46,565 nucleotides of DNA from a virus. Positions 1 to 46,565 of this stretch are shown here, one piece after another. Below the pieces are notes generated by a model that was not told the DNA's origin, ran no database searches, and saw nothing but the letters and a program-made list of their open reading frames with translations. Location of the stretch: the IMG/VR virus record IMGVR_UViG_3300023174_000265, positions 1 through 46,565 of that record; one strand, 5' to 3'. Made by a program: the position numbers and the translations under genes. Position 1 is the stretch's first letter. Each line of letters begins with the position of its first letter.

Positions 1-111
1 CTACCCCTACCTACCTACCTACCTCACCCCATACTCACCCCATACACACCCCATACACCTCGCATACACATACCCTTTACCAACACCCCACCTAGTAGTA
101 CCCTCGCACCT
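1..111. repeat. Low-complexity CTAC / CCCATACA tract
   Basis: The window opens with tandem CTAC units (about 8-25) followed by degenerate CACCCCATACA units to about 75. No gene or promoter is convincing here. It is pyrimidine-rich on the plus strand and may be a spacer or the end of an upstream gene lost to the left edge. Confidence 0.5.
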
Positions 112-492
112 ATGAAGGGCACACCTTGTATCCACCACCTATCACCCAGAGCAGACACCATTAGAGGTATCAGGAGACTTCGCCTAATCAACCCACTACA
201 CACATACCAACAAGTAGTAGAGGAGTGGCACTACATAACAACCTTTATGAGTAATGTCTTTAGAGTAATGAGCAAGCAACGCATAGTGAACGACATACTC
301 ACACCACAAGTGAATATGAGCGCACTACACATACGCACAGAGAAGCAACTAGGTATATACCAGACAGTCGATTACATAAAGACAATGACACCAGAGCAAC
401 AACACACAGTAAGTAATGAAATAAAAAGACGACGCATAAGGGCATACACCACACTCTTACGCACTACCTCAACAAGTGAGTTCTCTAAATGA
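112..492 (+). CDS. Hypothetical protein, basic
   Basis: A 126-residue basic protein I do not recognise. It has no membrane segment and is rich in Arg and Thr (KRRRIRAYTT near the C-terminus). Its TGA overlaps the ATG of the next gene (ATGA), the tight coupling seen through this operon. The start is uncertain: no Shine-Dalgarno sequence precedes 112, and in-frame ATGs at 247 and 268 are alternatives. Confidence 0.6.
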   Translation: MKGTPCIHHLSPRADTIRGIRRLRLINPLHTYQQVVEEWHYITTFMSNVFRVMSKQRIVNDILTPQVNMSALHIRTEKQLGIYQTVDYIKTMTPEQQHTVSNEIKRRRIRAYTTLLRTTSTSEFSK

Positions 493-743
493 GTTCGCAT
501 ACACACCTACCCAAGTTCGTAATAGCACAGCGCACAGTGTCCTATCAGGTGAGTGAGATGCTTACCGATATGACCAGTGACGAGATGAGTGTTCTCTCAC
601 TTCGTGACCTACTACGCATAGCCAACGAGTTAGCCATACTTGAGTTCGGCAACACGGACTATGTCACCTATACAGATGAAAATGGTATTGACCTAGCGTC
701 AAAGGCGTACTTAGAAGCGCCTTACCCCACAACCACACCATAA
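489..743 (+). CDS. Hypothetical protein
   Basis: An 84-residue acidic protein of unknown function, translationally coupled to the preceding gene by an ATGA overlap. No family motif is visible. The next gene has its own promoter at 809-838, so this pair may form a separate transcript. Confidence 0.65.
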   Translation: MSSHTHLPKFVIAQRTVSYQVSEMLTDMTSDEMSVLSLRDLLRIANELAILEFGNTDYVTYTDENGIDLASKAYLEAPYPTTTP

Positions 744-808
744 CCACACAGGGGCAGGGGTAAGACGCCAGAACAGCGTACAGGGGATATCCATATTTCT
801 GGAAAAAT

Positions 809-838
809 GCGTCTAGTCTGATACTCGCCAACTAGGCT
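809..838 (+). promoter_or_regulatory. Promoter, leaderless type
   Basis: GCGTCT, 18 bp starting AGTCTGATAC, then TAGGCT. It matches the promoter family of this genome. The ATG at 845 lies 6 nt after the -10 box, so the transcript should be leaderless. Confidence 0.6.
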
Positions 839-844
839 ACAAGT

Positions 845-1144
845 ATGACCACACACACATATACAACTACATACAACCAAGAACGAGGTGCTTACCGTAA
901 GGGGGCACTGATACAAGCCAGAGTTATCCCAGAGCGTATGAGCGCCTATGGAATTCGTACCGAGTGGGCAGTGTCGCTTACCGTAGCCTCACCAACAGGT
1001 GACAGTTCAGACTTCATTGACCTACCTATTCCTTGTCTCTCGCTTTCTCAAGCGTGTGATATCGCAGATGACTACAACAGTGGATTAGCGCCAGAGTTGG
1101 TAGGACACTTTCACGCTTTATACAAAGAGCGAGGTTCTTTGTGA
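845..1144 (+). CDS. Hypothetical protein
   Basis: A 99-residue protein of unknown function. Its start is set by the promoter just upstream: the -10 box ends at 838 and no ribosome-binding site fits between, so translation probably begins at the 5' end of the mRNA. The TGA overlaps the GTG start of the next gene. First of four chained genes 845-2273. Confidence 0.7.
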   Translation: MTTHTYTTTYNQERGAYRKGALIQARVIPERMSAYGIRTEWAVSLTVASPTGDSSDFIDLPIPCLSLSQACDIADDYNSGLAPELVGHFHALYKERGSL

Positions 1145-1677
1145 CAGTCGCAAAGAGCGCACGGGTGTACTCGGGTAACCTACTCATACTTGAGAACGCA
1201 GTTCGTGTCGCAGGTATGACGAACGATATAAGTAGAATTGACCTAGCGTTGAGAGGCTTTCTCCCAGAGAAAGTAAAGAGGTCTGCCTATCGTAGAGAGT
1301 TAGTCGCAGGTGAGTGGCAAGAGAACACCTCAACCTCACACGCAATATCTGACAGTCGGCGCTTGTATCCAGATGAGTGGAGTGATGACCTAGAGGTATT
1401 CACTTCCAGATACGAAACCAGACTTTCATACATAATCGGCAGGTGCTACGGGTTCACCTTTGCTAACAACACAGACACACACAACTCATACAGCAGTGAG
1501 GTTCTCTCACTGCTAGTGTCCTCACTCAAGACACAGCCAGAAGAAATACATAGTTCTTTCGGTCTCGGTGTTGTTACGGGTAGAGATGACAAGAGCAAGA
1601 GAAACGAATACCAGAAGCAAGAGAGACTAGATACCCTTGTGTCTATCCACCACCCAGTGATGTCTAACTTTGAGTAA
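1141..1677 (+). CDS. Hypothetical protein
   Basis: A 178-residue soluble protein, not recognised. It starts with GTG overlapping the upstream stop (GTGA) and ends overlapping the TTG start of the next gene. It is the largest member of this operon; basic patches could contact nucleic acid, but no domain is visible. Confidence 0.65.
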   Translation: MTVAKSARVYSGNLLILENAVRVAGMTNDISRIDLALRGFLPEKVKRSAYRRELVAGEWQENTSTSHAISDSRRLYPDEWSDDLEVFTSRYETRLSYIIGRCYGFTFANNTDTHNSYSSEVLSLLVSSLKTQPEEIHSSFGLGVVTGRDDKSKRNEYQKQERLDTLVSIHHPVMSNFE

Positions 1678-2080
1678 TCTTCGCACTTGTTCTGGGTGTG
1701 GAGAGCAGTGTGCTTGTACACAGCAGGAAAACTACCCAGATAATGGGTGGGTCTTACCATTTGATACCTTCGGTTACTACGGGGGCTTTGATGACAATGT
1801 TGATGTCCTACTCACTGATGTCCCGAGTAGGCAATGGGTACTGTGTCACGACTGTGTAGTCAAGTTTCTTACTTTATTCCCTCGCTTACGGGATACTTTC
1901 AGCAAGGGTCTACACCTATGCGAGAGCGAGACACCTTGTTGCGAGTGGGCGTGGCGTGGGACTGACAAGTTCGGCGAGTATGAAACCAATGAGAGTGGTG
2001 AACTTGTACCTGCCAGTGGAGCGCACTACCAAGTAGTCGAGAACGGCTTATGGGTAGACGCCAAACAAAACAATGAGTGA
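1670..2080 (+). CDS. Hypothetical Cys-rich protein, probable zinc ribbon
   Basis: A 136-residue protein with Cys pairs CSGC plus CAC near the N-terminus and CHDC near residue 63, then further cysteines (LCESETPCC). The spacing suggests a structural zinc site. It starts with TTG, overlapping the previous gene by 8 nt, and overlaps the next by 8 nt. Function unknown. Confidence 0.65.
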   Translation: MSNLRTCSGCGEQCACTQQENYPDNGWVLPFDTFGYYGGFDDNVDVLLTDVPSRQWVLCHDCVVKFLTLFPRLRDTFSKGLHLCESETPCCEWAWRGTDKFGEYETNESGELVPASGAHYQVVENGLWVDAKQNNE

Positions 2081-2273
2081 CCACTACGTAAAGCCGTATC
2101 TCTACGACCAGACAGATGATGTCATAGCCAGATACGAAGCGATAGCCCTTGAGCGAATAGCGCAGTCAGCGTCAGCAGAGGGTCAGAGCCACTTTGATTA
2201 TATCCAGACTGCCTTTGACCTTATTCACGCAGTTGCTAACGAAGTGTGGCTTAGCGAGATTACTTACGAATAG
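2073..2273 (+). CDS. Hypothetical protein
   Basis: A 66-residue acidic, probably helical protein, last gene of the left rightward operon. The ATG overlaps the upstream TGA. Its TAG stop lies inside a copy of the 13-bp repeat (GAATAGATAACT), a recurrent arrangement in this window. Confidence 0.65.
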   Translation: MSDHYVKPYLYDQTDDVIARYEAIALERIAQSASAEGQSHFDYIQTAFDLIHAVANEVWLSEITYE

Positions 2274-2326
2274 ATAACTTTTTCGAGAAAGCCGGGGCTC
2301 CTCACCACCTAGCCACAGGTGTATCC

Positions 2327-2345
2327 AGTTATCTATTAGATAACT
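2327..2345. promoter_or_regulatory. 19-bp perfect palindrome from two overlapping repeat copies
   Basis: AGTTATCTATTAGATAACT is a perfect inverted repeat around one central base. It equals two head-to-head copies of the 13-bp repeat merged, and sits exactly at the convergent junction between the rightward operon ending at 2273 and the leftward one ending at 2336, overlapping the last codons and stop of the latter. Confidence 0.7.
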
Positions 2346-2542
2346 ATTTGTCCGACACTCACTGTGTAAATAATTCCACCCTGAACAATGTAGGCGTATT
2401 CCTTTTCAGTTCCTTGATACTCAATGAAGGTTGCCTCAACTGTTCCAGTGGTGTGTCGTTTTCCTTTTCCGTTATCAGTTATGTATCCGAACGATACGGG
2501 TATCTGGACAGTCGTTCCCTGTTTTATTTCTGTTCTGTTCAT
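2336..2542 (-). CDS. Hypothetical protein
   Basis: A 68-residue, mostly beta-strand protein, not recognised. Last gene of the leftward operon starting at promoter 3241-3270; its ATG overlaps the stop of the gene upstream (ATGA). The 3' end runs into the palindromic repeat. Confidence 0.65.
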   Translation of the reverse strand: MNRTEIKQGTTVQIPVSFGYITDNGKGKRHTTGTVEATFIEYQGTEKEYAYIVQGGIIYTVSVGQIVI

Positions 2543-2742
2543 ATGTATCTCGGCTCACCGTGTGGTGGGCAGTCCTCGTACGGGTTCTCATTACCCTCGT
2601 TGTCCTCGCACGAACACCAACTGAATAACGCTACTTGCGTTTCGTGAGTGAGTTCAGCCATATCGCTCTGTGATGGTGAGCCACCGAGTTGGTCAATGAC
2701 AACACTCCAGAAGTTCACGAATAGTTGTTCTTGTGTGTTCAT
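2539..2742 (-). CDS. Hypothetical protein, Cys-containing
   Basis: A 67-residue acidic protein with a C-terminal cluster of cysteines (WCSCE, EDCPP) that might bind metal. It overlaps the following gene by 4 nt and is preceded by a repeat copy at 2744-2756. Function unknown. Confidence 0.65.
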   Translation of the reverse strand: MNTQEQLFVNFWSVVIDQLGGSPSQSDMAELTHETQVALFSWCSCEDNEGNENPYEDCPPHGEPRYI

Positions 2743-2752
2743 TAGTTATCTA

Positions 2753-3007
2753 TTAGTTGTTCGTTCGGCTTGAGATACAACTTGAGCAATACGCCTCAAT
2801 AGTGTTTCCTTGCTCTGCGTCCACGAACTCCCACTTGCCATAGAAACGCTCGCTGGTCATATCTGCCATTAGCGAGTAGATGTCTGTGTAGCAATACACA
2901 CCAGAATTATCACAAGTGAAACAGTACGCTCGCACTACTTTTTCATCTCCCGACAATTCAGTTCTGAGGCTTCTGCCGTTCGCTCTTGCTCTGGTTGGGT
3001 TGTTCAT
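2753..3007 (-). CDS. Hypothetical protein, probable zinc-binding
   Basis: An 84-residue protein with a CFTC pair in the middle and CSSC near the C-terminus, a plausible four-cysteine zinc site. It abuts the upstream gene (TAATG-type junction at 3007). Its last codons overlap the repeat copy 2744-2756. Function unknown. Confidence 0.65.
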   Translation of the reverse strand: MNNPTRARANGRSLRTELSGDEKVVRAYCFTCDNSGVYCYTDIYSLMADMTSERFYGKWEFVDAEQGNTIEAYCSSCISSRTNN

Positions 3008-3210
3008 TACTCAACCACCACCCACGCCATTGCCACTCGCAATAGGTTGTCGTAGTCACCCGACATTGACTGCGTTCTGTATTCAGCAATTTCATCTGCC
3101 GATACTTTTGCTCGCCTAAGTGCTTTGGTTACTGTTCCCATAATCGCAAAGGCGTTCCCGTCCTCTCCAGTGAGTTGGACTGTAATCTCTGGATATTTCG
3201 TTTCACTCAT
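3007..3210 (-). CDS. Small conserved phage-type hypothetical protein
   Basis: A 67-residue protein with the pattern LTGEDGNAFAIMGTVTKALRRA and a C-terminal SGDYDNLLRVAMAWV. From memory, similar small proteins recur in many phages and integrated elements without a known role. It is first in the leftward operon, downstream of promoter 3241-3270, with an AAGGGGAAAA ribosome-binding site. Confidence 0.75.
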   Translation of the reverse strand: MSETKYPEITVQLTGEDGNAFAIMGTVTKALRRAKVSADEIAEYRTQSMSGDYDNLLRVAMAWVVVE

Positions 3211-3240
3211 TGTTTTCCCCTTGTCTAGTAGTTATCTATC

Positions 3241-3270
3241 AGTGTATCGTTACGGGTACAAAGTAGCCAG
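3241..3270 (-). promoter_or_regulatory. Promoter with repeat over the start site
   Basis: On the minus strand: CTGGCT, 18 bp containing TTTGTACCCG, TACACT. The repeat copy 3230-3242 begins at the end of the -10 box, so a bound protein would cover the transcription start. Drives 3210 to 2336. Confidence 0.65.
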
Positions 3271-3272
3271 AC

Positions 3273-3431
3273 TTACCCGAACACTGCGTCATTGTATATT
3301 TCGTCCATATCCTCGTCATCGTCATCGTCATCGTGTTCTGGCTCTACGATATCCAGTTCAGATATTTCACCTGCGCTACGGGCTTCATCTCTGTCGTTCC
3401 ACTCTGTGCCACTGTCAAAGAAGTGTTTCAT
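3273..3431 (-). CDS. Small acidic protein
   Basis: A 52-residue protein starting MKHFFDSGTEW and carrying a run of six aspartates, then DEDMDEIY. It starts one base inside the stop of the upstream LysM-type gene (TAATG), so the two should be co-translated. Strongly acidic; a DNA-mimic role is conceivable but not shown. Confidence 0.6.
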   Translation of the reverse strand: MKHFFDSGTEWNDRDEARSAGEISELDIVEPEHDDDDDDEDMDEIYNDAVFG

Positions 3432-3763
3432 TATTTACAGTCCTCTATCATCTGTCCACCATCAGTTAGGCGAAGTTCACAACTGTTATGGGTAGGTAGG
3501 TAGATGGTGTCTCCAACGGTGAGTGTCGTGCCGTATGTCTTTACAAGCCTGTCCACTGCTTCCATAAAGTTCCCGTCACAATTCATACGGGCTATCCAGT
3601 AGAGCGTGTCTCCCTCTTGGATTACTACGGGTGCGCCAGTACAAAAGAACTCTGCGTCTCTCTCTGACTGGTTCTGTATGTATGTAAAACTAACAAGCGA
3701 TACGAAAATAACCAGAACCGTAATGAGTACGGCTTTGACTGTCCTATAAGTTGCTTCGTTCAT
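3431..3763 (-). CDS. Membrane-anchored LysM-like protein
   Basis: A 110-residue protein with one transmembrane helix (about residues 10-30, AVLITVLVIFVSLVSF) followed by an extracellular LysM-like segment: VIQEGDTLYWIA, then VDRLVKTYGTTLTVGDTIYLP. LysM domains bind peptidoglycan glycans, so it probably faces the cell wall. A diverged relative lies at 17294-17596 with the same order of parts. Cysteines at either side of the domain could form a disulfide. Confidence 0.7.
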   Translation of the reverse strand: MNEATYRTVKAVLITVLVIFVSLVSFTYIQNQSERDAEFFCTGAPVVIQEGDTLYWIARMNCDGNFMEAVDRLVKTYGTTLTVGDTIYLPTHNSCELRLTDGGQMIEDCK

Positions 3764-3791
3764 TTCTGTTCTCCCTTTGTTGAGTTATCTA

Positions 3792-4013
3792 TTAGTAGTG
3801 GTCACGGGTTAGTTGGTCGTGTACTGCGTCATCTTTCATCTGTTCCTCAAGGCTCGTAATCTTTTGAGTGAGAGACAGGTGTCTGTTGTTTAGACCCTCA
3901 AGTTTTTCTGTTTTTGTTTGTGTGTCTGGGCGTGAGTTCCAGTACACAAGTTCGGACTCTGTCTGGGCGATAGCCAGTAGGCAGATTTCATAAGTTTTGG
4001 TAAGTGTGGTCAT
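3792..4013 (-). CDS. Hypothetical coiled-coil protein
   Basis: A 73-residue protein whose C-terminal half (KTEKLEGLNNRHLSLTQKITSLEEQMK) reads as a coiled coil. No Shine-Dalgarno site precedes the ATG. A TAGAAT box at 4020-4025 ends 6 nt upstream, so the mRNA is probably leaderless. The 3' end overlaps the repeat copy 3783-3795. Confidence 0.6.
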   Translation of the reverse strand: MTTLTKTYEICLLAIAQTESELVYWNSRPDTQTKTEKLEGLNNRHLSLTQKITSLEEQMKDDAVHDQLTRDHY

Positions 4014-4019
4014 ATCTAT

Positions 4020-4048
4020 ATTCTAGGGAACACCTGACAAGAAGTAAA
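4020..4048 (-). promoter_or_regulatory. Probable promoter, leaderless type
   Basis: On the minus strand: TTTACT, 17 bp, TAGAAT, then 6 nt to the ATG at 4013. It is outside the AGTCTGTACC family, and the -35 box is a guess. Confidence 0.4.
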
Positions 4049-4136
4049 GCATTTGATGAAAGTTCTCACGGGTTGCTAGTTAGCAAGTCTTGCGAATTAG
4101 AACTTATCGGAAGCCCCCCGTGTGATGGCCATAAAA

Positions 4137-4172
4137 GCACACAGGGGAAGCCCCGGCTTTTCCCCTGTGTGC
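4137..4172. terminator. Hairpin with 13-bp perfect stem
   Basis: GCACACAGGGGAA pairs with TTCCCCTGTGTGC around a GCCCCGGCTT loop. It follows a reversed copy of the GC-rich element (4104-4122) between two leftward genes. Probable terminator for 4274-4672, though without a long T run. Confidence 0.55.
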
Positions 4173-4273
4173 TTGGGCGTGTGTGGGTTATCTATCAGAG
4201 AACTGGCGCACCCTTCGGGCTTGCCCTCAATGTGGGGGGGGTGGGTTTGGGGCGATACCTCGCCCCTCGCCCG

Positions 4274-4672
4274 TCAGTACGGAGACCAGTCGGATGACGG
4301 AGTGGTCTCGGGGATGTACTGTGCGACCCACTCGCTGTTGAGTCCACACTCGTTCAGGAACTCGGCGAACTCGCTTGCCGATGTGTCACGCCAAGAGCCT
4401 GCGAGAGCCTCAACCATGCCGAACGCAATCTGTGCGATGTGAAAGTGTGCGTCTCGGGAAATGGTGTCGTTCCAGTCGGACTCGGGTGTGTCCTTCTCCC
4501 AAGGGAAACCGCAGCGACCCTCGGTTGCGTCACGGTAGTCCTCGTAGTCAAGGCTGTCACGGCGCAACGCTTCGGTCTCGTAGTCGTGGTACGGCTCGGA
4601 CATCAGACGCACCATGCGAGCGTGCGCCTGAATTGATTTGGCAACAATGGATTTTGCTTCATTGAGGTTCAT
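4274..4672 (-). CDS. Hypothetical protein
   Basis: A 132-residue, mainly helical acidic protein, not recognised. I start it at the ATG at 4672 (MNLNEAKSIVAK) because GAAGGGAAAACC precedes it and promoter 4703-4732 lies just upstream. The open frame continues further, but that part reads through the promoter and the repeat and is not credible coding sequence. Confidence 0.75.
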   Translation of the reverse strand: MNLNEAKSIVAKSIQAHARMVRLMSEPYHDYETEALRRDSLDYEDYRDATEGRCGFPWEKDTPESDWNDTISRDAHFHIAQIAFGMVEALAGSWRDTSASEFAEFLNECGLNSEWVAQYIPETTPSSDWSPY

Positions 4673-4702
4673 GGTTTTCCCTTCGGTGTGTGGTGTGACA
4701 TC

Positions 4703-4732
4703 AGCGTATCGGAAAGGGTACAGGCTTGACGA
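4703..4732 (-). promoter_or_regulatory. Promoter
   Basis: On the minus strand: TCGTCA, AGCCTGTACCCTTTCCGA (18 bp), TACGCT. A repeat copy (4732-4744) abuts the -35 box. Drives 4672-4274. Confidence 0.7.
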
Positions 4733-4959
4733 GTTATCTATTAGAGAAGGTCGGGGGCGTTTGAGTTTGGCCATAGAGAAACATCTGGGCTTTTGCGAAA
4801 CATCTGGGCTTTTTATCGGAAGCCCCCCGTGACCAGAGCAGGTCAAAACATCGGGAAGCCCCGGCTAAAACTCGAAAAAAAATGAAAGAAAACTGGCGCA
4901 CCCAACGAAATGAGTTGGGCTTGCCCTCGGGGGGAGGGCAAGCACCAGTTATCTATTAG

Positions 4960-5310
4960 TCACTCCCAACTGATGAAGCCGGTATCTGGGTCGGTGTAGT
5001 TCGGAGCAGAGTGGTCGATTGCGACTTCGCTGAAACCCACCGGCTCGACACGGTACAACTTCACACCAATTCGGATTTCGTCACCAACGCTCAACGCTGT
5101 GTGTGTCCGGTATGAAGCGAGTTGTGGCTCGATTTGTTCCCAGAGACGACCGGTGTACATGTTGGTCGCCATGAAAATCGCCTCGCAGATTGCGTCATGA
5201 TTTTCTTCTGATGTGTCAATGTCTCCGAAAAAGAGCGTGACGCTCGAGTGGAAACGTCCGGCGTCTTTGTCTTCCGGAAAAGCCTTCCAGTAAATCGTTC
5301 CTGTGTTCAT
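4960..5310 (-). CDS. Hypothetical protein
   Basis: A 116-residue protein beginning MNTGTIYWKAF, not recognised. AAGGGACATCAC before the ATG supports this start over an upstream in-frame one. The end (FISWE) touches the repeat copy 4947-4959. It is alone on its transcript from promoter 5342-5371 and flanked on both sides by the intergenic module, a single-gene cassette. Confidence 0.75.
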   Translation of the reverse strand: MNTGTIYWKAFPEDKDAGRFHSSVTLFFGDIDTSEENHDAICEAIFMATNMYTGRLWEQIEPQLASYRTHTALSVGDEIRIGVKLYRVEPVGFSEVAIDHSAPNYTDPDTGFISWE

Positions 5311-5341
5311 GTGATGTCCCTTCGTTGTGTGGTGTACCACC

Positions 5342-5371
5342 ACCATATCGGGAGCGTTACAGACTAGCCAG
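5342..5371 (-). promoter_or_regulatory. Promoter
   Basis: On the minus strand: CTGGCT, AGTCTGTAACGCTCCCGA (18 bp), TATGGT. A repeat copy at 5372-5384 abuts the -35 box. Confidence 0.7.
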
Positions 5372-5531
5372 AGTTATCTATTAGTAAATCGAAAAAACGA
5401 GAATTTGTTATCGGAAGCCCCCCATGACCAACAGGGCAGGTCAAAACACAGGGAAGCCCCGGCTTCGACACAAACCAAAATGAACTGGCGCGCCCTGACG
5501 GGCTTGCCCGCAAGTAGGAGAAAAAATCGCG

Positions 5532-5561
5532 CTGGCTAGTCTGTACCCTTGCTGATACAGT
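5532..5561 (+). promoter_or_regulatory. Promoter
   Basis: CTGGCT, AGTCTGTACCCTTGCTGA (18 bp), TACAGT. Drives the gene at 5632 (or 5593). Unlike most members it has no repeat copy beside it. Confidence 0.7.
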
Positions 5562-5631
5562 ACAAGTACACCACAACAAATAGGGGGTAGTTATCAACAC
5601 AACAGAAATCAAGCAGAAAGCTCGCGAGGCT

Positions 5632-5940
5632 ATGGACGCGGGAGTAATCATTGGGGACGGACATACTCTGTTCGCGCCCGAGTATTACGCGCCATACTTC
5701 ACTGCGAGTGACCTCGCAAAAGCGAAGCTCATTACCAAGCACAAGTCGGACGGCTCTTACAAGGGAACCATATTCGCAAGTGACGGCTCTCCTATTGAGG
5801 AATTAGAAGCGGTCTATAACTTGAGCTTTCTCTACTGGCTCGCTCGCAATATCGGAGTGACACAGAGCGTGCAGGCCAACGGTAGAGGCTCACAGGCCTC
5901 TGAACTCGTTGGATATATCCGCGAGGCTCTAGCCGTCTAA
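5632..5940 (+). CDS. Hypothetical protein, paralogue of 11031-11372, start codon odd
   Basis: A protein of at least 102 residues, clearly homologous to the leftward gene 11031-11372: both share IIGDGHTLF.PEYYAP.FT, SDGSYKGTIFA.DGS and the C-terminal GRGSQA.ELV. Homology extends in frame upstream to about 5593, where the partner has ATG and this gene has ATC, properly spaced after AGGGGG. So either ATC is used as a rare start or the native start was lost and translation begins poorly at 5632. Function unknown. Confidence 0.7.
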   Translation: MDAGVIIGDGHTLFAPEYYAPYFTASDLAKAKLITKHKSDGSYKGTIFASDGSPIEELEAVYNLSFLYWLARNIGVTQSVQANGRGSQASELVGYIREALAV

Positions 5941-6254
5941 TCAGCTCACAGAGTTATCTATTAGAGAGTGTGGCCTGCTCTGCGGGTCACACTCTCGCTG
6001 TATGTACGGGAAAGAAAGTTATCTATTAGAGAGTGCGTGGCCACCGTTGGAGAGCGACCACTATGAGTAGAAGCGGCGCTCACTTGTAGTGGCCAAGAAT
6101 AGAACCCGAACACCGAGCCACCCGAACAAGAAACATCTGGGCAGTTATCGGAAGCCCCCCGTGACCAACAGAGCCAGACCTACGCGGGAAGCCCCGCTAT
6201 ACCTATAAGCTGTATTAGATAAATCTATCTAGAAAGTAAGCGAGAGGAAAGACT
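5941..6254. other. Intergenic region with repeats and hairpin
   Basis: Contains two repeat copies in reversed orientation (5952-5964, 6017-6029) behind a rightward gene, a GAGAGTGTG/CACACTCTC hairpin between them (5964-5996) that may end the upstream transcript, and a GC-rich element (6145-6163). I see no credible gene and no clear promoter for the DUF932 gene. Confidence 0.6.
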
Positions 6255-7277
6255 ATGGCACACGGGTTAGAGATAACAGCAGATGGGGTAGCCCGTATGG
6301 CGTACTCCAATAGAGAGATACCGTGGCACAGGCTTGGGGTATCAATGAACGGGTTGCAGACAGTCGAAGCAATGCTTGAGGCTGCGAAGGCTGACTTCGA
6401 CGTGGTTACAACACGGGTTGCTGTGTGCGACGATAACGGTGAGCCAATTAGAAACCCAGACAATTCGCCAGTACTCATCAATGACAGTCGCGCGACCGTA
6501 CGGGTGAACAGTGACGGCACATTTGACGGGCTATCTACGGTTGGAACTCGCTACGTAGTCCAACAGAACAAAGAGTGCATGGACTATGCGCTTGCGATAG
6601 TCGGCGCTAGCAAGGGTGACGCAGTAGTGGATACCTGTGGCGTTCTAAACGAGGGGCGTGAGTTTTTCGCCTCGCTCGACTTGGGCTCGCTAATCATTGA
6701 CCCAATGGGCATAAACGACAGCATTGAGCGTTATCTATTAGTAAGAAACGGACACGACGGCAAGACGCCGATTACCTTCGCAAATACTTCTATTCGTGCC
6801 GTATGTAAGAACACGGTAATCGCTGGTATGAAAACTGCGAAGCGTGTGTTCACTGCTCGTCACACTAGAAACGTTGAGAGCGCAATAGAGCAAGCAAATG
6901 AAGTTCTCAATATCTCTAATGTCTGGGCGTCAGAATTCGCCAGAACTGCCGAGAAACTTCTTTCGGTCAAAGTCGCACCTGGAACAAAGATATTCGGCGA
7001 CGTGCTTAACGCTGTATTTCCTCTGGAGAGTGGCTCTACGTCAAGACAAAAGAAAAATAGAGATAATGTCTTGTCTCTTGTCAAGGGTGTTTATGAAAGT
7101 GACAACAATGCAAAGGGCTACGGGTACAACGGTTGGTCAATGCTAAACGCAATTGGTGAGTACCTCGACCACTACCGAGAAGCAACTCCAGTAGAGAGAG
7201 CGTTAGCGTCAATGGATAATAACTCTTGGGTTACTCGAGCCAAGATGATAGCTCAAGACAAACTCTTGTCAGTATAA
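6255..7277 (+). CDS. DUF932 / phage-plasmid-like protein (TIGR03299 type)
   Basis: A 340-residue protein with the family hallmarks: N-terminal MAHGLEI...REIPWHRLG, the middle VRVNSDGTFDGLSTVGTRYVVQQN, and a C-terminal segment with AIGEYLDHYRE. This family is common in phages and plasmids and its biochemical role is unproven, although it is often found near recombination or single-strand DNA genes. RBS GAGAGGAAAG precedes the ATG. It pairs with 7331-7774 and faces the helicase 7775-9715. A reversed repeat copy lies inside the gene (6729-6741). Confidence 0.85.
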   Translation: MAHGLEITADGVARMAYSNREIPWHRLGVSMNGLQTVEAMLEAAKADFDVVTTRVAVCDDNGEPIRNPDNSPVLINDSRATVRVNSDGTFDGLSTVGTRYVVQQNKECMDYALAIVGASKGDAVVDTCGVLNEGREFFASLDLGSLIIDPMGINDSIERYLLVRNGHDGKTPITFANTSIRAVCKNTVIAGMKTAKRVFTARHTRNVESAIEQANEVLNISNVWASEFARTAEKLLSVKVAPGTKIFGDVLNAVFPLESGSTSRQKKNRDNVLSLVKGVYESDNNAKGYGYNGWSMLNAIGEYLDHYREATPVERALASMDNNSWVTRAKMIAQDKLLSV

Positions 7278-7330
7278 AAAGCATTTTCGGTTGTATCATT
7301 TATCTATAACCCCCACGAAGTGAGGCAGTA

Positions 7331-7774
7331 GTGAGCGAAGAACACGACGAAGAAGCATCGGACTTCCCAGATGACTTCCCTGATGACGCGCCAACTAGAG
7401 AAGAACTAGCTATTTGGCTTAGTGAGTTTATGTCGCAGTCGCAAAAAGCAACGGCAATGTACCGTAACCACTTCTGCAACCTACTAGTCGCAAAGCTTCA
7501 CTACGAATTCGGCACCGAAGGTATGTGTGAACTGATGATGGCTATCGACAAGAGGGCTGGATGGGTGTCTGACATAATTATCGAGGACAACGATATTCAT
7601 GATGTTCTATTCCGTGAATATGGTGTATTCGATAATGACGCAATAATCAAGGCACGGATGAGCAGCCAACTTACCGAAATGAATAAGAAAATATGGAGAC
7701 TTAGAAAGAAGTACTCCAGACTTATCGCCGAAGAAATAGTCGCTGGCGCTAACGCCAGACACACAGAAGCGTAA
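7331..7774 (+). CDS. Hypothetical protein
   Basis: A 147-residue protein with a very acidic N-terminus (DFPDDFPDD) and a basic helical C-terminus (MNKKIWRLRKKYSRL). It starts with GTG at 7331 and ends one base before the helicase stop on the other strand. No family recognised. Confidence 0.7.
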   Translation: MSEEHDEEASDFPDDFPDDAPTREELAIWLSEFMSQSQKATAMYRNHFCNLLVAKLHYEFGTEGMCELMMAIDKRAGWVSDIIIEDNDIHDVLFREYGVFDNDAIIKARMSSQLTEMNKKIWRLRKKYSRLIAEEIVAGANARHTEA

Positions 7775-9715
7775 TTACCTCTTAGAGGCTTTCTCCATAA
7801 GGTTTAGTATCAACTGAACCGCACCCTCTGTTTCGGCGAACTCTCCGCCTTCTACTGCAGCGTTCACTACTGACCTTTTGTTATCTATTAGTGCATAAAT
7901 GTATTCATCTATTGTTCCGCTGGTCAGCATGTATGTAGCGGTAACAGAACCCTTCTGCCCAAGTCGGTGAAGTCTCGAGTAGGTCTGGTCCACGTCTGCG
8001 GGTGTCCAGGGAAGTTCTATGAATAGGCACTCCTCGGATGAGGTTAGGGTGTGTCCTGTCTTTGCTGCCTGTATGGATAGCACGATTACTGGCGCTTCCT
8101 CTACCGATAGCGTCTGGAACTTCCTCTTGTTCTCCTCTACTTCCTCAACCTTCATGCCACCCTGGATACGCAGACCGCCAAACTTTCTGGCTAGTTCGTC
8201 GACCACGTCTCTGTGGTGAGCAGCAACGACGACTTTCTTTCCATTATCTACTCTTTCTTGTATCCACTCTATTGCCGCTTCCATCTTCGCTTTAGCAGCC
8301 AGTCTCCTAAGGACCGATAGTCGTACGAGGTGTTCGTTCGCTTCTGCTCTAATCATTGCTGACATAGCAGCGTTGTATGAAGGTAGTCCCTGCTCTATCG
8401 CCAATTGACGGGCTCTCTCTGCGATGTACATCAAGATGTCTTCTTCCGCCTTGACGTATTCCTTCATTGCCGGCGCTGAACCGTCTACAACTAGTCGGCT
8501 ATGTACTACGGGTGGTAACTCTGATAAGACTTGGTCCTTGGTTCTACGTATGTAGCATGCTCCACGTAGTCGTTCGTTTAGTTCGTCGAGGTGTGAGTTG
8601 CCACTTAGGTTCCACTGACCGAACCTGTCTTGATACGCTGCGCAATACCTTCGATAGAAGCCCCATAGACCACCGAAGTCCTTCAGCCTTCCGAGTATGT
8701 CTAACTGACTTGCGTACTCTGCTGGTCTATTGGTTACGGGTGTCCCCGTTAGACATAGCACGGGTGTATTTTTCTTTGTACTTCTGGCTATCTTGACTGC
8801 CGCCTTTGTTCTTTGCGCTGTCGATGTCTTGCAGTAATGACTTTCGTCAAATACGTACGAGCCATGCTCCATTAGTTGGGACTGCCACGCTTGTATGTTG
8901 CTGTACCCAACGACAACGACGTCATAAGAGTTCTCGAGTGGGAAAGACTTTCTATTGGTTACTGCGCTCACTCGTCTATGCGGTACCCACTTGGATATCT
9001 CGTACGACCAGTTCAGTACGAGGCTTGGTGGACAAACGATTACCGCTGGATAGATGTCTCCCTCGCGTGACGACAGATATTCCAACGTTGCTATTGCTTG
9101 TATCGTCTTTCCTAATCCCATCTCGTCTGCGATAAACGTTCGTCTGGCGTTCGCAGCATAAGCAACTCCAGCTTTCTGGTACGGCAATAGTTCTCCGGTC
9201 AAACCGGGGACAACGATGTCGGCGTCAGTCGAGCGAGAAGCTTCTATCAGTGTATTTATTTCAGTATTTACTCTTTGTAATATTGCTGTCACGCCGGCGT
9301 CTACGGGTACATCGAAACCGTTCGCCCACTCGATTACCTGTGTTATCGATGACAATGGTGCGCGCCACGAATATCTATCGCCATCCCAGGACACGGCAGG
9401 TATTTTCTTTACCGCTGAAATAATTACTCTTTCATACGGGAACTTCATATAAATCATTTCATCATGAAGCGATACTCGCTTATCCCCCTGTGACGTAATG
9501 CTTTTAGGAGCTTGGAATTTGAGTATGTCCGAAGTTATGTCGAACTCGTATTTGAGAGCGAACTCTCTGGCCGAAGCAATAGATGTTATTGGTACTCTCC
9601 AGATACGTGAGACCTTGTCCCACCTAGCTCCCTCGACACGCTTCATCTCGTTGACCTGTTCCTGGTCGTACGGGAAGTCAAAGAGGAGCTCTCTCCCATC
9701 CAGATACATCTTCAT
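7775..9715 (-). CDS. SNF2-family DNA helicase with HARP-like N-terminal repeats
   Basis: About 646 residues. Two N-terminal repeats of the form FPYD...GARWDKVSRIWRVP and FPYER...WDGDRYSWRAP resemble the HARP module of SMARCAL1-type annealing helicases. Then come SNF2 ATPase motifs: DEMGLGKT (motif I), DESHYCK (II), LTGTPVTNR (III) and a C-terminal QTYSRLHRLGQKGSV (VI). Likely role: remodelling forked or single-stranded DNA during replication or repair. Start uncertain: ATG at 9715 or GTG at 9745. Promoter at 9823-9852. A repeat copy (7879-7891) lies inside the coding sequence. Confidence 0.9.
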   Translation of the reverse strand: MKMYLDGRELLFDFPYDQEQVNEMKRVEGARWDKVSRIWRVPITSIASAREFALKYEFDITSDILKFQAPKSITSQGDKRVSLHDEMIYMKFPYERVIISAVKKIPAVSWDGDRYSWRAPLSSITQVIEWANGFDVPVDAGVTAILQRVNTEINTLIEASRSTDADIVVPGLTGELLPYQKAGVAYAANARRTFIADEMGLGKTIQAIATLEYLSSREGDIYPAVIVCPPSLVLNWSYEISKWVPHRRVSAVTNRKSFPLENSYDVVVVGYSNIQAWQSQLMEHGSYVFDESHYCKTSTAQRTKAAVKIARSTKKNTPVLCLTGTPVTNRPAEYASQLDILGRLKDFGGLWGFYRRYCAAYQDRFGQWNLSGNSHLDELNERLRGACYIRRTKDQVLSELPPVVHSRLVVDGSAPAMKEYVKAEEDILMYIAERARQLAIEQGLPSYNAAMSAMIRAEANEHLVRLSVLRRLAAKAKMEAAIEWIQERVDNGKKVVVAAHHRDVVDELARKFGGLRIQGGMKVEEVEENKRKFQTLSVEEAPVIVLSIQAAKTGHTLTSSEECLFIELPWTPADVDQTYSRLHRLGQKGSVTATYMLTSGTIDEYIYALIDNKRSVVNAAVEGGEFAETEGAVQLILNLMEKASKR

Positions 9716-9822
9716 CAGGAAAGTATATTCCAGATGGGTAACCACTGACGGGCCACGTACGAGCAGCCATCGAAGGGAAATAAGATGGTTCCCGTAGTGA
9801 CCCGTCAGCCACCACGTGAGTC

Positions 9823-9852
9823 ATCCTACAGATGCAGCATCAGACTAGCCAC
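9823..9852 (-). promoter_or_regulatory. Promoter of the helicase gene
   Basis: On the minus strand: GTGGCT, AGTCTGATGCTGCATCTG (18 bp), TAGGAT. Same family as the others, with no adjacent repeat copy. Confidence 0.65.
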
Positions 9853-9871
9853 GGGATATCATGTAGTACCT

Positions 9872-10081
9872 ATGACCCAACCTATGTACTCTCTCTTTAA
9901 ATGTGTTGTGTGTGGTTTGCCATTGGACCCGTCTAGCTCTAATTCGGAAAGGCTAGGCGTTGTCTGGCTTAAGTCAAACGGCAGGACGGTTAACCGGGTT
10001 GTAGAGGAACTTCACTCATACAAGCATGACTTCTGTAATGACAAGGGGATGACTGACTATGTACAAGATGCGCTTTTCTAG
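9872..10081 (+). CDS. Hypothetical small protein, CxxC
   Basis: About 69 residues starting MTQPMYSLFKCVVCGLPLD; one CVVC pair and a later Cys suggest a zinc knuckle. I start at 9872 because the frame upstream overlaps the helicase promoter. No clear ribosome-binding site. It overlaps the next gene by 23 nt. Confidence 0.5.
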   Translation: MTQPMYSLFKCVVCGLPLDPSSSNSERLGVVWLKSNGRTVNRVVEELHSYKHDFCNDKGMTDYVQDALF

Positions 10082-10289
10082 ACTGGCCGGACGGCTGCGA
10101 AACATACGGGCAGTTATCTATTGGAAGAAGAACAGTCTTCTCGCCCCACCATGTGAGTACTGCATATTCGAAGAGACGAAGATGCCTAATGCGCGCGGCC
10201 GGATGAAGTACTACCCGGTTTGGATTACATGCACGAATCCGCATTGGGGTGGGCCGGCAAATGACGGGTGTCAGTGGGGAAACGTTTAA
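10059..10289 (+). CDS. Hypothetical small protein, Cys-containing
   Basis: A 76-residue basic protein with CEYC and two later cysteines in a WITCTNPHWGGP...GCQWGN context, a possible zinc site. An ATG at 10068 is an alternative start. A reversed repeat copy at 10112-10124 is read as part of the protein (RAVIYW). It ends just before a GC-rich element. Confidence 0.5.
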   Translation: MYKMRFSRLAGRLRNIRAVIYWKKNSLLAPPCEYCIFEETKMPNARGRMKYYPVWITCTNPHWGGPANDGCQWGNV

Positions 10290-10345
10290 GTTATCGGAAG
10301 CCCCCGTGAAAAGGTTTAGAGCGGGGCTCCGCCCATAGTTATCTA

Positions 10346-10564
10346 TTAGCACCCCAGTCTCTCGCACTCACAAACACCCGTCACCTTACACTCGGTATGT
10401 CCGAGGAGTCCGCAGAGTCTTGCGTACTCGACCTGGTCGGTGACTACCTCGCCGCCCTGCTCCTCGAGCATGAACATTTTGTAGTGATTTACGCACCATA
10501 TTTCGTGCGTTGCCGCGCGCTCATTGGAAGTGAATAAGCACCGTTCGCAGATTTGAGTTGTCAT
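10346..10564 (-). CDS. Hypothetical Cys-rich protein
   Basis: A 72-residue protein with CERC near the N-terminus and five further cysteines (WCVNH, LCGLL, ECKVTGVCECERLGC), probably metal-binding. The ATG is 6 nt from the -10 box of promoter 10571-10600, so the mRNA should be leaderless. Its TAA stop is supplied by the repeat copy 10337-10349. Confidence 0.7.
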   Translation of the reverse strand: MTTQICERCLFTSNERAATHEIWCVNHYKMFMLEEQGGEVVTDQVEYARLCGLLGHTECKVTGVCECERLGC

Positions 10565-10570
10565 ACGCGC

Positions 10571-10600
10571 AGCGTATCAGGAAAGGTACAGACTAGACGA
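10571..10600 (-). promoter_or_regulatory. Promoter, leaderless type
   Basis: On the minus strand: TCGTCT, AGTCTGTACCTTTCCTGA (18 bp), TACGCT, 6 nt, ATG. The repeat copy 10600-10612 overlaps the -35 edge by one base. Confidence 0.7.
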
Positions 10601-10754
10601 GTTATCTATTAGAGAAAGACACCCCGGAATCATTTGCGGCTGTTGTGTCGAATCGTCTCGCCAACCCGCCCGCGGTGAAGCCCCGGGGGGAAACGGTTGA
10701 GGCCGGGGCTTTTCTCGCGTTGTGTTTGGCTCTGAACACGGGGGGCTTCCGATA

Positions 10755-10962
10755 ACCCACTGGCGCTCGGTGACACTCACTGGTGGACACTGACGGACAC
10801 TGGCACTCTGTGGCGCTCTGTAGCGCTCGGTGGCGAACACTCACACTCGGTAGCGCGCTCGGTGACGGACACTGGCGCTCTGTAGCGCTCGGTGATGTAC
10901 GTTGCCGAACACTCGCGCTCACTGGCGAACACTCACACTCGCGCTCGGTGACGCTCGGTGTA
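10755..10962. repeat. Imperfect short tandem repeats
   Basis: About 200 bp made of scrambled 8-14 bp units: GGCGCTCGGTGA, GGACACTGGC, GCGAACACTCAC, CTCTGTAGCG. No transcription signal or gene found. It could be an iteron-like protein-binding tract or an unstable spacer. Confidence 0.6.
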
Positions 10963-11030
10963 TTACTAATAGATAACTATTTACCGCGAGAGTGTGACGC
11001 GTAGAACGCGCCACACTCTCTAATAGATAA

Positions 11031-11372
11031 CTATTCGGCTAGTGCTTTATGTATGTTGCTGACTAATTCCATAGCCTGCGAACCGCGACCCATTGAGCGT
11101 ATATTAGTGTCAGCGCCAATTTGTATGGCAACCCAGTACAAAAAATCAAGGTTATACACTGCTTTTAGTTCGTCCACTACAGAACCATCATGAGCGAATA
11201 TCGTTCCTTTGTAAGAACCATCAGATTCATGATTCTCTACTAGCCCTGCTTCGGTCAATTCACTTAGCGTAAAATGTGGCGCGTAATACTCGGGATAAAA
11301 CAAAGTATGTCCGTCTCCGATAATGATATTTGCTTTTATTGCCTCACGTACTTTTTCTTTTGTGATGTTCAT
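11031..11372 (-). CDS. Hypothetical protein, paralogue of 5632-5940
   Basis: A 113-residue protein, MNITKEKVREAIKAN then IIIGDGHTLFYPEYYAP, homologous along its whole length to 5632-5940 on the other strand. GAGGGGAAAAT precedes the ATG at 11372. The open frame upstream only translates the repeat (SLIDNY) and is not part of the gene. Function unknown; two diverged copies in one genome suggest a useful accessory function. Confidence 0.75.
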   Translation of the reverse strand: MNITKEKVREAIKANIIIGDGHTLFYPEYYAPHFTLSELTEAGLVENHESDGSYKGTIFAHDGSVVDELKAVYNLDFLYWVAIQIGADTNIRSMGRGSQAMELVSNIHKALAE

Positions 11373-11431
11373 ATTTTCCCCTCGCTGGTAGTTATCTATT
11401 AGTGAATAAAAGTGTTGGTAATCGTGAGCGA

Positions 11432-11779
11432 CTAAAGCCACTCGGCTAAATCGCCATCCATAATTTCAGATGGGTCTAGTCCGTGTTGCTCTGCTATCGC
11501 ATCCCATAAATCTTCTTCGGTGAAATTACCTTCGGGCAAGTAGTCGTAAAATGTTCCCGTCTTTTCGCGTGGCACGATTAGTTCTACTTCTTCATCAAGC
11601 GGAAAAGAATCAAAAGTAGGTTCTGCTAGTTGCTCATCTTCATAACCCTCTACATCAACAACTAATCCCGTAGCGTCAATCTCAACATCGGAAATTACAG
11701 TAGTTGTGTAACCGCCCCACTTATCCACGTACTTGATTCGCATACCTTCTTTTAGGTCTTGGGCTTTTATGGTTGTCAC
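11432..11779 (-). CDS. Hypothetical acidic protein
   Basis: About 115 residues, acidic. The N-terminal part (QDLKEGMRIKYVDKWGGYTTTVISDVEI) looks like a small beta-barrel and the C-terminal part is helical. I choose the GTG at 11779 because AAGGGAG lies 6 nt upstream; an ATG 11 codons earlier is possible. Promoter at 11813-11842. Confidence 0.7.
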   Translation of the reverse strand: MTTIKAQDLKEGMRIKYVDKWGGYTTTVISDVEIDATGLVVDVEGYEDEQLAEPTFDSFPLDEEVELIVPREKTGTFYDYLPEGNFTEEDLWDAIAEQHGLDPSEIMDGDLAEWL

Positions 11780-11812
11780 TTTTTCTCCCTTGTTAGTTGT
11801 GGTCATAATCAA

Positions 11813-11842
11813 ATCGTACTAGGCGCGGTACAAACTAGACGC
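11813..11842 (-). promoter_or_regulatory. Promoter
   Basis: On the minus strand: GCGTCT, AGTTTGTACCGCGCCTAG (18 bp), TACGAT. A repeat copy lies 31 bp further upstream (11873-11885). Confidence 0.65.
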
Positions 11843-11895
11843 TCTAGGAATCCCTTATACAGCATGGTGAATAGTTATCTATTAGTAGATAACGC

Positions 11896-12336
11896 CTAAA
11901 CCTTATTGCGATAATCCCATACATGAATTAGTGGATACAAAGTACCGAGACACTCTAAATCTATTTCTTCATTATCTATGTCTGGAGTAGTACAGAACAT
12001 ACTTGCCTTAGCGTCTATCCCGTTGTAGTTGTCTGGGTAGTTCTCTCTTACCGTTGCCACGAACTCATCAAATTGTTTTCTTCCGATATTCGCGAGTAGT
12101 GCTAGTTGGCAAGCGAATAAATCTGGCTCGGTAATTTTTGGCATGGTTAGAGATAGTGTCGCGCGATTATTTCGCTTTTGCTTTTCCCACTCATCACCGA
12201 ATTGTTCCGTCAATACTTGCTTCACTTCTTTTGATTTTATTCCAAAGTGTTTTGCAATATCGCACACTGGTACTTCATCAAGAAACATCTCACATATGTA
12301 TTTGTACAATTTGGAATTGAGCGATATCTCGGTCAT
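11896..12336 (-). CDS. Hypothetical protein with HTH-like segment
   Basis: About 146 residues. The segment VCDIAKHFGIKSKEVKQVLTEQFG (about 28-50) has helix-turn-helix character, so DNA binding is possible. Start at ATG 12336 after TTGGGGAACGCC. Two repeat copies in tandem (12350-12362, 12367-12379) separate it from the gene upstream. Confidence 0.65.
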   Translation of the reverse strand: MTEISLNSKLYKYICEMFLDEVPVCDIAKHFGIKSKEVKQVLTEQFGDEWEKQKRNNRATLSLTMPKITEPDLFACQLALLANIGRKQFDEFVATVRENYPDNYNGIDAKASMFCTTPDIDNEEIDLECLGTLYPLIHVWDYRNKV

Positions 12337-12358
12337 GGCGTTCCCCAATAGTTATCTA

Positions 12359-12979
12359 TTAGTAATAGTTATCTATTAGTAGTATTTCGCTTTCGCCTCT
12401 ACGGGTGAAGTAGGCGATAGCGTCATCACGCTTGATAGTTCGCTCTAGGACTATTGGCTCATCTCCATCACGCGCTAGACGTTCTGAAAACCACTTTGCT
12501 CTACTCTGGTCAAGCGTCCATGAGAACCCATCTTCGTTCTGCCCTGCAATGCACCCACGATAAACGGTAAGCGTCTCTGGTAGTTCTTTGTACTGCTCGT
12601 ACTCATCAGCGTCCATCATCAAGTGACGGTCACTCCTATTGGCGGTAAGTAGTTCGTGAATTAGGTGCTTTTCTTGCCACATATTCTCTGTACCGATACA
12701 TACGTCAGCGAGTAATGCCCAATACTCGGCGTCAGTAAGTAGGTTCTCAATGGAGTCAAAAGCGTTTATACGGTATGGCTTTTCGTGGAGATAGACGTAG
12801 GTGCTGTACTGCTCGTTTTCTATCGCTCGGTCTATCGCGATTTTCTTCTGGGTATAAAGCAGATTTATTGTCGCTGTATCAAGTACGCCAACGATATGGA
12901 CGTATGGGTGAGATACGCGCTTGCCGAATATCTCACACTCCACCACGTAGTCCTGTAGTTCTTCTAGTAGTTCTTCCAT
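12359..12979 (-). CDS. Putative ADP-ribosyltransferase-fold protein
   Basis: 206 residues. The C-terminal half carries, in order, the three marks of mono-ADP-ribosyltransferases: LTVYRG with Arg141, GFSWTLD with an S-x-T motif (153-155), and RGESEIL with an E-x-E pair (196-198). T4-like phages use such enzymes to modify host polymerase and other proteins. The N-terminal about 130 residues are helical and unrecognised. The last residues (LLIDNYY) and the stop are encoded by the two repeat copies. The ATG is 7 nt after a TACATT -10 box, suggesting a leaderless mRNA. The motif match is by eye. Confidence 0.6.
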   Translation of the reverse strand: MEELLEELQDYVVECEIFGKRVSHPYVHIVGVLDTATINLLYTQKKIAIDRAIENEQYSTYVYLHEKPYRINAFDSIENLLTDAEYWALLADVCIGTENMWQEKHLIHELLTANRSDRHLMMDADEYEQYKELPETLTVYRGCIAGQNEDGFSWTLDQSRAKWFSERLARDGDEPIVLERTIKRDDAIAYFTRRGESEILLIDNYY

Positions 12980-12986
12980 GTAAGTA

Positions 12987-13015
12987 AATGTACCAGTGAC
13001 GTATCAGAATTGCAA
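12987..13015 (-). promoter_or_regulatory. Probable promoter, leaderless type
   Basis: On the minus strand: TTGCAA, 17 bp, TACATT, 7 nt to the ATG at 12979. Confidence 0.5.
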
Positions 13016-13182
13016 GAGTTATCGGAAGCCCCCCGTCTCCAGCAAAAAAGCTTTTGGAACAAGAGCGCAAGAAGCCCCGGCAAAACTCTGGCGCACCCAC
13101 CAAAAGAGGTGGGCTTGCCCTCAAGGTGCGGGGCTCCTGCTGGGTTGGTCAAATGCCGGTCTATCCACGTCACTATCGAACA

Positions 13183-13212
13183 GCGGCTAGTCTGTACCAC
13201 GGGTGGTAGGTT
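13183..13212 (+). promoter_or_regulatory. Promoter
   Basis: GCGGCT, AGTCTGTACCACGGGTGG (18 bp), TAGGTT. Drives 13249-13607. No repeat copy adjoins it. Confidence 0.65.
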
Positions 13213-13248
13213 GCGCGTGGCGCAAGCCACCAACTGAAAGGGGACAAG

Positions 13249-13386
13249 ATGAAGAAGACAGTCGAGTGCGGTGTCTGCGGACACAGCGAAGCAACTCACT
13301 ACCACGAGACCGAGACTGTTCACGAAAGCGGACAGGGCGAGTTCATGTGCTGCAGTTGCGACCACGGCTCGGGGGTTTGCCAATGA
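13249..13386 (+). CDS. Small zinc-finger-like protein
   Basis: A 45-residue protein: MKKTVECGVCGHSEATHYH at the start, then CCSCDHGSGVC. Two Cys pairs plus several His make a zinc ribbon very likely. AAAGGGGACAAG precedes the ATG, and the TGA overlaps the next ATG (ATGA). Confidence 0.65.
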   Translation: MKKTVECGVCGHSEATHYHETETVHESGQGEFMCCSCDHGSGVCQ

Positions 13387-13607
13387 GAAGGACAATCGAG
13401 TGGCGGCTCACCGAAGCTCAGAAAGAGGCAATCCTTCGGGCAATCATTCACTGCCCGACAATTGTCGGCGATGGCGAGGAAGAGCTCAGTCGACACAGAG
13501 CCAATTCGGCTCGAGTGTCGGCGGAGCTCGAGAAGCTTGGCTGGAGTGAGGGCTCTCTTTGGGAGTACCTCAACGGGGACACCCGCCGAAAGGCGAAGTC
13601 TCGCTGA
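13383..13607 (+). CDS. Hypothetical protein
   Basis: A 74-residue helical protein (MRRTIEWRLTEAQKEAIL...), coupled by ATGA overlap to the zinc-finger gene. The start is chosen for this overlap; the frame open to 13203 reads through the promoter region. GC content is higher than in neighbours. Confidence 0.65.
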   Translation: MRRTIEWRLTEAQKEAILRAIIHCPTIVGDGEEELSRHRANSARVSAELEKLGWSEGSLWEYLNGDTRRKAKSR

Positions 13608-13785
13608 GCTGCTCGCGGGGGTGTCGAACCCTCCGGGCACTCGCCCAGCAAGAGCCCCGGCTAAACACAAAACACGCGGGGCTTTCCCCCGAAGGGGAAG
13701 GCTTAGGCGTCACGGGGGGCTTCCGATAAGTCTGGCGCACCCTATCGCTTCGCTTCGGGATTGCCCACAAGCGAGCCGACTATCC

Positions 13786-13827
13786 CTAATAGATAACTTG
13801 TCAAGCCTGTACCTTGGCTAGTATGAT
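13786..13827 (+). promoter_or_regulatory. Promoter with overlapping repeat copy
   Basis: The repeat CTAATAGATAACT (13786-13798) overlaps by one base the -35 box TTGTCA (13798-13803); then AGCCTGTACCTTGGCTAG (18 bp) and TATGAT (13822-13827). Drives 13865-14317. Confidence 0.75.
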
Positions 13828-13864
13828 GATTACTAATAACCACCAACCACGAAGGGAATAAATA

Positions 13865-14317
13865 ATGGAGATTATGGAACTAGCCGAGCGAGTGGAGAGT
13901 GAAGTGAACGACACTCTCGGGTTTGACCTAAAGCAAGCCCTACTTGTATCCGTTACAGACGGACTATTTGGAGTTGAGTTATCAGCACCACTTGCTCACG
14001 GAGATGTCTATGAACTATTGGAGAGCGAAGCGTCAATGGAGTTGGCTAAGCGTTCGGAGTATGTCGCTATCGTCACTTGTGGTTGGGCTGCGCCTATCCG
14101 TGAAGATGATGATGATGATAACCAAGTAGCACCAAGCCAACACCCAGCCCGTAGGCGTGTCCGTCTAGTCGTACTTGCTAACCGTAGTTCAGTATCTAGC
14201 GTGCTTCGCTTCAGCGATACGCCTGATGAAGTAGTTACAGACGCAGGCAAGGCTACAGGTTCGCTCGCAGACGCTATCCACCAACTCATATCTAAGACCG
14301 TTAGAAACTCAAACTAA
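13865..14317 (+). CDS. Hypothetical protein
   Basis: A 150-residue protein with an acidic stretch (REDDDDDN, about 79-86) between two folded parts; no recognised family. CGAAGGGAATAAATA precedes the ATG. Followed by a repeat copy and a strong hairpin terminator (14341-14373): a clean single-gene cassette of promoter, gene, repeat and terminator. Confidence 0.75.
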   Translation: MEIMELAERVESEVNDTLGFDLKQALLVSVTDGLFGVELSAPLAHGDVYELLESEASMELAKRSEYVAIVTCGWAAPIREDDDDDNQVAPSQHPARRRVRLVVLANRSSVSSVLRFSDTPDEVVTDAGKATGSLADAIHQLISKTVRNSN

Positions 14318-14340
14318 CTACTAATAGATAACTCAACTCA

Positions 14341-14373
14341 CGCCACGACACTCACCCCCCGAGTGTCGTGGCG
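14341..14373 (+). terminator. Hairpin terminator, 13-bp stem
   Basis: CGCCACGACACTC pairs with GAGTGTCGTGGCG, followed by TTTAGTT. Repeat copies flank it in opposite orientations (14321-14333 and 14377-14389). Confidence 0.75.
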
Positions 14374-14623
14374 TTTAGTTATCTATGAGAGATACAGCGA
14401 ACTCACTTACTAATAGATAACCCACCCCGAGCAGGGGAAAGCCCCGCTGGAAAGACTTTGTCGCGGGGCTTGTCCCCGAGCAGGGGCTGGGGCAGGCTTC
14501 GCCGTAGACGGGGGGCTTCCGATAATTCTGGCGCACCCTATCGGGCTTGCCCACAACCTCAAAGGGCTATCTCTAATAGATAACTCACGGGCTACGGACA
14601 ACCTCTAATAGATAACTCAAATA

Positions 14624-14653
14624 CTGGCAAGTCTGTAAGCGTCTTACTAGGCT
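14624..14653 (+). promoter_or_regulatory. Promoter
   Basis: CTGGCA, AGTCTGTAAGCGTCTTAC (18 bp), TAGGCT. A repeat copy ends 7 bp upstream. Drives 14686-15791. Confidence 0.65.
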
Positions 14654-14685
14654 TGTAGTACCACTACAACCACAAGGGGGCAAGT

Positions 14686-15171
14686 ATGAGCGAAGTACCA
14701 ACCAACCGAATAGATGTTGCTGTTGCTTATTTGGAATTGCATTATCACGCTAATTCTTTCTATGCGAGTTTGTTCTATTCATTTCAGAAAAATGGAACTC
14801 TGACTATCAAGCAGATAGAAGCCGTTGAGAAAGATATCGCTATTGCTGAATTGCGTGTCAAGTCGGAAGTAAATCCCGTGACTGTTATCGGTATGTACCG
14901 AAATGCTGACGGTGTGTTTCGTGTGAAGCAAAGCAAGGAAAGTGGCAACCTCTACGCTATGCGTCTTGTTCCAGAAGCAACCACCAAGTCAGAACGCTTT
15001 ACATACGAGCGTGGTGGCATTTATAAACTCACGGCTGATAATCGTATGACCGTAGAGGAGTGCGCTGAACTTGGCTTGCTGTACTCAATGTGTGTCATCT
15101 GTGGCGCAGACCTTACAGACCCAAAGAGCGTTGCTCGGGGTATGGGTGCTACTTGTGCGAAAAATGTCTAA
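14686..15171 (+). CDS. Protein with C-terminal DUF6011-like zinc motif
   Basis: 161 residues. The C-terminus CVICGADLTDPKSVARGMGATCAKNV matches the DUF6011 pattern (CxxCGRxLTDPxSxxxGxGPxC), a small zinc-binding tail common in actinophage and plasmid proteins. The N-terminal about 130 residues are unrecognised. Downstream of an ACAAGGGGGCAAGT ribosome-binding site, and followed by a repeat copy immediately before the next gene. Confidence 0.75.
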   Translation: MSEVPTNRIDVAVAYLELHYHANSFYASLFYSFQKNGTLTIKQIEAVEKDIAIAELRVKSEVNPVTVIGMYRNADGVFRVKQSKESGNLYAMRLVPEATTKSERFTYERGGIYKLTADNRMTVEECAELGLLYSMCVICGADLTDPKSVARGMGATCAKNV

Positions 15172-15201
15172 CTACTAATAGATAACTAGAAAAGGGGAAA
15201 A

Positions 15202-15483
15202 ATGAACATCATCACATCAGTATTCATAAGCGCATTATTTCTATCCAGTCCTTTATGGCTTGCTGTAATTATTGGAAAACTCAAGTCACGCCGAGAAGCC
15301 AAAGAGAACCTAATCCAAGACACGATAGAGAACGCTATGCGTCAAGGATACGACTGGGGCTATGAGAAGGGCTACCTAGACGCAGAACTAGAAAAAGACC
15401 CAAACTACACACCAAGTCCAAGTCCATTTAGTTACTGGAACATTGGATATAACCAACCACAACATCAAGGAAGCGAGAAATAA
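15202..15483 (+). CDS. Small membrane protein
   Basis: 93 residues: one N-terminal transmembrane helix (about 4-26, TSVFISALFLSSPLWLAVIIG), then a charged helical tail. Preceded by the repeat copy 15175-15187 and AAAAGGGGAAAA. Function unknown. Confidence 0.7.
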   Translation: MNIITSVFISALFLSSPLWLAVIIGKLKSRREAKENLIQDTIENAMRQGYDWGYEKGYLDAELEKDPNYTPSPSPFSYWNIGYNQPQHQGSEK

Positions 15484-15485
15484 TT

Positions 15486-15791
15486 ATGAACACTGAATAC
15501 GAAACAGACACCTATCAGACCGAGTGCGTTCATTGTGAGCGTGAAGCGAACTGGTCTGAAATTGACCCGAACACCGATTATCCATTTGGGTTCATTGAGG
15601 ACAAGTGGGAGAACCTGTGGTGCGAGGAGTGCTACAACGAGGATAGGAAGCAGAGCCGTAGTGGGGGAAATGAGCGTCACTCGTCTATTAGTGACTACTC
15701 ACATTGGAACGAGGAAGCGTCTATCGTCAAGGCACAAGAGGACAGATACTCTGACTACTACGCCGAGCCAAAGGAATATGACGATTACTAG
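15486..15791 (+). CDS. Hypothetical acidic zinc-finger-like protein
   Basis: 101 residues with CVHCE near residue 15 and CEECY near residue 47, spaced as a zinc finger, then a hydrophilic Tyr/Asp/Glu-rich tail. It begins 2 nt after the membrane protein gene ends. A reversed repeat copy (15808-15820) follows. Confidence 0.7.
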   Translation: MNTEYETDTYQTECVHCEREANWSEIDPNTDYPFGFIEDKWENLWCEECYNEDRKQSRSGGNERHSSISDYSHWNEEASIVKAQEDRYSDYYAEPKEYDDY

Positions 15792-15847
15792 ACGTAGTCG
15801 GATTACGAGTTATCTATTAGTGATAGGGAACTATCGCTAGTAGGTAA

Positions 15848-16102
15848 TTAGTTATCTATTGAGAATAGGTGAAGCGAGGTGCTTCGTGCTTCCCTGAATA
15901 AATATCCTGCGTCTGTAATCCACTTAGCAAATGCGTTCACCTCTGTAACGAGTTCGCTCATTGACACACCCCACTCTTTACATTGGTCATCAAAGTTGCC
16001 TTCGGCTATATCGCCCCAGACAGCCTCAATGGCTTGTGCGCCAGTCGTAGCGAGCGTGTAGTAATTCTCTGTAAGTATCAAAATTATTTCTTGTTTATCC
16101 AT
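15848..16102 (-). CDS. Hypothetical protein
   Basis: An 84-residue acidic helical protein, the only leftward gene between 13 and 29 kb. The C-terminus (SIDN) and its stop come from the repeat copy 15850-15862. A TATGAT box (16109-16114) ends 6 nt before the ATG, suggesting a leaderless transcript. Function unknown. Confidence 0.65.
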   Translation of the reverse strand: MDKQEIILILTENYYTLATTGAQAIEAVWGDIAEGNFDDQCKEWGVSMSELVTEVNAFAKWITDAGYLFREARSTSLHLFSIDN

Positions 16103-16108
16103 TTGCTC

Positions 16109-16137
16109 ATCATACCGACACAGAACCTTTGCGACTT
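16109..16137 (-). promoter_or_regulatory. Probable promoter, leaderless type
   Basis: On the minus strand: AAGTCG, 17 bp, TATGAT, 6 nt, ATG. The -35 box is weak and falls in the GC-rich element. Confidence 0.4.
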
Positions 16138-16320
16138 ATCGGAAGCCCCCCGTGTTCAGAGATGCGACAGCCCCACAGGGAAGCCCCGGCAAACACACCC
16201 GCCCGCGGGGCTTCTCCCCAGCTCGGCACCTGCGCGTCACGGGGGGCTCCCGATAACAAGCCCAGACGATTGACTGGCGCGCGCTCACGCGCTTGCCCAC
16301 ACGTGAACACGGCGCAATCT

Positions 16321-16373
16321 CTAATAGATAACTTGGCAAGCCTGTACCAGCGCTGATACTCTAATAGATAACT
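16321..16373 (+). promoter_or_regulatory. Promoter flanked by two repeat copies
   Basis: One repeat copy (16321-16333) overlaps the -35 TTGGCA (16333-16338); AGCCTGTACCAGCGCTGA is the 18-bp spacer; a second copy (16361-16373) overlaps the end of the -10 TACTCT (16357-16362) and the start site. The clearest operator-like layout in the window. Confidence 0.75.
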
Positions 16374-16393
16374 ACTACGAAGGGAGCAAGGTT

Positions 16394-16702
16394 ATGGGCA
16401 GAGTATTTGCAGAGGAATTGAGTAGCGATGAGTTTGGTCTAGGTCTATCGGAGTCAATCCGTATTCACCTAGTAAGCAATCACTACCCACCAGTGCCAGC
16501 GTCAATGGTGCCAGTGTGCATGCAAGCGATTCAGAGTTACAACGAGAATATGAACGGCGATGAGCGCTTGGAATTGCCAAACGGTGTATCGTGGCGAGGC
16601 GAGGCAACCGCGCCAGCATGGGCAATCATTGAGAGTCACCACCTGCATGCTTGGTGCGATTCAGATGAGGATTACTACGATGAAGAGGGAGACGCGCAAT
16701 GA
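16394..16702 (+). CDS. Hypothetical protein
   Basis: A 102-residue acidic protein (ends DSDEDYYDEEGDAQ), not recognised. GAAGGGAGCAAGG precedes the ATG. It overlaps the following gene by ATGA. Confidence 0.7.
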   Translation: MGRVFAEELSSDEFGLGLSESIRIHLVSNHYPPVPASMVPVCMQAIQSYNENMNGDERLELPNGVSWRGEATAPAWAIIESHHLHAWCDSDEDYYDEEGDAQ

Positions 16703-16986
16703 GCGAAGACACAACGGTTATTACTTGCCTGAACGATGGCGATATGTCGAATCCTTGTGAGGGATTAGTGGAGTACCAGTTCACTCTGCCAGTTCGTTAT
16801 TACAATTCAGGTGCAATGGTGCAATTCCCACGTTGCGCCAAACACTTTATTGACTATTGCGATGCTTACGATGAGCGTCAAGCGCGAGAGGAACGGTATC
16901 GCGCAAGTCTGTATTGCGAACACGGTACTTACATTGGCGATGCTTGGGGCCCTGACTACTTGTGTGGTCGTTGCGAGTCCGAGTAA
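16699..16986 (+). CDS. Hypothetical Cys-rich protein
   Basis: 95 residues with cysteines in CLNDGDMSNPC, RCAKHF, DYC, YCEHG and CGRC contexts, probably two zinc sites. Coupled to the previous gene. A reversed repeat copy lies 6 nt past the stop. Confidence 0.7.
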   Translation: MSEDTTVITCLNDGDMSNPCEGLVEYQFTLPVRYYNSGAMVQFPRCAKHFIDYCDAYDERQAREERYRASLYCEHGTYIGDAWGPDYLCGRCESE

Positions 16987-17293
16987 CGCGAAGTTATCTA
17001 TTAGTGATTCACGCCGATTCACTGATAGATAACTTTGCATCGCGTGGGCAAGCGCGTGAGCGCGCGCCAGTGAATCGTCTGGGCAATCGGGTGAGCTCCG
17101 AGCGGGGGAAGCCCCGCGCGAGAGGATGAAAGCCGGGGCTTTTCCCCGAGTAAGAGGCTCTGACTGGACACGGGGGGCTTCCGATAACTTTCTGCTGTTT
17201 TTCTTTCTTTCTTTATTTCTGTGAGGGTGCTTGACTTTATTTCCAGCCTTGCCTAACCTAATAGATAACTACTAACCACAAAGGGGATACGCA
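16987..17293. other. Intergenic module
   Basis: Two repeat copies facing each other (16992-17004, 17022-17034) enclose an inverted GTGATTCACG/CGATTCAC segment. Then come a reversed covarying hairpin (17045-17069), GC-rich hairpin arms, a GC-rich element (17169-17187), a pyrimidine tract, and promoter 17231-17259. No gene seen. Confidence 0.6.
17231..17270 (+). promoter_or_regulatory. Promoter with repeat over the start site
   Basis: TTGACT, 17 bp, TAACCT (17254-17259), with the repeat copy 17258-17270 overlapping the -10 box. It lacks the AGTCTGTACC sequence, so it is a variant. Drives 17294-17596. Confidence 0.6.
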
Positions 17294-17596
17294 ATGAACA
17301 CAAGGGAACTAGAACGACAAGAGAAAATAGACGCACATTATCGGGCGTTAGCAAAAAACATTTGGCTAATGGCTATCGCTATGGTCATCATTTCTCTTTT
17401 GGTTTTTTTCGGTCTATCTAGTCCGTCTTACTCTTGCCCAAATATCACGGTCACTGTTCAGCAAGGTGACACGCTTGACGGGATTATTCGTGAACACTGT
17501 TCAGGTACTTACACTGACGCACTTGACGATATTGTGAGCGAGTACGGCACGACTATCTACGCAGGGCAGACCGTCACACTTCCAGACGGTAACTAA
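17294..17596 (+). CDS. Membrane-anchored LysM-like protein
   Basis: 100 residues: a cytoplasmic N-terminus, one transmembrane helix (about 24-44, IWLMAIAMVIISLLVFFGLS), then a LysM-like domain, VTVQQGDTLDGIIREHC ... VSEYGTTIYAGQTVTLP. Same design as 3431-3763. LysM binds cell-wall glycan, so a role at the envelope is likely. The stop is followed directly by the repeat (17593-17605). Confidence 0.7.
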   Translation: MNTRELERQEKIDAHYRALAKNIWLMAIAMVIISLLVFFGLSSPSYSCPNITVTVQQGDTLDGIIREHCSGTYTDALDDIVSEYGTTIYAGQTVTLPDGN

Positions 17597-17607
17597 TAGA
17601 TAACTAT

Positions 17608-17637
17608 TTGGCTAGTCTGTATCATCACCGATAGTCT
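17608..17637 (+). promoter_or_regulatory. Promoter
   Basis: TTGGCT, AGTCTGTATCATCACCGA (18 bp), TAGTCT, with a repeat copy 2 bp upstream of the -35 box. Drives 17676-18553. Confidence 0.7.
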
Positions 17638-17675
17638 CACACCTAATAACTACTAGACACAAGGGGCAAAAAATT

Positions 17676-18161
17676 ATGGGTTACACGCATTACACATACC
17701 GACCACGCAAGAACGCAGGTTCGGCTTATATGTTCGGCAAATTGGCGCTAGACGCTAAGACCATTTGCGATTACGCAAACGCAAACGGAATTTGTATCCG
17801 TAACGGCAACGGCGAAGGCGAGCCAGAATTTACAGAATTTTATTTTTCTATAAATGGTGACGCAAGCGCTTTCACAAGTGAGGGCAGAGACTTAGCCCAT
17901 GAGACTTTTTATTGGGCAGGTATTCCGAGCCAGCCAGAGTGGCGCAAAGATGAGCCAGATTTTTTTGAGTTTTGTAAGACTGCCTACAAGCCTTATGACG
18001 CTGTAGTGACGGCGATACTTATTCGGGCTAAGACTATCTATGGCTCTTGTGTCCGTATCTCATCTGACGGCGAGTGGAGTGAGTGGCAGGCAGGGCGTGA
18101 TATGTATGAGGCGATTTTTGGCGAAGTAGCCGAGTGCCCATTTGAGAGGGCGAGCGTATGA
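17676..18161 (+). CDS. Conserved phage-type hypothetical protein (MGYTHY family)
   Basis: 161 residues beginning MGYTHYTYRPRKN. Proteins starting MGYTHY are, from memory, widespread in phages and bacteria without an assigned function. ACAAGGGGCAAAA precedes the ATG. The end overlaps the next gene by 4 nt. Confidence 0.75.
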   Translation: MGYTHYTYRPRKNAGSAYMFGKLALDAKTICDYANANGICIRNGNGEGEPEFTEFYFSINGDASAFTSEGRDLAHETFYWAGIPSQPEWRKDEPDFFEFCKTAYKPYDAVVTAILIRAKTIYGSCVRISSDGEWSEWQAGRDMYEAIFGEVAECPFERASV

Positions 18162-18553
18162 ACGAAAACGAAAACGAAAACGAAAATACCGAGCAAGCAT
18201 TTACCTATAACGATTTAGCCATAATGATTGGCTATCGTATGATGAACCTAATCGGGATAATGAGCCAACTAGGACTAACCACTCTGCCTCATTTCATAAA
18301 GACCTACCTAGACCCGAGCCAGACTGATGACCCCTACCAGCGAGATTATGAGCGTTGGCTAAAGTGGGCGCTAGCACCTAAAAACTCTGATGAGCGAGAA
18401 CACCTGTACCCCACAGACTTTGTGAAAATTTGTCAAGCGACACTGACCCCACTTACCCTGCCAGAGCCAGAGACACTATCTGCGCCATGCATTGAGTGTG
18501 GCAAGCGCCTAACGGCTGATGAGATTTACTACGGGCATGACTGCGAGGGCTAA
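18158..18553 (+). CDS. Hypothetical protein with C-terminal zinc motif
   Basis: 131 residues. The N-terminus is a short NE repeat coded by tandem AACGAA units (18161-18184), a likely slippage-prone tract. The C-terminus CIECGKRLTADEIYYGHDC resembles a small zinc knuckle. Coupled to the MGYTHY gene. Confidence 0.7.
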   Translation: MNENENENENTEQAFTYNDLAIMIGYRMMNLIGIMSQLGLTTLPHFIKTYLDPSQTDDPYQRDYERWLKWALAPKNSDEREHLYPTDFVKICQATLTPLTLPEPETLSAPCIECGKRLTADEIYYGHDCEG

Positions 18554-18898
18554 TGCTCTCGGGTTATCTACTACTAATAGATAACTATTCCACCAATACA
18601 AATAAAACAAAATCTCGACGCAAGCGCAAAGGAGCCCCGCTGACAAAGTTTGACGCGGGGCTTCAACCTGCTCGCACAAACGAGCGTTCGCAGGCACAAC
18701 ACGGGGGGCTTCCGATAAGTTCGCCCGACCCCACGACTTTCGTGACCTCTTTCATTTCAGTCTTTATTATTTGACGGTGGTGGAAGACCCTCTCCCTAAT
18801 AGATAACTATGGGTGTGGCTAGTCTGTACCTTTGCTGATACGCTGACATCACTCCCGTTGTACCACCACAACTAGACCCAATGGGAGTGGAGAAAAAA
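18554..18898. other. Intergenic module
   Basis: Repeat copy (18574-18586), GC-rich hairpin AGCCCCGC...GCGGGGCTT, GC-rich element (18700-18718), TTGACGGTGGTGG repeat (18771), repeat copy (18796-18808) and promoter (18815-18844). Open frames here only read through the repeats. Confidence 0.6.
18815..18844 (+). promoter_or_regulatory. Promoter
   Basis: GTGGCT, AGTCTGTACCTTTGCTGA (18 bp), TACGCT. A repeat copy ends 6 bp upstream of the -35 box. Confidence 0.7.
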
Positions 18899-19327
18899 AT
18901 GAGTAAGTCCTTATCCGTGAAAGTCAAGGTGAGTTCGCTCATCAAGGCTTTAGAGACAGCGTTGGCTGACCGTGAAAAACGGTATGCCACACAAGAAGCA
19001 GAGCAAGCCAAGTACGAAAAGGCTGTTGAGGCGTTCAACCTCGCAGTCCTTAGAGCAGTCAAGGCTGGCAAAGGCGAGATTGAGGAAGTGTCCAAGAACT
19101 ACTGGTTTGACCGACAGAAAAAGAAAAAAGGAAAGTCATCTTTCTCTGTAACTGTGTTGCTTCCTACAAGCGCAATTCCTGCTGAACCCGAAGCACCGAG
19201 AGACTACTCGGAACATCAGTACAAGCGTGAGAAAGACGACATCACGCAGGCAATCCGTGTGCTGAAAATGACAGACCAAGAGTATGTCAATGCGAGCACA
19301 TACAAGAGCGTGGCTGAATACCTGTAA
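18899..19327 (+). CDS. Hypothetical coiled-coil protein
   Basis: 142 residues; a basic, largely helical protein with a probable coiled coil around 12-60. Start at 18899 rather than 18881, because GGAG sits 6 nt before it. Followed by a strong terminator. Function unknown. Confidence 0.75.
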   Translation: MSKSLSVKVKVSSLIKALETALADREKRYATQEAEQAKYEKAVEAFNLAVLRAVKAGKGEIEEVSKNYWFDRQKKKKGKSSFSVTVLLPTSAIPAEPEAPRDYSEHQYKREKDDITQAIRVLKMTDQEYVNASTYKSVAEYL

Positions 19328-19348
19328 TCCCCTTCCAGAGAAAAGCCC

Positions 19349-19383
19349 AAAGGGCTGGTGGGCAAATCGCCTGCCAGCCCTTT
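19349..19383 (+). terminator. Hairpin terminator
   Basis: AAAGGGCTGG pairs with CCAGCCCTTT, with an inner TGGGC/GCCTG extension, then TCTCC. Ends the 18899-19327 transcript. Confidence 0.7.
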
Positions 19384-19833
19384 CTCCATTTATTGGTGAA
19401 GTTATCTATGAGAGATGGGGCGATTACCTCTAATAGATAACTCTGAACGCACTCCGATACACAGACGCTCGTAGTGTCTCGTTCGCATTACGCAGTTCGG
19501 CAATCTCTCTCTCAAGAGCGTTGAGCCTCTGTCGTGTTGCCAAGAAATCAAACTTATTGGAAGCCACCCGTGATATCGGGACAATGCTGGCAAGGAAGCC
19601 CCGGCTTTGAGGCTTTCTCGACGGGGCTTCCTTCGCAGAAGGACTGCGCTGGGACACGGGGGGCTTCCGATAACTGTCGGCTCTGTCGCTCACTCACACA
19701 GGCTACCCGAACGGGTGTTCGTATGCCCCAAGTCTCTAATAGATAACTGTCAAGGTATGTTGGAAAGTCTGATACTCGGGGTGTAGGGTAGTGGCTAGCC
19801 ACAACCCACACCAACTAGAAAGCAGGTAATCAA
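19384..19833. other. Intergenic module
   Basis: Reversed and forward repeat copies (19400-19412, 19430-19442), a degenerate reversed GC-rich element (19554-19572), GC-rich hairpin arms, a forward GC-rich element (19655-19673), a repeat copy (19736-19748) and promoter 19760-19789. The stretch 19443-19553 may be the remains of a leftward coiled-coil gene: a frame reading LATRQRLNALEREIAELRNANETLRASVYRSAF lacks a start of its own. Confidence 0.45.
19760..19789 (+). promoter_or_regulatory. Promoter
   Basis: TTGGAA, AGTCTGATACTCGGGGTG (18 bp), TAGGGT; a repeat copy ends 11 bp upstream. Confidence 0.65.
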
Positions 19834-20247
19834 ATGGCTACATCAGCAAGGGCAGTAGAAGCAACAGAGCAATATCTAAAGGCTCTGACACTCCAAGAGC
19901 AAGCCGAGCAAATGCTCGCAGAAGTGAAAGAAACAATGCTCGCCGTCTTTCAGGCAGAGGGCATTACCGAGACAGAAGTGAACGAACTCGTTGTAAAGGT
20001 TTCACCGTCATCACGCCGAAACTTTGACATTGAGAAACTCCGTGAGAAACTCACGCCTGCTCTCTTTCGTAAAGTGACCAAGCCAACAGTGGATACACGG
20101 GCTTGGGATAGCGCACAGGACAAAGGTGAAATTAGCAAGAAAGTAATCTCAACCTGCGTAGAAGTGACAAGTTTCTTTCGTGTCACCGTCAAGCCTGCGA
20201 AGGGCGCACAGAAGCCAGCCACCAAACAGGTAAGCGAAGTCGCTTAG
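19834..20247 (+). CDS. Hypothetical protein
   Basis: A 137-residue protein: helical N-terminal half (about 8-50), then KVSPSSRRNFDIEKLREKLTP and a TKPTVDTRAWDSA segment. It resembles small phage proteins of recombination or replication clusters only in style. GAAAGCAGGTAATCAA precedes the ATG. Confidence 0.7.
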   Translation: MATSARAVEATEQYLKALTLQEQAEQMLAEVKETMLAVFQAEGITETEVNELVVKVSPSSRRNFDIEKLREKLTPALFRKVTKPTVDTRAWDSAQDKGEISKKVISTCVEVTSFFRVTVKPAKGAQKPATKQVSEVA

Positions 20248-20259
20248 TCTGTCTAGTCT

Positions 20260-20287
20260 GTATCGGGGGCGTAAATGCCCCCGATAC
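20260..20287 (+). terminator. Perfect 11-bp hairpin fused to promoter-like sequence
   Basis: GTATCGGGGGC pairs with GCCCCCGATAC around GTAAAT. It begins inside CTAGTCTGTATC, the core of the promoter family, but no -10 box follows at 18 bp. A repeat copy (20289-20301) follows at once. Likely a terminator or attenuator that replaced a promoter. Confidence 0.6.
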
Positions 20288-20325
20288 ACTAATAGATAAC
20301 TCCAACTACTAGGAAAGGGGCAGAA

Positions 20326-20745
20326 ATGCCAACAGCATTACTACTAAAGACAACAGGCGAAGTAATCCCGTTAGAACTAAACAACGAGAACGACCACATA
20401 CTTATTCGTGAAAGCGTTGGGGGCTGGTTTGACTGCGTGAGAAATCACGAAAGGCGCATTGTCGGATATGTACACGACGAAGGGCTACTCATTGGACTAC
20501 CAGCAAATCCAGTTTCGTCGTTTCTCTTTGACCAAGTACTCGCAGGTGACTGCGTTATCGTTGGCTCTTTCAGCGAGGCTGGAGAGTATGACGGAGAGAG
20601 CCACGAACTCCCTAAGATGTTTCACTCGGGTCGTTTCGTGGAAATGGCAGGCGAAATGGGCGCAGATGTAGAACTCAACGAGAAACTAAACGCTCTGCTC
20701 GCTGGAGTAGATACAAGTTTCACAGTCAGCGAGTGGACTGAATAG
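20326..20745 (+). CDS. DUF3846 family protein
   Basis: 139 residues. KTTGEVIPLEL...IRESVGGWFDCV...GYVHDEGLLIGLPANPVSS...LAGDCVIVGSF follows the DUF3846 pattern (VGGxxExV, NExGxxxGLPxN, GDxVIxG). Function unknown; common in phages and mobile elements. AGGAAAGGGGCAGAA precedes the ATG. Reversed repeat copy starts at the stop. Confidence 0.75.
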   Translation: MPTALLLKTTGEVIPLELNNENDHILIRESVGGWFDCVRNHERRIVGYVHDEGLLIGLPANPVSSFLFDQVLAGDCVIVGSFSEAGEYDGESHELPKMFHSGRFVEMAGEMGADVELNEKLNALLAGVDTSFTVSEWTE

Positions 20746-20755
20746 TTATCTATTA

Positions 20756-20786
20756 GGAGAGTGGTGCGAAATCCGTGCCACTCTCC
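20756..20786 (+). terminator. Hairpin terminator
   Basis: GGAGAGTGG pairs with CCACTCTCC. Framed by a reversed repeat copy (20744-20756) and two forward copies (20800-20812, 20817-20829). Confidence 0.6.
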
Positions 20787-20926
20787 AAATGGATTATTTC
20801 TAATAGATAACTTTCACTAATAGATAACTCCGAGCCAGTCAGGGGGAAGCCCCGCTACCGAGCCTTACAGCCGGGGCTTCGTTCCCAGGATGAAGCAAGG
20901 GCAGAACACGGGGGGCTTCCGATAAG

Positions 20927-20956
20927 TTGGCAAGTCTGTACCGTGTCCAGTATGAT
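20927..20956 (+). promoter_or_regulatory. Promoter
   Basis: TTGGCA, AGTCTGTACCGTGTCCAG (18 bp), TATGAT, starting just after a GC-rich element (20907-20925). Drives 20984-22131. Confidence 0.75.
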
Positions 20957-20983
20957 GACATCACCTAACCACAAGGAGTAAAA

Positions 20984-21286
20984 ATGGAAAATCACCTCAC
21001 ACTCATAAACGGCAGAACATCAGACCTGACTTTCGCCGAACCAGAAATTGGAGAAATCCTTGAGACTGGCGCAACGATACTCGCCCTCACGAAGCAGACA
21101 GAACGAGTTGTTGGAGACAGTTACGCAAGTTGGGTGACTGTCTGTTACAAGGCTGGAACTGATTACCACCCGTTTGTTGTTTGGACTGTTATCGCTCGCC
21201 CAGACGGTTTCTCGGCGCAGACTGGTGACTACGCTTTCACGCTCACGGAAGCAATGAGTTACTACGAGAGGCGTGGTGGCAAGTGA
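20984..21286 (+). CDS. Hypothetical protein
   Basis: A 100-residue protein, probably a compact alpha/beta fold (WVTVCYKAGTDYHPFVVWTVIARPDG), not recognised. ACAAGGAGTAAAA precedes the ATG. The end overlaps the GTG of the next gene. Confidence 0.7.
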   Translation: MENHLTLINGRTSDLTFAEPEIGEILETGATILALTKQTERVVGDSYASWVTVCYKAGTDYHPFVVWTVIARPDGFSAQTGDYAFTLTEAMSYYERRGGK

Positions 21287-21549
21287 CCCGTATGTTCACT
21301 GAATACATCGGTGGAACGACTGACTGGTTTCAGTGCCTCTGTGGAAATCAACCAAATTATGATGGTTTCTATTCGTGCCGAAGCACTGGGGAAATTGTCT
21401 CACCAACGCTCTATGGAGAGTGGGACGAAACTGCCTACCTCTGTGAGCGTTGTAGTCGGATTATCAACGGCAATACACTGGAAGTCATTGGGGTATGTTC
21501 GGAGCAGGTCGCTTTCAGCAATTCCAATTTTGACTGGAATTCTTACTAA
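21283..21549 (+). CDS. Hypothetical Cys-rich protein
   Basis: 88 residues with CLCGNQ, YSCRS, LCERCSRI cysteines, a probable zinc ribbon. Start at GTG 21283 (GTGA overlap) or ATG 21292. Its TAA stop is inside the repeat copy 21546-21558. Confidence 0.7.
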   Translation: MTRMFTEYIGGTTDWFQCLCGNQPNYDGFYSCRSTGEIVSPTLYGEWDETAYLCERCSRIINGNTLEVIGVCSEQVAFSNSNFDWNSY

Positions 21550-21570
21550 TAGATAACTGGGAGAACGAAA

Positions 21571-21759
21571 ATGAGCAAAGCAGGCGAGCGAGTGAGGTTC
21601 ATATCATCATCAGACCCATACACAAAATTGCGTGAAGGTGATGAGGGTGTAATTACAAATGTAGATTCACTTGGCACGACACACATCAACTGGGATAGTG
21701 GAAGCACTCTCGGGATGATTCAGAGCGAGGGTGACCGTTTTGAGATTATCGGGAACTGA
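21571..21759 (+). CDS. DUF4314 family protein
   Basis: 62 residues: GERVRFISSSDPYTKLREGDEGVITNVD...THINWDSGSTLGMI..GDRFEII fits DUF4314, a small beta-barrel protein common in actinobacterial phages and plasmids. Separated from the previous gene only by the repeat and a GGGAG ribosome-binding site. Confidence 0.8.
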   Translation: MSKAGERVRFISSSDPYTKLREGDEGVITNVDSLGTTHINWDSGSTLGMIQSEGDRFEIIGN

Positions 21760-21762
21760 CTG

Positions 21763-22131
21763 ATGTCTCTAATAGATAACTATTTCACTCGTATTTGGAC
21801 GTTTCTATCTATCGCCTTTCAGATTCTCGTAGCAAGAATTCAGGAGAAAAAAGTAATCGGTGGAGAGGGTGAGGTCCATTGGGTTGACCTAACCAAAGAG
21901 GAGAGGCAAAACCTTGTAGGAATTTTCCCACACGGGCATAGTCTCTACTTCTCCATATCGCCAGAGCCAGTCGGTGCGATTTTTGATGACTACGGGATTC
22001 CAGATGATGAGGTCTTTCACTACTTCACGGGCATACGAGAGATTCTCAAGCACTCACTCATAGCGCATGCAGAGGGCTGGCGAATCGCTTCATGCCACCT
22101 CGTTTCAGCCAAAGAGGACCTGCTGGATTAA
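21763..22131 (+). CDS. Hypothetical protein whose N-terminus is encoded by the repeat
   Basis: 122 residues. The first codons MSLIDNY are the repeat copy 21769-21781 read in frame; a hydrophobic stretch follows (IWTFLSIAFQILVARI), possibly a membrane anchor, then a soluble acidic domain. GGGAAC lies 8 nt before the ATG. The downstream stop is followed by another repeat copy. Function unknown. Confidence 0.65.
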   Translation: MSLIDNYFTRIWTFLSIAFQILVARIQEKKVIGGEGEVHWVDLTKEERQNLVGIFPHGHSLYFSISPEPVGAIFDDYGIPDDEVFHYFTGIREILKHSLIAHAEGWRIASCHLVSAKEDLLD

Positions 22132-22294
22132 CTAATAGATAACTCGAATATTTTCTCAAAGAAGCCCCGCTGGCAACAAATGGGGCGGGGCTCCGACCTG
22201 ACGCAGGCAGGCTCGGTGGACGGGGGGCTTCCGATAACGAAGCAGTCACGGGGGGCTTCCGATAGGTCGGGCGCAGAAACTTGTGGGTCACTCT

Positions 22295-22359
22295 CTAATA
22301 GATAACTTTATATGACGGTGGTGGATGAGTTGTCAAGTCTGTACCTGTGGGGATATAGT
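22295..22359 (+). promoter_or_regulatory. Promoter with repeat and TGACGG element
   Basis: Repeat copy (22295-22307), then ATGACGGTGGTGGATGAG (22312), then TTGTCA (22330-22335), AGTCTGTACCTGTGGGGA, TATAGT (22354-22359). The only place where both repeat families and the promoter stack directly. Confidence 0.75.
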
Positions 22360-22391
22360 GGGTCATACCACAACTATCAAAGGAACTAGAC

Positions 22392-23120
22392 ATGCCGAAC
22401 TGGTGCTACCAAAACCTAGAAGTACGAGGACCTTCACACGACCTTGATTCTTTCGTTGACGCTATGCAAGTTACCGAGCCCGACAAGACAGGTGCTATGC
22501 AGACAACGGTAGAACTGAATCAGATGTGTCCAGTTGATGACAGGACCTTCGCTTACAAAACCATTACCGATGACGCAGGAGTAGAGAAACTAATCAAGAC
22601 ATACGCAACTCTAAGCGAGAACGGCTTTGACGGATACGGTCACTGTGTTGAGATTTGGGGAACAAAGTGGGGCGCATGCCATATCGTGTGGGATGGAAAA
22701 AAGGGAAATTATCCTATAAAGATTTACTTTGAGAGTGCATGGTCACCTGCCTGTGGTCTTATCAGCGCAATATCAAGTAAGTTCCCAACACTCTTGTTCG
22801 GACTTGAGTTCACAGAGGAAGCAGACTTCTTTGCAGGCTGTGAGTTGTATCAAAATGGCAAGACCATAACTACTTATGACGCAGGCTCGGCAGAGACACC
22901 CGAAGCAGACGCTTTCTTGGCAGAGATACAGCGCAAAGCACAAGTGGATGAAACGGAAGTATCAGACACAGACTGGGAAACTTATTACGACTTGTGCTAC
23001 CAAGCCCGAGAGGTTCGTGATGAGAAGTTGCTCAAATTCTTCACCAAGTCAATGAACGACTTTGGTAAGTCCTATTCCTCAAAGCCACCGAAAGCGAAGG
23101 TAATCACTGAACCTTTCTAA
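22392..23120 (+). CDS. Api92-like ferredoxin-fold protein (DUF1281 type)
   Basis: 242 residues. The start MPNWCYQNLEVRGP and the middle (GYGHCVEIWGTKWGACHI, FESAWSPACGLISAISSKFPTLLFGLEFTEEADFFAG) match the Api92-like family found in phages and integrative elements, named from Acyrthosiphon pisum phage APSE protein P92. Function unknown. The stop codon is in the repeat 23117-23129. Followed by the XRE gene on the same transcript. Confidence 0.8.
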   Translation: MPNWCYQNLEVRGPSHDLDSFVDAMQVTEPDKTGAMQTTVELNQMCPVDDRTFAYKTITDDAGVEKLIKTYATLSENGFDGYGHCVEIWGTKWGACHIVWDGKKGNYPIKIYFESAWSPACGLISAISSKFPTLLFGLEFTEEADFFAGCELYQNGKTITTYDAGSAETPEADAFLAEIQRKAQVDETEVSDTDWETYYDLCYQAREVRDEKLLKFFTKSMNDFGKSYSSKPPKAKVITEPF

Positions 23121-23167
23121 TAGATAACTCAATACCCCCCAAAAAACAAACAAGCAAAGGAAACAAC

Positions 23168-23389
23168 ATGAGTACCATGATTCAGAAAGAATCTAAGAAA
23201 ATTGCACTACGACTACTCCGTGAGCGTCAAGAGCGAGAGTGGTCACAGCAGGAACTTGCCGACAAGGCAGGAATTGACAGAAAAACCGTGAATCGTATTG
23301 AGAACCTTCACTTCTCACCGAGCATGGAAACATTTCTGCGCCTGTGCAATGCAATGAAAGTTCAGGCACACGAAGTATTAAAGGGTTAA
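23168..23389 (+). CDS. XRE/Cro-CI family DNA-binding regulator
   Basis: 73 residues, all one HTH_3 domain: LRERQEREWSQQELADKAGIDRKTVNRIENLHFSPSMETFLRLCNAM. Such proteins bind short operators as dimers. It has a strong ribosome-binding site (AAAGGAAAC) and lies amid dozens of repeat copies, one of them (23117-23129) 39 bp before its start, so it is a candidate for the repeat-binding repressor; another repressor outside the window is equally possible. Followed by a hairpin terminator. Confidence 0.85.
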   Translation: MSTMIQKESKKIALRLLRERQEREWSQQELADKAGIDRKTVNRIENLHFSPSMETFLRLCNAMKVQAHEVLKG

Positions 23390-23400
23390 TTGGTGTTGTG

Positions 23401-23432
23401 GTGGTCGCTGTGCGACTTTGCATAGCGACCAC
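23401..23432 (+). terminator. Hairpin terminator
   Basis: GTGGTCGCT pairs with AGCGACCAC, directly downstream of the XRE gene and before a repeat copy (23438-23450). Confidence 0.65.
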
Positions 23433-23449
23433 ACTCACTAATAGATAAC

Positions 23450-23479
23450 CCGTCTAGTCTGTACCCTTCCTGATACGAT
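23450..23479 (+). promoter_or_regulatory. Promoter
   Basis: CCGTCT, AGTCTGTACCCTTCCTGA (18 bp), TACGAT; the repeat copy 23438-23450 touches the -35 box. Drives 23509-24710. Confidence 0.7.
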
Positions 23480-23508
23480 GAAGCCACCACAACCAAAAGG
23501 AGTAAGCC

Positions 23509-24186
23509 ATGTCAGTAAATACTGATGATTTCAGAAACCAAAAAATGTTCTCCGTCTTAGAGGACGCTATGGAACGAGCGATATACGCAAAGACCGAGAT
23601 GTGCAAAGATGAGCCAATGTCCGACAACCCACCGATGTTGCTGGTCGGCTACGACAAAGCCAATGTAGAGGAAAAGACACGCCTGACCATTGGTGACGAT
23701 GATGAAAGCGAAATGCAAATTGGCATGGTTCCACTGATTCACAAGGACGATGTTCGTGAGTGCTTGGTGGACGCTATCGGCGCAATTCCAACTCAAAAGT
23801 TTGAGTTCTTGATTCTCGCAGTTGAGGGATACAAAGACACAATGGCAGAAAACGGAGAAATGCCCGAAGGCTGGTCAAGGGGTGACTTGGGCAAAGACTT
23901 TAAGGAGAATCCTTTCACGACTGTCAAAGAGGGCGTAGTCGTGAGTGGCGTTGACTGGGAGCATGAATACGCAATAAACGGCGCATGCACATACTCCTAC
24001 GATGACAAGGGCGTTCCACAGTGGGATGAAGTTATGTGGTCGGAAATTGAGATTTCAGAGGAGACTGGCATGATGACATTTATCATGGCGAGTGCCTGTG
24101 AGTTTATGAAAAAGAAAATAATCACAGAATCCTTCCACGCACTGTTGGAAGCAACACCGAAAAAATCAAAGAAAGACAAGGAGTAA
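23509..24186 (+). CDS. Hypothetical protein
   Basis: A 225-residue acidic alpha/beta protein, not recognised; it ends in a Lys-rich tail (TPKKSKKDKE). ACCAAAAGGAGTAAGCC gives a strong ribosome-binding site. The stop merges into the repeat copy 24183-24195, and the next gene begins at once after it. Confidence 0.7.
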   Translation: MSVNTDDFRNQKMFSVLEDAMERAIYAKTEMCKDEPMSDNPPMLLVGYDKANVEEKTRLTIGDDDESEMQIGMVPLIHKDDVRECLVDAIGAIPTQKFEFLILAVEGYKDTMAENGEMPEGWSRGDLGKDFKENPFTTVKEGVVVSGVDWEHEYAINGACTYSYDDKGVPQWDEVMWSEIEISEETGMMTFIMASACEFMKKKIITESFHALLEATPKKSKKDKE

Positions 24187-24195
24187 TAGATAACT

Positions 24196-24351
24196 ATGGG
24201 TGACGATGTAATCGCACAAGTTACGACACTTGTTGACAAGGCAATAAACACAATATCGGGCAGAGAGTTGGTAGCGTCAGCCGAAATGGTTGACCTACTA
24301 CTTGACATCCGACTACTACTACTAGACACAGAAGCAAAGGAAACAGCATGA
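24196..24351 (+). CDS. Small helical protein
   Basis: 51 residues (MGDDVIAQVTTLVDKAINTI...), likely two helices. It sits between a repeat copy and the next gene, overlapping the latter by ATGA. No good Shine-Dalgarno site; translation may depend on coupling. Moderate support only. Confidence 0.55.
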   Translation: MGDDVIAQVTTLVDKAINTISGRELVASAEMVDLLLDIRLLLLDTEAKETA

Positions 24352-24710
24352 CAACACACCTATCCAACGAGGAACGCATGAATCCGTTTATGTCGGACCA
24401 TTTTGATGTAGATGACTTATCGCTCATCACGGAAGCAATAGGGCTATTTATTCAGAACAACTCTCGCCTGATGTACAACGCAAAAGCGATAATGGAAATT
24501 GCCCAACTTCCCGATGACGAGCGCATGCAGGCAGTCTCATTACTGAAACCAAAGTTTGAGGGTCTGCCATTATCCGACATGGAACTGGACCGACTAGAAC
24601 TAATAGATAACTTTGTTCTTGACGCTATGGGCGTGAAGGAAGCAGAGGATGAGGTTGACGGAGTTATCTATTCATTGGAAGAACACCTTAAGAAAAATGG
24701 AAAGGAGTGA
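24348..24710 (+). CDS. Hypothetical protein with two repeat copies inside
   Basis: A 120-residue acidic helical protein. Two oppositely oriented repeat copies lie within the gene: 24600-24612 read as ELIDNF, and the degenerate 24662-24674 read as GVIYS. GAAGCAAAGGAAACAGC provides the ribosome-binding site. Function unknown. Confidence 0.7.
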   Translation: MTTHLSNEERMNPFMSDHFDVDDLSLITEAIGLFIQNNSRLMYNAKAIMEIAQLPDDERMQAVSLLKPKFEGLPLSDMELDRLELIDNFVLDAMGVKEAEDEVDGVIYSLEEHLKKNGKE

Positions 24711-24985
24711 GTGGCGACACTTCGCCGTTCGAAGCCCCGCTGCCAGGACTAAAAAAATGAAAAAAATCAAACTTTTTAGAACGTGCGCTGCCACCGCCAC
24801 CACCACCGCCGCCGCCGGCCGCAGGACTGTACAAAAAAATCGTTTTATTTGACGGTGGCGGATGAGCCGGTGCGCATTGTAGACCTATAGAAAAATCCAG
24901 TTTATAAATAGTTGTATTGCTAGTCTGATGCCCGCTCATTACACTGAGTCCATAGATAACTATTATCCAAGAAAGCAGGATTACT
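24711..24985. other. Intergenic region
   Basis: A lone GAAGCCCCGCT arm, a run of CCACCGCCACCACC trinucleotides (24791-24820), the TTGACGGTGGCGG element (24849) complementary to that run (CCGCCACCG), promoter 24916-24945 and a degenerate repeat copy (24949-24961). No gene. Confidence 0.55.
24916..24945 (+). promoter_or_regulatory. Promoter
   Basis: ATTGCT, AGTCTGATGCCCGCTCAT (18 bp), TACACT. Drives 24986-25471. Confidence 0.65.
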
Positions 24986-25471
24986 ATGCAGGCAATAACC
25001 GAACAATTCGTGAACAGCGTTAACAAGGAACTATGGGACGAAGCAACCGAGAGGCATAAATCCAAGTTCGCCGTTCCAGCAGATGAGGTTAACTACATAG
25101 GAGAAATTGTTCGTGGACTCCATGTACTAGGGATATGGCAAAGAGAGGGTCAGGCTCGCCCGCCCGAATCTTTCCTGCGGTCTTACTCTGTTCTGGATTT
25201 CGTGATTCCTGACCTACTCCAGAAATATTTGGGTAAATCTACGGTCTTGTCGCTCGACGAGATAAAGCCAGAAAAACGAGAAAAGAAGTGGGGTGCTTTC
25301 ATTGAGTGGGCAAAACTTCACGAAGCAGAACAGTTCACCACCGAACAACTTGTAGAGATATGTGGTTTCTCCTACCCGACAACACTTGAGTACCTACGGA
25401 TTTCTCCATACTTCAGGAAAATCAAGAAGGGTCTTTACGAAGTTATTGACCCCAAGACTCAAGACAAGTAA
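24986..25471 (+). CDS. Hypothetical protein with C-terminal winged-helix-like segment
   Basis: 161 residues. Residues about 112-155 (FTTEQLVEICGFSYPTTLEYLRISPYFRKIKKGLYEV) read as a winged helix-turn-helix, so a DNA-binding regulator is possible. GAAAGCAGGATTACT precedes the ATG. A repeat copy follows at 25478-25490. Confidence 0.65.
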   Translation: MQAITEQFVNSVNKELWDEATERHKSKFAVPADEVNYIGEIVRGLHVLGIWQREGQARPPESFLRSYSVLDFVIPDLLQKYLGKSTVLSLDEIKPEKREKKWGAFIEWAKLHEAEQFTTEQLVEICGFSYPTTLEYLRISPYFRKIKKGLYEVIDPKTQDK

Positions 25472-25840
25472 TTACTTCTAATAGATAACTTTTTCTCCTT
25501 TTTCTTCTTCTTTTAAGAGAGAGCCCCGGCCAACTCGCCGACAGGGCGGGGCTTCGCTCGGGGAACGAGCAAGCAGGCACACGGGGGGCTTCCGATAACT
25601 CTCTCGGCTCACGGGGGGCTTCCGATAACGCTGGCGCACCCTTCGCTTCGCTCGGGCTTGCCCACGCACCCAACGACTCTCTCTAATAGATAACTCCGAG
25701 CGCACTCTTTCTAATAGATAACTCTCTAATAGATAACTCGCTACATATATAAATAGTCATAAATAAATGTTGGCTAGTCTGTACCCTTCCCGATACAGTG
25801 GGTCTTGCCATACCAACCACAACAAACAAGGAGAAAGAAA
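25472..25840. other. Intergenic module
   Basis: Repeat copy, GC-rich hairpin (GCCCCGGCC...GGGCGGGGCTT), two GC-rich elements (25580-25598, 25610-25628), covarying hairpin (25633-25662), three forward repeat copies within 56 bp (25683-25695, 25711-25723, 25726-25738), an AT-rich stretch and promoter 25770-25799. This is the densest repeat cluster and precedes the MoxR/VWA pair. Confidence 0.65.
25770..25799 (+). promoter_or_regulatory. Promoter of the MoxR/VWA operon
   Basis: TTGGCT, AGTCTGTACCCTTCCCGA (18 bp), TACAGT: the closest match to the family consensus. Confidence 0.75.
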
Positions 25841-26563
25841 ATGGCAGATACAGCAACCAAACTCCCCGAGTGCTGGCAAGCACTAGAGGACACACTCAAC
25901 GCAGGCATTGACCGTGTGATTCTGTTCGGACCTTCGGGTATCGGAAAGACTTACGCAGGTCTAACGACTGGCGATGTTGAGGCAGGCGCATACCGACTGG
26001 TATGCACAGAGGACATGACCAACATGGATGTCACAGGTGGATTCATGCCAAACGGCAAAGGTGGATTCCAATGGCTCAATGGCTCGGCTCTCAAGGCTTG
26101 GCAGGGTAATGGAGTAAAGGGTGGTCGGCTCATCGTGGATGAAGTTGACAAGGCTTCGGGCGATGTGTTCGCAACACTTCTCTCCATGCTTGATTCCCCT
26201 GAATCGGCTTCGTATGAACACCCTGAAAATGGTGAAATCATCCGACCACTTGCAGGATTCTCTGCAATTATGACAACGAACATTGAGACAATGGGTGAAC
26301 TCCCAACGGCTCTCGCTGACCGATTCCCAATTCGGATTCGTATTGACAAGCCACACCCACAGGCGTTGCTTCGTCTTTCACCTGACCTTCGTGACTATGC
26401 AGTTCGCATGGCTGACGCTGGTGACGACAGAATCTCACTCCGAGCCTTCATCGCTCTTGACACACTTCGCAAGAGTGTCGGCATGGAACGAGCATGCCAG
26501 TTAACCTTCGGGCGCAGGGCAAAGCAGATTCTTGACGCTATTGCAGTGGACATGGTGAAATAA
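25841..26563 (+). CDS. MoxR-type AAA+ ATPase
   Basis: 240 residues. Walker A GPSGIGKT (30-37), Walker B LIVDEVD (97-103), sensor 1 in MTTN (144-147) and ADRF with the arginine finger (161) define an AAA+ ATPase of the MoxR/CbbQ branch, which act as chaperones that insert cofactors or remodel a VWA-domain partner. Start at 25841, preceded by AAGGAGAAAGAAA. The VWA protein gene begins 3 nt after its stop, which fits a two-component complex. Confidence 0.9.
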   Translation: MADTATKLPECWQALEDTLNAGIDRVILFGPSGIGKTYAGLTTGDVEAGAYRLVCTEDMTNMDVTGGFMPNGKGGFQWLNGSALKAWQGNGVKGGRLIVDEVDKASGDVFATLLSMLDSPESASYEHPENGEIIRPLAGFSAIMTTNIETMGELPTALADRFPIRIRIDKPHPQALLRLSPDLRDYAVRMADAGDDRISLRAFIALDTLRKSVGMERACQLTFGRRAKQILDAIAVDMVK

Positions 26564-26565
26564 CC

Positions 26566-28119
26566 ATGTCACGACACTCAATTCCAACCTCAACCACAGT
26601 GGGGAAAGCCTTCCCTACCTCAATAGATAACTCCGAGAGGGGGTCGGCTCAAGCAGAGCCGACCCTAATCGGGCGTTCCGACTTGGAACATGGTAAGTGG
26701 CATGTAGAACACTGCCGAGCAGTGCGAGGCGAGCCAAAGACAAATGTTCTCAACCGAGTTATGTACGCACCTACTGATGATGATGAAAAGGCTCGGGCAA
26801 TTCGGGCGCACGAACTCATGCACGCAAAAGTTTCACCTGCAAATGACATGGACGCTTGGGTGGGTAGGCAAATTGCCTCTGCACAAGCACTCATCGTTAC
26901 AGAGGAATTGCGTGTCAATTACCTATGCACTAAAGCAGGGTTTGACATGTCTCATCTCGCTGACGGAAGTGAAACGGCAGACGGAGAGCGCATGGGTGCA
27001 ACGAAAGACTGGGCTGGTTGTGTCGCTACAGCAGTGGCAACAGCAGGAACAGGTGCAAACAAATTGTTTCTCAATGGAGTTCGCAGGCACAACCGAGAGT
27101 GGGGAGAAATCCTTCTCAAAGTTTCTAAGCGAGCAGTGAAAGAAATCAAGAAAGCCGACAAAGAACGGAATCTTGCAAGCACAGAAGCAGACAGTCAGAC
27201 TGGTCTATCCCCTATTGGTTTCGCTCACACAGAACGAATTGCCGAGTGGGTGGACAGGCTCGCCATGTTCCCACCACCACCCGAGCCACCAAAAAAATCA
27301 AAAAAAGCAGGTGACTCCAAGTCGGGTGAGGGTGAATCTCCAATAGATAACTCCTCTAGTGAAATTGCCCACAGCAATAAAGGCAAATCGGAGACAGGAA
27401 ACAAGGAAGGTAATCCTGACCTTGACAAAATCACTCCAACGGAAGCGACTAGAGGAATCCCTCGTTGGGGAGAACTCCGAATTGAGCGTTGCCCAATGCC
27501 AAAATACAGCAAGGGTCATATCGGTAAGAAGCGAATTGCAACGAACATGGGTCGCAGACCACGCCGTATGCACCGTCTATTGACCGACCCCTCAATGCGA
27601 GTGTTTGACCGTACCGTTCGTGGTAGTGGTGGCATGGTAATTCTTGACGCAAGTGGGTCAATGTCTTTCACCGAGAATCAAATTGCTGAAATCTTGGAAC
27701 ATGCCCCTGGGGCTACTATCGCCATGTACACCGACAAAGGCAACGAAGGAACGAACATGTTCATTGTTGCTGACAAAGGTCGCATGGTTGAGCAACTACC
27801 TGACTACGGATATGGCAACGGAGTTGACTTCCCTGCCATTGAGTGGGGCGTGAAAAACAAAGCGCAAAAGAACTCGCCTTTAGTGTGGGTTACTGATGGT
27901 GGAGTGTGTGGACATAATGACGGGTTTCACGGAGTACTGTCTATGCAGTGCCTCACTTACGCTCGTAAGAACAAGTACATCATTGTTCCCCACGCAGAGG
28001 AAGCCATAAAGCAACTGAAACAACTATCCAGTGGTGGCAAGGCTCGTAGCGTTTATCCAGCCATGTTCAGGCAAGTGTGGCGAGAAGCAAACGGTAACGA
28101 ACTCCCATACTCTGAATAG
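26566..28119 (+). CDS. VWA-domain protein with HExxH metallopeptidase-like motif
   Basis: 517 residues. An N-terminal helical part has HELMH (82-86) followed about 28 residues later by TEELRVNY, the pattern of a zincin. A low-complexity linker (about 235-290) follows, then a VWA domain with the MIDAS motif DASGSMS (361-367) and a later WVTDGG. It matches the VWA-like putative metallopeptidase family that pairs with MoxR ATPases in bacteria. Three repeat copies fall in the gene: SIDN (26620), PIDN in the linker (27340), and at the stop (28113). Confidence 0.8.
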   Translation: MSRHSIPTSTTVGKAFPTSIDNSERGSAQAEPTLIGRSDLEHGKWHVEHCRAVRGEPKTNVLNRVMYAPTDDDEKARAIRAHELMHAKVSPANDMDAWVGRQIASAQALIVTEELRVNYLCTKAGFDMSHLADGSETADGERMGATKDWAGCVATAVATAGTGANKLFLNGVRRHNREWGEILLKVSKRAVKEIKKADKERNLASTEADSQTGLSPIGFAHTERIAEWVDRLAMFPPPPEPPKKSKKAGDSKSGEGESPIDNSSSEIAHSNKGKSETGNKEGNPDLDKITPTEATRGIPRWGELRIERCPMPKYSKGHIGKKRIATNMGRRPRRMHRLLTDPSMRVFDRTVRGSGGMVILDASGSMSFTENQIAEILEHAPGATIAMYTDKGNEGTNMFIVADKGRMVEQLPDYGYGNGVDFPAIEWGVKNKAQKNSPLVWVTDGGVCGHNDGFHGVLSMQCLTYARKNKYIIVPHAEEAIKQLKQLSSGGKARSVYPAMFRQVWREANGNELPYSE

Positions 28120-28129
28120 ATAACTTCTT

Positions 28130-28162
28130 GCCTACCGAGTTTCCCACCAGTTCTCGGTAGGC
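28130..28162 (+). terminator. Hairpin terminator 1 of the MoxR/VWA operon
   Basis: GCCTACCGAG pairs with CTCGGTAGGC. It follows the stop codon by about 10 nt. Confidence 0.65.
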
Positions 28163-28171
28163 AGAGCAAGC

Positions 28172-28213
28172 AACTACCCACCTGTTCGGCTTTCTCCTTT
28201 CAGGTGGGTAGTT
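28172..28213 (+). terminator. Hairpin terminator 2 of the MoxR/VWA operon
   Basis: AACTACCCACCTG pairs with CAGGTGGGTAGTT, a 13-bp perfect stem, with a pyrimidine-rich loop. Tandem with the previous hairpin. Confidence 0.65.
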
Positions 28214-28250
28214 CGCTATCCCCTAATAGATAACTAAGAAAGAGGAAAAA

Positions 28251-28466
28251 ATGAGTGACAACGAAACACTTGATGAATCACTACAAGACCTGCAAGACAG
28301 TCTGCAACATGCAATTCACATACTGCAAGGGATTCTTGATGATATTGAGGACAATGGGTACACCCAAGAGCAAGCAACACTGGATTACGAAAACATAGTG
28401 TGGAACGAAGGCATTGACTTTATGAGTGCATTAGAATCGTTTGCATTATTCTCTCCAGCAAAATAG
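28251..28466 (+). CDS. Small acidic helical protein
   Basis: 71 residues, strongly acidic and helical (ESLQDLQDSLQHAIHILQGIL). Preceded directly by a repeat copy (28223-28235) and AAAGAGGAAAAA, with no promoter between, so it depends on read-through or an unseen promoter. Function unknown. Confidence 0.7.
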   Translation: MSDNETLDESLQDLQDSLQHAIHILQGILDDIEDNGYTQEQATLDYENIVWNEGIDFMSALESFALFSPAK

Positions 28467-28509
28467 TTCCAGCAACCTCTAATAGATAACTCTAAGAAAA
28501 GAGAAAAAA

Positions 28510-28812
28510 ATGAAAATCAAAAAGAAAAAGAAAGAGAAGCCGAGCAAACTAAGAAAGCAAATAAACGAACACCTAGAGTCAATGGGTGAGAACGCATTAC
28601 TCATGGACGGGTTTGATGAAGCACTCATTGGATTCTCTCAACGAATAAATGAGCCTTTATTGGCAGTTTATTCGTGGGAGAAAATGATGACAGTGTGCAT
28701 TGAGCGTGACGGTATGGACGATGAGGAAGCAGAGGAGTACATCAGTTACAACTGCATTGGTGCATGGGTAGGCGAGCAGACACCGATTATTGTTATGCCA
28801 GTTCTTTACTAA
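28510..28812 (+). CDS. Hypothetical protein
   Basis: 100 residues with a Lys-rich N-terminus (MKIKKKKKEKPSK), then an acidic domain. DEEAEEYISYNCIGAWVGEQTPIIV is characteristic of a small phage protein seen elsewhere without a function. Repeat copies sit directly before it and at its stop. Confidence 0.7.
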   Translation: MKIKKKKKEKPSKLRKQINEHLESMGENALLMDGFDEALIGFSQRINEPLLAVYSWEKMMTVCIERDGMDDEEAEEYISYNCIGAWVGEQTPIIVMPVLY

Positions 28813-28837
28813 TAGATAACTAACGAAAGCGAAAACT

Positions 28838-29128
28838 ATGAACTATGAAGTTATCTATTATGTACTATTCGTGACCCTATTTGGAATCGCACTACACGCA
28901 CACACACTCACGCTCGTTCACTTGATGAGACACCGTGTACCAGTTGTATCTCTAATAGATAACTCTCTAATGCTCTACGCTCTCCCTAGAGGACGCTACG
29001 ACAGAACCAATGGCTCGCTCTATCGTGCGCACAAGGACGAACAGGGCAGACACAGCGAGAGCCTGTGGGAACGACAACGCCCACGAAACGACTTCGGCAC
29101 TGCGCAACACTCTGGTCACGCCGAGTAA
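28838..29128 (+). CDS. Small membrane protein, repeat-containing
   Basis: 96 residues with one N-terminal transmembrane helix (about 4-28) and a hydrophilic, charged tail. One reversed repeat copy (28849-28861) codes EVIYYV in the helix and one forward copy (28952-28964) codes SLIDNS in the tail. The part after the second copy has odd composition and may be a late addition. Confidence 0.55.
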   Translation: MNYEVIYYVLFVTLFGIALHAHTLTLVHLMRHRVPVVSLIDNSLMLYALPRGRYDRTNGSLYRAHKDEQGRHSESLWERQRPRNDFGTAQHSGHAE

Positions 29129-29171
29129 AGAAAGCGAATAAATCACAGAAATTCCCACGAAGCCAAACAGA

Positions 29172-29200
29172 GCCCCGCCGAAAACGGATTTGCGCGGGGC
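29172..29200. terminator. GC-rich hairpin
   Basis: GCCCCGC pairs with GCGGGGC around a 15-nt loop, followed by CTCTTCTC. Probable terminator closing the accessory region. A TTGACGG-type element follows at 29312. Confidence 0.5.
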
Positions 29201-29351
29201 CTCTTCTCGAGAGCTGACAACCATTGAAGAATATTTAGAAAATTGATTTAATTCTCTTCTTGATGATTTACCGGACGGAGGAGGGGGTCTCATGAAAACT
29301 CCTTTTCTTATATGACGGTGGTGGATGAGCTTGGCGGAACTAGTTATTTAA

Positions 29352-29726
29352 TTAGATATCTTCATTTTTTCTAATTATTTGATGGACCCGCTGCCGGCTC
29401 AAATCAAATACATCTGCGATTTCCCTCAGGGACTTACCGGCTGCACGCATTTGATGAATTTCTGAATTTCTGCTTATGTCTGTGGCAGGACCAGGCTTGA
29501 ATGGGCCCCACTGCCAATTTGGAATTTCTTGAATTTTTCTCACCCGGTCATCGGACAATTGGTTTTTACGATAACGCTGTCTTATGTAACCAACCCATGC
29601 ACCTAAAGAAATATGATTTTCTTGAATTTTTTCAGTGTGCGCAGCGGGAATCTGGGAATTGCCTTCTCGCTCAATGTATTGGGTGAGAGCTTGGATATAA
29701 GTACTAAAGCGTGTGTTGTTGTCCAT
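29352..29726 (-). CDS. Helicase-associated domain plus HTH regulator
   Basis: About 124 residues. The N-terminal part (LGAWVGYIRQRYRKNQLSDDRVRKIQEIPNWQW) is a helicase-associated (HA) domain of the kind repeated in actinobacterial proteins. The C-terminal part (IHQMRAAGKSLREIADVFDLSRQRVHQII) is a sigma-region-4-like helix-turn-helix. Start taken at 29726; the frame runs on to 29810 but would overlap promoter 29804-29832. A 14-bp palindrome lies 16 bp upstream (29742-29755). Confidence 0.7.
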   Translation of the reverse strand: MDNNTRFSTYIQALTQYIEREGNSQIPAAHTEKIQENHISLGAWVGYIRQRYRKNQLSDDRVRKIQEIPNWQWGPFKPGPATDISRNSEIHQMRAAGKSLREIADVFDLSRQRVHQIIRKNEDI

Positions 29727-29741
29727 ACCGATAACAATAGA

Positions 29742-29755
29742 CGAACAAGTGTTCG
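29742..29755. promoter_or_regulatory. 14-bp palindrome, candidate operator
   Basis: CGAACAAGTGTTCG: two CGAACA half-sites facing each other, between the divergent genes 29352-29726 and 29910-30146. Possible autoregulatory site of the HTH protein. Confidence 0.4.
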
Positions 29756-29803
29756 CCCTTGACACTTCCCCCATAAGAGGTACAAATATATTTATTTTAT
29801 AGG

Positions 29804-29832
29804 TTGACATTTAAAAGCTCAGTAGATAGAGT
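29804..29832 (+). promoter_or_regulatory. Promoter
   Basis: TTGACA, 17 bp, TAGAGT. A classical strong promoter unlike the AGTCTGTACC family; faces the gene at 29910. Confidence 0.6.
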
Positions 29833-29909
29833 TATTGGGACCCAGAGGCTTTAAATATAAAGTCATTAATCTGAGTATCTATTGACAATCGGACCGTGGA
29901 GGATGACCC

Positions 29910-30146
29910 GTGGGTAGACGAGTAACTGTTGATATCACCCTTACATTTGATGAGGAGAACCTCGCCGACCTGATGGGCGCTGATGAGGAACCGATTACCG
30001 ACCAGTACCTAATGGATTGGGCACGAGACACCTTTATAGATGACATCCATAACCTGGTTAAATTTAACCAAGTGCTGGCAGCCACTCGAGTGACTCTTCA
30101 TAAAAATGGGATTTTCCCTCATGAGCATCCGGCCGCGGTCGAGTAG
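29910..30146 (+). CDS. Hypothetical protein
   Basis: 78 residues, acidic, starting MGRRVTVDITLTFDEENL; beta-strand then helix. GTG start with GTGGAGGATGACCC upstream. First of a rightward gene run. Function unknown. Confidence 0.7.
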   Translation: MGRRVTVDITLTFDEENLADLMGADEEPITDQYLMDWARDTFIDDIHNLVKFNQVLAATRVTLHKNGIFPHEHPAAVE

Positions 30147-30248
30147 AAAAAACGGTTTTTTTAACAAATTTCTTGCTCCTGGTCAAACGTTCGTCGGGTT
30201 CGGATGGCTGGGGGCAAGGATTCAACCAAAGGTACCGGAGGTACTGGA

Positions 30249-30431
30249 ATGCAGGAATATCTATTAAAAGAAAAAGAGCAAAAAGCCAGCATCGTTCTGG
30301 CAATGCGCTTAGCAGAATCCGTGAAATTACGACATGGAGACGACGCCGTGGATTTCCTCTCTGGGGTCATCCTTGAGCTCTCCAATCCCGAGGATGTTTT
30401 TACACTTATTTGCAAAATTGAAAATAGCTGA
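30249..30431 (+). CDS. Small helical protein
   Basis: 60 residues (MQEYLLKEKEQKASIVLAMRLAES...). Start at 30249 because GGAGGTACTGGA precedes it; an ATG at 30204 is possible but lacks a site. Function unknown. Confidence 0.65.
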   Translation: MQEYLLKEKEQKASIVLAMRLAESVKLRHGDDAVDFLSGVILELSNPEDVFTLICKIENS

Positions 30432-30471
30432 CTCAAAAGACACGTGGACGAAAGTTAGGTAGATTCTGTAC

Positions 30472-30927
30472 ATGGAAGAAAAAAACAATAAATATCAGTC
30501 AGTATCCGGCAGCGATGCATTTGAAAAAATGCTAAAAAAAGAACAAATGAAGCCAGAGCTCATAGAAGAGGTGATGGAGAAAATCGCCGAAACCTCTGAA
30601 GAGGTCCATAACATTATCTTCGTTTTTACAGATAATGATGTGGCCGTCACTGGCGTGCATGTTCCTAGGTCGGCGCTTAATGGCGAAGACGGCCCGGTCA
30701 TATTTAAGAATTCTAAAGAAAATTCATTAACTGCAGCATTCTCGCGGGAGTACATTGAAGAGAGAATCCTCAGGGCTGATGAAGTGGGAGAGAGAGCGGG
30801 GCTCGGCAGCGTTATCGCCGACCAGGTCTGGATTTCCGAGTTGGAAAAAATAGTTGAAGAGGTTAGAATGAAAATCGAAACGACCCCTCCCAGGAGCTGG
30901 GACGAACTACTAGACGAGGGTAAATAA
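30472..30927 (+). CDS. Hypothetical protein
   Basis: A 151-residue acidic protein, helical with a short beta region (NIIFVFTDNDVAVTGVHVPRSAL). Not recognised. No clear ribosome-binding site. Its TAA shares a base with the ATG of the next gene. Confidence 0.65.
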   Translation: MEEKNNKYQSVSGSDAFEKMLKKEQMKPELIEEVMEKIAETSEEVHNIIFVFTDNDVAVTGVHVPRSALNGEDGPVIFKNSKENSLTAAFSREYIEERILRADEVGERAGLGSVIADQVWISELEKIVEEVRMKIETTPPRSWDELLDEGK

Positions 30928-31619
30928 TGTTGACGGTGGTGGATGAGCTCGGCAATGACGGACCACGTTGGTGGCAAGAGGCTGCCAAGGTTGTGGTTTG
31001 TGAGATTTTTAACGATTACTCGCTCGAGAAGATTATCCATCACCTGGAGTGTCTCGAAGAGGAATGGCAAGAAATGCGAAAAAATGAAGAAAAAGTTATC
31101 TATGCCGCCGGCCAGGTATCTCGAGAATCTCAGAAATATCTGTCGTCCCATTTTGATGGGATGCTCAATAACTTTAAGTTCTTTACTTCTGATGGTCCTT
31201 ATTGGGTTGATGAATGGCGTCAGCTCGGATGTCTAGCTGCGGCTGCGGGAATCAAAAATGGCAATTTTTTGGCAATATCTGAAGACCTGGCTGCCGGCCG
31301 CGCGCATCCAGAAAATGAGAAAAAATCAAGGACCTCCGCGTCAGCTGAATTCGATAGCTGGATGGTGCGCGACTCAATCCTCGAGACATTAATCAAAAAA
31401 CAAAAAGATTACGGTCATGAGAACATCTCAAGGTTTGGTCGATATGGACTACTCGTCCGCACGCACGACAAGCTAGCTCGATTAATTAATCTACAAAAAA
31501 CAAAAAACAATCCAGAGAACGAATCGATAACAGACACGTATACTGATATCGTCGGCTACTCCGCAATCGGCATGATGCTCGAGCGCGGATGGTTCGGGTT
31601 ACCGCTAATCGATTACTAG
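30927..31619 (+). CDS. MazG-like nucleotide pyrophosphohydrolase domain protein (DUF1599 type)
   Basis: 230 residues. The C-terminal part (about 150-228) has KKQKDYGHENISRFGRYGLLVRTHDKLARLINL then ESITDTYTDIVGYSAIGMML: the DUF1599 / all-alpha NTP pyrophosphohydrolase pattern, with the E/D residues that bind Mg. Such phage enzymes cleanse or tune nucleotide pools. The N-terminal 150 residues are unrecognised. The gene's first codons (MLTVVDELG) are a copy of the TTGACGG element. Confidence 0.7.
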   Translation: MLTVVDELGNDGPRWWQEAAKVVVCEIFNDYSLEKIIHHLECLEEEWQEMRKNEEKVIYAAGQVSRESQKYLSSHFDGMLNNFKFFTSDGPYWVDEWRQLGCLAAAAGIKNGNFLAISEDLAAGRAHPENEKKSRTSASAEFDSWMVRDSILETLIKKQKDYGHENISRFGRYGLLVRTHDKLARLINLQKTKNNPENESITDTYTDIVGYSAIGMMLERGWFGLPLIDY

Positions 31620-31648
31620 ACATACAAAAAGAAAGACATACTAGACAC

Positions 31649-32041
31649 ATGAATTATCATGACGGTGGTGGAAGACGCGCATTACAGCTCGGCTGTTTGT
31701 TGGCTGTTGAAGTTATTGGCTCATCTTCTATATATTCTATTTTGGAAAATCATTCTTTTGCTGATGGTCTCTGGTGGTCATTCATGACTTTCACTACTGT
31801 TGGCTATGGTGACCAGTTCCCATCAACGATGATTGGGCGGATGGCTGGGATGGTTCTTGTCGCAACAGCTGTATTCGTGATACTGCCAACGATAACTGCA
31901 GTAATTGCAACGAGAATAATTGGAGATAAAGATAAGTTTACGCACGAGGAACAAGAAGAAATAAAAGACTCGCTGCGTCGAATAGATTCAAAAATATCCA
32001 GATATCAAGCAATCAGGAGTAAGGAAGATACATGGGCATAG
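31649..32041 (+). CDS. Two-TM potassium channel (KcsA-like pore)
   Basis: 130 residues: TM1 (about 13-32), pore helix and selectivity filter LWWSFMTFTTVGYGDQFP with TTVGYGD at 49-55, TM2 (about 62-88), then a charged cytoplasmic tail that looks helical (EEIKDSLRRIDSKISRY). The filter is canonical for K+ channels and the size is that of a minimal tetrameric channel. Start at 31649, because upstream codons overlap the MazG-like gene. Codons 4-9 (HDGGGR) lie in a TGACGGTGGTGGA element. It overlaps the next gene by 10 nt. Confidence 0.85.
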   Translation: MNYHDGGGRRALQLGCLLAVEVIGSSSIYSILENHSFADGLWWSFMTFTTVGYGDQFPSTMIGRMAGMVLVATAVFVILPTITAVIATRIIGDKDKFTHEEQEEIKDSLRRIDSKISRYQAIRSKEDTWA

Positions 32042-32229
32042 TTCTTGGAACAATCATCTATAAAGCCGGCAAACGCCGCGCCAATAAACAAAGAGACAAA
32101 GAAGAGAAAGCTCAAAGAGAGTACGACAACTGGGGCAGCCATGATTCCACCAGTGCAATGCATCAGTACTACAATGGGCACGACGGCCAGGACACGTCAG
32201 CCATGGAGGAGTATTATGCAAATCGATAA
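32032..32229 (+). CDS. Hypothetical hydrophilic protein
   Basis: 65 residues: a short hydrophobic start (MGIVLGTIIYKAGKR), then a charged, Gln/Tyr-rich disordered tail. Overlaps the channel gene and the following gene, so it is translationally coupled to both; a channel accessory role is possible but unproven. Confidence 0.65.
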   Translation: MGIVLGTIIYKAGKRRANKQRDKEEKAQREYDNWGSHDSTSAMHQYYNGHDGQDTSAMEEYYANR

Positions 32230-32470
32230 CCCTGAAGAAGAAGACGCCATCGAGCAGCGCGCAGAATTCGAGAAAAATGCGATTCTCGACCAGGAGGACC
32301 AGATGCAATACAAAATGGAGAATTCTGTAGAAAACAAGAAACCTGATTACCTGGGAGAGCTGGTCACCAAGATTGGCGCATCCGGTGCTGCAGCTAACAA
32401 AATATTCGAAAATTTAGGAATTGCTTACAATTGCATTCAGCTACCTGAGGAGGAAGACAATGAGTTTTAA
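32216..32470 (+). CDS. Hypothetical acidic protein
   Basis: 84 residues, MQIDNPEEEDAIEQRAEFEKN..., acidic and helical. CATGGAGGAGTATT provides the ribosome-binding site for the ATG at 32216, overlapping the previous stop. The end overlaps the next gene. Confidence 0.65.
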   Translation: MQIDNPEEEDAIEQRAEFEKNAILDQEDQMQYKMENSVENKKPDYLGELVTKIGASGAAANKIFENLGIAYNCIQLPEEEDNEF

Positions 32471-32861
32471 ACTTCTTTTTTTACATATTTTGTTCCTGGC
32501 CATCTGGTCCCTCGACTCCAGGTTTCTGGAAAAGAAGAGAATCTGGCGGCGGTACCAAAGAAGTGTGAATAATCAGGAGCGCGCGCATCGACATGAGCTT
32601 GCGCGCATCAACTCTACGTACGTAGACCTGACACACCACGTGACGCTGCGGCCGGCGAAGAGTGCAGAAAAAGAGAATTTCTATGACGTCCAAAACGAGC
32701 TCTGGCCGGATATGGCAAAAATGAAAGAAAACAGGAAAAAATGGGCATACGATGCCGGCCCAAAGTTCGGCTACACCAAGGCTAAGCGCGACGCGTTCTA
32801 CACGCAGATGCGCATCAGCCGCTGGGGCTGGGGCTCAAGCGAGGCCGGCAAGTTCAAGTAA
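32460..32861 (+). CDS. Membrane-anchored hypothetical protein
   Basis: 133 residues: an N-terminal hydrophobic helix (FKLLFLHILFLAIWSL) and a basic soluble domain ending in YAFYTQ-like segments and RWGWGSS. CTGAGGAGGAAGACA precedes the ATG at 32460. Last gene of the channel cluster. Confidence 0.7.
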   Translation: MSFKLLFLHILFLAIWSLDSRFLEKKRIWRRYQRSVNNQERAHRHELARINSTYVDLTHHVTLRPAKSAEKENFYDVQNELWPDMAKMKENRKKWAYDAGPKFGYTKAKRDAFYTQMRISRWGWGSSEAGKFK

Positions 32862-33071
32862 AAGGTAGCCCGGGGGAATCAACACCACCTACCACAACGG
32901 AGACTCAACCCCGGGCCGTGCTTCTTCAGCGATTGGGGAACTGTGCCGAAGGAAGCCCCGCTACCATAGCACTTTCTTTTATTGAAAAGTGCAAGTATTT
33001 GTTTTTATTTAATCGCCGGCTCGAGCTCCGGAAAAAAAATAAAATTTTTCCAGAAAAACCCCTCTACCCGG

Positions 33072-33101
33072 TTGACGGTGGTGGATGAACCCTGCTATGG
33101 T
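33072..33101 (+). promoter_or_regulatory. Promoter in a TTGACGG element
   Basis: TTGACG, 18 bp GTGGTGGATGAACCCTGC, TATGGT. No gene starts nearby; transcription from about 33108 would run into the hairpin at 33250. Confidence 0.5.
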
Positions 33102-33107
33102 GACAAC

Positions 33108-33278
33108 CCATCTAGCCCAATAGGTCTAGGTATCAATGTGACGTCACAATCGCTGAAATCTACACGCTTAAAAACACTTTCCAGAAACGGAAGGTCTAGC
33201 TGAGGACGCCCGCGATTAGTTGGTACAAAATCAAAGGTTTTCCCCCAGACCCCCTTTCCAAAGGGGGCTTCTTCTTTA
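33108..33278 (+). ncRNA. Candidate small RNA
   Basis: About 170 nt between promoter 33072-33101 and the CCCCCTTT/AAAGGGGG hairpin with a CTTCTTCTTT tail. The only reading frame is about 20 codons from a GTG at 33140. Supported only by the signals at the two ends. Confidence 0.3.
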
Positions 33279-33402
33279 ACTTACTACGTTCTTTCTTTAC
33301 GTAGTTAGTAATGTTCTAGTTAACGAAATTAATCCTTTCGTAAGGCTGAAAAAACAAAAACCGTTTTTACCATTTTTGGTACTTACTTTTTTATTTTCAC
33401 TA

Positions 33403-33431
33403 TTGACGGTGGCGGAAGAGCCCGATAGTAT
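33403..33431 (+). promoter_or_regulatory. Promoter in a TTGACGG element, leaderless type
   Basis: TTGACG, 17 bp GTGGCGGAAGAGCCCGA, TAGTAT, then 7 nt to the ATG at 33439. Confidence 0.6.
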
Positions 33432-33438
33432 TAACCCC

Positions 33439-33807
33439 ATGGGGAAGCGCGGTCAATCCGAACACAATAAGTCAAAGACAGCTGCAGCTAAAGAAATACC
33501 AAAAGCACAAAAACAAGAGATATTTGATTTCTGGAAACTTACGTTCAATAAGTCTCGAGTAAGCATGGACGTCAACAGGGAGAACGCACTGGGGTGGGCC
33601 ATCTATACCTACGGCCTAGAAGCCTGTAGGCATGCCATCCTGGGTTGCGCGTCGTCAGCCTTCCATATGGGCCAGAACAAAGCCGGCAAGACATACAACG
33701 GGATAGACTTAATCTTCAGAGACGCTGAACATGTCGAGATGTTCCTAGAGCGCTACGACAAGTCGATAGATACAAGCGCGCGAGATGAATGGATTAATAA
33801 TGGATAA
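33439..33807 (+). CDS. Replication-associated protein, probable
   Basis: 122 residues. The region FDFWKLTFNKSR...RENALGWAIYTYGLEACRHAILGCASSAFHMGQNKAGKTYNGIDLIFRDAEHVEMFLERY matches the C-terminal domain often found in phage replication-initiator or HTH proteins, here without the usual N-terminal HTH. Start at 33439, placed by the promoter; an upstream in-frame start would precede the -10 box. Overlaps the next gene, itself helicase-loader-like. Confidence 0.6.
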   Translation: MGKRGQSEHNKSKTAAAKEIPKAQKQEIFDFWKLTFNKSRVSMDVNRENALGWAIYTYGLEACRHAILGCASSAFHMGQNKAGKTYNGIDLIFRDAEHVEMFLERYDKSIDTSARDEWINNG

Positions 33808-34282
33808 AGCTGAATTAGCCAACCTAGTTGACCAGGTCTTCGCCACGTACAACCAAGAGCTTCCATTAGATGACAAGAGCCGCGTACAGCTCATCTATAA
33901 GTCCTGGTACGACTTACTCCATGACCTGAGCTACGCAGACTGCAAGGAGACCTTCCTTATGCTGGCTACTACTTCCACCTTTATGCCTAAGGCAGGGGAG
34001 ATAAGACGTTCCACAATTAATAGGCATACAAAAATAGGGGAAACAGATGAACCCATTATTGCTTGGGGTAAATTCCAACGGATAATGGAAGACGCTAACG
34101 CAGGTGTGGTGAACCAGCAGGAGCTCCAAGAGGCTCTCATACTCACAGTGCGCAAGCTAGGGTCTGCCGGCGCAGGGATGCATACCAATGGGGACCGAGA
34201 ACACTTCATCCGGGTATATGAAAAGACTGTGATAGAAATAGAAGGAGAGAAATATAAAGTCCCTCTCCGAATTGAGGAATAA
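33800..34282 (+). CDS. Putative replicative helicase loader (G39P-like)
   Basis: 160 residues. SWYDLLHDLSYADCKETFLMLATTSTFMPKAGEIRRSTINR resembles the N-terminal helical domain of phage helicase loaders such as SPP1 G39P; the C-terminal half is helical and unrecognised. Overlaps the preceding gene by 8 nt, supporting a joint role in replication. Remote similarity judged by eye. Confidence 0.5.
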   Translation: MDKAELANLVDQVFATYNQELPLDDKSRVQLIYKSWYDLLHDLSYADCKETFLMLATTSTFMPKAGEIRRSTINRHTKIGETDEPIIAWGKFQRIMEDANAGVVNQQELQEALILTVRKLGSAGAGMHTNGDREHFIRVYEKTVIEIEGEKYKVPLRIEE

Positions 34283-34432
34283 ATGTTTGGCTTTTCTATT
34301 TGGCAATTATTGTTGCTTATTCTTTCTTCTTCTTTTATAGGGTCAGTTGCATACTCCCATAAAAGTTTCCTACATAAAGTGACCCTAATTGGGTTGGTAG
34401 TAGTTGCAATGAGGACATTCATCCTGAACTAA
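34283..34432 (+). CDS. Small membrane protein
   Basis: 49 residues with two hydrophobic segments (WQLLLLILSSSFIGSVAY and VTLIGLVVVAM). It starts directly at the stop of the previous gene (TAAATG), with GAGGAAT as ribosome-binding site. Function unknown. Confidence 0.55.
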   Translation: MFGFSIWQLLLLILSSSFIGSVAYSHKSFLHKVTLIGLVVVAMRTFILN

Positions 34433-34441
34433 ATTCTGGGT

Positions 34442-34609
34442 ATGAAACGTAACCCAGGCCGGCCAGTTGTAATTCCAGAGAAGCCAGTAGTAACGCTTAC
34501 ACTCAGAGTTACAAGAGAGTTCAAACAGAAACTAATCAACCAATCATCAGCTGTTGATTTGACGCTCACCGCCTACATCCAGGCTTTGGTAGAGCGCGAT
34601 GGGGCGTAA
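34442..34609 (+). CDS. Ribbon-helix-helix DNA-binding protein
   Basis: 55 residues: a basic tail MKRNPGRPVVIP, a strand (VTLTLRVT), then two helices (REFKQKLINQSSAV, LTAYIQALVERDG). This is the Arc/CopG fold, a short repressor acting as a dimer. It overlaps the next gene, also RHH-like, by 11 nt. Confidence 0.6.
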   Translation: MKRNPGRPVVIPEKPVVTLTLRVTREFKQKLINQSSAVDLTLTAYIQALVERDGA

Positions 34610-34943
34610 GGCCAGCAAGACAAAATACACAGATAGATGGACAGGAATAACTCTCCGTCTAAAGGGTGATGTAAAAAATCAAATACTAGAAGCTGCAAAT
34701 AAAAAAGGAATATCTGTAAATCAGTTTGTTCTTTATGCAGTATGGGATTTCATTCAGAACGAAAAGGGAATCCCTTCGCCCGGAAATGCGCAGTTTGCTC
34801 TGCCAACAGTGCAAGAAGAAGTGCTTGCGTACTTGCGCGGGGAAACATTAATGAAACCGTGCGGCAAAAAAGATTGCCAACAAATAATTACCCAATTAAA
34901 TGAGATGGACTTTTGTGGGACTTGTAATCTCCGTATTTTGTAA
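34599..34943 (+). CDS. Ribbon-helix-helix protein with C-terminal zinc ribbon
   Basis: 114 residues. WTGITLRLKGDVKNQILEAANKKGISVNQFVLYAVWDFI is an RHH domain. The C-terminus has CGKKDCQQ and CGTCN, a zinc ribbon. The fusion suggests a regulator with a second contact site. Overlap with the smaller RHH gene suggests they may act as a pair. Confidence 0.65.
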   Translation: MGRKASKTKYTDRWTGITLRLKGDVKNQILEAANKKGISVNQFVLYAVWDFIQNEKGIPSPGNAQFALPTVQEEVLAYLRGETLMKPCGKKDCQQIITQLNEMDFCGTCNLRIL

Positions 34944-35020
34944 GTGGTACATACAAGACTAGAAAAAAATTGAAAAAAAAACGCGCGCGCAAACTTTTTG
35001 CCCTTTTTTTGCCTTTCTTT

Positions 35021-35368
35021 TCATCCTCCCCACATCTGTGCCAGTGTAGGTCTAGTAGGTTTTATCTTCCTTCTTCTTTGTTCTGCCGCTAGTTGCCGAC
35101 TCGTCAACCCGGCCCAGACACCGTGCATATCGGCAGGTGGAAACTCCAGTGCGTAATTGAGACACTCCCTTCGAACAGGACATGACTTACAGATGGCTCT
35201 TGCTTGTGCAATGTAGGTAATGTCCTTATGTTGTTTGGGAAACATTAGTTCTGTCTTTCCTTTACATCCTGCTAGTTTGAACCAGTCTTTTCTTTCTATA
35301 TACAAAGACGCAACAGGTGTGGAATCTTTTTTATCCAATTCTTTTTGGGTAATTTTATTACTAGTCAC
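35021..35368 (-). CDS. WhiB-family transcription factor
   Basis: About 115 residues. Four cysteines C35, C60-x2-C63 and C69 (GCKG ... CKSCPVRREC) bind a 4Fe-4S cluster, followed by GVWAGLTSRQ and a basic RRRKIKP tail: all the WhiB features. WhiB proteins work with the primary sigma factor of actinobacteria and occur in their phages, where some block host WhiB2. GTG start at 35368 (AGGAG 10 nt upstream) or TTG at 35374. Confidence 0.9.
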   Translation of the reverse strand: MTSNKITQKELDKKDSTPVASLYIERKDWFKLAGCKGKTELMFPKQHKDITYIAQARAICKSCPVRRECLNYALEFPPADMHGVWAGLTSRQLAAEQRRRKIKPTRPTLAQMWGG

Positions 35369-35477
35369 TTGCAAAAGTCTCCTAAAAAGAGAGCATTCTT
35401 ACTCCCTATAGGTAATTATTACTATGTAATTACTGAAACTCAGTGTCAAGTGGTTTTAGGTATTTGGTAGGTGTGTT

Positions 35478-35711
35478 ATGCTTTCTTTTATGAATGACTT
35501 GTACGCACAAGATAAAAAGACAATCATGATGTACGAACAGGAAGCGCTTAACTTCCTTATGGAGGGGAAGCAAATAACCCATGACGACATTGAGACAACA
35601 ATTGAACAGAGCCCCAAGTACTCACTAGTACAGATGACTGCCAACAACATGTTCCACACCAATAAGAGGCTTACCTGGAGTGATGTAGAGAATAAGAGAA
35701 GCACTCAGTAG
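35478..35711 (+). CDS. Hypothetical protein
   Basis: 77 residues, acidic and helical (MLSFMNDLYAQDKKTIMMYEQEALNFLMEG...). A single rightward gene between leftward ones, divergent from WhiB. GGTAGGTGTGTT precedes the ATG. Confidence 0.7.
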   Translation: MLSFMNDLYAQDKKTIMMYEQEALNFLMEGKQITHDDIETTIEQSPKYSLVQMTANNMFHTNKRLTWSDVENKRSTQ

Positions 35712-35816
35712 TGTTTCTCTCCCCTAGTGTTATTCCCTCTATGTAGGGGTAGGTAACTAAGAGGGATTTAAGAACGTGGATGCTTTAAAATAGCGGCGCG
35801 ATGTTTTCGGCCTTAT

Positions 35817-35948
35817 TCAGTCCTCATCTTGTTTAGTGTTGATTAGGTCTGAATCTTCAGATTCACCCATCTCAAAAAAAAGCCCGAGCGCGACTATCAC
35901 CATGATGATAACAGTGCCGATAATTGGGAAAATCCATACTGGGCTCAT
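35817..35948 (-). CDS. Small membrane protein
   Basis: 43 residues: MSPVWIFPIIGTVIIMVIVALGLFF is one transmembrane helix, followed by an acidic tail. No good ribosome-binding site. It follows the proteasome-like gene on the same strand by 38 nt. Confidence 0.5.
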   Translation of the reverse strand: MSPVWIFPIIGTVIIMVIVALGLFFEMGESEDSDLINTKQDED

Positions 35949-35986
35949 GTTCTAAGAATACCAATATTTCTTTATTTACAAGTTAT

Positions 35987-36607
35987 CTATTTGGTTTTTT
36001 CTTGTCCCTGTACCAGTGTGTGGTACGGAGCACCCGTATATGGGTCGCACTTTGCTGCGATGGACATAGCCTTTATTGCTATCTTTCTTGCAATAGCTAT
36101 TGTTAGCTTTCCTTTTGGCTGTATGGCAGAGAGGGCCCCTATGGCGTATTGAGCCCCAGTGCCCACAGCAAAGACTCCGCTGGAATCAGAAATCCATGAG
36201 TAATCACCGTCAATGATGTATATCGCTCCATTGATAGCCATTACCACCGTAGATGAGTGCTCGGCTATATGAGTCTTGGAGCCATTCTCTGGTAATGCGT
36301 AGCCGTGTGATTCAAAGCATTCCCTTAAACTTGGGATAAATTTAGCTGTAACAAAGTGGTCAAGCTTCTTCCCTCGTAAAGTTGGTGTTGGATTCGGCGG
36401 CGTGAACGCATGATGCAGGATGTTTATTGCTCTTAGGTCGCCGGCAGCTCCGAGGATGAATCTGCCGTTTAGACCGATTTTCCCATTTGATTCTCTGAGG
36501 CTTGCTATCTGCGAAATGAGACCTTCATCGTCGTCCAGTGTTGATATGCGCGAGTCTGCGGTAATAACGCAAAACCCATCACCCTGGATGCCGATAATCG
36601 TTGTCAC
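35987..36607 (-). CDS. Proteasome beta / HslV-like Ntn-hydrolase
   Basis: 206 residues. After the initiator Met it starts TTIIGIQGDGFCVITADSR: a threonine nucleophile, the Asp of ADSR at the usual position 17, then GKIGLNGRFILGAAGDLRA. This is the N-terminal nucleophile fold of 20S proteasome beta or HslV subunits. No ATPase partner is nearby. GTG start overlaps the upstream stop (TAGTG). The 3' end meets an isolated repeat-like sequence (35981-35993). Confidence 0.75.
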   Translation of the reverse strand: MTTIIGIQGDGFCVITADSRISTLDDDEGLISQIASLRESNGKIGLNGRFILGAAGDLRAINILHHAFTPPNPTPTLRGKKLDHFVTAKFIPSLRECFESHGYALPENGSKTHIAEHSSTVVMAINGAIYIIDGDYSWISDSSGVFAVGTGAQYAIGALSAIQPKGKLTIAIARKIAIKAMSIAAKCDPYTGAPYHTLVQGQEKTK

Positions 36608-36846
36608 TAGTCAGAGCCTTCCTCGGTATCCTTTGAGCTTTCATTCTTGTGTGCTTCTTGGAGAAGCGTAGACATAGCCTCGTAAGGGTCGAAACTATCA
36701 CTTGATTTCTCCATAAATTCAAGTGTTGTTTTAGTTAATCCATAGAGCCATTCTCCGTCATCGGTTATACCCATAACTTCGATAAGACCTGCTTCCCTCA
36801 GAAAGTCGAGGTCTTGGATGATTGCTTCATTCCATTCTTCGCTCAT
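36607..36846 (-). CDS. Hypothetical acidic protein
   Basis: 79 residues (MSEEWNEAIIQDLDFLREAGLIEVMGITDDGEWLYGLT...), a small winged-helix-like layout. Start at 36846 overlaps the phosphoesterase stop (ATGA). It links that gene to the proteasome-like one in a single operon. Confidence 0.7.
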   Translation of the reverse strand: MSEEWNEAIIQDLDFLREAGLIEVMGITDDGEWLYGLTKTTLEFMEKSSDSFDPYEAMSTLLQEAHKNESSKDTEEGSD

Positions 36847-38057
36847 GCTCTGTATTCTTCTCCCCTGAATATCCCGTGTCCGCTGTAAATCCACATTGGC
36901 TCATAGAAGAATTCTTCTCCGCCGACGCCAATTGGCTGGTATGTAACTACTCCGAGGCCCTGTTGCCAGTTCTCCGCGCCCTGTAGTAATGGTCTGCCGA
37001 ATTCATCCGAGCCAGACTTTACTGATGGGACTGCTCCGTCAATCCTACATAGGCAACCAGGACTTGCGGCCATGATTGTTCTTGGCCCCTTGTCTGTTCT
37101 CCTTGTTCTGTAGGCATACTCGTTTCTGTGGATATGCCCGTAGATGACTGATATACGCTCGTTGTCCAGATACTTCTTCGTGGTCGAGTTATTTGATACG
37201 ACCTTGTCGCCGTGTACAACCATTAGGTTTGTATTGATGTAGTGGGCAGATTCTGGATATCCAGGCAGGTAATCAACCCCGAAATCATCCATCCTGCATA
37301 GATAAGGAACGGTCATTACCGGCCATTCTGGGCGAAGCTCTCCTGGTTTAATCCCTCTGGTTATTCCGAATGCTGCTTCTGCGTTTGTTTGTATATACCG
37401 AGGTAGTCGCGCTTCGTGGTTTCCAGCAATCCAGGTGATTTTGGCTCGTGGGGCCGCTTCTCTGAGCTGGGCACATAGGTGGGTAGCTCTGTCGATTGCA
37501 GCCTGGGCCAGCATCTTAAATGGAGCCGCTGTTAGATATTTGCCAAATTCTGCAAAATCCAGGTTATCCCCGACCATCACAACCTGGTTAGGGTTCAATT
37601 TTTCGATAACTTTCAAAGCCACCGAGATTGCTTGCTCGTCGTGAATCGGTTCCATCTCGAAAGAATCAAGCGATTTACGGTAGTGACCTATCTGTATATC
37701 AGGTACGATTACAGCGGTCTCCCACCCAGTTGGCTTACTTACTTTTGTCTTTATCTTTTGTACTTGTATTTTGGGTCCCTGAGATATGACTGGCCACTTT
37801 GGACCAGACTCCCATGTAGGTGAAATCCTTATGGCTGTTGTGGTTGAGGATTTCGGTTTTCCGTCTTTATCTGTTGTTGTTCTATGACTCAGACTTATCG
37901 ACGCATCCGCGATGTCTTCAACAGGGATTCCCTTTTCTTTCAGAACGTCCGCGATATCCCCAAGAATCTTCTTTTTTGCAATAGCTGAATCGCTTTCTGC
38001 TTTTAAGGTTTTTAGCCGTGAAGCGAGATTGCTGTTCGGTGTCTTCTTACTTACCAT
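36843..38057 (-). CDS. Calcineurin-like metallophosphoesterase
   Basis: 404 residues. Metal motifs in order: VPDIQIGH (D-x-H-type), VGDNLD, GNHEARL, VVHGDK and YGHIHR. A Lys/Ser-rich, helical N-terminal 110 residues precede the catalytic domain. The family includes nucleases of the SbcD/Mre11 kind and nucleotide phosphatases; the substrate cannot be told from sequence. It overlaps the genes on both sides. Confidence 0.85.
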   Translation of the reverse strand: MVSKKTPNSNLASRLKTLKAESDSAIAKKKILGDIADVLKEKGIPVEDIADASISLSHRTTTDKDGKPKSSTTTAIRISPTWESGPKWPVISQGPKIQVQKIKTKVSKPTGWETAVIVPDIQIGHYRKSLDSFEMEPIHDEQAISVALKVIEKLNPNQVVMVGDNLDFAEFGKYLTAAPFKMLAQAAIDRATHLCAQLREAAPRAKITWIAGNHEARLPRYIQTNAEAAFGITRGIKPGELRPEWPVMTVPYLCRMDDFGVDYLPGYPESAHYINTNLMVVHGDKVVSNNSTTKKYLDNERISVIYGHIHRNEYAYRTRRTDKGPRTIMAASPGCLCRIDGAVPSVKSGSDEFGRPLLQGAENWQQGLGVVTYQPIGVGGEEFFYEPMWIYSGHGIFRGEEYRA

Positions 38058-38331
38058 TTTTAGCTCCTAGCTGGTTGTGAAGGCAGCAGGTTTTTGCAGC
38101 TTCTGGGTCCTTGAGGCAGGTATTCCTTTTTTCTCCAAGAAATTCCCTACCTATAGAAATTCCCTCGCTATTTAATGTTCTTACTAATGACATGGTTGTA
38201 ATGTCGCTTTTCAATACTTGGAGCAAGGCGTCCGCCGTGTCTCCGTCCAGGCCGGCAACTATCCGTCCAAGCTTGCAGTCCTGTCGTGAATTCTGTGTCT
38301 CTAATAGTTTCCCCAACGCGTCTTTTAACAT
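38047..38331 (-). CDS. Small HTH-like DNA-binding protein, Cys-containing
   Basis: 94 residues. ADALLQVLKSDITTMSLVRTLNSEGISIGREFLGEKRNTCLKDPEAAKTCC reads like the small actinophage proteins with a helix-turn-helix followed by cysteines. ATG at 38331 after AGGTGGAACTC. First gene of the phosphoesterase/proteasome operon. Confidence 0.6.
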   Translation of the reverse strand: MLKDALGKLLETQNSRQDCKLGRIVAGLDGDTADALLQVLKSDITTMSLVRTLNSEGISIGREFLGEKRNTCLKDPEAAKTCCLHNQLGAKNGK

Positions 38332-38358
38332 GAGTTCCACCTGCTAACCTTTCGTTAT

Positions 38359-38481
38359 ATGGCCGGTCTTCCGATAGCGACTACGCAAGATATCCCAGTA
38401 TCTATTAGTACTGAGGCCCCCAATGTCGTCAGTACTGATAGTACACCATCTAGTTACATGCGTGTGGTTATGTCGTCATGA
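38359..38481 (+). CDS. Possible small protein
   Basis: A 40-codon frame (MAGLPIATTQDIPVSIST...), Ser/Thr-rich, ending with an ATGA overlap to the next gene. No ribosome-binding site, and composition is not convincing. Confidence 0.3.
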   Translation: MAGLPIATTQDIPVSISTEAPNVVSTDSTPSSYMRVVMSS

Positions 38482-38918
38482 AAAATCAGAATTCAGAAAA
38501 AATAAAAAAAGCCCTCGAAGAGGCCATCCAGGATAGTTCCTCAAATGGGGCCGATGCTGTTGAGCGAATACTCCGGACGCTAGACCAACAGAAAATAGTC
38601 AGATATCACAACGATGGGGACGTCAATCTTCTGTCCACATCTGGGAGGGTTTTGGTCTCGCTTATCGAGGACCCAACAATGACGATTAGGGCGATAGCGA
38701 CATATCTTGGTTTGAGCGAAACAATGATTGATAAAACCGTTAAATCATTGATGAATGCAGGGCTGATTACAAAGACAAAAGTCAATCGACAAAATGTCTA
38801 CAAATTAAATAAAAAAATTATTAATCAGCAGCTTGATATACGTCAGTTTTTACGCGCTATCAGTGAATTAAATGTTGAGAATATCCAGGAAGAGATAGGA
38901 AATTCGGACCCGTTCTAG
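38478..38918 (+). CDS. Winged-helix transcriptional regulator (MarR/ArsR-like)
   Basis: 146 residues. LLSTSGRVLVSLIEDPTMTIRAIATYLGLSETMIDKTVKSLMNAGLITKTKVNRQNVYKLN is a typical winged helix domain. Helical flanks could serve dimerisation. The next gene is also helical and may be co-transcribed. Confidence 0.7.
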   Translation: MKNQNSEKIKKALEEAIQDSSSNGADAVERILRTLDQQKIVRYHNDGDVNLLSTSGRVLVSLIEDPTMTIRAIATYLGLSETMIDKTVKSLMNAGLITKTKVNRQNVYKLNKKIINQQLDIRQFLRAISELNVENIQEEIGNSDPF

Positions 38919-38930
38919 TAAATTACTGTC

Positions 38931-39377
38931 ATGGAAAATTGTAGAACCTCAAAGAGCCCTATAACTTTCTACGGAAGTGGTGCTTACGCGCTTCTTTGTT
39001 TTGGTAAGAGCGCTAGAAACGCGTTTTCGTCAAAGACTGCGGCAAATGTACTCGCGGGTAAGTTCAGGGGTCCCAGTGACGTCCGTATCGCGGCTAAACG
39101 GTTAGCAGAGTACGGACTACTCAACGAGGTGTCTCACAATATGTGGATACTCACGCAACTTGGGGATGACTCCATATATGAGATAGCAGAAAACTTTAGG
39201 AGTCTGAGAGCAAGGAAGCTTGGCAAGACCTACGTTGAAACAAAACTGAGGGAAATCAGGATTGGTGCTTCATCTTCTATTAATGATTTTATGGACGACG
39301 AAATCCTTGAAGAGATGTATATCAAAACTCTGGACGCAACAAAGAAAAAATCTTCAAAGAGAAAGCCAAGGCCTTAG
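38931..39377 (+). CDS. Hypothetical protein, winged-helix-like
   Basis: 148 residues with KTAANVLAGKFRGPSDVRIAAKRLAEYGLLNEVSHNMWILTQLG, the layout of a second winged helix, and a basic C-terminus (KKKSSKRKPRP). Lies 12 nt after the regulator gene. Its end overlaps the leftward gene 39374-39706. Confidence 0.65.
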   Translation: MENCRTSKSPITFYGSGAYALLCFGKSARNAFSSKTAANVLAGKFRGPSDVRIAAKRLAEYGLLNEVSHNMWILTQLGDDSIYEIAENFRSLRARKLGKTYVETKLREIRIGASSSINDFMDDEILEEMYIKTLDATKKKSSKRKPRP

Positions 39378-39706
39378 TCGCGGCTAACTAGCCAGGCCTG
39401 GAATATCTCGTCACTCAACGGCATAAACCACAGTTGTGAAGCATCTGGGTTCTTTATGTCACCAACAAGCGTCCAGCAAATTTCTAGTTCTTTATCGGCA
39501 TAACACATGCCACCGTTGCACTCCATCCCGTAGCGGGAGATGAACCATCTAACAATACATTCGTTGTCTTCTGTCTTGCATTCTCCGGAGTCCTGGTGGG
39601 GGCAGAGTATCTCTGAAACTTCTAGTTCCGACTTATTTATTCGCAAGACTATTTTGTGTTTATCGTTATGCCAAATCTGTTCTGTTTCTGATTGCTTTTT
39701 TGACAT
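39374..39706 (-). CDS. Hypothetical protein
   Basis: About 110 residues with scattered cysteines (CPHQDSGECKTEDNEC, ECNGGMCYA) that may bind metal. Start ATG 39706 (AAAGG 5 nt upstream); 39709 also possible. Function unknown. Confidence 0.65.
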   Translation of the reverse strand: MSKKQSETEQIWHNDKHKIVLRINKSELEVSEILCPHQDSGECKTEDNECIVRWFISRYGMECNGGMCYADKELEICWTLVGDIKNPDASQLWFMPLSDEIFQAWLVSRD

Positions 39707-39818
39707 CATCACCTTTGGATAAATTACAAAATCTATGTACGACTTTAAGCATTGTGGTGCAACAAAAAGGTATCACAAAAACGAGCGAAAATGCAGCAAT
39801 GGCCTTGCGTTGAACCTA

Positions 39819-40148
39819 TTAAGCAGTTTTTGCTAAGAGTCTTTCATCTATATCTAGAAGAACTTGAGCCCACTTATCGTCAGATTCCTTGGAGAATGAT
39901 GAAACTTCACCTCGAAGTTTTTCAGTTAGGCCCTTTTCGCATAATCCCAAGAACATCTCAAAGAATGTTTCGCTGCTGGTTCCAAGGTGAACTGTTTTTT
40001 GGGTGAGCGGATTATTGATATATACGTAGTCACCATTGAATAATGGGATGATTATGTTGTAGTTGGAGTGCATTGCTGACTGTATTGCTATCTCTTCTGG
40101 AGACCGCTTATCGACAATTACCACTTTCTTCTTTACTGGTCCGCTCAT
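39819..40148 (-). CDS. Hypothetical protein in the lysis operon
   Basis: A 109-residue protein, not recognised (MSGPVKKKVVIVDKRSPEEIAI...). The ATG overlaps the stop of the holin-like gene upstream (ATGA), so it is part of the lysis operon. Confidence 0.7.
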   Translation of the reverse strand: MSGPVKKKVVIVDKRSPEEIAIQSAMHSNYNIIIPLFNGDYVYINNPLTQKTVHLGTSSETFFEMFLGLCEKGLTEKLRGEVSSFSKESDDKWAQVLLDIDERLLAKTA

Positions 40149-40402
40149 CTTTTGCTCTTTTTCTTCTTTTCATAATGGCTCGGCTTGAATAAATCGACCC
40201 ACTCATGTTCCCCAATGTGATTGTCCAGCTTTTGCGATATGGTATCAACGTCATCATCAATGCCTCTTATGTCTTCGCGTATGGCGTTTAGCGTCTCTTT
40301 AACAACCCCATGGTCTTTTATGTTTTCTCGTCGACCTTTTTCAACAAGTAAAGCGAGCACACTGAATGCTCCAGTTACTGCGGCTGCCCAGACAATCTCC
40401 AT
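40145..40402 (-). CDS. Holin-like protein, one transmembrane helix
   Basis: 85 residues: an N-terminal membrane helix (VWAAAVTGAFSVLALLV), a coiled coil (VKETLNAIREDIRGIDDDVDTISQKLDNHI), and a Lys-rich tail (YEKKKKSKR). This is the layout of DUF2746-type holin-like proteins beside actinophage endolysins. Directly downstream of the endolysin gene. Confidence 0.65.
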   Translation of the reverse strand: MEIVWAAAVTGAFSVLALLVEKGRRENIKDHGVVKETLNAIREDIRGIDDDVDTISQKLDNHIGEHEWVDLFKPSHYEKKKKSKR

Positions 40403-41151
40403 TAGAGGCCAAGCAATTCTTTTACTTTTGGACCAACCACAGAGTCTGCTGCAAGCTTGTTCGCAACCTTAAATGCTTTTATTGCTGCGTCTGTTGCTGC
40501 GTCTTTCTGACCGTTGATTTCACCCTTATAGAACCCCTTGGCCTTCAGAGCCTCTTGTAGGGCTTTGTGGTCGCTTGCTGCTGGTACCGCACTTGCAGCA
40601 GCCACCGGTGCGGCACCACCAATGAATGCCATAACGGCTGGAGTTGGCTTGTCGCCTGTTACTAGACGAATATGCCATGGCTCGCTTGGAACAACTTCCC
40701 AACTGAAACCAAAATCTTTAACATTTGCGATAAGCCAATTCAATCTCTTCGGCTCTGATGCACTAGCAATATCAATGGCCAAACCGAGATTGTGGTTCGA
40801 TTTACCCGGTGTCGCCAGCATCGCCATGCCTTTTTTCAGGTACCAGGTTTTTCCTTCGAACGTCTTCGTGCTTGTTCCTGTAACTGGTTCCAAAACGTAG
40901 CGCTGTTTGAAGCCCGCCAGTTGGCTCTCGTATGTGCGATATAGGTCGCCGGAACTCGTGGGTTTAAGCTCGACTCCGTCTGCTTTGGCTTTTGCGACCA
41001 TTGCGTTCCATGCGTCTGCGGCTCTGTGGTGAAGTTTTCCTCCAGTTGGGATTGCTCTGAGTAATGATTCTGGCAGTTTTCCAGGTTCAACCCCTTTCAG
41101 GTCAGCAGGCATAATCATTGGAACGATGTAGTCCCAGGCAACTTTACTCAT
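40402..41151 (-). CDS. Endolysin: VanY-type D,D/L,D-peptidase with C-terminal peptidoglycan-binding domain
   Basis: 249 residues. Zinc ligands of the M15 peptidase fold: SNHNLGLAIDIA (S-x-H-x3-G-x-A-x-D) and EPWHIRL. The C-terminal HKALQEALKAKGFYKGEINGQKDAATDAAIKAFKVANKL is a PG_binding_1 domain. It cleaves peptide cross-links of the host wall at lysis. An Ala/Pro linker joins the two parts. GGAG precedes the ATG. Confidence 0.9.
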   Translation of the reverse strand: MSKVAWDYIVPMIMPADLKGVEPGKLPESLLRAIPTGGKLHHRAADAWNAMVAKAKADGVELKPTSSGDLYRTYESQLAGFKQRYVLEPVTGTSTKTFEGKTWYLKKGMAMLATPGKSNHNLGLAIDIASASEPKRLNWLIANVKDFGFSWEVVPSEPWHIRLVTGDKPTPAVMAFIGGAAPVAAASAVPAASDHKALQEALKAKGFYKGEINGQKDAATDAAIKAFKVANKLAADSVVGPKVKELLGL

Positions 41152-41235
41152 ATTGACAAATCTCCAGAGTCAGGGGCGCATTGGTTATGCGCTAATAGAT
41201 TTTACAACACAGATGCACCAATTATTGTGTACTAA

Positions 41236-44200
41236 CTAATCAGAGTCGGGTTCTTTCATGTGCAAGTACATCGATGCAGTAAACGCCAAGAGAGTTCCCC
41301 AAAGGGCAATCTTTTGTGTAAATCCAGAAAGAGTGAAATACATGACCGTGGCACCGGCAAGTGTGAACCCAGATGCCATAACTCCGTAAACAAACTTTCT
41401 TGTAAAGTTCTTCCAGTCCATAACTCTCACTCCATCCTCATATTTGTAAATAGATATTCGCTTAATCCAATCTGGGCCTTCGCCTTCGATTGCTCCACCC
41501 TCTTCTGTCTCTTCTTCTTCTTTCCGAGCCGCGACATCTTGTCGTGGTGTAGAAGGAGCAGAAGGTCCAGGGGTTGGTATTCCACCAGCAGCAGCAGCAA
41601 GAGCCACCGTACTGGTTACCAAGTTTACCGCAATTACACTTCGTCTCGTACCAACATCTATAGAGGAACCTAATGCGGTATACGTATCGAACACGCCGGC
41701 GAACACATTTATCTCTTCTTCAAATGATTCCTTAACATCGGTTGGTGCATCGGTGAGTGCTTCTGAAATTGCAGCACCAACCTCTTCTGAAATCTCAGCA
41801 ACAACGATTGCGCTAAACACTGCAGACGCTTGTTCGCCGTCAATGCTTTCAAGAACCTTGGCGCTTGTTGCGAGTTCGGTTGCTTGGCCCGACTCGATTC
41901 CGCCCTCTTGTTCAATTACTAATGTCACAACTTGTGCAACTTGCTCACCCGTAATCGTGTCTGATTCAAGGACATCCACTATGACTCCGACTGATTCGGC
42001 ATTCAGTTCGCCATCTAATACAGCGGTAAAAGTTTCAATCAAAACCTCAGTGCTTACAGATTCGTCAAAAACAGCACCAAGGACAGAGCTCAACAAATCT
42101 GCAGTGAGTCCGTCTTTCAAAACATCAACGATGAGGTCAATGGTTTCTGCATCGGAGAGGTCACCGTCAAAAACATTGTCAAATACTGCTTTTGCTTCTG
42201 ACGCGCTCAGGTTCGTTTCAAGCAAGTCTCTAAGAACAGCCTTGGTATCCTGAACGGAAATGTCTTCGTCAAACACTGCACCCATTACCTTTGAAATATC
42301 CGCACCACTTGCTGGACCATCAAAGATTGAACTGAGTGCGGAAACCATTGCTTCAGGAGATGTTGTTTCCGAGAATGCGGCATCAAGAACTTTGTCCAAC
42401 TCTTTGTCGCTAAGGTCGGCACCAAGCATCGTTGTTAGTGCTTCGGTGAAAACTTCACTAGAGACATCTTCGGAGAACACTGCATCAAGAACCTTGGTGA
42501 ACTCTTTATCGCTTAGGTCTGCCCCCAAGAATGAATTAATCACAGCGCCAACATCTGCACCCGGTTCTTCAAGCGAGCCAAGGGTTGCGTCTACTACTGC
42601 GTCAAACTGTTTTGGTGTTAAGTCGGCATCAAGGAGTCCATCAAGGACGGCAGTTATTTCTTCTGTGGATGCGTCTGGGGTGAATGCGGTATCCAAAATA
42701 CCCGCAAGGTCACCCGTGGATATTGCTTCTCCCGCCTCTGGGAGGGTAACCTCACCTGGTGGAATTATTACTACTACCGTTTCGGGTTCTGTTCCAACTG
42801 GTGGAATTACTATTCCTGGCAGTGCGGTTTCTGGTTCTGTTCCTACGGGAAGCGTCACTGTTGTGGATTCTGTTTCAGGCTCTGGCAATTGCGGCAGTGG
42901 CACTGTTGTATCGTCTGGGGGAGTCACGACGACAGGAGAGACGCTCGTACTGGTCGTCCCAGTATCAACAGGTGGAATAACAACAACAACTGGCGGTATA
43001 TAAACGGTAGTTGTAGTTGTAGTTGTAGTTGGAACAGTAGTGGTAGTCGTAGTACTGGTAGTACTGGTAGTACTGGTAGTACTGGTAGTACTGGTAGTAG
43101 TAGTAGTAGTAGAAGAAGTAGTTGTAGTGGTTGTGGTAATTGTGTTCCCAGACTCCACATATCCAGAGCCCGAGAAATTAGTTGTATTGTTCGCAGTATT
43201 ACCAAATGTGTTTCCACTGGCTGTAGAGAAAGAGTTTGCACTTACTCCGTTGTATACCGAAGAGCCGTTATTCCAATTGTTTGCAAACTGAATAGCGGTG
43301 GTGTTGCCATTGAATGTATTACCTGAAACCGTTTGGTTGCCAACGCCAACCGCCCAACCCGTCGGAATCCATGAAGAGAAATACACGCCTGTACCGTTTG
43401 AAGTAAATGTTGAGTTAGTTACCTGCTGACGGTTAAGACCGCCTAGTTCTGCACCAACCTGTGTGTTGCTGATAAATTGGGTGTTGTTTATCTTGAAGAA
43501 TCTTTCTCCAGATATTCCGTAAGTATTATTAGAAAAAACCGAATCATAAACGTATGTGCGGTTTGTGTAATCGGAATCCGTTTGGCTCAAAGCCGATGGC
43601 GTCGAACCATAGTCTCCAGCAATACCGACATATAGATAATCAAATGTTGTATCCGTGAGGGTGGAGACAGAACCTCCTCCATTATTGAACACGGCAGAGC
43701 CTGCTGTCATTCCCGTGAAGCGAACATCGGTTGCAGAGAAAGTGCCTGCACCGTTATTCACAAGACCGCCGTTTGTGGCTTGCCCTTTTTTAAGTGTCAT
43801 GTCAGAAATCGTCAGCGACTTGCCAGACGAGATATTGAATGGACGATACAAATTATTTCCGTCAATAATGGTGGAAGTTAAACCAGCACCAGTGATTGTC
43901 AAGTTGTCCGAAATTGCAGGCAGAGCAGAAGTAAGCGTGATTGTTCCAGTGTTTCCTGAAGCAAAAGTAATGGTGTTAATAGTGGCTGAAGCGTTCGCCG
44001 TAGTGATAGCCCAACGCAAAGAGCCCGAGCCCGAAGTATCTAAAAGATTTGTAACAATGACAGATGTTGGGGCAGGAACCGTGATGGACGCAGCCGAGTT
44101 TGCCGTTAGTGACCCAATTGAGTTTGTTTTAGTTACGCGGACTCGTATTTGTTTCGCAACATCATCTGAACCAACCGCATATGTTGAAGATGTTGCGCCA

Positions 44201-45441
44201 GATATATTTGTCCAAGTACACGAAGAAGGAGTACAGGATTGCCACTGATAGGTTGTCGCAGTTACAGCAGACCCACCGTCACCCCAAGTCCCATCAACTG
44301 CGGTCAGAGTTTCCCCGTAGGCAACAGTTCCAGACATTGATGTTCCACCAGATGTTGTCGGAGCCGTAGACCCTGCAAGGATAGTAAACGACTGGCTTAC
44401 CGTGGCTGCTGCCACATATGAGTTATTAGAAGAACTATTTGCGGAGATGGTGCAAGTTCCTGTTTGACTAGCCAACACTGTCACCGTTGCAGTTGAAGTT
44501 CCACCGCTGTCTGTTGATGAACCAACGGTGCACTTGCCTGTAGTGCTAGATGTAAAAGTAACCGACAACCCAGAAGTAGCAGTGGCTGAGACAGTAAATG
44601 TTTGGTTTGATGAAGATTTAACTATGTCGGCAGGCTGAGCAAAAGTAATACTGTTTGCGCTGGCTACAGATATTGCTGAGTCAATATACATTGACGCACC
44701 AAGGGCTTGACCGCCAGTTGCATCATAAGAACCATTCACAAACCTGAATCTGTAATAACCAGTAGATGGAACTATGCCACTAGACGTAACCCATGATTGG
44801 TTTTGCCCACGCCCGTATGAAACTAAAGTTGAAGTAGCACTAGAGCCATAGTCGTATGAGTTCCCACTCGCAGAAACCTTAACTAAGTATCCGTATGCTT
44901 CGTAGTCGTCACCACCACCAGCAGCAGCCCAGTCAAAAGAAATTGATTGGTTTGCCGTAGCAGGAAACGGCTCGGTCCATATTTCTGGTCCAAACGCCGA
45001 ACCGTATGTTCCATGATTATTACAAGTATTGGCATAGGAAATAGTGCCAGAAGAGAAGAGACGAATTACTCCACTACGTCCACCATATGCCTGTCCTGTA
45101 GATGTGGAGTAAGACAGGTACTGGGTGGTCGCTTCTTGGCCTTCATACAACTGCTGTTCTCGCGTGTAGTTCTTATCGGTTACATAAGAATATGAATCGC
45201 CAGAGGTAGCGTCGGTGCCAGTCATTGTGTATGGACCAATGCCCTGCTTGCCTAGAACCGCACATTGGGTTCGGCTTGCCAACGAACCTAGGGTTACCTT
45301 TGCTGCCGCAGTTGACTCAAAAACAGGTGACAATGCTTGGGCTGGAGCAGAAAAGCCAAAAATGCTTAAAAGTAAGAAAAAAACCGAAGGCACAGCCATG
45401 ATGGCTGCTGGTTTATTAATCCGGCGACGCCGTACGAACAT
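41236..45441 (-). CDS. Giant secreted, membrane-anchored surface protein
   Basis: 1401 residues. Signal peptide (1-36, FVRRRRINKPAAIMAVPSV...APAQA); a jelly-roll-like domain (about 60-250); two Ig-like modules (about 255-450); a right-handed beta-helix starting VTNLLDTSGSGSLRWAI (about 455-760); a Thr/Ser-Thr linker (770-830); Pro/Val-rich linker; about 350 residues of helical repeats (LSDKEFTKVLDAVFSEDVSSEVF type); a hydrophobic helix near 1285; and two C-terminal transmembrane helices. This is a host-type surface adhesin or stalk design; in a phage it could alter the infected cell surface. Long simple repeats lie at 43005-43140. Confidence 0.75.
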   Translation of the reverse strand: MFVRRRRINKPAAIMAVPSVFFLLLSIFGFSAPAQALSPVFESTAAAKVTLGSLASRTQCAVLGKQGIGPYTMTGTDATSGDSYSYVTDKNYTREQQLYEGQEATTQYLSYSTSTGQAYGGRSGVIRLFSSGTISYANTCNNHGTYGSAFGPEIWTEPFPATANQSISFDWAAAGGGDDYEAYGYLVKVSASGNSYDYGSSATSTLVSYGRGQNQSWVTSSGIVPSTGYYRFRFVNGSYDATGGQALGASMYIDSAISVASANSITFAQPADIVKSSSNQTFTVSATATSGLSVTFTSSTTGKCTVGSSTDSGGTSTATVTVLASQTGTCTISANSSSNNSYVAAATVSQSFTILAGSTAPTTSGGTSMSGTVAYGETLTAVDGTWGDGGSAVTATTYQWQSCTPSSCTWTNISGATSSTYAVGSDDVAKQIRVRVTKTNSIGSLTANSAASITVPAPTSVIVTNLLDTSGSGSLRWAITTANASATINTITFASGNTGTITLTSALPAISDNLTITGAGLTSTIIDGNNLYRPFNISSGKSLTISDMTLKKGQATNGGLVNNGAGTFSATDVRFTGMTAGSAVFNNGGGSVSTLTDTTFDYLYVGIAGDYGSTPSALSQTDSDYTNRTYVYDSVFSNNTYGISGERFFKINNTQFISNTQVGAELGGLNRQQVTNSTFTSNGTGVYFSSWIPTGWAVGVGNQTVSGNTFNGNTTAIQFANNWNNGSSVYNGVSANSFSTASGNTFGNTANNTTNFSGSGYVESGNTITTTTTTTSSTTTTTTSTTSTTSTTSTTSTTTTTTVPTTTTTTTTVYIPPVVVVIPPVDTGTTSTSVSPVVVTPPDDTTVPLPQLPEPETESTTVTLPVGTEPETALPGIVIPPVGTEPETVVVIIPPGEVTLPEAGEAISTGDLAGILDTAFTPDASTEEITAVLDGLLDADLTPKQFDAVVDATLGSLEEPGADVGAVINSFLGADLSDKEFTKVLDAVFSEDVSSEVFTEALTTMLGADLSDKELDKVLDAAFSETTSPEAMVSALSSIFDGPASGADISKVMGAVFDEDISVQDTKAVLRDLLETNLSASEAKAVFDNVFDGDLSDAETIDLIVDVLKDGLTADLLSSVLGAVFDESVSTEVLIETFTAVLDGELNAESVGVIVDVLESDTITGEQVAQVVTLVIEQEGGIESGQATELATSAKVLESIDGEQASAVFSAIVVAEISEEVGAAISEALTDAPTDVKESFEEEINVFAGVFDTYTALGSSIDVGTRRSVIAVNLVTSTVALAAAAGGIPTPGPSAPSTPRQDVAARKEEEETEEGGAIEGEGPDWIKRISIYKYEDGVRVMDWKNFTRKFVYGVMASGFTLAGATVMYFTLSGFTQKIALWGTLLAFTASMYLHMKEPDSD

Positions 45442-45505
45442 GGGGCCTCCTTAAAAAAGACCTCCAATTCTAACATTTTTTAGAGTTTAAATATAAGTAA
45501 AAATT

Positions 45506-46378
45506 TTATACAAAATTCAAGTGTGAGACAGCTCTGGCAATTCCTTCTTCAAGAGTTATTTTTGGTGTGTAAAAAGACAACATTTTTGTAGGGTCGCAAA
45601 CGCGATATTGGACACCTTCTGGTGCTCCAATTATTCTTTCAAAGTCAGGAGAGTAACCGCATTCAGTTGCTACTAAAGTTGCCAAGTCATTAAATGAGGT
45701 AACTCGCCCAAGTCCTAAATTCACTGGACCTTGTATGTCTTGTCGTACGGCTTCTAATGTTGCCGCAACGACGTCTTCCATGTGTATGAAGTCTCTTACT
45801 TGATTGCCCGAACCCCAAATTTTAAATGGGTTTGCTTTTTCAACACCACGTTTAATAAATGACGGGAAGGGATAATCAAGCGACTGGTCTTCGCCGTATC
45901 CAGAAAACGGACGGAATACATGGACTCTTAGTCCTTCCTTTTCTGCATAATTTGCAAGCATCTCCCCGGTTAGTTTTGCCCAACCGTACGTGTAATCGGG
46001 GGATTGAATATTGCTCAAGTCGATATCCGACTCGGTCAGATGATGAGTAGAACCATAATCTTGTAATTTTATTGGATAGGCAGCCGAAGAAGAATAATAA
46101 ATAATTCTTCCTGGTTTTGTTCTTAAGGCCCACTGGAATAATTCAGAATCAATTGCAAGGTCTACAGCTACAGATAATGGCTCCCCTTCTATTGTCGCTC
46201 TTCCTCCAACTATCGCGGCTAAATGAACTACCAAGTCGAAGCGTGTTTCGTCTGTTGCAAAAAACTTACGAGCGTCTATTCCATTTTTTATATCTACACC
46301 CGTGATATCGTGACCATCAAGCGCTTTGTGAAAATAGCCCCCCACAAAACCAGCATTGCCGGTAATAAGAATTTTCAT
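45506..46378 (-). CDS. NAD-dependent epimerase/dehydratase (SDR family)
   Basis: 290 residues. N-terminal ILITGNAGFVGGYF is the NAD-binding G-x2-G-x2-G motif; YTYGWAKLTGE gives the catalytic Tyr-x3-Lys. It is an extended short-chain dehydrogenase acting on nucleotide sugars (GDP-fucose synthase or UDP-sugar epimerase type). It overlaps the methyltransferase-like gene by ATGA, hinting at glycan synthesis or modification. Confidence 0.85.
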   Translation of the reverse strand: MKILITGNAGFVGGYFHKALDGHDITGVDIKNGIDARKFFATDETRFDLVVHLAAIVGGRATIEGEPLSVAVDLAIDSELFQWALRTKPGRIIYYSSSAAYPIKLQDYGSTHHLTESDIDLSNIQSPDYTYGWAKLTGEMLANYAEKEGLRVHVFRPFSGYGEDQSLDYPFPSFIKRGVEKANPFKIWGSGNQVRDFIHMEDVVAATLEAVRQDIQGPVNLGLGRVTSFNDLATLVATECGYSPDFERIIGAPEGVQYRVCDPTKMLSFYTPKITLEEGIARAVSHLNFV

Positions 46379-46565
46379 AAGTTTAAAGACTCACACAGTG
46401 CTACCTGGAACATGCCAGGCGTTTCATGACGAATGACTTTCCATCCATTTGATTCAAGCATACGAGCGTATCCTGCGACGTCCCATGCCCAAGTATGATA
46501 TCCATAGTGGGCATCAATTGTTTCTGTCCACGGAGAACTAGCAATTAAATACTTGCTTTTTTGAC
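46375..46565 (-). CDS. C-terminal part of a probable methyltransferase, cut by the window
   Basis: The last 62 residues: KYLIASSPW, then DAHYGYHTWAWDVAGYARMLESNGW, ending LCESLNL. The layout is that of the C-terminus of class I SAM-dependent methyltransferases. Its TGA overlaps the epimerase ATG, so the two are co-translated. The catalytic part lies to the right of the window. Confidence 0.45.
   Translation of the reverse strand, partial: QKSKYLIASSPWTETIDAHYGYHTWAWDVAGYARMLESNGWKVIRHETPGMFQVALCESLNL

Follow-up and report, generated by a model that had tools for sequence, protein, structure and literature searches.

Introduction

K+ channels encoded by phages are already known as a kind. Greiner et al. 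2018 (PMC6163359) described them in the phages Myrna, Phabba, ME3, ventosus and BillNye and in Vibrio and Lactobacillus phages, and judged the diversity of these channels to be evidence against a common origin. The PHROGs family phrog_14690, annotated as 'cAMP-dependent Kef-type K+ transporter', includes proteins of Wakanda, BillNye, ME3, ventosus, LAh_6/8/9, Myrna and Phabba. Literature searches on phage superinfection together with K+ channels, and on phage channels described later, returned nothing beyond PMC6163359 other than a brief mention in PMC7650704, and no infection role for any phage K+ channel is known in the literature searched.

Two further systems serve for comparison. KcsA of Streptomyces lividans is gated by protonation of H25, E118 and E120 (PMC7337057). 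The Kcv-type channels of algal viruses, of phycodnavirus origin, consist of the pore alone and end at the second membrane helix. The present analysis adds three points to what was known, namely the grouping of such channels in a motif-defined clade, the location of the gene in an optional cassette for which the empty site was found, and the finding that its small neighbours are not obligate subunits.

Results

Phage genome and host

The virus record analysed here (the window) is 46,565 bases long and runs colinearly with the opening 46 kb of contig G001 (170,425 bases), on which genes for terminase, portal and tail fibre are found. A megablast search of phage records with the window gave no match. 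Judged from gene content, the channel resides in a genuine tailed-phage genome. The host is probably actinobacterial, because WhiB genes were found in the window, in G001 and in the related contigs L024, L025, L027, L029 and L031; among 14 control genomes, WhiB was matched in Corynebacterium only.

35021–35374, − strand: WhiB transcription factor, host marker (PF02467, 54.9 bits)

The channel gene and its product

31649–32041, + strand: two-transmembrane (2TM) K+ channel subunit, 130 aa (Pfam, PHROG, AlphaFold, Foldseek, pN/pS)
31793–31813, + strand: selectivity filter TTVGYGD, residues 49–55 (sequence; GYGD invariant in 47 relatives)
31937–31957, + strand: family signature FTHEEQE, residues 97–103, opening the cytoplasmic helix 99–129 (alignment and model)

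The open reading frame begins with ATG and ends with a stop codon at 32039–32041. An alternative in-frame ATG lies upstream at 31589; the lengths of the homologues make 31649 the likelier start, and its ribosome-binding site is poor. The product matched Ion_trans_2 with 51.4 bits (cut-off 22.5) and Ion_trans with 26.6 bits in Pfam, and phrog_14690 with 104 bits. The AlphaFold monomer model, computed from a 47-sequence alignment, had a pLDDT of 92 and consists of a helix (residues 6–33), a pore helix (37–48), a second helix (61–91), a break (92–98) and a cytoplasmic helix (99–129). A T-x-GYGD filter and pore helix between two membrane helices, as in the Ion_trans_2 pore, are thus present, and the sequence-only reading of this gene as a minimal K+ channel with a full TTVGYGD filter, a pore helix and two transmembrane helices is borne out.

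In comparison with two close contigs the frame is open and ungapped with pN/pS of 0.10–0.12, values that indicate strong purifying selection, and the genes around it are likewise constrained (0.03–0.21 where ungapped comparison is possible). A chance open reading frame is excluded. So is a contaminating sequence, a possibility raised earlier, because the channel occurs at the identical place in three separate contigs (the window, the 170-kb G001 and L002) and between the same flanking genes in the more distant phages L025/L026 and L028. Its identity as a phage K+ channel gene can be regarded as virtually certain.

Among solved structures, the best Foldseek match was KcsA, full-length KcsA giving a TM score of 0.71 over 127 columns. 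The likeness is one of fold, as both proteins have a 2TM subunit followed by a cytoplasmic C-terminal helix, and KcsA is actinobacterial, as is the probable host of the window phage. The two differ in that the sequence match reaches only an E value of about 1e-9 and KcsA has no THxEQE junction at the family position. Moreover, the pH-sensor glutamates E118/E120 of KcsA lie at +41 from the filter, whereas the EQE of the window channel lies at +49, past the break at 92–98. Homology of the EQE motif to the KcsA pH sensor was rejected on this spacing, since an offset of about eight residues together with the predicted break makes it a different site. Kcv, cited earlier as the well-known viral case, proved less apt as a model. 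Both are minimal viral K+ pores, but the window channel has the additional cytoplasmic helix 99–129, its fold is nearest to KcsA, Kcv-type viral models gave weak fold matches (E of 0.02 and worse), and its tailed-phage genome is unrelated to the viruses that carry Kcv.

A channel family defined by the THxEQE motif

Plain tblastn retrieved six phage channels, from Streptomyces, Acinetobacter, Pseudomonas, Aeromonas and two Mycobacterium phages, and these share with the window channel a T..EQE motif past the second membrane helix. A wider search gave 66 motif-bearing rows, including the window, some of them supplied by viral contigs and the others by about 30 bacterial genomes. The survey of related phages that had been suggested thus places the family with the motif in over 30 viral contigs and, together with the survey of PMC6163359 and the PHROGs family, contradicts the description of such channels as unusual in phages. 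The motif lies 45 residues past GYGD in 61 of the 66 rows and 44 or 46 residues past it in the remainder, with the near-invariant form [FW]-T-[HND]-x-E-Q-E where the cytoplasmic helix begins, 45 ± 1 residues past the filter; the window channel, with FTHEEQE at +45, agrees with the family pattern [FW][TS][HDN]xEQE at 44–46 past GYGD. This conservation is partly enriched, as the pattern was used as a search criterion, although T..EQE was invariant already in the seven phages found without a pattern search. One phage is an exception, with FTHEEQI. In the 47-row alignment, E101 and Q102 are invariant (47/47), and E103 (46/47), T98 (45/47) and K106 (43/47) nearly so, while the hydrophobic positions 105/109/112/116/119 after the junction follow heptad spacing.

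In the 65-row tree, a branch with support 100/99 separates the channels that bear the motif from the rest, and this branch persisted when the motif and all columns after it were trimmed from the alignment. The channels of the phages named for phrog_14690 share with the window channel the 2TM architecture, a length of about 118–130 aa, the filter and the motif after the second membrane helix; they differ in sequence (the window channel is 25–34% identical to those aligned with it) and in gene neighbourhood. The Ion_trans channels of Firmicutes prophages (Lactobacillus PLE2, JNU_P5, Listeria, Enterococcus) have the pore and filter in common with it, but are about 240–260 aa long, with extra helices and without THxEQE, and form a separate clade (100/99). 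The motif is missing from the Vibrio and Firmicutes phage channels examined, and because all the others form one clade the doubt of Greiner et al. 2018 about a common origin can be revised in part. The channels of Streptomyces, Mycobacterium, Acinetobacter, Pseudomonas and Aeromonas phages and that of the window thereby fall into one clade with a common cytoplasmic motif open to testing.

Phage and bacterial members are interspersed in the tree, with 10 label changes, at least three of which are forced by well-supported branches, and repeated transfer between phages and bacteria is therefore indicated. The clade of the window adjoins actinobacterial genes (95/78). In several mostly uncultured actinobacterial genomes (L105, L107, L108, L109, L117) the family occurs as a chromosomal gene with conserved neighbours.

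Gene neighbourhood

30472–30927, + strand: upstream gene with no assigned function (conserved in L024, L025, L027 and L028; pN/pS 0.10–0.12)
30927–31619, + strand: DUF1599, nucleotide-modification-associated, conserved left flank (PF07659, 25.9 bits; kept in the group)
32032–32229, + strand: s1, 65 aa, overlapping the channel end by 10 nt (pN/pS 0.03 against L001; kept in L168)
32216–32470, + strand: s2, 84 aa, acidic (pN/pS 0.06–0.15; kept in L168)
32460–32861, + strand: s3, 133 aa, one N-terminal hydrophobic segment by hydropathy (kept in L168/L220)
33250–33267, + strand: intrinsic-terminator-like hairpin (7-bp stem, T-rich tail)
33376–33807, + strand: replication-initiation-like gene, conserved right flank, start perhaps at 33409 (phrog_16167, 2.6e-15)
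33785–34282, + strand: helicase-loader-like gene (phrog_9804, 4e-12; phrog_2289, 1e-4)

Pfam and PHROG searches with the gene at 30472–30927 matched nothing. In the window group and in L025 and L028 the channel lies between the DUF1599 and replication-initiation genes, and the hairpin at 33250–33267 probably closes the channel unit. The coupling by overlap noted earlier was confirmed for the channel and s1, whose shared 10 nt are listed above. The suggestion that s1–s3 are subunits was not upheld: all three are open in L168, which has no channel at this locus, and they are thus neither channel-dependent nor obligate subunits. In addition, s3 occurs without a channel in L220, and s1 and s2 were not found beside the homologous channels of L024–L029; a weak relative of s3 adjoins the L025/L026 channel. 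A role of s1–s3 in takeover or superinfection exclusion is possible. A conserved small partner gene was also considered and rejected, as the open reading frames of 65–67 aa directly following the channel gene in Wakanda, in ME3 and in the window resemble one another in size only.

The non-coding gap at 33073–33290 contains promoter-like elements (TTGACG, an extended −10 and TATGGT), followed 150 nt on by a strong terminator-like hairpin. From these sequence features a small RNA would be possible; an Rfam search of the window found no RNA family, and the intergenic fold at 33103–33290 was unconvincing (z −1.6).

An optional cassette beside a directional repeat

31676–32020, + strand: block cleanly missing in two near-identical phages (empty site in L168 and L220)
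31660–31675, + strand: repeat copy TGACGGTGGTGGAWGA, overlapping channel codons 4–9, left edge of the cassette (breakpoint with L168/L220)

L168 and L220 are about 88–90% identical to the window on both flanks and lack exactly 31676–32020. In the L168 alignment, window 30906–31675 corresponds to positions 1–768 and 32021–34300 to 768–3016, and L220 aligns likewise. As these contigs measure only 4.0 and 5.8 kb, absence of the channel holds for this locus. The breakpoint at 31675/31676 falls on the last base of a 16-bp repeat copy. Both flanking genes are present at 31 element-bearing loci; the channel lay between them at four of these and elsewhere at one (L027), and 26 showed none. The channel gene is an optional accessory cassette, and since most relatives lack it, it is not essential to this phage group. 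Gain in the lineage of the window and loss in L168/L220 are both compatible with these data.

Synonymous divergence between the window and L002 was 4-fold lower in the channel (5 of 89 sites) than in its neighbours (89 of 398), with a Fisher p of 1e-4 for a comparison made post hoc. The low-divergence stretch, about 31600–31999, coincides with the cassette, as a recent exchange would predict; constraint at the nucleotide level could instead account for it.

The repeat has nine matches in the window against 0.64 expected, with + strand copies at 18772, 22313, 24850, 29313, 30931, 31660, 33073 and 33404. It is often found at or near gene starts in the early/replication arm; exact copies in G001 occur only within 16–31 kb. 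At each of 51 loci with at least two copies, all copies are on one strand. The channel gene of L024 has copies on both sides (3857, 4380); one of the L028 copies is read through at the 3' end. The repeat resembles an operator, a stoperator or a recombination boundary; other large indels between the window and G001 showed no obvious breakpoint on it. A simple promoter is unlikely, because a plausible −10 box at 17–18 nt was seen in only two of six window copies inspected by eye. A protein with a helicase-associated domain and a helix-turn-helix, encoded at 29352–29810 (− strand) and conserved across the phage group, is a candidate binder of the repeat.

Discussion

Proposed role of the channel

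The explanation that best combines these results, to which we give about even credence, is that the gene encodes a K+ channel carried in an optional cassette and provides an accessory K+ conductance during replication; the physiological role taken alone is more tentative. The product of 31649–32041 would be the subunit of a homotetrameric K+ channel, extending from the conserved FTHEEQE junction into a cytoplasmic coiled-coil-like helix, and the ring formed by THxEQE and K106 just below the pore would be the likely site of gating or sensing. Recombination beside the 16-bp repeat would bring about gain or loss of the cassette, which lies in the replication arm of what would be a large actinobacteriophage. 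During infection the channel would be made with the neighbouring replication-region genes, as its gene neighbourhood suggests, and inserted in the host cytoplasmic membrane, where the added K+ conductance would draw the potential across it closer to the K+ equilibrium value. The phage would most likely benefit by controlling K+ and membrane potential in the host during replication of its genome.

Alternative explanations

The channel might instead serve superinfection exclusion or act against competitors, shifting the potential of the infected cell so that later phages fail to inject their DNA. An accessory, patchy, cassette-like gene is what would be expected of a conflict gene, and K+ conductance at DNA entry has precedents in PBCV-1 and T4/T5 (PMC6163359, PMC7650704). 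Equally patchy genes, however, serve other roles as well, and actinobacteria and Sphingomonas carry members of the family as ordinary genes of the chromosome, which leaves this explanation rather unlikely.

We give no greater weight to a counter-defence or ion-homeostasis valve that would offset the depolarisation or K+ loss caused by membrane-acting abortive infection or infection stress; that such a valve opens on an internal signal, for instance acidification through the His/Glu junction, seems similarly doubtful. The near-invariant H99-x-E-Q-E and K106 at the membrane–cytosol junction, and the proton gating of KcsA through residues H25, E118 and E120 (PMC7337057), are in its favour, but the eight-residue offset and the predicted break place the motif at another site than the KcsA sensor. 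A glutathionylspermidine-synthase-like ATP-grasp gene (PF03738) directly adjoins the motif-bearing channel in four phage lineages of the family (L041, L048, L052, L053), with a small lipoprotein-like gene between the two in L048 and a relative of the latter in L052. The valve gains a little from this neighbour; the window phage, however, has no ATP-grasp gene. A search of 33 records found the ATP-grasp family in 10, a Vibrio phage with a motif-less channel being among them, and literature searches on glutathionylspermidine synthase with K+ channels gave nothing relevant.

That the gene is a passenger from the host with no role in infection would agree with its bacterial homologues, with the position of the window clade beside actinobacterial genes and with its absence from most relatives, but is improbable in view of the strong purifying selection and because phages with channels only about 50–60% identical have kept the gene at this locus. 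An entry device as in chlorovirus Kcv (PMC7650704), a virion-borne channel that depolarises the host at DNA injection, is hardly credible for a tailed phage, whose virion has no membrane and whose channel sits with replication genes and not structural genes.

Returning to the accessory conductance, its role becomes directly testable by comparison of near-isogenic phages with and without the channel, and a tractable system for the laboratory is available in Myrna and Phabba with M. smegmatis mc2 155. More speculatively, a single 2TM K+ channel family with its own THxEQE gate might circulate among phages of many bacterial phyla and their hosts as an infection-time membrane-potential switch, and in the window group might be one of several accessory cassettes swapped at a 16-bp directional repeat that doubles as a transcription-control or recombination-boundary site; this is possible, though we would not expect it.

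Other genes in the window

A lysis-type gene, VanY (40402–41151), lies on the opposite strand and away from the channel. The gene at 41236–45441 (− strand) encodes a protein of 1401 aa for which phage records contain hardly any relatives; its residues 1200–1270 alone match an Actinomycetia phage. At 35987–36607 (− strand) there is a partial match to a proteasome subunit (PF00227, 29 bits), which is of interest in an actinobacterial phage.
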